38,027 bases of DNA from an uncultured Prevotellaceae bacterium (lineage in GTDB: Bacteria > Bacteroidota > Bacteroidia > Bacteroidales > Bacteroidaceae), in the NCBI GenBank assembly GCA_946185805.1, contig CAMHKU010000015.1, forward strand, positions 1-38,027, given 5' to 3'. Positions 1-38,027 of the stretch are shown in pieces (positions within the stretch are counted from its first letter, which is position 1; each line of letters opens with the position of its first letter). Position numbers and translations under genes: made by a program. A model generated the notes under the pieces. The model was not told where the DNA came from. It saw only the letters and a program-made list of their open reading frames with translations, and did not search any database.

Positions 1-114
1 TGGAGCATCCACAGCGCTGCTGCCACCCACAACTACACTTTCATCTGGGGCATGGCCGGCGAGAACCTGGACTATGGCGACCAGGATTTCTACGCTATCA
101 CTGACTTGAAATAA
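1..114 (+). CDS. kduI: 3' end of 5-dehydro-4-deoxy-D-glucuronate isomerase (KduI), truncated by window start
   Basis: Frame 1 reads [37 protein letters not shown], the typical KduI C-terminus; followed by kduD. Confidence 0.85.
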
Positions 115-153
115 AAAAAACTTACCATCTTACAAACTTATAAACTAAAAACA

Positions 154-957
154 ATGGCAAATTTATTTTCTTTAGAGGGTAAGAACGCCTGGATTACCGG
201 CGCATCTTACGGTATCGGTTTCAACATTGCCAAGGCTTTCGTGGCCGCCGGCATTAAGACTATCATTTTCAACGACATCAACGAGGCTGCCCTGCAGCGC
301 GGTCTTAACAACTACAAGGAGGCTGGCATCCAGAATGTGAAGGGTTACGTCTGCGACGTCACCGACGAGAATGCCGTGAAGGAGCTTGTCAACAAGATTC
401 ACGAGGAGGTAGGCCAGATTGATATCCTGGTCAACAATGCCGGCATCATCAAGCGCATTCCCATGCACGAGATGAAGCGCGCCGAGTTCCAGCAGGTGAT
501 TGACATCGACCTCGTAGGTCCGTTCATCTGCTCTAGCGCCGTGATTCCCGAGATGATGGAGCGCCGCGAGGGTAAAATTATCAACATCTGCTCTATGATG
601 TCAGAGCTCGGCCGCGAGACCGTCAGCGCATACGCTGCCGCCAAGGGTGGTCTGAAGATGCTTACCCGCAACATCTGCTCAGAGTATGGCGAATACAACA
701 TCCAGTGCAACGGCATTGGCCCGGGCTACATCGCTACGCCCCAGACTGCCCCGCTGCGTGAGCGCCAGCCCGACGGCAGCCGCCATCCGTTCGACTCGTT
801 CATCTGCGCCAAGACGCCCGCCGGCCGCTGGCTCGACCCCTCAGAGCTTGGTGGGCCCGCTGTGTTCCTGGCATCGCACGCTTCCGACGCCGTCAACGGC
901 CACATCCTCTATGTCGACGGTGGTATCCTGGCTTACATCGGCAAGCAGCCTAAGTAA
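154..957 (+). CDS. kduD: SDR family 2-deoxy-D-gluconate 3-dehydrogenase / gluconate 5-dehydrogenase
   Basis: Rossmann TGASYGIG motif, NNAG, YAAAK catalytic motif; adjacent to kduI. Confidence 0.9.
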   Translation: MANLFSLEGKNAWITGASYGIGFNIAKAFVAAGIKTIIFNDINEAALQRGLNNYKEAGIQNVKGYVCDVTDENAVKELVNKIHEEVGQIDILVNNAGIIKRIPMHEMKRAEFQQVIDIDLVGPFICSSAVIPEMMERREGKIINICSMMSELGRETVSAYAAAKGGLKMLTRNICSEYGEYNIQCNGIGPGYIATPQTAPLRERQPDGSRHPFDSFICAKTPAGRWLDPSELGGPAVFLASHASDAVNGHILYVDGGILAYIGKQPK

Positions 958-986
958 TTACTGCTCCAAAGCAAATAATGCAAAAA

Positions 987-1020
987 GGCGGCTCCCCGTG
1001 GAGCCGCCTCTTTCATTTTT
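987..1020 (+). terminator. Intrinsic terminator after kduD, possibly bidirectional with the convergent HU gene
   Basis: Perfect 9-bp stem GGCGGCTCC-ccgt-GGAGCCGCC (987-995/1000-1008) followed by a T-rich tail. Confidence 0.9.
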
Positions 1021-1032
1021 ATTTACAAATTG

Positions 1033-1305
1033 TTAGTTCAGAGCATCAGCTAATTCAGCGCCGGCCTTAAACTTGGCAACCTTCTTGGCAGCAATAGTAA
1101 TCTTCTCCTTAGTAGCGGGGTTGATACCCTCGCGGGCAGGACGCTCGTTAACGCTGAAAGTGCCAAAGCCAACAATGGCAATCTTATCACCGGCAATAAG
1201 GGCATCCTTAATCGCTGAAACAGTAGCGTCAAGTGCCTTCTTAGCGTCATTCTTTGAGAGACCAGCATTAGCTGCAATCTTCTCTACTAACTCTGTTTTG
1301 TTCAT
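1033..1305 (-). CDS. hup: HU family DNA-binding protein
   Basis: MNKTELVEKIAANAGLSKNDAKKAL...GFGTFSVNERPAREGINPATKEKI, classic HU signature. Confidence 0.97.
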   Translation of the reverse strand: MNKTELVEKIAANAGLSKNDAKKALDATVSAIKDALIAGDKIAIVGFGTFSVNERPAREGINPATKEKITIAAKKVAKFKAGAELADALN

Positions 1306-1368
1306 AATTGTTGTAAATTTAATGATTTATAAATAATGAAAAAAATGTTTCTATACCGAAATCCTTGG

Positions 1369-1376
1369 CAAATATA
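1369..1376 (-). promoter_or_regulatory. Putative Bacteroidota -7 box (TATATTTG) for HU
   Basis: CAAATATA on the + strand, reverse complement TATATTTG, about 65 nt upstream of the HU start; -33 box poorly placed. Confidence 0.45.
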
Positions 1377-1567
1377 GGGTAAAGTATTCAGAAAAACAAC
1401 AAAAAAAGAGAAAAAATTACTTTTTTTATGAAAAATAGTTGCTTTAAGGCCCTTTTTGCTCTGAAAAAGAGATATTTTTAGTAAATTTGCAGCCGCAAAG
1501 CGTATAAAAACGCAATGTGCATGAAACAAACAACTAATAGTAAATCCGTAAATAGTCAATTACCAAC

Positions 1568-2497
1568 GTGTTTCGAAACATACCTACCATCACCAAAAAT
1601 CTGCTGGCAATAAACCTGCTGGCATTCATTGCCACGTGGGTATTACAACTGCGTAGCATTGATCTGGCAAATCTGGGAGGACTACACTTCTTTCTGGCCA
1701 GCGACTTCAGCCCGCTACAATTTATCACCTACATGTTTTTACATGCCAATTTGTCGCACATTTTTTTCAACATGTTTGCACTATGGATGTTCGGCGTTGT
1801 AGTGGAGAATGTATGGGGCTCGAAAAAATTCCTTTTTTATTACATTTCATGCGGCATTGGCGCAGGGCTCATGCAGGAGTTAGTACAGCTCGTCAACTTC
1901 TATTTCACCATCAAAAGCCAGGCGCCCGACATCAGCTTTGCCGAACTGTTTACAGTAGGCCATCAGCTAAGCCACCAACTCAACGGATGGACAACAATCG
2001 GGGCTTCAGGAGCTGTCTACGCCATCCTATTGGCCTTCGGCATGATTTTCCCCAACGAGCGTATTTTTATCTTCCCCCTTCCCATACCTATCAAAGCCAA
2101 GTGGTTTGTCTGTGGATATGCCGCCATTGAGCTGTTCTCGGCCCTCGGTTCCTCGGGCGATGGCGTAGCCCACATGGCTCATCTGGGAGGCATGCTCTTT
2201 GGCTTCCTCATGATACGCTATTGGAACAGTTACCCAGACTCAAATTATAACCGCTCCGGCGGTCAGGAGTTCTTCGACAACCTGAAGCGCAATTTTGAGC
2301 GTCGCCACAACAAAACCCAGAGCCAGATGCACGCCGAACGCGGGGGCTCCAAGGAGGACGACATGGCGTACAACGCCCGCAAGCGCCAGAATCAGGAGGA
2401 AATAGACGCTATCCTCGACAAGATTCGCAAGAGTGGCTATGACAGTCTGACCAAAGAAGAGAAGCAAAAGCTCTTCGACGCCAGTCGTAACACTTAA
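1568..2497 (+). CDS. Rhomboid family intramembrane serine protease (GTG start)
   Basis: GASGAVYAILLAFG (GxSG) and AHMAHLGGMLFGF histidine motif, multiple TM segments. Confidence 0.92.
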   Translation: MFRNIPTITKNLLAINLLAFIATWVLQLRSIDLANLGGLHFFLASDFSPLQFITYMFLHANLSHIFFNMFALWMFGVVVENVWGSKKFLFYYISCGIGAGLMQELVQLVNFYFTIKSQAPDISFAELFTVGHQLSHQLNGWTTIGASGAVYAILLAFGMIFPNERIFIFPLPIPIKAKWFVCGYAAIELFSALGSSGDGVAHMAHLGGMLFGFLMIRYWNSYPDSNYNRSGGQEFFDNLKRNFERRHNKTQSQMHAERGGSKEDDMAYNARKRQNQEEIDAILDKIRKSGYDSLTKEEKQKLFDASRNT

Positions 2498-2535
2498 AAC
2501 GCCAGCCATGACGCATAGTACGCCAGCCGGAACAC

Positions 2536-3633
2536 ATGATTAAACAGCTTAAGCAATTCACCATTAATCTGGTGGCCGGAGCAAATATAGCCACGGTCGC
2601 CATCATGCTGTTATCAGGTTATTCCGACAGGCTTAACCCCATAGACTATCCGCTGCTGGCCTGCTTGGGAATGGCATTCCCCATGTTTCTGATTTTCAAC
2701 CTGCTATTCCTCTTCTTCTGGATTATCTTCAAATGGCAAAAGCTATGGATTCCTGTCAGCGGTTATCTGTTAGTCTACAGCCCTATTAGCATCTATATGC
2801 CCATTAATCAGCCAAGTAAAGACGCACCCGACGACTGTATCGGTATCGTTTCATATAACGTATGCACCTATGGCGGCAACTATAAATACAGCGACGCTTT
2901 CGAGCGAATCCTTGACTACCTGAAACAAGAGGATGCCGATATCGTATGCATACAAGAGGATATCGATACCTGGCGGAAATACCTTTTCAAACGCTACGAA
3001 GCCCTATATCCCTACAATGACACCGTTCACTTCTCCAATTCGTCAACATCCATGAACGGCGTGGGTATCCATACACGCTACCCTATACTTCGAAAGGAGC
3101 GTATAGCATATCCCTCACATGCTAACGGTTCGGTAGCTTACTACCTTCTAAAAGATAAAGATACGCTGTTAGTGATAAACAACCACTTGGAGGGCACCCA
3201 CCTGACGAGTGAAGACCGAAGCCGCTACAAGGATATCTTAAAGGGCGAAGTAGATGGCGACACCGTCCGCGCAGAATCCATGTACCTCATCAGCAAGCTA
3301 GGACAAAACGCCGCTAAGCGAGCCATCGGCGTGGCTGCCGTTCGCCGCTATATGGATGCCCACCGGCAATATCCCACCATCGTTTGCGGCGACTTCAACG
3401 ACACCCCTATTTCCTACGCCCGCCATACACTGGCACAGGGCATGACCGATTGCTTTACAGCCTCCGGACAAGGCGTCGGTTTGTCATATAATCAGAAAGG
3501 ATTTTGGGTGCGTATCGACTACATTTTATGCTCCGCGCAGTTCACGCCATACAACTGCAAAGTAGACTCAAAAATAGATTTTTCAGACCATTACCCCATC
3601 CGATGTAAGTTAAAATTGGCTGATAAACACTAA
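2536..3633 (+). CDS. Endonuclease/exonuclease/phosphatase family membrane-anchored protein
   Basis: SYNVCTYGG, IVCIQED, NNHLE, VCGDFNDTP, DYIL and SDHYPI motifs of the EEP fold; N-terminal TM segments. Confidence 0.88.
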   Translation: MIKQLKQFTINLVAGANIATVAIMLLSGYSDRLNPIDYPLLACLGMAFPMFLIFNLLFLFFWIIFKWQKLWIPVSGYLLVYSPISIYMPINQPSKDAPDDCIGIVSYNVCTYGGNYKYSDAFERILDYLKQEDADIVCIQEDIDTWRKYLFKRYEALYPYNDTVHFSNSSTSMNGVGIHTRYPILRKERIAYPSHANGSVAYYLLKDKDTLLVINNHLEGTHLTSEDRSRYKDILKGEVDGDTVRAESMYLISKLGQNAAKRAIGVAAVRRYMDAHRQYPTIVCGDFNDTPISYARHTLAQGMTDCFTASGQGVGLSYNQKGFWVRIDYILCSAQFTPYNCKVDSKIDFSDHYPIRCKLKLADKH

Positions 3634-3737
3634 AAAACGAACGAAAAAGCGCAATAAATTTTCCTGTCAGTAAAAAATTGTGTATATTTGCAGGCTCAAT
3701 TGCATATATAATTAAATAAATATCAATAATAACAAAA

Positions 3738-6700
3738 ATGCAAAACAAAGGAATTGTAAAGTTTATTGCAGTGCTTCTTGTGCTGGTATGCTGCTTCTAC
3801 CTCTCCTTCTCATTCGTCACCCGCCACTACGAGAGTAAGGCGGCTGCCATGGGCGAGGAGGCCGGTCAGGAGTATCTCGACAGTCTGAAGAACGAGAAAG
3901 TGTACTTAGGCATATACTCGCTGAAGCAGTGCCGTGAGATGGAGATTGGCCTGGGTCTTGACCTGAAGGGCGGTATGAACGTTATCCTCGAGGTGTCAGT
4001 GCCCGACGTCGTTGACGTGCTCGCTGACCACAAACAGGACGCAGCCTACAAGAAGTCAATGGAGCAGGCCAAGAAGGAGGAAGAGACTAGTCAGAACGAC
4101 TTCATCTCGCTCTTCATCAAGTATTGGAAGCAGAATTCTAACGGACGTCCCCTGGCCGCCATCTTTGCAACACAGCAGATGAAAGGCAAGGTGAGCACAT
4201 CGTCTACCGACTCCGAGGTTGAAAACGCGCTGCGCGCTGAGGTGCAGTCAGCCGTCGACAACTCGTTCAACGTTGTCCGCAACCGTATCGATAAGTTCGG
4301 CGTCGTACAGCCCAACATCCAGAAGCTGGAGGGCCAGAGCGGCCGTATCATGGTTGAGATGCCTGGTATCAAGGAGCCCGAGCGTGTGCGTAAGCTCCTC
4401 CAGGGTAGCGCCAACCTTGAGTTCTGGGAGACCTACAACTCTCAGGAGATTGTCCCCCTGCTGGCATCGCTCAATCAGAAATATGCTGCCATGGGTGACG
4501 AGGCTACAGCCGACTCTACCGCCGCTGCTGCCGACACCACGGCCGTAGCTGCTGCCGACACTGCCAAGGCTGCCACGTCAAACCTGGCCGCCAAGCTAGC
4601 AAAGAAAGACAGCAATAAAGAGTCTGAAGCCAAATTGCGCGAGCAGGCCAAGAAGCAGAACCCCCTGTTCTCGGTGTTCCAGCCCATCCAGGGCCAGGGC
4701 CTGGCCATCGTTGGTTATGCTAACGGCCGCGATACCGCCGACGTCAACAAGATTATCTATTCCGATATTGCCGCCCAGGTACTGCCCGCCGAGTGCAAGC
4801 TGCGCTGGGGTGCCAAGCCCGAGGACTTCGGTGGCGAGAGCACTCATGGCGACATCTTCGCCCTCTATGCCCTGAAGATTACCACCGCCAACGGCCGCGC
4901 TCCGCTGGAGGGTGACGTCATCACCAACGGTAAAGACGACTTCGACCAGATGGGTCACCCCTGTGTATCGATGCAGATGAACTCCGACGGTGCCCGTCAG
5001 TGGAGCCAGATTACTAAGCAGAACATCGGCCGCGGCGTGGCTATCGTACTCGACGATGCCGTCTACTCCGCTCCCCGTATCCTTACTCAGATTGACGGCG
5101 GAAACTCACAGATTACCGGTAACTTCACCATCGAAGATACCAAGGACCTGGCCAACACGCTGAACTCTGGTAAGATGCCCGCTCCTACGCGCATCGTACA
5201 GGAAGAGGTGGTAGGCCCCTCGCTCGGTGCTCAGTCTATCCAGCAGGGTATCATCTCATTCGTCGTGGCCTTCGTGCTGCTGATGATCTACATGATCATG
5301 CTTTATGGCACCATCCCCGGTCTGCTGGCCGACTGCGCCCTGCTGTTCAACCTGTTCTTCACACTGGGTATTCTCACCTCGTTCCAGGCCGCTCTTACAA
5401 TGCCTGGTATCGCCGGTATCGTGCTGACCTTAGGTACCGCTGTCGACGCCAACGTGCTGATTTACGAGCGCACCAAGGAAGAGCTGCGCAGGGGGCTCAG
5501 CGTGAAAGAGGCTCTCAACAAGGGTTACTCTAACGCCTTCTCGGCCATCTTCGACTCTAACGTCACTTCGCTGATTACCGGTTTCATCCTGCTGTTCTTC
5601 GGTACGGGTCCTGTCAAGGGCTTCGCCACCACCTGGATTATCGGTATTTTCTGCTCGTTCTTCACCGCCGTGTTCCTCACCCGTCTGGTTTACGAGAACC
5701 GTCTGGCCAAGGACAAGTGGACCAACCTCACCTTTGTTACCGGCTACTCTAAGAACCTCATGCAGAATGCCCACTTCAACTTCATGGGCTCCTACAAGAA
5801 GTCATTCATCGTCTGGGGCGCAGCTGCCGTTATCTTCTGCATCTCGTTCGCCGTGCGCGGCCTGAGCCAGAGTATCGACTTCACCGGTGGCCGTAACTAC
5901 GTCGTCGTGCTCGACAAGCAGACCCCTGTGGAGAGCGTACGCCAGGCACTTAACGGCGCCTTCGTCAACACCATCGGCGAAAAGGCTGGCCAGGAGTCGA
6001 ACACCAGCGTCATCGCCCTGGGTACCGACGGCAAGACGGTGCGTATCTCTACCAACTGGGATATCGAGTCTAACAACCCTGAGGTTGACGACAAGGCCGA
6101 AACCATCCTTTACAACGCCCTGAAGAAAGCCGGTCTCATTAATCAGGCCGACGTCAACGCCTTCAAGAACCCCGACGTGCGCGAGGGTGGTTCTATCATC
6201 AGCTCGGCTAAGGTAGGCCCGTCAGTAGCTAAGGACATCACCTACGGCGCCGTCATCTCCGTTATCATAGCCCTGATAGCTATCTTCCTCTACATCCTGC
6301 TGCGCTTCCGCAACGTGGCCTTCTCGGTAGGTTCAACGGTGGCTCTGTTCTTCGACGCCCTCGTGGTTATCGGCTTCTACAGTGTGCTGTGGGGCTGGGT
6401 ACCCATGTCGCTTGAAATCGACCAGACATTCATCGGTGCTATCCTGACGGTGATTGGTTACTCTATCAACGATAAGGTGGTGGTCTTCGACCGTGTGCGT
6501 GAAAACATCCAGCTCTATGGCAAGCGCGACCGCCAGACACTGTTCAACGACTCGCTGAACCAGACGCTGGCCCGTACCATCAACACCTCGGTGACGACGC
6601 TCATCGTGCTGCTCTGTATCTTCATCCTCGGCGGTGACTCTATACGCAGCTTCTCGTTCGCCATGATTCTCGGTGTTGTCTTCGGTACACTTTCGTCGCT

Positions 6701-6785
6701 CTTCATCGCTGCCCCCGTGGCTTATCTCACTATGGGCCGCACTATACGCGAGGAAGGAGCCGCTACTCCCGCTGAAGCTAAGTAA
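3738..6785 (+). CDS. secDF: Fused protein translocase subunit SecDF
   Basis: GLGLDLKGGMNVILEV, LGTAVDANVLIYER (SecD), SIDFTGGRNYVV and VIGYSINDKVVVFDRVREN (SecF) in one 1015-aa ORF. Confidence 0.96.
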   Translation: MQNKGIVKFIAVLLVLVCCFYLSFSFVTRHYESKAAAMGEEAGQEYLDSLKNEKVYLGIYSLKQCREMEIGLGLDLKGGMNVILEVSVPDVVDVLADHKQDAAYKKSMEQAKKEEETSQNDFISLFIKYWKQNSNGRPLAAIFATQQMKGKVSTSSTDSEVENALRAEVQSAVDNSFNVVRNRIDKFGVVQPNIQKLEGQSGRIMVEMPGIKEPERVRKLLQGSANLEFWETYNSQEIVPLLASLNQKYAAMGDEATADSTAAAADTTAVAAADTAKAATSNLAAKLAKKDSNKESEAKLREQAKKQNPLFSVFQPIQGQGLAIVGYANGRDTADVNKIIYSDIAAQVLPAECKLRWGAKPEDFGGESTHGDIFALYALKITTANGRAPLEGDVITNGKDDFDQMGHPCVSMQMNSDGARQWSQITKQNIGRGVAIVLDDAVYSAPRILTQIDGGNSQITGNFTIEDTKDLANTLNSGKMPAPTRIVQEEVVGPSLGAQSIQQGIISFVVAFVLLMIYMIMLYGTIPGLLADCALLFNLFFTLGILTSFQAALTMPGIAGIVLTLGTAVDANVLIYERTKEELRRGLSVKEALNKGYSNAFSAIFDSNVTSLITGFILLFFGTGPVKGFATTWIIGIFCSFFTAVFLTRLVYENRLAKDKWTNLTFVTGYSKNLMQNAHFNFMGSYKKSFIVWGAAAVIFCISFAVRGLSQSIDFTGGRNYVVVLDKQTPVESVRQALNGAFVNTIGEKAGQESNTSVIALGTDGKTVRISTNWDIESNNPEVDDKAETILYNALKKAGLINQADVNAFKNPDVREGGSIISSAKVGPSVAKDITYGAVISVIIALIAIFLYILLRFRNVAFSVGSTVALFFDALVVIGFYSVLWGWVPMSLEIDQTFIGAILTVIGYSINDKVVVFDRVRENIQLYGKRDRQTLFNDSLNQTLARTINTSVTTLIVLLCIFILGGDSIRSFSFAMILGVVFGTLSSLFIAAPVAYLTMGRTIREEGAATPAEAK

Positions 6786-6814
6786 GGCTTACGCGCGTAC
6801 ATTATAATAATATA

Positions 6815-6850
6815 AAAGCCAGGTTTCCGCTTAACGGAGCCTGGCTTTAT
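6815..6850 (+). terminator. Intrinsic terminator after secDF
   Basis: AAAGCCAGG (6815-6823) ... CCTGGCTTT (6840-6848) inverted repeat with inner TCCG/CGGA pairing and short T-rich tail. Confidence 0.8.
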
Positions 6851-6918
6851 TTATACTACTCGTCAACAGTTAATTCAGCCCAGCCTGGTCCTACTGCAAA
6901 CATTGTTTTCTGCAAAAA

Positions 6919-6950
6919 TTTGGATATTTGTCCCTTTATTACTACCTTTG
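6919..6950 (+). promoter_or_regulatory. Bacteroidota-type promoter for the YitT gene
   Basis: TTTG (6919-6922), 20-nt spacer, TACCTTTG (6943-6950). Confidence 0.85.
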
Positions 6951-6969
6951 CAGGCAAATTACTAAAGAC

Positions 6970-7881
6970 ATGAATCCTACAATCACACGAGCGAGTTATG
7001 GCAAGGAGCTGCGCGACTATATCCTCATTGTCATCGGCATGGTGAGCTACTCCATAGGCTGGGGTATCTTCCTGCTGCCCAATAATATCACCACTGGCGG
7101 CGTAGCAGGTGTATCGTCTATCCTCTTCTGGGCTACAGGCATTCCCGTGCAGGTGAGCTACTCTATCATCAACGGTGCGCTGCTGCTAGTGGCTCTACGC
7201 GTGCTGGGCTGGCGCTTCTGCGTCAAGACGGTGTTTGCCGTCGTCGTGCTCACCGTGGCCATCAGTATGGTGTCGTCACACTACAACGCCCACCTGCTGA
7301 GCGACCAGCCCTTCATGGCGGCTATCATCGGCGCCGTGTTCTGCGGCTGCGGCGTGGGCCTAGGACTGTCGAGCAACGGCTCCACCGGCGGTACCGACAT
7401 CATTGCCGCCATCGTCAACAAGTATCGCGATGTGTCGCTGGGCCGTGTCATCATGATCTGCGACGTGTTTATTATCTCCAGCTCCTACTTCGTGTTGCAC
7501 GACTGGGAGAAGGTGATCTACGGCTACGTGGTGCTCTACGTCACGGCCTTCTGTATCGACCAGGTGGTGGAGTCGGCGCGCCGCTCGGTGCAGTTCTTCA
7601 TCATCAGCGACAAGTACCGCGAAATCGGCGAGCGCATCAACCGTGAGCCTCACCGAGGCTGTACGGTGGTCGACGCCCAGGGATTCTATTCGGGCAAGGA
7701 CGTGAAGATGCTCTTCGTGCTGGCCAAGCGCCGCCAGAGCGACATGATATTCCGCATCATCAACGAGGTAGACCCTCATGCCTTCGTCTCGCAGAGTGCC
7801 GTCATCGGTGTCTATGGCGAGGGCTTCGACCAGTTCAAGGTAAGGACTAAGAAAGCAAAAACTAAAGATAATCGCGCATAA
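6970..7881 (+). CDS. YitT family membrane protein with C-terminal DUF2179 domain
   Basis: PNNITTGGVAGVS, SSNGSTGGTDIIA and C-terminal RRQSDMIFRIINEVDPHAFVSQSAVIGVYGEGF; start moved to ATG 6970 because the ORF-track TTG start lies upstream of the -7 box. Confidence 0.9.
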   Translation: MNPTITRASYGKELRDYILIVIGMVSYSIGWGIFLLPNNITTGGVAGVSSILFWATGIPVQVSYSIINGALLLVALRVLGWRFCVKTVFAVVVLTVAISMVSSHYNAHLLSDQPFMAAIIGAVFCGCGVGLGLSSNGSTGGTDIIAAIVNKYRDVSLGRVIMICDVFIISSSYFVLHDWEKVIYGYVVLYVTAFCIDQVVESARRSVQFFIISDKYREIGERINREPHRGCTVVDAQGFYSGKDVKMLFVLAKRRQSDMIFRIINEVDPHAFVSQSAVIGVYGEGFDQFKVRTKKAKTKDNRA

Positions 7882-7910
7882 CACCCTGTGCGTTATGCAC
7901 TTAAAAACAA

Positions 7911-8753
7911 ATGGAACTGATAAAAGATAAGAAATTCGGTGGCGAGCGCCCCTTGTTTGCCACCCACGACCTGAGATTAGAGAATATCACCATCGAGGAT
8001 GGTGAGAGTGGCATCAAGCAGTGCCGCAACATAGAGGCCTACGACTGCAAGTTCTACGGCAAATACCCATGGTGGCATGTCGACGGCGCCACTATCGACA
8101 ACTGCTACTTTGCCTTAGGTTCGCGGTCGGCCATCTGGTATACCAACGACCTGAAGATGACCAACACGCGCATAGACGCGCCCAAGTTCTTCCGCGAGAT
8201 GAGGAACGTGGAGCTGGAGAACGTGCAGATTACCGACGCCGACGAGACTTTCTGGAAGATTGACGGCCTGAAGCTGAAGAACGTGAAGCTCCACGGCGGC
8301 ACCTATCCCTTTATGTTCTCCAAGAACATCTACGTCGACGGGCTGGAGAGCGACTCCAAGTATGTGTTCCAGTACTGCCAGAACGTAGAGGTGCACAATG
8401 CCAAGATCCTGACCAAGGACTCGTTCTGGGAGTGCGAGAACGTCACCGTTTACGACTCCGTGCTCGACGGCGAATACCTGGCCTGGCACTCCAAGAACGT
8501 CAAGTTGGTGAACTGCCACTTGGCCGGCGAGCAGCTGCTGTGCTACACCGAGAACCTGGTGCTCGAGAACTGCACCTTCGACCGTCTGTGCGACCGTGTG
8601 TTTGAGTACTCCACCGTCGAGGCCGACATCCGCGGACACATCGAGAACATCAAGAACCCCACCTCGGGCCATATTGTGGCCGACTCCATCGGCTCGGTAA
8701 CCATCGACGAGAACGTGCGCCAGCCTAACGACTGCGTGATAGAGACAAGGTAA
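7911..8753 (+). CDS. DUF3737 family protein (right-handed beta-helix-like)
   Basis: Repeated xxNVxLxNxxx rungs; recognised DUF3737 pattern (KYPWWHVDGATIDNCYF...). Confidence 0.85.
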   Translation: MELIKDKKFGGERPLFATHDLRLENITIEDGESGIKQCRNIEAYDCKFYGKYPWWHVDGATIDNCYFALGSRSAIWYTNDLKMTNTRIDAPKFFREMRNVELENVQITDADETFWKIDGLKLKNVKLHGGTYPFMFSKNIYVDGLESDSKYVFQYCQNVEVHNAKILTKDSFWECENVTVYDSVLDGEYLAWHSKNVKLVNCHLAGEQLLCYTENLVLENCTFDRLCDRVFEYSTVEADIRGHIENIKNPTSGHIVADSIGSVTIDENVRQPNDCVIETR

Positions 8754-8766
8754 AAACCCACCCAAG

Positions 8767-8783
8767 CCCTCCCAAAGGGAGGG
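8767..8783. repeat. C/G-rich palindrome, copy 1 of 3 in the window
   Basis: CCCTCCC-aaa-GGGAGGG directly 5' of an ATG; preceded by AAACCCACCCAAG. Confidence 0.8.
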
Positions 8784-8804
8784 ATGTTAAATGCTTTTAG
8801 GCAG

Positions 8805-10031
8805 ATGAATAGGAAAGAGTCTTTCAATTTCGACGAACTGACAGAGCGGCGCGGCACGGGCAGCGTGAAGTGGGACGAGGAAGCTCCTCACCAAACAAGG
8901 GGCTGGCTTCCGCCAGAGGGCAGTAATGAAAAGGACATCATACCCCTGTGGGTGGCCGACATGGACTTCCGGGCCGCCCCCGCCATCATCGAGGCCGTCC
9001 GTCGGCGCGCAGAGCATGGTATCTTTGGCTACACGCTGGTAGACGACAGCTATTACGAGGCTATCATCAGCTGGTTCCGCCGCCGCCACGGCTGGACTAT
9101 CCAGCGCGAGGAGATACAGTACACTACGGGCGTGGTGCCAGCCATATCGGCCACACTGCAGGCGCTGACCATGCCCGGCGAGCGGGTGCTCATCCTTTCG
9201 CCCGACTACAACTGCTTCTTCAGCAGCATCCGCAACAGCGGCTGCGAGGTGGCGGAGAGCCCTTTAACGGCGGCAGCAAATTCTTCACTCTTCACTCTTC
9301 ACTCTTCATTTAAGGTTGACTGGCAAGACTTCGAGGCCCGCTGTGCCGACGAGAAGACGACGGTGTTCCTGCTGTGCAACCCCCACAACCCTACGGGCCG
9401 CGTGTGGACCAAAGAGGAACTGGAGCGCATGAACGACATCTGTCTGAAGCACGGCGTGAAGGTGGTGAGCGACGAGATTCACTGCGAGCTCACGATGCCC
9501 GGCCACAAGTTCCAGCCCTTTGCCGCCGTCAGCGAGGCGTGCCGGCGGAACAGCGTGGTGTTGAACTCGCCGTCGAAATCGTTCAACATTGCCGGCCTGC
9601 AGATAGCCAACATCATCTGCGCGCAGCCGGAGTGGCGCCGACGCATCAACCGTGCCATCAACATCAACGAGATTTGCGACGTCAACCCCTTCGGCCCCGT
9701 AGCCCTGAAAGCCGCCTACAACGACAGCGAGGCGTGGCTCGACGCCCTCAACGACTACCTGTGGGGCAACTACAAGCTGCTCTGCCAATATGCCAAGGCG
9801 CATCTGCCGCAGTGGCGCGTCTGTCCCTTGGAGGGCACCTACCTGCCCTGGGTAGACATCACCGAGACGGGCATGACCTCTGAGCAGTATGCCGACCACC
9901 TGCTGCGGAAAGCCCGCGTGTGGGTGAACCCCGGCACGATGTACGGCCAGCAGTCGGGCCAGGGCTACATACGCCTCAACATTGCCTGCCCACGCAGCCG
10001 CCTGCAGCAAGCCTTGGAGCGGATTATATAA
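8805..10031 (+). CDS. MalY/PatB family PLP-dependent C-S lyase / aminotransferase
   Basis: IPLWVADMDFRAAPAIIEAV, CNPHNPTGRVWTKEEL, SDEIHCEL, SPSKSFNIAGLQ (PLP lysine), GYIRLNIACPRSRL; alternative ATG at 8784. Confidence 0.92.
   Translation: MNRKESFNFDELTERRGTGSVKWDEEAPHQTRGWLPPEGSNEKDIIPLWVADMDFRAAPAIIEAVRRRAEHGIFGYTLVDDSYYEAIISWFRRRHGWTIQREEIQYTTGVVPAISATLQALTMPGERVLILSPDYNCFFSSIRNSGCEVAESPLTAAANSSLFTLHSSFKVDWQDFEARCADEKTTVFLLCNPHNPTGRVWTKEELERMNDICLKHGVKVVSDEIHCELTMPGHKFQPFAAVSEACRRNSVVLNSPSKSFNIAGLQIANIICAQPEWRRRINRAININEICDVNPFGPVALKAAYNDSEAWLDALNDYLWGNYKLLCQYAKAHLPQWRVCPLEGTYLPWVDITETGMTSEQYADHLLRKARVWVNPGTMYGQQSGQGYIRLNIACPRSRLQQALERII
9281..9310 (+). repeat. In-frame heptamer array (TTCACTC)3-4 inside the C-S lyase
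   Basis: ttcttcactcttcactcttcactcttcatt encodes SSLFTLHSS. Confidence 0.9.
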
Positions 10032-10056
10032 CCCCTCAACCACCCCCTCGACACCA

Positions 10057-11010
10057 ATGACCAAGCAGAAACCACTACAGACTTTCGCTACCCACGTCGC
10101 GACGTGGGGCGTGCTGTTTCTGCTGCCATTGATGTTTCGCAATCTCGATTTCCCTGAAACGCTGATACCCTCGGCAACGGTCATGGCGGTGTTCTACATG
10201 AACTACTCGTGGCTCACGCCCCGCTACTACATGCACGGCAACAAAACACTGATATGGGTGGTCAACGCCATTGTCATCGTAGTGCTGACAGCCATTCTGC
10301 ATATATGGTTAAGCCTCCGATGGGGCTATGTGTTCAACCTCGCCGTGGCGGTCATGATTTCGGTCTCTATGCGGTTAGGCTCCATGTGGCAGGAGGCTCA
10401 GGAGGTGCAGTTAGAGGCAGAGACGGCTTTGGCACGTACCGAGCTGAGCAATCTGCAATACCAGACAAACCCCCACTTCCTGCTCAACACGCTGAACAAC
10501 ATCTACGCCCTCACCACCTTCGACGTGCCGCAGGCACAGCAGGCCATCCAGCAACTGTCGGTGATGCTGCGGCATATACTCTACGACAGTCAGGAGCAGG
10601 ACGTAGACATCAACGACGAGGTGAAGTTCTTGGAAAGCTACATCTGCCTGATGAAAATACGCCTTTCCGACACCGTCGACATCTCCTTCGACGTCACCCT
10701 CCACGACGCTAACGCCCGCATAGCGCCGCTGATTCTCATACCCCTGGTAGAGAATGCCTTCAAGCATGGCGTCAGTCCTACGCAGCCGAGCTATATCCAC
10801 ATCAGCCTCAAGGCCGACACCGGGCAGCTGACGTTTGACATTGAAAACTCCAACTTCCCGAAGAGCAACGCCGACCACAGCGGCCACGGCATCGGCCTGG
10901 TGCAGGTGCAGCGCCGCTTAGACCTGAGCTATAGCGGCCGCTACCAGTGGACCTACGGCCCCTCGGCCGATGGCACCAATTACCGCTCACAAATAGTGAT
11001 AACCAAGTAG
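10057..11010 (+). CDS. LytS/YehU-type sensor histidine kinase
   Basis: LQYQTNPHFLLNTLNNIYAL (His_kinase family H-box), LILIPLVENAFKHGV N-box, GHGIGLVQVQRRL. Confidence 0.93.
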   Translation: MTKQKPLQTFATHVATWGVLFLLPLMFRNLDFPETLIPSATVMAVFYMNYSWLTPRYYMHGNKTLIWVVNAIVIVVLTAILHIWLSLRWGYVFNLAVAVMISVSMRLGSMWQEAQEVQLEAETALARTELSNLQYQTNPHFLLNTLNNIYALTTFDVPQAQQAIQQLSVMLRHILYDSQEQDVDINDEVKFLESYICLMKIRLSDTVDISFDVTLHDANARIAPLILIPLVENAFKHGVSPTQPSYIHISLKADTGQLTFDIENSNFPKSNADHSGHGIGLVQVQRRLDLSYSGRYQWTYGPSADGTNYRSQIVITK

Positions 11011-11027
11011 GAGTCCGGGCTCAAGCT

Positions 11028-11075
11028 CTCAACTTCGCAACCCTCAACTTCGCAACCCCTCAACTTTGCAACCCC
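11028..11075 (+). repeat. 15-16-bp tandem repeat CTCAACTTyGCAACCC x3 between the kinase and regulator genes
   Basis: Units start at 11028, 11043 and 11059. Confidence 0.85.
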
Positions 11076-11092
11076 TCAGCCCATCACGCCAA

Positions 11093-11803
11093 ATGACACT
11101 GACTTGCGCTTTTATCGACGACGAACCTTTAGCAGCACAACTGCTGGCCAGCTATGCCAAGCAGGTTAACTTTCTACAAGTGACAGGAGTTTACAACAGC
11201 GCACTAACGGCCATGGCCGCCCTGCGCAACCGACCAGTCAACCTGCTCTTCCTCGACATCCAGATGCCCGAGCTATCGGGCTTGGAGTTCGCTCGGCTCA
11301 TCCCCCCTGAGACGCGCATCATCTTCACCACGGCCTTCAAGCAGTATGCCGTAGACGGTTACAAGGTGTCGGCCTTCGACTACCTGCTGAAACCTATCAG
11401 CTTCGAGACCTTCCAAGCCACCGTCAACAAAGCCTTAGAGTGGTTCACTTCACACAACTTACAATCAACTACTAACGAAGACCGCTTCGTCTTCGTTAAG
11501 AGCGACTATCGCTTAATACGCGTAGCACTCGACGACATCCTCTATATTGAGGGACTAAAAGACTATGTGCGCATCAAGCTTGCCGGCGGCGACAAGGTAA
11601 TGTCGCTCATCAACATGAAACGCTTGGAAGAACTGCTGCCATACCCCGAGTTTATGCGCACACACCGGTCGTACATCGTTCACATGACAACTGTTCACAC
11701 CATCGACAAGCAGCATATCTATATTGACGACGAAGAAATACCTATCTCCGAAAACTACAAAGACCAGATTGCGCAATACATAGAGCACCATACGCTGGCC
11801 TGA
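11093..11803 (+). CDS. LytTR family response regulator
   Basis: FIDDEPLAAQLLASY, LFLDIQMPELSGLEFAR, KPISFETF, and LytTR domain (DDILYIEGLKDYVRI...RTHRSYIVHM); ATG 11093 preferred over TTG 11066. Confidence 0.94.
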   Translation: MTLTCAFIDDEPLAAQLLASYAKQVNFLQVTGVYNSALTAMAALRNRPVNLLFLDIQMPELSGLEFARLIPPETRIIFTTAFKQYAVDGYKVSAFDYLLKPISFETFQATVNKALEWFTSHNLQSTTNEDRFVFVKSDYRLIRVALDDILYIEGLKDYVRIKLAGGDKVMSLINMKRLEELLPYPEFMRTHRSYIVHMTTVHTIDKQHIYIDDEEIPISENYKDQIAQYIEHHTLA

Positions 11804-11812
11804 AGCCGACGC

Positions 11813-13105
11813 CTACCACGTTTTTTCTACGTAGGCATCGAGCAGTCGGAGGTAGCGGTCGCGGAAGTCGTTCCAGTGGTAATAAGGTGCCATGTCGGTC
11901 TTCATGGGCAATGTGGCCTCATCTTCGTTGAGCAGCACTTTGAACACTACATCCTGGTCGCCGGCATGGCGGCGATAGAAAACAAACTGGATATTGGCGG
12001 CCATAGGGAAAATCTTGTAACTACGCCACCCTTTGCGCGCCACCTGCTCCAAGTCGGCTATCTGCTGGCCGTAGCCGTTAAGGTCAAGCAAGCACGCCAG
12101 TGGCAGCACCATCGTTTCGTGGCCAAAGCGCAACGAGGCTGCCAGGCCGCCGTGGCGGATGCAACTATCGGCCTCGGTGATGATTTTGCGCAAAAGGTTG
12201 CGCTGGGAAAAGGGCTGCCGACCGCCACTCAGAGGGCAAGCAGCAAAACCGGCGTAGAAACGGGCATTGTCGCGCACCCAATTATGGTAGAGCTCCTCGT
12301 CGGTGTAGGCGTCGTAGAGGGTAATCTTGTTTCTCAACTCCGTATTCTGAATGTTTGAAGCCACACGGAAGAAGTTATAGTTAAACCGCGTAGGGTTCAG
12401 CTCACGGCTAACGTAGTCGGGATCGTTAAATAGGCGTGCCATGAGATTGGCTGAGCAGTCATGAATCTTGCAAAAGCCAACAAAAGGCTCAGCGGTCTCC
12501 AAATCCGCTTTCTGACGCCACAGAACAGGATCATTCTGGTTCATATAGTACATATCATGCTGGCTGGCGTCCTGGCTTATCTGCAGCCGCGGATTATACG
12601 ACTTCAACTCTTGCAGCGCATTAGCCATCGACAGCACGCAACGGATAACCACAGTGCTCTTGGCGTCGACACGGGCATCGCCACTAAACACCTCGGGGAA
12701 ACGCTCCACCATGCGTCGCGCTATCTGCCGATGCTGCTCAGCGCCAAGCGGTGTCAAGTCGCCGAGGCGGCCACGGGCGTCGTCACGAATGACGGTCAGC
12801 CGTTGGAACACATCCTTGCCAAAGGGAGTTAACTTGCCCTGCGCATCGGCATGACGCAGTATATTATAAGGATAGTCATACTCAAAAGCATTAGCCAAAT
12901 ATCGCGAGCCGTGACGCCCGTAATGGCTGATATAGAAAGGCGTCATACCCTCAGGAGCTGGAGCCAACTGATGCTGAGGCCCCATATAGGCCAGCAGATT
13001 ACTGGCTGAGAGCCGCAAATTGTTGGCAATCTCATCCTTTGCGTCCTGTGCCGACACATTGGCAAAGACAACCGCAAAGAACAGCAGTAATGTAACTTTT
13101 CTCAT
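11813..13105 (-). CDS. Histidine-type (branch 2) phosphatase, MINPP/acid-phosphatase-like, exported
   Basis: PFYISHYGRHGSRYL (RHGxR) and C-terminal LRFGHETMVLPL; signal peptide MRKVTLLLFFAVVFANVSAQ; ATG at 13105. Confidence 0.87.
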   Translation of the reverse strand: MRKVTLLLFFAVVFANVSAQDAKDEIANNLRLSASNLLAYMGPQHQLAPAPEGMTPFYISHYGRHGSRYLANAFEYDYPYNILRHADAQGKLTPFGKDVFQRLTVIRDDARGRLGDLTPLGAEQHRQIARRMVERFPEVFSGDARVDAKSTVVIRCVLSMANALQELKSYNPRLQISQDASQHDMYYMNQNDPVLWRQKADLETAEPFVGFCKIHDCSANLMARLFNDPDYVSRELNPTRFNYNFFRVASNIQNTELRNKITLYDAYTDEELYHNWVRDNARFYAGFAACPLSGGRQPFSQRNLLRKIITEADSCIRHGGLAASLRFGHETMVLPLACLLDLNGYGQQIADLEQVARKGWRSYKIFPMAANIQFVFYRRHAGDQDVVFKVLLNEDEATLPMKTDMAPYYHWNDFRDRYLRLLDAYVEKTW

Positions 13106-13126
13106 AACTTTTTTGACTTTCGCGTG

Positions 13127-13155
13127 CAAAGATAATAAAAATTATATTAACTTTG
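13127..13155. promoter_or_regulatory. Back-to-back divergent promoter region
   Basis: CAAAGATA (minus-strand TATCTTTG, 13127-13134) and TAACTTTG (13148-13155) lie within the symmetric sequence TGCAAAG...CTTTGCA between divergent genes; -33 boxes not clearly matched. Confidence 0.5.
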
Positions 13156-13174
13156 CACACAAATTAGCATGTTT

Positions 13175-13822
13175 ATGGCAAAAAAAATAAAATGGCAAGA
13201 GGATTATTGGCTGCTACTAATGCAAATCTACCTGCGTAAGCCTATAGGAATGAAGCCTGTCTACAGCCGTGAGATGGTAAACTTAGGGCTGGAGCTGCAC
13301 ATCAGTCCTGAAGCCTTGGCGGCTAAAATGCACCAGTTGTCGCGCTTGGAGACGCCCCGTATAGAGCGCATCTGGCAGACCTACAGCAGTGACACCAATA
13401 AGCTGACGCGTGCCGCACGGTTGTTACGCGAAATGAAAGGTTTCGGCAAGGCCGACGAGTTCTACAACGGCGTCGAGGTGAATGAAACGTGGGAGCGCGA
13501 CTGGCAACCGCTTGCCGAAGACAGGCAGCTGACGCCAGTAATGCTCATACTCGTGCTCAACCTTTATTTCAAGCTGACGCCTATCACGATGGTCAAGGCC
13601 ACCCCCGAGGTGCAGGAACTGGCCAAGCTGCTGCGAATCAGTACCGACATGGTGGTAGAACTGCTTGACGTCTATCAGCACTGCGACCCCTACCTGAACC
13701 GTCGAGATGTCATTTTTACACCGCTGCAAGTACCCTGTCAGACCATCTGGCTGCGCTACGGCAACGGCTCCCCTGAAGAACTTGACGCACTGGCAACACA
13801 ACTGAAGGAATATTACAAGTAA
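13175..13822 (+). CDS. Conserved hypothetical protein upstream of rpoN
   Basis: Long ORF with plausible composition, tight junction (ATG of rpoN at 13824). Confidence 0.7.
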   Translation: MAKKIKWQEDYWLLLMQIYLRKPIGMKPVYSREMVNLGLELHISPEALAAKMHQLSRLETPRIERIWQTYSSDTNKLTRAARLLREMKGFGKADEFYNGVEVNETWERDWQPLAEDRQLTPVMLILVLNLYFKLTPITMVKATPEVQELAKLLRISTDMVVELLDVYQHCDPYLNRRDVIFTPLQVPCQTIWLRYGNGSPEELDALATQLKEYYK

Positions 13823-13823
13823 C

Positions 13824-15353
13824 ATGGAAAACAGGTCGGGACAAATACAGGAACAGCGGCAGGAGCAGCGCCTCATGCAGAGTGTAAGCCAGCAGCAGCT
13901 ATTGACAGCGCAGCTGGTGGAGCTTCCCGTCACCCAACTCATGGAGCGCATCACTACCGAGATGGACGACAACCCGGCTCTGGAGGTGAAAGCCGACGGC
14001 GACGACGAGGGCGACTACGGCCTGAGCAGCGGCGACGACTATGATGACGGCAGCGACGGCAGCGACGACTATGACAGCCAGCGCGACCGCGAAGACCGCC
14101 AGTCGGCACTCGACGACGCCCTGCAAGGCATTGGCCGCGACGACGAGGAACTGCCCGTCTACCAAGGAGGGCGCACCGCCGGCGAAGAGCAGGAAGAGAT
14201 GGTCTACGGACAGACGGACTCCTTCTACGACCTGCTGAAACAGCAGATGGGTCTGGCACCCCTCACCGACGAACAGCGCGACGTGATGGAATACCTCATA
14301 GGCTCGCTCGACGACGACGGTCTGCTGCGCAAGCCCTTAGAGGCCATCAGCGACGAGCTGGCCGTTTACCACAACATAGACATGACGACTGCGCAGATAG
14401 AGCAGGTGCTGCGGGTGCTCCACACTTTCGACCCTGCCGGCATCGGCGCCCGCTCGCTACAGGAGTGCCTGCTGCTGCAGATAGAGCGACGCAGCGACTC
14501 TACGCTGACAAGGCTGATGCAGCGTGTGGTGAGCGACTACTACGACGAGTTTACCAAGAAACACTGGGACAAGATACAGTCGGCACTGAAACTGAGCGAC
14601 CTGCAGACGGAGGCACTGCGGGGCGAACTGCGCAAGCTGAACCCCAAGCCCGGCGCATCAATGGGTGAGGCCGTGGGGCGGAGCCTGCAGCAGATAACGC
14701 CCGACTTCATCGTCGACACGCTGGACGACGGCACCGTTACCTTCACCCTGAACCAGGGTGAACTGCCTGAACTGCAGGTGTCGCAGTCGTTTGCCGACTC
14801 CATGAAGGAATACCAACAGAACCGTGAGCACGTGAGCCGACAGACAAAGGAGGCCCTGCTCTATATCAAGCAGAAAGTAGACGCCGCCCAGGGGTTTATA
14901 GAGGCCATCCGCTCCAGGCGACACACGCTGACGGTCACCATGCGGGCCATCATACAGCTGCAACACCAATTCTTCGTCGACGGCGACGAGGCATCACTCA
15001 AGCCGATGATTCTGAAAGACGTGGCCGAGAAGACCGGGCTCGACATATCGACCATCTCCAGGGTGAGCAACTCCAAGTATGCGCAGACACGATGGGGCAC
15101 CTTCCCCCTGCGCCACTTCTTCAGCGACGGCTATACCACCGAACAGGGCGAGGAACTCTCCACACGCCAGCTGAAAGCCGCCCTGCGCGACATCATCGAC
15201 GCCGAAGACAAGCGCAAGCCCTTGAGCGACGACGCCCTGACGGCCGCCATGAACGAGAAGGGATACTCCATTGCCCGACGCACGGTGGCTAAATACCGCG
15301 AGCAGATGGGCATCGCCGTGGCCAGACTGAGGCGATTCGCAAGTGATGGGTGA
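13824..15353 (+). CDS. rpoN: RNA polymerase sigma-54 factor
   Basis: QEQRLMQSVSQQQLLTAQLVELPVTQLMERI region I, KDVAEKTGLDISTISRVSNSKYAQTRWGTFPLRHFFSDG, RpoN box ARRTVAKYREQMGI. Confidence 0.97.
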   Translation: MENRSGQIQEQRQEQRLMQSVSQQQLLTAQLVELPVTQLMERITTEMDDNPALEVKADGDDEGDYGLSSGDDYDDGSDGSDDYDSQRDREDRQSALDDALQGIGRDDEELPVYQGGRTAGEEQEEMVYGQTDSFYDLLKQQMGLAPLTDEQRDVMEYLIGSLDDDGLLRKPLEAISDELAVYHNIDMTTAQIEQVLRVLHTFDPAGIGARSLQECLLLQIERRSDSTLTRLMQRVVSDYYDEFTKKHWDKIQSALKLSDLQTEALRGELRKLNPKPGASMGEAVGRSLQQITPDFIVDTLDDGTVTFTLNQGELPELQVSQSFADSMKEYQQNREHVSRQTKEALLYIKQKVDAAQGFIEAIRSRRHTLTVTMRAIIQLQHQFFVDGDEASLKPMILKDVAEKTGLDISTISRVSNSKYAQTRWGTFPLRHFFSDGYTTEQGEELSTRQLKAALRDIIDAEDKRKPLSDDALTAAMNEKGYSIARRTVAKYREQMGIAVARLRRFASDG

Positions 15354-15414
15354 TAGGTGATGGGTGATGATGGGTGATAGGTGATGATGGGTGATAGGTG
15401 ATGGGTGATAGGTG
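15343..15414 (+). repeat. Tandem GGTGATG/GGTGATA heptamers and GGTGATGAT variants overlapping the rpoN stop codon
   Basis: gtgatgggtgataggtgatgggtgatgatgggtgatagg... Confidence 0.95.
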
Positions 15415-15444
15415 ATTACCCTGCCTGCAAGGTAATAAATAGTA

Positions 15445-15465
15445 AATAGTAAATCCGTAAATAGT
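15445..15465 (+). repeat. 21-bp sequence AATAGTAAATCCGTAAATAGT, also present at 1536-1556
   Basis: Identical in both places; both lie just upstream of GTG-start membrane-protein genes. Confidence 0.9.
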
Positions 15466-15478
15466 AAATAAAAACATC

Positions 15479-16099
15479 GTGTCGCGCGAGAAACAAATCA
15501 TACTGACGGCAAAGGCGGTGAGCATAGTGTTCACCCCGTTCTACCTGCCCATCTTAGGACTAACGGCGCTGTTCTTCCTAAGCTATCTCAACCAGTATCT
15601 GCCAAGCTATAAGTTCCTGGTGCTGGCAGTAGTCTACCTGTTTACCATACTACTACCCACGCTGTTGATACATTTCTACCGCCACTACAACGGATGGACG
15701 CTGATAGAGCTGGGAGCCAAGGAGCGCCGCGTGGTACCCTACGTCATCTCAATACTATGCTACTTCACCTGCCTCTATATCTTAGAGCGCATGCACACAC
15801 CCTACTTCATGCGAAGCATCGTGGCCAGCGCGCTGATGATTCAGATTGTTTGCGCACTGATTAATGTATGGTGGAAAATCTCTACCCATACGGCAGCTAT
15901 CGGGGGCGTCGCCGGGGCGCTGTTTGTATTCTCTGAGGTGTTCCGCTTCAACCCTACGTGGTGGTTCTGCCTCGTCATTGTCTTGGCAGGCATGCTCGGC
16001 ACCAGCCGCATGATTCTGCGACAGCACACGCTGGCACAGGTCGTCGTAGGCTTCATCATAGGTTTTGCCTGCGCCGTCGTGGGAATAGTGTATCTGTAA
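15479..16099 (+). CDS. PAP2-like membrane protein with degenerate phosphatase motifs (GTG start)
   Basis: STHTAAIGG and SRMILRQHTLAQVVVG resemble PAP2 motifs C2 and C3; several TM helices. Confidence 0.65.
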   Translation: MSREKQIILTAKAVSIVFTPFYLPILGLTALFFLSYLNQYLPSYKFLVLAVVYLFTILLPTLLIHFYRHYNGWTLIELGAKERRVVPYVISILCYFTCLYILERMHTPYFMRSIVASALMIQIVCALINVWWKISTHTAAIGGVAGALFVFSEVFRFNPTWWFCLVIVLAGMLGTSRMILRQHTLAQVVVGFIIGFACAVVGIVYL

Positions 16100-16135
16100 A
16101 AAAACTAAAGCCCACCCCCTGAAACCCATCCCCTG

Positions 16136-16154
16136 CCCCTCCCAAAGGGAGGGG
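16136..16154. repeat. C/G-rich palindrome, copy 2
   Basis: CCCCTCCC-aaa-GGGAGGGG preceded by CCCACCCCCTGAAACCCATCCCCTG. Confidence 0.85.
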
Positions 16155-16297
16155 AGATGAGATACCAAAGCGCGGAAGATAGCCGAGAGCATTTCTCCGT
16201 TTCGCTGGGGACCGCGGGCGACCACGCCTGCAATCAGCGGCGGGCGAACACGCCCGCAATCCCGTGGTGAACTGAATAGTTATAACAGAGTAATATA

Positions 16298-16939
16298 ATG
16301 GGAACAAACAATATAATGGAAACAAGCAATATAATGGAAACAGACAATATAATGGAAACAAGCAATATAATGGAAACAAGCAACAGTAAGAGTAACCAAA
16401 CTCCCCTCCCTTCGGGAGGGGTTGGGGGTGGGTTTCTCCCCCTCGTAAGCATCATCATGGGCAGCACCAGCGACCTGCCCGTCATGGAGAAAGCCTGCAA
16501 GCTGTTAGACGAGCTGCAGGTGCCCTTTGAAGTCAACGCCCTCTCGGCCCACCGCACGCCGGAGGCCGTGGAGCAGTTTGCACGCACCGCCCGCGAACGC
16601 GGCCTGAAGGTCATCATCGCCGGCGCCGGCATGGCCGCCGCACTGCCGGGTGTCATCGCCGCCTCGACGACGCTGCCCGTCATCGGCGTACCCATCAAGG
16701 GCATGCTCGACGGGCTCGACGCCATGCTCTCGATCATCCAGATGCCGCCGGGCATACCCGTGGCCACCGTCGGCGTGAACGGCGCACAGAACGCCGCCAT
16801 CCTCGCCGTAGAGATGCTCGCCCTCAGCGACGAGCAGATTGCCCACCGCCTGAGCAATTACAAGGCCGGCCTGAAGACCAAGATTGAAAAGGCCAATCAG
16901 GAACTGGCAGCCATAAAATTCACCTATAAGACTAATTAG
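16298..16939 (+). CDS. purE: 5-(carboxyamino)imidazole ribonucleotide mutase with repeat-encoded N-terminal extension
   Basis: SIIMGSTSDLPVMEKACKLLDELQVPFEVNALSAHRTPE, IAGAGMAAALPGV, VPIKGMLDGLDAMLSIIQMPPGIPVATVGVNGAQNAAILA. Confidence 0.95.
   Translation: MGTNNIMETSNIMETDNIMETSNIMETSNSKSNQTPLPSGGVGGGFLPLVSIIMGSTSDLPVMEKACKLLDELQVPFEVNALSAHRTPEAVEQFARTARERGLKVIIAGAGMAAALPGVIAASTTLPVIGVPIKGMLDGLDAMLSIIQMPPGIPVATVGVNGAQNAAILAVEMLALSDEQIAHRLSNYKAGLKTKIEKANQELAAIKFTYKTN
16307..16384 (+). repeat. 18-bp tandem repeat ATAATGGAAACAAGCAAT forming the purE 5' end
   Basis: Translates to repeated NIMETS/NIMETD; every unit carries an in-frame ATG. Confidence 0.95.
16403..16421. repeat. C/G-rich palindrome, copy 3, inside the purE reading frame and inverted relative to copy 2
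   Basis: CCCCTCCC-ttc-GGGAGGGG followed by TTGGGGGTGGGTTTCTCCC. Confidence 0.9.
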
Positions 16940-17006
16940 CCCCACAGGTCCCATGAGTCCCAGTAGCCCCAGCACCCCCAGTAGCCCCAGTAGCCCCATC
17001 CCCCCC

Positions 17007-18398
17007 ATGAAAAGAAGACTTACCACTACAGCCCACGTAGGCAATATTGCCATCGGCGGCCAGAACCCTATCCGCATACAGTCGATGGCTACCGTCGACA
17101 CCAACGACACCGAGGGCTGTGTGGCCCAGGCCAAGCGCATCATCGATGCCGGCGGCGAACTGGTGAGGTTTACCACCCAGGGCGTGCGCGAGGCCGAGAA
17201 CATGAAGAATATCTCTGCCCGTCTGAAGCACGACGGCTACCCGCAGCCGCTGGTGGCCGACGTACACTTCACCGCCCACACTGCCGACGTGGCGGCACAG
17301 TATTGCGAGAAGGTGCGCATCAATCCCGGCAACTACGTAGACCCCGGCCGCACGTTCAAGCACTTGGAATACACCGACGAGGAGTATCAGGCCGAGCTCA
17401 GGAAGATAGAAGAGAAGCTCGTACCTTTTATTAATATCTGCAAGGCCCACCACACGGCGGTGCGTATCGGCGTCAACCACGGGTCGCTCTCCGACCGTAT
17501 CATGTCGCGCTATGGCGACACGCCTGAGGGCATCGTCGAGAGCTGCATGGAGTTTCTGCGTATCTTCCGCCGCGAGCAGTTCAGCGATGTGGTCATCAGC
17601 ATCAAGGCCAGTAATACGGTCATCATGGTGCAGACCGTGCGCCTGCTGGTAAAGACCATGGACCGCGAGGACATGCACTACCCCCTGCACCTGGGCGTCA
17701 CCGAGGCCGGCGAGGGCGAGGACGGCCGCATCAAGAGCGCCGTGGGCATCGGCGCCCTGCTCACCGAAGGCATCGGCGACACCATCCGCGTGAGCCTCAG
17801 CGAGGAGCCTGAGGCCGAGATTCCCGTGGCCCGCCGTCTGGTGGAGCTCATCCCCGAGTGCACACGCCTGCGTCAGGAGGCCGAGGCCGGCATCAAGGAC
17901 GATACCATCACGCTCACCCTCGACGCCCCCGACTACGAGACGCTGCAGCTCAAGGCCGCCATGGCCGTCGGCGCCCTGCTCATCGACCGCAAGGCCACAA
18001 AGCTGGTCATCAGGCTCAAGGACGGTAGCAAACTCTCCACTATTCACTATTCACTATTCTCTAGTGAAGCGCTTCAGGACGCCATCCTCCAGGCCGCCCG
18101 CATCAAGTTCACCAAGACGGAGTACATCAGCTGCCCCGGCTGCGGGCGCACGCTCTACAACCTGCAGGCCACCATCGCCCGCATCAAGGCCGCCACGAGC
18201 CACCTCGTAGGCCTGAAAATCGGCATCATGGGCTGCATCGTCAACGGCCCGGGCGAGATGGCCGACGCCGACTACGGCTACGTGGGCGCCGGGCGCGGCA
18301 AAATCTCCCTCTACCGCGGCAAGGAGTGCGTCATGAAGAGTATTCCCGAGGACGAGGCCGTCGACCGCCTGCTGCAGCTGATTGCCGAAGACAGGTGA
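17007..18398 (+). CDS. ispG: 4-hydroxy-3-methylbut-2-enyl diphosphate synthase (Bacteroidota-type, apparently reduced insert domain)
   Basis: RRLTTTAHVGNIAIGGQNPIRIQSMATVDTNDT, VADVHFTAHTA, RIGVNHGSLSDRI, YISCPGCGRTLYNLQ, IGIMGCIVNGPGEMADADYGYVG; ATG 17007 preferred over 16953. Confidence 0.95.
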   Translation: MKRRLTTTAHVGNIAIGGQNPIRIQSMATVDTNDTEGCVAQAKRIIDAGGELVRFTTQGVREAENMKNISARLKHDGYPQPLVADVHFTAHTADVAAQYCEKVRINPGNYVDPGRTFKHLEYTDEEYQAELRKIEEKLVPFINICKAHHTAVRIGVNHGSLSDRIMSRYGDTPEGIVESCMEFLRIFRREQFSDVVISIKASNTVIMVQTVRLLVKTMDREDMHYPLHLGVTEAGEGEDGRIKSAVGIGALLTEGIGDTIRVSLSEEPEAEIPVARRLVELIPECTRLRQEAEAGIKDDTITLTLDAPDYETLQLKAAMAVGALLIDRKATKLVIRLKDGSKLSTIHYSLFSSEALQDAILQAARIKFTKTEYISCPGCGRTLYNLQATIARIKAATSHLVGLKIGIMGCIVNGPGEMADADYGYVGAGRGKISLYRGKECVMKSIPEDEAVDRLLQLIAEDR

Positions 18399-18440
18399 CG
18401 GATGTCAGGTGATAAGCGGAATGTGAAGTTTTTCTATTTT

Positions 18441-18474
18441 TTTGCGGTTATTTTGCAAGAAATTGTTACCTTTG
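18441..18474 (+). promoter_or_regulatory. Bacteroidota-type promoter for the SusCD operon
   Basis: TTTG (18441-18444), 22-nt spacer, TACCTTTG (18467-18474). Confidence 0.65.
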
Positions 18475-18512
18475 CACTCTGTAAGTCAAAAAAACTATAA
18501 CTGCAATACACT

Positions 18513-21500
18513 ATGAGTATTCTCAAGCTACGTCTCTTGCTGGTGCTATGGTCAATGACAATGGTTTCTACCATGCTGGCTCAAGAGGCTGAAAGGATAA
18601 TAGGCGGCCTGGTGCTCGACACTAAGGGCGAGCCCGTGATTGGCGCCGTCGTGCGCGACCGCAGCAACAAAGCCAACGCACTGACCAACCACGAAGGACG
18701 GTTCACCATCAAGGCGGCGCACGAGCGCATCGTCCTCGACATCAGCTATATCGGCATGAAGCCCGCCACCTGGCGCGGCAAGTGGGACGACGAGGTCATC
18801 GTCATCATGGAAGACAACACGCAGCAGATTCAGGACGTGGTCATCACCGGCTACCAGCAGTTAGACCGCCGCAACCTCACCTCGTCGGTCACGTCGAAAG
18901 ACATGGAGGAGCTGGAGATTGCCGGCGTGGCCGACCTGTCGAAGATGCTCGAAGGCAAGATTCCCGACCTCATCTCGCTGTCGGCCTCGGGCGAGGTGAA
19001 CGCCACGAGCAAGATCCGCATCCGCGGCACGTCGACGCTCGTGGGCAACCGCGAGCCGCTGTGGGTGGTCGACGGCATCATACTGACAGACCCCGTGAAC
19101 CTGACCAGCGACGTGCTCAACGACCCTGACTACGTCAACCGCATCGGCAACGCCATCGCCGGCATCAACCCTAAGGACATCAAGCGTATCGACGTGCTCA
19201 AGGATGCCGCCGCCACAGCCCTCTACGGCACGCGCGCCGCCAACGGCGTCATCGTCGTCACCACGAAGAGCGGCCGCGAGGGCAAGCCCATCATCTCGTA
19301 CTCAGGACAGTTCACCGTGCGCAAGCGACCATACTATACCGACCAGAACATCAACCTGATGGACTCCCGCGAGCGCATCCAGTTCTCGCAGTATCTCGTT
19401 GACCAGCACTACATCTACCCCTCGGGCATGCCCAAGGTGGGCTATGAGCAGGCCCTGCAGCAACTCTACGCCGGCGTCTACAGCCAGCAGCAGTTTGAGC
19501 AGGAGGTGAGCCGCATGCAGACGATGAACACCGACTGGTTTGACATACTGACCCACAACAGCTTCTCGCACGACCACTCGGTGAGCATCTCCGGCGGCTC
19601 GGAGAGTGTGCGCTACTACACCTCGCTGGGCTATACCGACCAGGACGACGTCATCAACTCGACCACCAACCGCCGCTATACGGCCATGTCGAAGATCGAC
19701 ATGGACCTCTCGTCGAAGGTGAAGCTGCAGTTCAACCTCAACGGCTACATCAACAAGCGCCGCTACGCCCAGGATGCCAACAACCCCATCGACTATGCCT
19801 ATAACACCAGCCGCGCCATTGCCGCCTATAACGACGACGGCTCGTACCACAAATACCTGAAGGCCGGCTCGCCCACGGGATGGTATGGCTACAGCATCCT
19901 GCAGGAACTCGACAACTCGTCGATGCGCCAGAAGACCGACGCCGTGACGGCCACGCTCAACCTGCGCTACCAGCCTATGGAGAGCCTCTTCTTCAACGCC
20001 GTGGCGTCGGCCAACATCCAGAATGCCGACATCGAGAGCTGGTGGGGCGAGGATACGTTCTATGCCGCTAACCTCAGGCGCGGCGAACTCGACGACGAGC
20101 GCGACACCAACAGCGCCATGCCTTACGGCGGCGAGCTGGGCAAGCAGCAGAACAAGACCATCGGATGGACAACGCGCCTGCAGGGTAACTACAACAAGTA
20201 TTTCGGCGACTATAAGCACAACATCAACGTGGCATTAGGATTGGAGGCCAGCTCCACGGCCTACACCGGCAACCAGTTTACACAGCGCGGCTACTACGCC
20301 GACCGCGGACGCACATTCGCCTCGCAGATACCATCCACATTCACCGAATACTGGAACTGGGTGAGCAGCAACGTGCCCACCATCACCGACACGAAGTCGA
20401 ACCTGCTGTCGGCTTACGCCACCATCTCCTACAGCTACAAGAGCCTCTTTACCCTCAACGCCAACGGCCGCTACGACGGCTCCAACAAGTTTGGCAGCCG
20501 CTCCAACGAGAAGCTGCTGCCCATCTGGTCGGTATCGGGCAACGCCAATCTGCGCGACATCTTCAAGCTCGACCTCAAGTGGCTCAACACGCTGACGCTG
20601 AAAGCCAGCTACGGCGAACAGGGCAACATGCTCGACGACCAGACTTCGGAACTCGTCATACGCAAGGGCAACATGAATGCCTATTACAACGAGATGACCT
20701 CTACAGCCGCCTACTTTGCCAACCCCGACCTGAAGTGGGAGAAGACGCACTCCACCAACGTGGGCCTGGAAATGTCGTTCCTCAACAACCGCCTGCAGCT
20801 GGAGACCGAATACTTCCACAAGAAGACCACCGACGCCTTCCTGTCGAAGAAGATTGCCGACATCAACGGCTTTGAGTCTTACATCGTCAACAGCGGCACC
20901 ATCACCAACAGCGGTTTCAACTTCACCGTCACCGCCACGCCCGTGAAACTGCGAAACTTCTACTGGATATTCTCGGCCAACCTGTCGAAAATCTACAACG
21001 AGATCAAGACGGCCCCCGGTGCCGAGACCTACGAGCTGGACAACTTCCTCACAGGCTCGGCCGTCGTTGAGGGGCAGCCCATCGGCACGTTCTACAGCTA
21101 CCGCTTTGCAGGCCTCAGTCCTATTGACGGCGGACCCGTATTCGACGACTGGGAAGACCGCTACGTAGAGCTGGCCAATGCCGACAACTACACCACCTAT
21201 ACTCAGGTGCTCGTGCCCAGCGGCAAGCGCGAACCCGACATCACGGGCAGCATCAACAACACGTTTACCTATAAGCAGTGGCGACTGGGCATCACCTTAT
21301 TATATAATATGGGTGCCAAGACCCGACTCTTCCGTCTCTTCGACGGCGTGGGCAGCGGAAGCTACTCGTCGGAGATGAACGTCAGCCGCGACCTGATGGA
21401 CCGCTGGCAGAAACCCGGCGACGAGCTGCACACCAACATTCCAGCCATCATCGGACAGGGCAACCCGGCTTACTATTATTACAACGACCACTGGGCACGG

Positions 21501-21815
21501 GGCGGCGACAGCCAGATTACGTGGAAGGGGGCACACATTGCCGACAACGCCTGGCAGATGTACGACTACAGCGACGTCCGCGTGGTCAGCGCCAACTATC
21601 TGAAACTCTCTACCCTCTCGCTCACCTATGAGTTTACCCACAAGCAGCTGCAGCCCTTAGGCCTGGAGCGACTGGCACTCACGCTCAGCGGCTATAACCT
21701 GAAGACGTGGTGCAACAGCGCCCTCCGCGGACAGACGCCTACCCAGGGCGGATTCTCGCAGGTGCAGCTCAGCGACACGCCCAGCTATACCTTCGGCGTG
21801 ACCATTGACTTCTAA
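18513..21815 (+). CDS. SusC/RagA family TonB-linked outer membrane protein
   Basis: Carboxypeptidase-like N-domain (GEPVIGAVVRDRSNKANALTNHEGRFTI), plug domain (IRGTSTLVGNREPLWVVDGII, ATALYGTRAANGVIVVTTKSG), beta-barrel end. Confidence 0.97.
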   Translation: MSILKLRLLLVLWSMTMVSTMLAQEAERIIGGLVLDTKGEPVIGAVVRDRSNKANALTNHEGRFTIKAAHERIVLDISYIGMKPATWRGKWDDEVIVIMEDNTQQIQDVVITGYQQLDRRNLTSSVTSKDMEELEIAGVADLSKMLEGKIPDLISLSASGEVNATSKIRIRGTSTLVGNREPLWVVDGIILTDPVNLTSDVLNDPDYVNRIGNAIAGINPKDIKRIDVLKDAAATALYGTRAANGVIVVTTKSGREGKPIISYSGQFTVRKRPYYTDQNINLMDSRERIQFSQYLVDQHYIYPSGMPKVGYEQALQQLYAGVYSQQQFEQEVSRMQTMNTDWFDILTHNSFSHDHSVSISGGSESVRYYTSLGYTDQDDVINSTTNRRYTAMSKIDMDLSSKVKLQFNLNGYINKRRYAQDANNPIDYAYNTSRAIAAYNDDGSYHKYLKAGSPTGWYGYSILQELDNSSMRQKTDAVTATLNLRYQPMESLFFNAVASANIQNADIESWWGEDTFYAANLRRGELDDERDTNSAMPYGGELGKQQNKTIGWTTRLQGNYNKYFGDYKHNINVALGLEASSTAYTGNQFTQRGYYADRGRTFASQIPSTFTEYWNWVSSNVPTITDTKSNLLSAYATISYSYKSLFTLNANGRYDGSNKFGSRSNEKLLPIWSVSGNANLRDIFKLDLKWLNTLTLKASYGEQGNMLDDQTSELVIRKGNMNAYYNEMTSTAAYFANPDLKWEKTHSTNVGLEMSFLNNRLQLETEYFHKKTTDAFLSKKIADINGFESYIVNSGTITNSGFNFTVTATPVKLRNFYWIFSANLSKIYNEIKTAPGAETYELDNFLTGSAVVEGQPIGTFYSYRFAGLSPIDGGPVFDDWEDRYVELANADNYTTYTQVLVPSGKREPDITGSINNTFTYKQWRLGITLLYNMGAKTRLFRLFDGVGSGSYSSEMNVSRDLMDRWQKPGDELHTNIPAIIGQGNPAYYYYNDHWARGGDSQITWKGAHIADNAWQMYDYSDVRVVSANYLKLSTLSLTYEFTHKQLQPLGLERLALTLSGYNLKTWCNSALRGQTPTQGGFSQVQLSDTPSYTFGVTIDF

Positions 21816-21955
21816 AGATTGGAGAATTGAGAATTGAAGATTGGAGATTGGAGATTGAAGATTGGAGATTGAAGATTGGAGATTGAAGATTGAAGATTGG
21901 TAGATTGCGAATTATGAATTGTGAATTGTGAATTATGAATTATAAATTAAACTTC
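21816..21955 (+). repeat. GATTGAA/GATTGGA and GAATTGT/GAATTAT heptamer arrays between susC and susD homologues
   Basis: agattggagattgaagattggagattgaag... then gaattatgaattgtgaattgtgaattatgaattat; the susD ATG lies inside. Confidence 0.95.
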
Positions 21956-23554
21956 CGTTGGCTGTGCTGCGGCGTTGCCGCAGCCCTCACTGCCGCCCTG
22001 TCCTCCTGCTCAAGCTTCCTTGAGGAGTACTCCCAGGACACCGACTACGTGCGCTCGTGGAAAGACCTCGACGAGCTGCTCATCGGCGACACTTACTGGC
22101 CCGTCAAAGGCAAGCAGCACTTTAACTCGCAGTCGAACCTCGGCATGTTTATTCACCTCTTAGCCGACGAGCTGGAGGAACAGAACACCAGCTACGCCGG
22201 CGGCTACGGCATGTATGACGACCACCAGCGGCTCTTCGGATACCTTACCTGGCAGCAGCGCGTAGGCCAGAACGAGACCTATTCGGGATTCTACCCCGAG
22301 AACGCTTTCTGGACGCAGGTCTACCGCAAGATTAATATCGCCAACAATATCCTGAACTGCCTCAACGACGTGGCACGCAGCAGCGACGCCGAGCGCGAAG
22401 GTACGGCCAAGGTGGAGGGCGAGACACGCTTCCTCAGGGCCTACTATTACCTGACGCTGGTGAGCCTCTACGGCCAGCCCTACGAGCCGCAGACGGCCAC
22501 CCAGCAGCTGGGCGTGCCGCTGAAGACCGACCCCGAGGTGGAGGACGTCAAATGGCAGCGTAACACCGTGGCCGAGACCTTCAGCCTCATAGAGAGCGAC
22601 CTGCTGCAGGCCGAGCAGGCCTTCAACGGCGTAACGAAAGAGAAAAAGAGCATCTACCGCGCCGACCAGACGGCCGTGCGCCTGCTGCTGAGCCGTGTCT
22701 ACCTCTACATGCAGCAGTGGCAGAAGGCAGCGCAGTATGCCCAGCTGGTAATCGACGACCACGGCCAGCTCTGCGACCTGCGCTCATACAGCGGCCCCAT
22801 GATGATGAAGACCAACCCCGAGAACATCTTCACCATGGGCGGCGACGACCTGCCGGCCATGCTGAGCTACCAGGCTCAGGGCCTGCGCATCAGCAATTCG
22901 CAATACAACAGCTACGACAGCAACGACCTGCGCCGCCGGCGCTGGATATGGAAGAGCGGCTCGTTCCAGGGTATCACCATGCAGGAAGATGCCCACGAGA
23001 ACTTCACCGCACCCCTCGACACCGCCGCCGCCACCTATTATTATTATGGCTATACGGACTACCAGATGGATAAGGAATTCCCCATCTCGTCGCTCTTCTG
23101 GCTGCGCTCGGCCGAGGCCTACCTCAATCTGGCTGAGGCAGAGGTATATCAGGGCCACGAAGAGGCCGCCCGCCAGGCGGTGAACACGCTGCGCCGCTAC
23201 CGTTTCCCCGCAACGGCGGCCAATGTGGAGCTGTCGGCAACGGGCAGCCAGCTCGTCAGCGACATACGCCAGGAGCGCCGCCGCGAGTTTATCCTGCAGG
23301 GACAGCGGTGGTTCGACCTGCGGCGTTACCGCGTCTGCACCGTACAGCCGGAGAAGATTCAGATAGTGCATAACTACACTTACTACGAAGACCGCGGCAC
23401 CACGAAGCCGCTGGAGACCCACCGTTTCGTGCTCACCGCCGACGACCCCTCATGGACTCAGCCCATTCCCCAGGAGGTGCTCGACTTCAACACCGGCATG
23501 CCCGGCAACGGCAACCTATGGCGCGAATACACCGTCGTCCCCACCGAGTATTAA
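21935..23554 (+). CDS. RagB/SusD family outer membrane lipoprotein
   Basis: Lipobox ALSSCSS, ETRFLRAYYYLTLVSLYGQPY, IRQERRREFILQGQRWFDLRRYR. Confidence 0.96.
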   Translation: MNYKLNFRWLCCGVAAALTAALSSCSSFLEEYSQDTDYVRSWKDLDELLIGDTYWPVKGKQHFNSQSNLGMFIHLLADELEEQNTSYAGGYGMYDDHQRLFGYLTWQQRVGQNETYSGFYPENAFWTQVYRKINIANNILNCLNDVARSSDAEREGTAKVEGETRFLRAYYYLTLVSLYGQPYEPQTATQQLGVPLKTDPEVEDVKWQRNTVAETFSLIESDLLQAEQAFNGVTKEKKSIYRADQTAVRLLLSRVYLYMQQWQKAAQYAQLVIDDHGQLCDLRSYSGPMMMKTNPENIFTMGGDDLPAMLSYQAQGLRISNSQYNSYDSNDLRRRRWIWKSGSFQGITMQEDAHENFTAPLDTAAATYYYYGYTDYQMDKEFPISSLFWLRSAEAYLNLAEAEVYQGHEEAARQAVNTLRRYRFPATAANVELSATGSQLVSDIRQERRREFILQGQRWFDLRRYRVCTVQPEKIQIVHNYTYYEDRGTTKPLETHRFVLTADDPSWTQPIPQEVLDFNTGMPGNGNLWREYTVVPTEY

Positions 23555-23603
23555 GCCCTGCCCCAAGCAGTACGGATATAGACTAATCCCACCCCCCAGC
23601 AAC

Positions 23604-24620
23604 ATGAAAAAATACATATCCTCCCTCTCTGCCGCCAGTCGGCTACCGTCCCCCTCGTCCGCCAGTCGGCTACCGTCCCCCTCGTCCGCCAGTCGGCTCT
23701 CCTCCCTCCCTGCCTTGGGTCGGCTGTGCTGCGGCGTTGCCGCAGCCCTCGCCCTGCTAACGGCCCTCGCCGCCTGCTCCGGTGAAGACGCTCTGGAGCC
23801 TTCCTTCAACAACCCCTCGCTCAACTTCCAGCCCGCCGCCGACAACCAAAGCGCCGAGGCCCAGCTGCGCCGCCAGTTCCAAAGCGAGACGGGCACCTAC
23901 CTGCTGTTCAACGACACCATACAGCACCAGTTCTTAGGCAACGACATCAACGGCCAGCCCCGCTACTTCACCGAGACGGTAGACCTCACCTACGCCGTAG
24001 GGCAGTCGGCCAGCGTGCAGATGCTCTACAGCTACACCTACCTGCAGACCATGGAGCAGAAGCAGCAGATGACAGACTTCCTGCGGCAGTATATCCTGCC
24101 CCACCTGACCCAGAGCCTCAAGCCCTACAGCTGGTTCGTCTGCAACGTCATTACCAGTCGCCCCAACAGCTACACCGCACCCTCGCGCCCCTATGCCGCC
24201 AGCAACCAGCGCTGTGTGGCCATTGCCGCCAACTACCTGATACAGCGCGAACGCACCGACCAGCAGAAGCAGCAGTATGCACAGCGCATACTCAACGCCA
24301 TCGTAGGACAGCTGGCCGTCAACCAGAGTGCGGCCTTCAGCGAGTTCTACAAGTTCAGCGCCGACTACTACAGCAGCGACTACTCGCGACACGGATATAC
24401 CGGCACGCCCTCCACACCGGAGCTCTACAAATTGGGATTCCTCGGCTCTACAGCCATCTCGTCGTTCCCCTCGATGACCACCGACCTGAGCACCTATGCC
24501 CTGCTGGTGATACAGTACACTGACGAGCAACTGGCCAGCCAATATGCCAACTACCCCTTGGTGCTGCAGAAGGCTGCCATCGTGCGCCGCGTCCTCATCA
24601 GCTTAGGCTACGTGTTTTGA
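23604..24620 (+). CDS. SusCD-associated lipoprotein of unknown function
   Basis: Lipobox LAACSG after an unusual repeat-rich n-region; follows the susD homologue; no HExxH motif seen. Confidence 0.75.
   Translation: MKKYISSLSAASRLPSPSSASRLPSPSSASRLSSLPALGRLCCGVAAALALLTALAACSGEDALEPSFNNPSLNFQPAADNQSAEAQLRRQFQSETGTYLLFNDTIQHQFLGNDINGQPRYFTETVDLTYAVGQSASVQMLYSYTYLQTMEQKQQMTDFLRQYILPHLTQSLKPYSWFVCNVITSRPNSYTAPSRPYAASNQRCVAIAANYLIQRERTDQQKQQYAQRILNAIVGQLAVNQSAAFSEFYKFSADYYSSDYSRHGYTGTPSTPELYKLGFLGSTAISSFPSMTTDLSTYALLVIQYTDEQLASQYANYPLVLQKAAIVRRVLISLGYVF
23634..23698 (+). repeat. 27-bp tandem repeat GCCAGTCGGCTACCGTCCCCCTCGTCC x2.4 in the signal-peptide n-region
   Basis: Units start at 23634, 23661 and 23688; encode ASRLPSPSS. 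Confidence 0.95.
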
Positions 24621-24654
24621 TTGAAAATTGAAGATTGAAGATTGAAGATTGAAG
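24621..24654 (+). repeat. (GATTGAA)n heptamer array between genes
   Basis: ttgaaaattgaagattgaagattgaagattgaag. Confidence 0.95.
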
Positions 24655-25431
24655 ATGAAAACTAAGACATATCGCTCATTGACGCAATGGATAGCGGCAC
24701 TATTCACTATTCACTATTCACTATTCACTATCGTAGCGCTTTCAAGCGTAGCGCTGACAAGCGCAGCGTTCTGCTCCTGCTCTTCTTCCGACGACGACCA
24801 GCCGGGCAAAGTGCCCGCTGCCGGCAAGGGCACCTTTACCGACCCCCGCGACGGCCAGCAATATGGCTATGCCACCTACGGCGGCCAGGACTGGATGACC
24901 GAGAACTACCGCTACGACATCAGCGACGATGTGAACAGCACCATCTATATTGATGCCGACGAGAACGGCAGCACCAATGCCGGCACCAACTACGGCAGCA
25001 CCCGCAACCTGGCCCGCTTCGGGCGCCTCTACACCTTGGCGGGGGCTAAGAGTGCCTGCCCCGACGGGTGGCGCCTGCCCACCGACGACGACTGGCAGCG
25101 CTTGGAACAGGCACTCGGCATGAGCGCCGACGACGCCGCCAGCGAAGGCTGGCGCGGACATATCAGCCGCTCGATGATTACCGCCTACAACGACAGCACC
25201 GACCTGAGCCTGCGACTCGGCGGCTACTTCTTCCTACACGACGGCGTGGCCGGCAGCTGGCTCTTCATGGGCACCTACGGCTACTACTGGACGGCGACGG
25301 CCGACACGTCGAAAGTGGGCGAGTTTTACTATGTGCGCAAGCTGACCTACAACCGCTCCGAGGTGTGCCGCCTCAGCATGGAGCCAACCAGTTACAAACT
25401 CAGTGTACGCTACGTCCGCGATGCCCGGTAG
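24655..25431 (+). CDS. Lipoprotein with FISUMP (Fibrobacter succinogenes major paralogous) domain
   Basis: DGQQYGYATYGGQDWMTENYRYDI, GRLYTLAGAKSACPDGWRLPTDDDWQRLEQ, GYYWTATA, SVRYVRDA. Confidence 0.88.
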   Translation: MKTKTYRSLTQWIAALFTIHYSLFTIVALSSVALTSAAFCSCSSSDDDQPGKVPAAGKGTFTDPRDGQQYGYATYGGQDWMTENYRYDISDDVNSTIYIDADENGSTNAGTNYGSTRNLARFGRLYTLAGAKSACPDGWRLPTDDDWQRLEQALGMSADDAASEGWRGHISRSMITAYNDSTDLSLRLGGYFFLHDGVAGSWLFMGTYGYYWTATADTSKVGEFYYVRKLTYNRSEVCRLSMEPTSYKLSVRYVRDAR

Positions 25432-27664
25432 ACTGTTTGCACTATTCATAGCACTGTCAATGCTGCTGCCCCTGCCGCTGAAAGCCGAGGAGCAGCAGGC
25501 CGATGATTTCGTGCGGGCCTACCTGCTCACCATAGGGCCCGGCGAAGAGGCGTACTCGCTCTATGGGCATACTGCCATCCGCCTGGAGTGCCCCACCAAG
25601 GATTTAGACTATTGTTTCACCTTCGAAATGGCACTGACGGCGGAAGAGATGTTCAAGTTCTTTGTCTCCACAGCCAAGGCGGGCTTCATGGTCGCTGCCA
25701 CACCGTTATTCCTAAGCAATTATCAGCATGAGGGCCGTAGCGTCACAGAGCAACAGCTTAACCTGACGCCCAAGGAAGAGCAACAGCTCTGGCGCCTACT
25801 CGACGAGGAGATTGCGGCCGGCGCGCACTGGGACTACAGTTTCCTGACCACTAACTGCTCGTCGATGTGTGTGTGGATCATAGAACGGGCACTGCGCAGC
25901 GAAGGCGAGCAAATAGCCTACGGCGAGCTGCCGTCAGCCGTCAACGGCACCTATGGCGACTTGCTCGACCACATTGCTGCCGATGCGCCATGGCATCGCC
26001 TCTTCTGGTACCTACGTATGGGCACCAAAAGCAGCGAGCGCGGTGCCATCGCCGACAAGCTGGCGCCTGCCCTGCTCGCGGAGGCGTGGGACAAAGCCGC
26101 CATCGTCAACAGCGCAGGCCATCGCCGCCCGGTGTTCGCAAAACCTCAGCGACAGCTGGCCCCCCAGACGCTGACGCCAACCGCCTGCTGGCTGACGCCA
26201 ACAGTAGCCCTGCTATTAATCATTATAACAATAACTATACTAACAATTATTATTAAAAAGCGAAAGACAATGAAGAAAATCTTTACTTCCCTGCGCAGCA
26301 AGCGCCTTCTGCTCTCTGCTGCTGTTACGATGCTCTCCGCCGCCAGTGCTTTGGCCGGCGGCACCGACTGGTATGCTTACAAGATTCAGGCCAGCGCCTA
26401 TCCTACGGGTGCCGGCGTGGTGTATGTCAACACCGAAGCCGTTAGCGAGGAAGACATCAAGTGGGCCGAGAGCGCCGAGTATGAATACACTACAAGCAGT
26501 TCTTTTGGCTACGGCTATGCCAAGGCTAACGAGGGCTGGACGCTCCTGGGCTTCACCAAAGACACGCTCGATGCCGACGGTGTGCTGCAGCCGGTCAACG
26601 AGGTGGCCTACACCATCAGCGACGAGACAGGCTACGCCTCGCTGACATTCGACAACGGCGTTACCAGCAAGCACTTCAATCCCGAGACCGGTGCCGAAGA
26701 GAGTGACGACTCCATGACCGTGGCCGCCCTGATGCCCCTCGACCCCAACAACGGTTTCCGTGCGCTCTTTACCCGCGTGGCTGCCAAAGTGAATCCTATG
26801 CAGACGGCTATGGGTACCGTGGAGGTGGACAAGCTGCTGAACAACATCGGTGACCGCGTGACGCTCACCGCCACCGCCAGCAACGAATTCTGCACTTTCC
26901 AGAACTGGACGCTTAACGACGAGGTGGTGTCTACAGAGCCTACGCTGACCGTCGACGTGAAAGAGGCTGCCACTTACGTGGCCAACTTCACCGACTCGCG
27001 CTCGGTGACCCTCCACTTCCCCGCCGAGGGTGGCTACCTGCCGTTCTATAGCAACTACAGCTATGACCTGCACTATCTGTTAGACAGCTACAGCCCATAC
27101 TTATATTACTCATACGAGAACGACCAGCTTGTAGACTCGCTCAATGAGACTGGCATGCGTGTGAGCCACCTTAATCTGAGCCCCTCCGGATATATGTATG
27201 GTGGTAAGAAAGGTGCGCTGCTCTACGGTCAGGGCGACATCACCATCTCACCCACCGACGGCGACGAGGCTGACGGCGACGAGTCTTACTCCTGCGGACT
27301 CTTCCGCTGGAGCGGCGACAACGGTGTTGACGTGGCTACACTGGAGCAGGGCGTTGACTCGCTCGACCTGAAGTATTTCTACTATACCTTCAACCAGGAG
27401 AAGATGGTGTTCAACCGCATCACCAGCGGCACCATTGCCCCGAAGAGCATCTACATGCGCCTGTTTGGCAGCATGGTGGCTCCGGGCTTGGAGGCTCCTG
27501 AGGTGATCTACTTTGATGCCGACGGCTTTACAACGGGCATCAGCAGTGTGGTCAGCCGCCAGCAGACCAACGGCAAGACCTACGACCTGCAGGGGCGCCC
27601 CGTAAGCACAGTCAACCGCCAAGGCATCTTTATTACCGACGGGAAGAAGGTGATAAAAAAGTAA
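25421..27664 (+). CDS. In-frame fusion: DUF4105 exported protein, TM segment, internal signal peptide, second exported repeat protein
   Basis: YLLTIGPGEEAYSLYGHTAIRLE and NYQHEGR typical of DUF4105; LLLIIITITILTIIIKKRKT followed by MKKIFTSLRSKRLLLSAAVTMLSAASALAGG; C-terminus YDLQGRPVSTVNRQGIFITDGKKVIKK. Confidence 0.8.
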   Translation: MPGRLFALFIALSMLLPLPLKAEEQQADDFVRAYLLTIGPGEEAYSLYGHTAIRLECPTKDLDYCFTFEMALTAEEMFKFFVSTAKAGFMVAATPLFLSNYQHEGRSVTEQQLNLTPKEEQQLWRLLDEEIAAGAHWDYSFLTTNCSSMCVWIIERALRSEGEQIAYGELPSAVNGTYGDLLDHIAADAPWHRLFWYLRMGTKSSERGAIADKLAPALLAEAWDKAAIVNSAGHRRPVFAKPQRQLAPQTLTPTACWLTPTVALLLIIITITILTIIIKKRKTMKKIFTSLRSKRLLLSAAVTMLSAASALAGGTDWYAYKIQASAYPTGAGVVYVNTEAVSEEDIKWAESAEYEYTTSSSFGYGYAKANEGWTLLGFTKDTLDADGVLQPVNEVAYTISDETGYASLTFDNGVTSKHFNPETGAEESDDSMTVAALMPLDPNNGFRALFTRVAAKVNPMQTAMGTVEVDKLLNNIGDRVTLTATASNEFCTFQNWTLNDEVVSTEPTLTVDVKEAATYVANFTDSRSVTLHFPAEGGYLPFYSNYSYDLHYLLDSYSPYLYYSYENDQLVDSLNETGMRVSHLNLSPSGYMYGGKKGALLYGQGDITISPTDGDEADGDESYSCGLFRWSGDNGVDVATLEQGVDSLDLKYFYYTFNQEKMVFNRITSGTIAPKSIYMRLFGSMVAPGLEAPEVIYFDADGFTTGISSVVSRQQTNGKTYDLQGRPVSTVNRQGIFITDGKKVIKK

Positions 27665-27722
27665 AAAAGTAAAAGATTAAAAAATAAAAAATAAAAAAAA
27701 TGTCAACTCGACAACTGAAAAG

Positions 27723-28820
27723 ATGGTGCTAAGACATCACTTCCTCTCAGCTCTTCTCCTGTGGGCGGCTACGGCCGCAGCTCAGGAGAAGAGCTTTACT
27801 ATTGAAGGGCGCATGCCCTTACCCGACGGCTACAACGCCGCCCTGAGCTGCCATACCGACACCGCCTTTGCCACCATCGTGGCCGAAGACTGGGTCAAGG
27901 ACGGGCGATTCACCCTGAAGGGCAACATCGACAAGCCCTACCAGGGCACGCTGATGACCAACAACCTGGCACTCGTAGAGCGCAACCACTGGCCTACCGA
28001 CAGCATCCGCTGGACCTACACCGAGGTGTTCGTCACCCCCGACAGTCTCCAGTTCGGTGTCTGCCCCTCACCGTCAGCCCTTCTCTCTTCGCCAGCCACT
28101 ATTCCCGCCGCATCAGCAACAGGAGAGCAAATGTTCGCCCTCACCGGCACCCAGACGCAGGCCGACTACAACACCCTGCAACGCATGGGCGGCGAGCGCG
28201 GCGACAGCCTCTGGCAGTTCATCGACCGCCACCCCGCCAGCGTCATCAGCACCTGGCTGGCTTGCCAACTGACCGAACGTGCCTACAACCTCACCGCCGG
28301 ACAAGTGGCACACTTAGAGCAGACGGTCAAGGGCTCACCCGCCGACCCAGCGCGCTTCGCCCTGCTGCAGAAAAAACTGGCTATGGCCAAGAAAACTGTC
28401 AAGGATGCCCCCGTTACCGACCTGGAGCTCACCGACACCGCCGGACGCACCTGTCACCTCACCGACATACTGCCCCGCAACGGCAAATATGTGCTAATCG
28501 ACTTCTGGGCCTCCTGGTGCGGCATCTGTATTCACGCCATGCCTGAAATTGCCAAGCTCGCCACACAATATTCCGACCGTTTCTGCGTTATAGGTATATC
28601 TATCGACACAAAAAGCGACGCCTGGCACCGTGCTATGGCTAAACATCCCGAACCGTGGCCGCAGTATTGCACCACTCGCCAGGGCTATCGCGACCTGTTT
28701 GACAAGTATCAGGTAGGCAACGGTGTGCCCTATTATCTGTGGGTGTCGCCCCAGGGTAAAGTTATCTGTTCGCCCGAAGGTCCCGGCGAAATACAGCAGC
28801 TTTTGGAGATTGAAGATTGA
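27723..28820 (+). CDS. TlpA-like thioredoxin-fold protein with DUF4369-like N-domain
   Basis: LIDFWASWCGICIHAMPEIAKL (CxxC), N-terminal signal peptide and IEGRMPLPDGYNAAL domain. Confidence 0.88.
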   Translation: MVLRHHFLSALLLWAATAAAQEKSFTIEGRMPLPDGYNAALSCHTDTAFATIVAEDWVKDGRFTLKGNIDKPYQGTLMTNNLALVERNHWPTDSIRWTYTEVFVTPDSLQFGVCPSPSALLSSPATIPAASATGEQMFALTGTQTQADYNTLQRMGGERGDSLWQFIDRHPASVISTWLACQLTERAYNLTAGQVAHLEQTVKGSPADPARFALLQKKLAMAKKTVKDAPVTDLELTDTAGRTCHLTDILPRNGKYVLIDFWASWCGICIHAMPEIAKLATQYSDRFCVIGISIDTKSDAWHRAMAKHPEPWPQYCTTRQGYRDLFDKYQVGNGVPYYLWVSPQGKVICSPEGPGEIQQLLEIED

Positions 28821-28855
28821 AAGATTGAAAATTGAAAACTTAATACAAGAAAATT

Positions 28856-30028
28856 ATGATTAATAACAGATTCCGCCAAAGCTGCCGTGCGCCGCGTGCT
28901 TTATTCTTTGTTCTTTGTTCTTTATGCTTTAGCGTAGCGCTCGTTTCGCTCACGGGCTGCAACTCTAAGACGGTTGCCCCCAAAGGCTACACCATCACCG
29001 GCACCGCCGAGGGCACCCAGGACGGCGATACCGTCTACCTCTGCGAGATGCAGGGCTTCTTTGCCATGAACCCCTTAGACTCTGCCTATGTCAAGGGCGG
29101 CAAGTTTGAGTTCAAGGGCGAGGCTGAGGGTGCTGCCCTACGTTTCCTCGTTCCCCTGCATGGCGGCAAGCCCACGGCCATGACGATGTTTGTGCTTGAG
29201 AATGCCGACATCAAGGCTACCATCAAGTCGCAGGACGAGCAGGCGATTATCGTCGGCGGCGAGAACCAGAAACTCTACGACGAATACATGGCTGGCGACA
29301 AGAAGTTCTCTGAACAGATGGAGCAGCCCTGGAACACTATCAACGACTCTACGGCCGACAAAGCCGCCAAGGAGGCTGCACAGCAGGTGATGGACTCGCT
29401 GCAGAAGGAGCAGGCCAAATACCACAAGGAGTTTATCATCAGCCACGTGCCGTCGGCATTCTCCGACATGATCTATGCCTACTGCATGCAGGAGTTTACC
29501 GAAGCCGAGCAGGAGGAAATTCTCAAGCTCTTCGGCGAGAAGCAGCCCGACTACCCCGTCTATAAGGCTATCATAGCCGAGCGCGAAGCCATGAAGGCAT
29601 CGACCGTCGGCGCTGAGTACACCGACTTGGAAATGGCCGACCCCACGGGCAAGACCATCCGCGTGAGCGACTATGTAGGCAAGAGCAAGTTTGTGCTCGT
29701 CGACTTCTGGGCCTCCTGGTGCGGTCCCTGCCGTGCTGAGATGCCTACGGTGGTGAAAGCGTACACCGACTACCACGCCAAAGGCTTCGAGGTCGTCGGC
29801 GTGTCACTGGACAACAATAAGGATGCCTGGGTGAAGGCCATCGACCAGCTGAAGATGCCGTGGCCGCAGATGAGCGACCTCAAGGGCTGGGAGTCTGTTG
29901 GCGCTCAGAAGTATAACGTACGCAGCATACCTGCCAATATCCTGATCGACCAGCAGGGCAAGATTATTGCCAAGGACTTGCGCGGCGAAGACTTGCTCAA
30001 CAAACTGGCCGAACTGATGAAAGATTGA
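28856..30028 (+). CDS. TlpA-like disulfide oxidoreductase lipoprotein with DUF4369-like N-domain
   Basis: LVDFWASWCGPCRAEMPTVV; lipobox SLTGCNS; YTITGTAEGTQDGDTVYL. Confidence 0.92.
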   Translation: MINNRFRQSCRAPRALFFVLCSLCFSVALVSLTGCNSKTVAPKGYTITGTAEGTQDGDTVYLCEMQGFFAMNPLDSAYVKGGKFEFKGEAEGAALRFLVPLHGGKPTAMTMFVLENADIKATIKSQDEQAIIVGGENQKLYDEYMAGDKKFSEQMEQPWNTINDSTADKAAKEAAQQVMDSLQKEQAKYHKEFIISHVPSAFSDMIYAYCMQEFTEAEQEEILKLFGEKQPDYPVYKAIIAEREAMKASTVGAEYTDLEMADPTGKTIRVSDYVGKSKFVLVDFWASWCGPCRAEMPTVVKAYTDYHAKGFEVVGVSLDNNKDAWVKAIDQLKMPWPQMSDLKGWESVGAQKYNVRSIPANILIDQQGKIIAKDLRGEDLLNKLAELMKD

Positions 30029-30066
30029 ACATTGAAGATTGAACATTGAAGATTGTTGATTGAAAG
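30023..30066 (+). repeat. GATTGAA/CATTGAA heptamer array spanning stop codon and next start
   Basis: gattgaacattgaagattgaacattgaagattgttgattgaaag. Confidence 0.95.
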
Positions 30067-31433
30067 TCAGAGACAGCTTTAACCGCCAGATACTCAAGAT
30101 AGCATTACCGTCAATCGTGTCGAACATCACCGTTCCGCTGCTCGGCATGATTGACGTTGCTATTGTTGGCCACATGGGCGGTGCCGTCTACATCGGCGCG
30201 GTGGCCGTGGGGTCGATGATTTTCAATCTCGTCTACTGGCTCTTCGGCTTCCTCCGCATGTCTACCAGCGGGCTCACCGCACAGGCCTACGGTCGTCAGT
30301 CGTCAGAAGACATTGTTAAGATTCTGGCACACTCAGCCACCACGGCGCTGCTCATTGCGCTGTTGCTCATCGTGTTGCAATGGCCGCTACGGTGGCTCAT
30401 GTTCTGGCTCATAGGCCCCACAAGCGACGTCGTGCCACTGGCCGCCACTTATTTCCGCATCGTCATTTGGGGCGCACCGGCCTCGTTGCTGCTCTTCGTC
30501 ATCATGGGCTGGTTCATAGGTCTGCAGAACAGCCGCGTGCCCATGGTGGTAAGCATTCTTCAGAATATCGTCAATATCGTGGCCAGCCTGACGCTGGTCT
30601 ACGGCTGCCACCTCAAGATTGAGGGCGTAGCCATCGGCACGGTCATTGCCCAGTATGCCGGGTTGCTGACGGCACTTTGGTTTACCCTCCGCAGGATGCG
30701 TCACTTTTCTCTCTCCCTTCATTTTTCTCTCTTCACCCGCCACTACACCCGTCGCGTCAGCGACGGTCACCGGGCTTTCTCGCTCAACCGCGACCTCTTC
30801 CTCCGCACCCTCTGCCTCGTGGGTGTCAATCTCTACTTCACTTCGGCGGGTGCCCGCCAGGGAGCCGTCATCCTGTCGGTCAACACCGTCATGCTGCAGC
30901 TCTACCTTTTCTTCTCTTACTTCATGGACGGCTTCGCCAATGCCGGCGAGGCCCTCGGCGGCCGCTATTACGGCGCCCGCGACAGCGAGGCCTTCCGCAG
31001 CACCCTGCGCCACCTCTTCGGATGGACGGCAGCACTGACGGCACTTTTCACCTTAATATATATCTTTGGCGGACTACGCATCGTAGCCCTGCTCACCGAC
31101 GAGCCAGCGGTGGTCAGCGAGGCCAGCCACTACATCTTCTGGGCGTGGCTCATACCCATTGCCGGCAGCGCCGCCTTCATCTGGGACGGCATATTCGTAG
31201 GACTCACCGCCACCCGCGGCATGCTCATCTCATCGCTCTTAGCCACACTCACCTTCTTCGTCATCCACCTCACAGCACCATTGGTCTTTCATCCATCACC
31301 CATCACCCATCACCCGACACTCTTCACTAGCAAAGCGCTCCTCAACCACGCCCTTTGGCTCGCACAGGTGGTCTACCTCGCCATGCGCGGCATTATCCAG
31401 ACACTCTGGTACCGGCGGCGGCTACGTTTCTGA
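30060..31433 (+). CDS. MATE family efflux transporter (TTG start inside the repeat)
   Basis: NRQILKIALPSIVSNITVPLLGMIDVAIVGHMG; 12-TM pattern. Confidence 0.93.
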   Translation: MKVRDSFNRQILKIALPSIVSNITVPLLGMIDVAIVGHMGGAVYIGAVAVGSMIFNLVYWLFGFLRMSTSGLTAQAYGRQSSEDIVKILAHSATTALLIALLLIVLQWPLRWLMFWLIGPTSDVVPLAATYFRIVIWGAPASLLLFVIMGWFIGLQNSRVPMVVSILQNIVNIVASLTLVYGCHLKIEGVAIGTVIAQYAGLLTALWFTLRRMRHFSLSLHFSLFTRHYTRRVSDGHRAFSLNRDLFLRTLCLVGVNLYFTSAGARQGAVILSVNTVMLQLYLFFSYFMDGFANAGEALGGRYYGARDSEAFRSTLRHLFGWTAALTALFTLIYIFGGLRIVALLTDEPAVVSEASHYIFWAWLIPIAGSAAFIWDGIFVGLTATRGMLISSLLATLTFFVIHLTAPLVFHPSPITHHPTLFTSKALLNHALWLAQVVYLAMRGIIQTLWYRRRLRF

Positions 31434-31469
31434 AATTTACTGAAAAAAAGAGAAGATTCGTTGAAACCT

Positions 31470-31501
31470 TTTGCAGTATTAAGGCTTTTGTCCTACCTTT
31501 G
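31470..31501 (+). promoter_or_regulatory. Bacteroidota-type promoter for the DUF2490 gene
   Basis: TTTG (31470-31473), 20-nt spacer, TACCTTTG (31494-31501). Confidence 0.85.
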
Positions 31502-31525
31502 CAACAGAATCAAAAAAGCAAGAAG

Positions 31526-32305
31526 ATGAACCACCACAGATTACTGACCTTCCTGACAACAGCCTACGCCCTCTTTGGCATGGTTCCGCAGGCTGCCGCC
31601 CAAGGTGACGACTTCGGCATGTGGTACGAGCTGGGCGCCGAGAAGAAACTGTCGCAGAAATGGAGCTTAGGCCTTGAGGGCGAGTTCCGCACACGTAACA
31701 ACAGCCGCACCGCCGACCGCTGGAGCCTGGGGCTCAATGCCGAGTATAAAATCATCAAGGGACTGAAAGCCTCTGCCGGCTACAACCTGCTCTACGACAA
31801 CAACATGGAGGAGCTGACCTTCACTGGCAGCGGCGACCCTAAGAAGTGGACACCCAGCTACTGGGGCCTGCGCCACCGTTTCAACGTCACCCTCTCGGGC
31901 AACATCGACTGGGGACGCTTCAACTTCGCCCTCCGCGAGCGCTGGCAGTACACCTACCGCCCGTCGGTGGCCGACAAGAAATATGCCTTTACCTACGACG
32001 ATGACGACCGACTCGCAGGCTACACCCTGGAGAATGTCAGCGGCAAGGGTAAGAATGTGCTCCGCAGCCGTTTTGAGGTGAGCTACGACATACCGAACTG
32101 GAAGTTCGACCCCTTTGCCAACGTCGAGATGTTTAACGACAAGGACGGCATCGCCAAGATGCGCTATCAGCTGGGCGTGGACTATAAAATAAAGAAAAAG
32201 CACGTCTTCTCGCTCACCTACCGCTACCAGACCGTCAACAACAACGACGACGACGGCGAACAGAACCGCCACCTCATAGGCCTTGGCTACAAATTCAAGT
32301 TCTAA
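31526..32305 (+). CDS. DUF2490 domain-containing (outer-membrane-like) protein
   Basis: Signal peptide plus FGMWYELGAEKKLSQKWSLGLEGEFRTR...HLIGLGYKFKF; start set downstream of the promoter. Confidence 0.85.
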   Translation: MNHHRLLTFLTTAYALFGMVPQAAAQGDDFGMWYELGAEKKLSQKWSLGLEGEFRTRNNSRTADRWSLGLNAEYKIIKGLKASAGYNLLYDNNMEELTFTGSGDPKKWTPSYWGLRHRFNVTLSGNIDWGRFNFALRERWQYTYRPSVADKKYAFTYDDDDRLAGYTLENVSGKGKNVLRSRFEVSYDIPNWKFDPFANVEMFNDKDGIAKMRYQLGVDYKIKKKHVFSLTYRYQTVNNNDDDGEQNRHLIGLGYKFKF

Positions 32306-32358
32306 CCCATCACCCATCACCCAACACCCACCACCCATCACCCAACACCCATCACCCA
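32304..32358 (+). repeat. CATCACC/CAACACC heptamer array
   Basis: aacccatcacccatcacccaacacccaccacccatcacccaacacccatcaccc. Confidence 0.95.
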
Positions 32359-32361
32359 ATT

Positions 32362-33543
32362 ATGAAAAAGAGCATCATTATTTATACCATGTGCCTGAGC
32401 GTAGCGCTCATCACGGCCTGCGCCAACGACGACCAGTACGACATGGATTACTTTACTAATACTTACGGCAGTAACAGTTCCGATAGCAGCAACGATGACA
32501 GCGAGCAGACCGCCGCCGAAGGCGACACCATAAAGATTGCCATCGACTATAGCGGCACCTCGGCCTCCGTCAGCGGCACCGCCACCGGCGTATCGGTCAA
32601 TGTCAGCGACGCCCACGTCACCGTCACCTCTACCACCAACAAATACCTGCAGCTCACCCTTAGCGGCACCACCTCCAACGGTCAGCTGCTGGTCTACGGC
32701 CAGAGCCGCTACGGCATCGTACTCAGCGGTGCCAGCATCACCTGCCTCGACGGTCCGGCTATCAACAACCAGTGCAGCAAGGCGCTCGACATCAGCTGCG
32801 CCGACGGCACCGTCAACAGCCTCACCGACGGCACTGCCTACACAGAGCAGCAGTACGACCAGAAAGGCACGCTCTTCAGCGAGGGGCAGATCTATTTCCT
32901 CGGCAACGGCACGCTCACTGTCAACGGTAACGCCAAGAACGGTATCGCCTCCGACGACTATATCATCTTCCAAAGCGGCACGGTCAACGTCAACGTGGCT
33001 GCCACCGGCAGCAACGGCGTGAAGGTGAACGACGGCTTCACCATCAGCGGCGGCACGCTCGCCATCAATGTCAAGGCCGACGGCGCCCGCGGCATCAACA
33101 GTGACGCACGCACCACCATCAGCGGCGGCACCACCACCATCACCACCAGTGGCGACTGCAAAATAGAGACCGTCGACGGTGTTCAGGACACCACGTCGGC
33201 AGCAGGCATCAAGAGCGACAGCCTCATGGCTGTCACCGCCGGCACGCTCGTCATCACCAGCAGCGGCGACGGCGGCAAGGGCATCAACTGCTCTGAGAAT
33301 GTAGAGATTAGCGGCGGCACGCTGACCATCACCACCACCGGTAGCAACGACATAGGCAAGCCTAAGGGCATCAAGAGCGACACGGCCATCATCGTCAGCG
33401 GCGGCAGCACCACCGTTACCGTCTCGAAGAGCTGGGCCTTAGACAACGGTTCCGAGAGCGACGACCCTGCCGACCACGTCACCATCAAGGGCTCGCCGGC
33501 CACACTCTCGCTGGCCAAGAAGGCGGCTACCATCAAGTATTAG
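32362..33543 (+). CDS. Carbohydrate-binding domain-containing lipoprotein (DUF4353/Cthe_2159-like)
   Basis: Lipobox LITACAN; repeated ISGGTLxIxxxGxxGIxSD beta-helix rungs. Confidence 0.88.
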   Translation: MKKSIIIYTMCLSVALITACANDDQYDMDYFTNTYGSNSSDSSNDDSEQTAAEGDTIKIAIDYSGTSASVSGTATGVSVNVSDAHVTVTSTTNKYLQLTLSGTTSNGQLLVYGQSRYGIVLSGASITCLDGPAINNQCSKALDISCADGTVNSLTDGTAYTEQQYDQKGTLFSEGQIYFLGNGTLTVNGNAKNGIASDDYIIFQSGTVNVNVAATGSNGVKVNDGFTISGGTLAINVKADGARGINSDARTTISGGTTTITTSGDCKIETVDGVQDTTSAAGIKSDSLMAVTAGTLVITSSGDGGKGINCSENVEISGGTLTITTTGSNDIGKPKGIKSDTAIIVSGGSTTVTVSKSWALDNGSESDDPADHVTIKGSPATLSLAKKAATIKY

Positions 33544-33544
33544 A

Positions 33545-34504
33545 ATGAATTATTTAGGTGAATTGATATCAATAGGGGTGGCCTTCTCATGGACGGCCAC
33601 CGCCCTGTTGAGCGAGCTGGGCAGCAAGCGCATGGGCAACCTCACGCTCAACGTGCTGCGCATGGCGTTGGCGCTACTGTTCTCAGTAGCGCTCTTCTGG
33701 TTTGTTACGGGCAGCCCCCTGCCTTATCCCCTCTCACTCTTCACTCTTCACTCTTCACTCTTCACTAGCGAGGCGCTCGCCTCCCCCATCCCCTGGATGC
33801 TGCTCTCCGGCCTCGTGGGCTACGTCATCGGCGACTTCTGCCTCTTCCAGTGCTACATCCTCATCGGCTCCCGCTACGGTCAGCTCTTCATGACCCTGGC
33901 CCCATTAGCGGCGGCGGCCCTAGCCTGGGTATCATTAGGGCAGCAGATGACCTCAATGGGCATCGTTGCTATGTTCGTCACTCTGGCGGGCATAGCGATT
34001 TCCGTATTAGGACGTGGCAGCCACCACCGCTTGTCGCTGAAGCTCCCTGTCGGCGGCGTACTCTTCGCCATCGCAGCCGCCGTCTGCCAGGGTGTGGGGC
34101 TGGTATTGAGCAAGATTGGCATGGATCACTACGCCCCCGGTGCCCTGCCCGCGTGGCTCGTGCCTTTCTCGGCCAACTTCCTGCGCTGCCTCGTGGGACT
34201 CGTAGGCTTCTCTGTCATGCTCCTGATGCGCGAAGGTCTCGCACCGCTGCGCCACGCCCTCCACGACCGCAAGGGCCTAGCCGTAGCCACCGCCACCACC
34301 ATCTTCGGACCTTTCGTCGGCGTGGGTTTCTCACTCATGGCCGTGCAATATACCAGCGCCGGCATCGCTTCCACGCTCATGGCTCTCACGCCGATTATCA
34401 TCATCCTGCCCTCTTACTGGCTCTTCCGCCAGCCTATTACATGGCGCGCCGTTGCCGGAGCTGTCATCTCCGTCGTCGGCGTCAGCCTCTTCTTCTTAGA
34501 ATAA
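33545..34504 (+). CDS. EamA/DMT family transporter
   Basis: Two EamA-like repeats, GDFCLFQCYILIGSRYGQLFMTLAPLAAAALAW and STLMALTPIIIILPSYWLFRQPITWRAVAGAVISVVGV. Confidence 0.9.
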   Translation: MNYLGELISIGVAFSWTATALLSELGSKRMGNLTLNVLRMALALLFSVALFWFVTGSPLPYPLSLFTLHSSLFTSEALASPIPWMLLSGLVGYVIGDFCLFQCYILIGSRYGQLFMTLAPLAAAALAWVSLGQQMTSMGIVAMFVTLAGIAISVLGRGSHHRLSLKLPVGGVLFAIAAAVCQGVGLVLSKIGMDHYAPGALPAWLVPFSANFLRCLVGLVGFSVMLLMREGLAPLRHALHDRKGLAVATATTIFGPFVGVGFSLMAVQYTSAGIASTLMALTPIIIILPSYWLFRQPITWRAVAGAVISVVGVSLFFLE

Positions 34505-34526
34505 TAACCAATATGCATCAATAGCA

Positions 34527-35261
34527 ATGAAAAAGATTCTGTTAGTTCTCTTTGCAGTTACCAGTCTGGCCGTGCAAGCACAGCAGACCGACAGTGTGAA
34601 ACCCAAGAAGCAGGTGTGGCCGTCGTTCCTCACCAACGAGCAGATGCCCGATGGGTCGATGTACCTGCCCGCGCCCCCGGCCTTCGACAGCCAGGAGTTC
34701 GTCGCCGACCTCGTGCGCTACCACTGGGGCAAGTCGCTGCGCAACACCCCCCGCGGCAAGCAGGCCCACGATGAGGCAGAGCTCAACGTGGCGGCCATGC
34801 TCAAGGTGTTCTCCACGCCCATGGGCGTAACGCTCAACAAAGCCGAGCTGCCCGAACTCGCCGACCTCGTAACCCGCGTCATCAGCGACGCCTCCACAGC
34901 CACGCGCAAGGCCAAGCGCCACTTCAACCGCCTGCGCCCCTTCCTCTATTTTGGTGAGGGCACGCTGATTCCCGAGGAGGAAGACTCCCACCACACGCCG
35001 AGCTACCCGTCGAGCCACTCCGCAGCCGGATGGACGGTGGCCCTGGTGCTCACCGAACTGTGCCCCGAGCGCGCCGAGCAGATTCTGAAGGCGGGCTATG
35101 AGTATGGTCAGAGCCGCGTCATTGCCGGCTACCACTATCAGAGCGACGTCGACGCTGCCCGCATGGCCGCCAGTGCCTGTGTGGCCCGCCTGCATGCCGA
35201 CGCAGCCTTCCAGCGACAGATGGTCAAGGCCAAGAAAGAACTGGAAAAACTGTTCTTTTAG
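34527..35261 (+). CDS. PAP2 / class A acid phosphatase-like protein, exported
   Basis: KAKRHFNRLRPF, PSYPSSHSAAGWTVAL, SRVIAGYHYQSDVDAARM motifs; signal peptide. Confidence 0.92.
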   Translation: MKKILLVLFAVTSLAVQAQQTDSVKPKKQVWPSFLTNEQMPDGSMYLPAPPAFDSQEFVADLVRYHWGKSLRNTPRGKQAHDEAELNVAAMLKVFSTPMGVTLNKAELPELADLVTRVISDASTATRKAKRHFNRLRPFLYFGEGTLIPEEEDSHHTPSYPSSHSAAGWTVALVLTELCPERAEQILKAGYEYGQSRVIAGYHYQSDVDAARMAASACVARLHADAAFQRQMVKAKKELEKLFF

Positions 35262-35374
35262 AAGGAGTTAGAAGAACTTAGAAGGAGTTAGAAGAACTTA
35301 GAAGGAGTTAGAAGGAGTTAGAAGAACTTAGAAGAAGTTAGAAGGAGTTAGAAGTAGTTAAAAGGAGTTAGAAG
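35261..35374 (+). repeat. Decamer array (GAAGGAGTTA / GAAGAACTTA), about 11 units in strict 10-bp register
   Basis: gaaggagttagaagaacttagaaggagtta...; begins in the stop codon of the PAP2 gene. Confidence 0.97.
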
Positions 35375-35378
35375 TCAT

Positions 35379-36203
35379 ATGCAAACCTCAAATCTCAATA
35401 CGCAAACCTCAAATCTCAATTCTCAAACCTCAAATCTTGAAGAGTTGACCATGGCCGTCTGCCGCATAGCGCGCGAGGCCACAAACTATATTGCCGAGCA
35501 ACGTCGCACCTTCAGCGACGAGCGCGTGGAGTGTAAGCACGCCCACGACTACGTATCGTATGTTGACAAAGGGTCGGAACACCTTATCGTCGACGCCCTG
35601 CGCCAGCTGCTGCCAGAGGCAGGGTTCATCACCGAGGAGGGCACTGCCGCCTACAGCCACGAGCAATACTGCTGGGTGGTAGACCCGCTCGACGGCACCA
35701 CCAACTTCATTCACGACTATGCACCCTATTGCGTCAGCATAGCCCTCTGCCGCAGCCACGAAATCCTTGTAGGCGTGGTCTGCGAGGTCACCACCGGCCA
35801 CTGCTACTATGCCTGGCAGGGTGGCGGCGCCTGGCGCGACGGCAAGCCGCTGCACGTCGCCGCCCACAACATCGGCGACGCCCTGCTCTGTCTGCAACTG
35901 CCCTACAACAGCGACGCCTACCGCCCCACCATCCACCGGCTGATAGACACCTTCTACGGCCACGCCGCCAGCATCCGCATGATTGGCTCCGCGGCCATGG
36001 CTCTCTGCTACGTGGCCGAAGGCACCCTCGACGGCTATATGGAGCAATACATAGGCCAGTGGGACTATATGGCCGGCGCGCTCATCGTCGCTGAGGCCGG
36101 AGGCCGCGTCACCGACTACGCCGGTAACACTGACTTCACACAGGGCAACAGCGTCGTAGCCGCCAACACCCTGATACACAGCGACCTGCTCAGCGCCATT
36201 TAG
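35379..36203 (+). CDS. suhB: Inositol monophosphatase family protein with repeat-encoded N-terminus
   Basis: EEG, WVVDPLDGTTNFIHDYAPYCVSIAL, GQWDYMAGALIVAEAGG; MQTSNLNTQTSNLNSQTSNLEE 21-bp repeat N-terminus. Confidence 0.92.
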   Translation: MQTSNLNTQTSNLNSQTSNLEELTMAVCRIAREATNYIAEQRRTFSDERVECKHAHDYVSYVDKGSEHLIVDALRQLLPEAGFITEEGTAAYSHEQYCWVVDPLDGTTNFIHDYAPYCVSIALCRSHEILVGVVCEVTTGHCYYAWQGGGAWRDGKPLHVAAHNIGDALLCLQLPYNSDAYRPTIHRLIDTFYGHAASIRMIGSAAMALCYVAEGTLDGYMEQYIGQWDYMAGALIVAEAGGRVTDYAGNTDFTQGNSVVAANTLIHSDLLSAI

Positions 36204-36240
36204 TTAGTAACATAAAAGCTTTAAGTAACCAAATTCGGAC

Positions 36241-36279
36241 AACCCCTGAAAGCTGCTGTGAAGGCTCCTTTCAGGGGTT
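36241..36279. terminator. Hairpin between convergent suhB and rpn genes
   Basis: Perfect 12-bp stem AACCCCTGAAAG (36241-36252) / CTTTCAGGGGTT (36268-36279), 15-nt loop; weak T-tract. Confidence 0.7.
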
Positions 36280-36336
36280 TAATGAGTATATATCGTGACT
36301 TCGGCGGTTTTAATTTAAGTGTCTTTTAGGACGAGT

Positions 36337-37212
36337 CTACAGCGTGGCAATTTCTTCTGCCGTCAGACCGGTAATCTCGGCTATATCTTCAATAGCATAA
36401 CCCTTGGCCTTCATCCTGGATGCATTTTTACGGTTAGCAATAACCTCGCCTTCTGCTCGACCTTCCGCACGACCTTTTTTCTCGGCTGTACTGACAGTGC
36501 TGAAGTAGTCCCAGTAGTTCTTTACGCTGGACTCGTATTCGCGGCGCTCCTCAAGGGAGTACTGCGCTATCTCTGCCTGCTCGAACACTTTCTGAAAGAC
36601 GCGGTCCTGCAAGGCCTTCGGGCGCTCCAAAAGCCGCGAGAGGTTACGCAGGACGTACATCCACTTGTCGAACATCGTCACCAGCTCGTCCTCCCGCTTG
36701 TTGAACTTAGGCATTTCTAAGTAGAGGAACGTCAGTTTGTTGTAAAACACATGGTTGTCTTCCACATCCTTCAGCTTGATCTCATGCACGAACTTGTCGG
36801 CCGGATACTCCCCGTCGGGGAACTTGAAGTTCAGCACGCCGACAGTGTAGACATTCTCTAAGCGGTAGTCCCACTTCTGCCCCTTCGGCGCCTGCTCGCG
36901 TATAGCAAAGGTGGAGTAATAGATGCTCCTGTCCTTGAAGTACTCCTGCTCAGCCTTCTGCATTTCCACGATGAAGCGCCCGCCATCGGTCCTCTGGCAA
37001 TAGACGTCGAACACGGCGCGGCGGTCGCCGTAGCCGTCGCCAAGGTGCTCGCTGTTGAGATACTGCACGTCCTCAATCTCCATCTTGTTGCTGCTGGGCA
37101 GGGCGTTGAGAAAGGAGATGAGCAAGTCCTTGTTCATCTCGGTGCCGAAGAGCTTCTTGAACCCGAAGTCGGTATAAGGATTGATGTATCGCTCGGTAGA
37201 AAGGTCTGCCAT
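36337..37212 (-). CDS. Rpn family recombination-promoting nuclease / PD-(D/E)XK nuclease family putative transposase
   Basis: RYINPYTDFGFKKLFGTEMNKDLLISFLNALL-like N-terminus, FDVYCQRTDGGRFIVEMQ nuclease core, C-terminal KGRAEGRAEGEVIANRKNASRMKAKGYAIEDIAEITGLTAEEI. Confidence 0.93.
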   Translation of the reverse strand: MADLSTERYINPYTDFGFKKLFGTEMNKDLLISFLNALPSSNKMEIEDVQYLNSEHLGDGYGDRRAVFDVYCQRTDGGRFIVEMQKAEQEYFKDRSIYYSTFAIREQAPKGQKWDYRLENVYTVGVLNFKFPDGEYPADKFVHEIKLKDVEDNHVFYNKLTFLYLEMPKFNKREDELVTMFDKWMYVLRNLSRLLERPKALQDRVFQKVFEQAEIAQYSLEERREYESSVKNYWDYFSTVSTAEKKGRAEGRAEGEVIANRKNASRMKAKGYAIEDIAEITGLTAEEIATL

Positions 37213-37318
37213 CTGTCTTTTGTTTCTAAATTATATATCCTGTTTTCTACACACTCTCACGTCTTTCTCATATACAAGACCGCCCGCTTCACCCCTATGG
37301 GCTAACCGTGCGTTGGTG

Positions 37319-37349
37319 CAAAGATAAACATAAAAATCCGAACCGCAAA
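37319..37349 (-). promoter_or_regulatory. Bacteroidota-type promoter for the rpn gene
   Basis: Minus strand TTTG (37346-37349), 19-nt spacer, TATCTTTG (37319-37326). Confidence 0.85.
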
Positions 37350-37373
37350 GGATTCGGAAGGAAAAAAATAGTA

Positions 37374-37495
37374 AATAGTAAATAGTCAAATAGTAAATAG
37401 AGTGACACCTCTTACACCTGGCACTTAACTCGCTGAGAATCAGTGGCCATTTTCTGAGTGTCAGTAGCACCTGAGGTAACACCTGAGGTAGCACC
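37374..37495 (+). repeat. Left arm of 122-bp imperfect terminal inverted repeat
   Basis: Ungapped match to the reverse complement of 37855-37976 with roughly 9-10 mismatches by eye. Confidence 0.95.
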
Positions 37496-37854
37496 TGGGC
37501 AAACGTATGAGATAGCACCCGACGCTGCAGGTTGCATATTTATACACAACACTGCATATATATACAGAAAGGACCCTATTTTGTAAATTATTCGGAGCTT
37601 TTATCAAATCAGCGCGCGTTTTTCTCAAAACGCACGCTGATTTTTCAAAAATGGCCGCTGTTTTTTTCAAAACGCGCGCCGTTTTGAGCGTATATTTATG
37701 CAACTTTGGGAAACAATTAGGAAGATATAAAATAAATGGTTCCAACAACAGGAAAGAATAATTCTTGGCTGTAGTTTTTTTCTAATTGTTTTCAGATAAA
37801 ACCACTTGTTAATTTTATCTCTGCTGTGCAGTTGTTTAATAGCATATCACTATT

Positions 37855-37976
37855 GGTGTCACCTCAGGTGCTACCTCAGGTGCTACTGACACCCGGAAAA
37901 TAACCACTGATTCTCAACGAGTTAAGTGCCAGGTGTAAGAGGTGTCACACTATTTACTATTTGACTATTTACTATT
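37855..37976 (-). repeat. Right arm of 122-bp imperfect terminal inverted repeat
   Basis: Reverse complement matches 37374-37495. Confidence 0.95.
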
Positions 37977-38027
37977 CAAGTTTCGCATTCGCTCAACTTT
38001 CGGAGTTAGAAGGAGTTATCGGCCTTT

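Follow-up and report, generated by a model that had tools for sequence, protein, structure and literature searches.

The long palindrome near the end of the contig studied here is probably one copy of a dispersed, non-autonomous and modular MITE-like family that occurs in rumen Prevotella and has very long inverted arms. The window, i.e. the whole stretch analysed, comprises 38,027 nt (positions 1 to 38,027, forward strand, of contig CAMHKU010000015.1) from an uncultured Prevotellaceae bacterium, whose assembly (GCA_946185805.1) amounts to 2.75 Mb in 150 contigs and is 73.6% complete; the nearest named carriers are rumen Prevotellaceae. Two features of the family are unusual, a rhythm which is retained without the sequence, and the presence of two arm families around one core. 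As far as the literature was searched, the family is undescribed, with no Prevotella repeats of such a type being found there. No Rfam covariance model matched near any gathering score, and searches of phages, plasmids and IMG/VR gave no match above threshold.

Anatomy of the palindrome

A repeat search of the window identified two inverted arms of 122 nt each (37374-37495 and 37855-37976), which are 93% complementary and separated by 359 nt, in line with the gapless arms of about 92% identity that an earlier note on this sequence had placed by eye at the same coordinates. The block GTGACACCTCTTACACCTGGCACTTAACTCG is identical between the left and right arms, and the iterated units described at their inner ends are present, spaced at 12 nt. 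Folded as a single strand, the palindrome reaches -178.7 kcal/mol as compared to -59.8 +/- 4.8 for shuffled sequences (z -25), so that a chance origin can be excluded. The core was said to lack a credible ORF, and indeed none longer than 95 aa was found in it.

The heptamer tips require a revision. They are identical in both arms, as the earlier note had stated, but they do not belong to the repeated element, because they are absent from most other copies and because AAATAGT arrays occur on their own at 13 other fetched loci (L054-L066). The element proper thus extends from about 37401 to 37949 (Table 1), and the outer 27 nt form an AAATAGT microsatellite of their own. At these other loci the arrays often form 22-bp higher-order units (TAAATAGTTAAATAGTAAATCG), and at several of them (e.g. 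L059, L062, L065) an ATG follows close behind. The contig terminates 51 bp past the reported right arm, and this terminal piece (37977-38027) is taken up by another repeat, CAAGTTTCGCATTCGCTCAACTTTCGGAGTTAGAAGGAGTTA, which is also found beside or nested within other copies (L029, L030, L040, L041). The paired TGCATAAATATACA motifs at one core end, and those in other cores, are reminiscent of ArgR boxes in their spacing and form.

Table 1. Features of the palindrome and its surroundings (window positions).
Feature	Position	Strand	Remarks
Left arm proper	37401..37495	+	tip GTGACACCTCTTACACCTGGCACTTAACT, CTGA-GAA-TCAG, variable spacer, 12-bp iterons
Conserved arm tip, ~28 nt	37402..37430	+	near-invariant between copies
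Inner iterons	37464..37499	+	three 12-bp units (GTAGCACCTGAG)
Core	37496..37854	none	
Motif pair TGCATATTTATACA / TGCATATATATACA	37532..37562	none	at one core end; motif recurs in other cores
21-bp-period array	37599..37690	none	gives two adjoining GC-rich hairpins with A/T runs on either side; resembles a terminator on both strands
Smaller nested inverted repeat	37711..37791	none	AAACAATTAGGAA ... TTTCTAATTGTTT; present in other copies too
Right arm proper	37855..37949	-	inverted copy of the left arm
AAATAGT heptamer array beside left arm	37367..37400	+	separate genome-wide repeat
AAATAGT heptamer array beside right arm	37950..37976	-	
rpn / PDDEXK_2 gene	36337..37212	-	neighbour, outside the element
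Likely rpn promoter	37319..37349	-	TTTG-N19-TATCTTTG; read from sequence

Copies, distribution and rhythm

A search of its own assembly revealed about 15 copies, which have their arms in common and vary in the core. When the 27-mer of the arm tip was searched for exact matches, a further 63 stretches came up in six other assemblies of rumen Prevotellaceae, chiefly RUG200, RUG742 and RUG14573, and also RGIG4807, RGIG1522 and RUG14547; their flanks are mostly unrelated and both orientations occur. With a profile of the arm, 151 matches were obtained, among which inward-facing pairs were found in 70 loci with lengths of 239-729 bp (median 355), while unpaired single arms lie mostly at the ends of contigs or loci. 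Arm searches of individual genomes gave at least 41 matches each in RUG742 and RUG14573, at least 43 in RUG200, and 19 in RGIG4807. These lengths are within the 50-1000 bp usual for MITEs, and the elements also have terminal inverted repeats, are multicopy and carry no transposase gene. The suggestion in the earlier note of a MITE-like passenger is supported by the dispersed copies in the own genome and the six other assemblies, the missing ORF, the homologous sites described below, of which some have the element and others lack it, and a sporadic distribution among species: the element was detected in 9 of 398 genomes drawn from the genus, in one of 399 drawn family-wide, and in none of 39 near relatives. 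The copies have diverged (70-85%), which speaks against a recent burst. Several contigs of the own genome terminate at or close to a copy; such repeats break assemblies, and metagenome data are rich in rumen Prevotella genomes. In the RUG loci L067, L072, L079, L087, L095, L099, L103, L108 and L128, one end of the element runs into a common flank that is several hundred bp long and contains a TAnnTTTG-like box; in L087 this flank is located upstream of a 377-aa ATPase-like ORF.

Well-resolved copies consist of two inward ~95-nt arms, each with a conserved tip followed by 12-bp iterons, around a core with a 21-bp period. The arms begin with a near-invariant 28-nt tip (GTGACACCTCTTACACCTGGCACTTAA), the invariance of which is partly due to the use of this motif in selecting the sample, and continue with a CTGA-NNN-TCAG motif and then, beyond a spacer that varies, the iterons. 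This mini-palindrome showed no covariation beyond its column make-up. The self-match of the inner arms peaks at a lag of 12 (0.63 in the own genome, 0.57 in others, against a background of 0.25-0.26), and that of the core at a lag of 21, which equals two helical turns (0.40 and 0.50, respectively, against 0.26). Within each species, one motif is common to the tip and the inner iterons, and between species the two change jointly (CACCTGAGG, CACCCGAAG, GCACGTAAG); in G406, for example, CACCCG occurs in both. The core unit likewise differs by clade, being AAAACGGCCGCTGTTTTTTC-like in the own genome and GGCCGTGAAATTTTTCTGAGA in the RUG genomes, with 21 bp kept in both. The periods of 12 in the arms and 21 in the core are thus the same in two clades with differing core sequences, and they are found again in a third: in G328, a genome that is more distant, the 21-bp units read TAAACCACTGGTTTACGATCC and the iterons GCACGTAAGGTC, and GCACGT is present at the tip too. 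A dispersed element that keeps its spacing while the sequences of arms and core change would make it testable whether the arms are recognition modules of a co-evolving trans-acting enzyme, and how bacterial MITEs swap their ends.

The periods kept despite sequence change, and the motif shared by tip and iterons within each species, would also be compatible with intergenic repeats of the REP, BIME or BOX kind, which would be selected for a host function, either as bidirectional terminators or as arrays binding a chromosomal protein, and would be spread by recombination. Folding adds to this, as the core array of the window yields, on either strand, two GC-rich hairpins with A/T flanks. At L043 (3033-3112) and L046 (3026-3107), armless core-like arrays of 21-bp hairpins are positioned right behind stop codons and resemble tandem bidirectional terminators, so that it is plausible for the core to act as a terminator, and the core may insulate transcription. 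We nevertheless consider a selected host function unlikely as the explanation of the family, since most related species are without the element, as are some homologous sites, and there is no strong bias towards convergent genes: where both neighbours could be called (by simple ORF calling, with ORFs overlapping the element excluded), 15 elements are flanked by convergent genes, 30 by co-directional and 9 by divergent ones.

Core orientation and the neighbouring rpn gene

Long inverted arms beside a promoter, which in the window are 93% alike, suggest an invertible DNA switch whose core flips and thereby controls rpn, as had been proposed in the earlier note. Both orientations of the core should then be found. 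In 20 cognate pairs compared between genomes, however, the core scored higher in the same orientation in all 20, and in most pairs the left arm matches the left and the right arm the right (0.92-1.00) better than crosswise (0.63-0.88). In addition, the arms of an element are usually only 70-80% alike, and the rpn promoter is situated outside them. The sequence supports the remark of the earlier note on this promoter, which is of the Bacteroidetes type (TTTG at 37349-37346 of the minus strand and TATCTTTG at 37326-37319, 19 bp apart) and is rpn's own. Such a switch is hardly credible.

The exceptions to like-with-like matching involve one arm. As the arms of L071 are 95% alike while those of its cognate L089 are 80% alike, this suggests that one arm may overwrite the other arm of the same element. 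Within one element, the arms are on average 79% identical in the own genome and 72% identical in its relatives, so that the 93% seen in the window is unusual and probably reflects the same overwriting effect as in L071. That the hairpin is conserved for its own sake is not supported: among the RUG/RGIG copies, the two arms of an element pair no better than arms that were shuffled (p 0.28), and in the own genome, where the arms of three copies (that of the window, L033 and L039) are far more alike than those of the others, they do so only barely (p 0.035).

The adjoining gene encodes a PDDEXK_2/Rpn protein (PF12784, E 1e-74), and the earlier note had raised the possibility that the palindrome is a target of this nuclease. 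At three independent loci, namely the window, L122, and L125 together with its RGIG4807 relative L153, the element, or one truncated arm of it, is found immediately upstream of an rpn gene, where a back-of-envelope estimate based on ~150 elements, ~13,000 genes and ~20 rpn genes leads one to expect ~0.5. A preference for longer intergenic stretches is the only explanation that we can offer for this weak excess. That the element is the cognate target or a mobile partner of Rpn is nonetheless very improbable: nearly all elements adjoin other genes (3 independent rpn neighbours in ~70 elements sampled), none of 12 other rpn genes has such arms within ~2 kb upstream, the cognate rpn of RUG14573 is without arms, and RUG742 has at least 41 arm matches yet no PF12784 match. 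The rpn neighbourhood is incidental, and, save for the weak excess of upstream neighbours, rpn is cleared as the suspected partner. No flanking inverted terminal repeats have been reported for rpn genes (PMC10327210). In L153 of RGIG4807 (1757-5505), the copy beside rpn is interrupted by an intervening segment of ~3.7 kb, beyond which the 5' region of rpn occurs a second time.

Module exchange, related elements and mobility

The own genome contains a second arm family with inverted arms of ~98 nt, which are built of ATCCGTCA iterons and are unrelated in sequence. The 22 matches to this family amount to some ten elements, of which several have both arms. At least 7 of the core-only matches in the own genome sit within this second family (L045, L047, L048, L050-L053), where the cores are 82-90% identical to that of the window over 39-74 nt and no match to the window arm was found. 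This genome therefore holds at least two unrelated arm families with one core in common, and, to judge from these alignments, the core must have been swapped between arm families, or the arms around the core. A common core could also stem from recombination between repeats instead of transposition. More tentatively, these elements might belong to a bacterial foldback-like superfamily that is defined by rhythm and not by sequence, with arms of ~95-98 nt, 12-bp iterons carrying the tip motif, a 21-bp palindromic core and exchangeable modules, each arm family presumably having its own DNA-binding recombinase.

By analogy of layout, BOX and foldback elements come closest in logic to the new family. 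In Streptococcus pneumoniae, BOX elements consist of boxA-boxB(n)-boxC with short ends. They are similar, together with RUP and SPRITE, in being modular intergenic repeats with mutual nesting and terminator-like repeats, whereas the Prevotella element has inverted arms of ~95 nt, 12-bp iterons and a core with 21-bp period. BOX, RUP and SPRITE cluster together (PMC10969869). BrickBuilt/MITE464 (PgRS) of Porphyromonas gingivalis is a Bacteroidales MITE which likewise has ~10-20 copies, internal tandem direct repeats and no transposase, but it possesses unrelated ends in the form of 12-nt IS5-like terminal inverted repeats, internal repeats of 23 or 41 nt and no long iteron arms (PMC4596501). Membership in that family was rejected, as its ends are GAGACYNTTGCA with repeats of 23/41 nt, compared to GGTGACACCTCTTACACC with periods of 12/21 bp here (PMC4596501). 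Eukaryotic foldback elements of the FB/Galileo type are alike in layout, with long inverted arms and a variable middle, although they belong to another domain of life. Their arms carry short tandem subrepeats around the variable middle. Transposon ends of the Tn7, Mu and IS21 type contain several binding sites as direct repeats, and the several direct repeats of one motif at each end of our element resemble these, whereas no transposase, autonomous copy or established target duplication was found here.

We envisage that the conserved tip and 12-bp iterons at each end are probably bound in trans by a recombinase or transposase, which would move the element by reading the iterons. The gene-less core, with its 21-bp-spaced, palindromic and terminator-like hairpins, would be carried along, and copies would be inserted between genes. 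Some copies may subsequently be deleted between short direct repeats that lie at the base of the palindrome, leaving a scar. Many MITEs have no known parent element; in the own genome and its relatives, no arm pair more than ~1 kb apart occurred among the matches listed, these MAGs being incomplete, no transposase was found inside the element, and the mobilising enzyme was not found.

The clearest comparison of sites involves L129 (RUG14573) and L081 (RUG742), both with the element, and the same site in RUG200, which is without it and has closely similar flanks. The latter reads CGCACTATACCCA-CACCTATTG, with one CACC compared to two in the filled sites. The outer sequence TATAGAAACAATA has 9 exact occurrences in four genomes, and as 8 of these adjoin an arm, it belongs to the element. 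Since the RUG200 site retains outer pieces including TATAGAAACAATA, we interpret it as a scar of excision, probably resulting from loss between short direct repeats, rather than as the ancestral target. Such loss is a known fate of long palindromes. As a free genomic target, the flank TATACCCACACCTATTGTTT turned up in five genomes at just one exact and three inexact positions, and the joined RUG200 sequence is not widespread as a genomic site. L179 and L180, two more short joined sites, are scar-like as well. Of the empty sites with target duplications envisaged in the earlier note, the element-less homologous sites were thus found, but no clear target-site duplication was established at the sites compared, the closest being the 4-bp CACC that is better read as part of a scar. 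Further element-less homologous sites exist in RUG742 for L070 and in RGIG4807 and RUG14573 for L075, with junctions too diverged to read any duplication. In RGIG1522, the site of the RUG200 element L070 (L148:613-935) is occupied by unrelated inverted repeats (GACACTTCCTACACC) and GC-rich palindromes.
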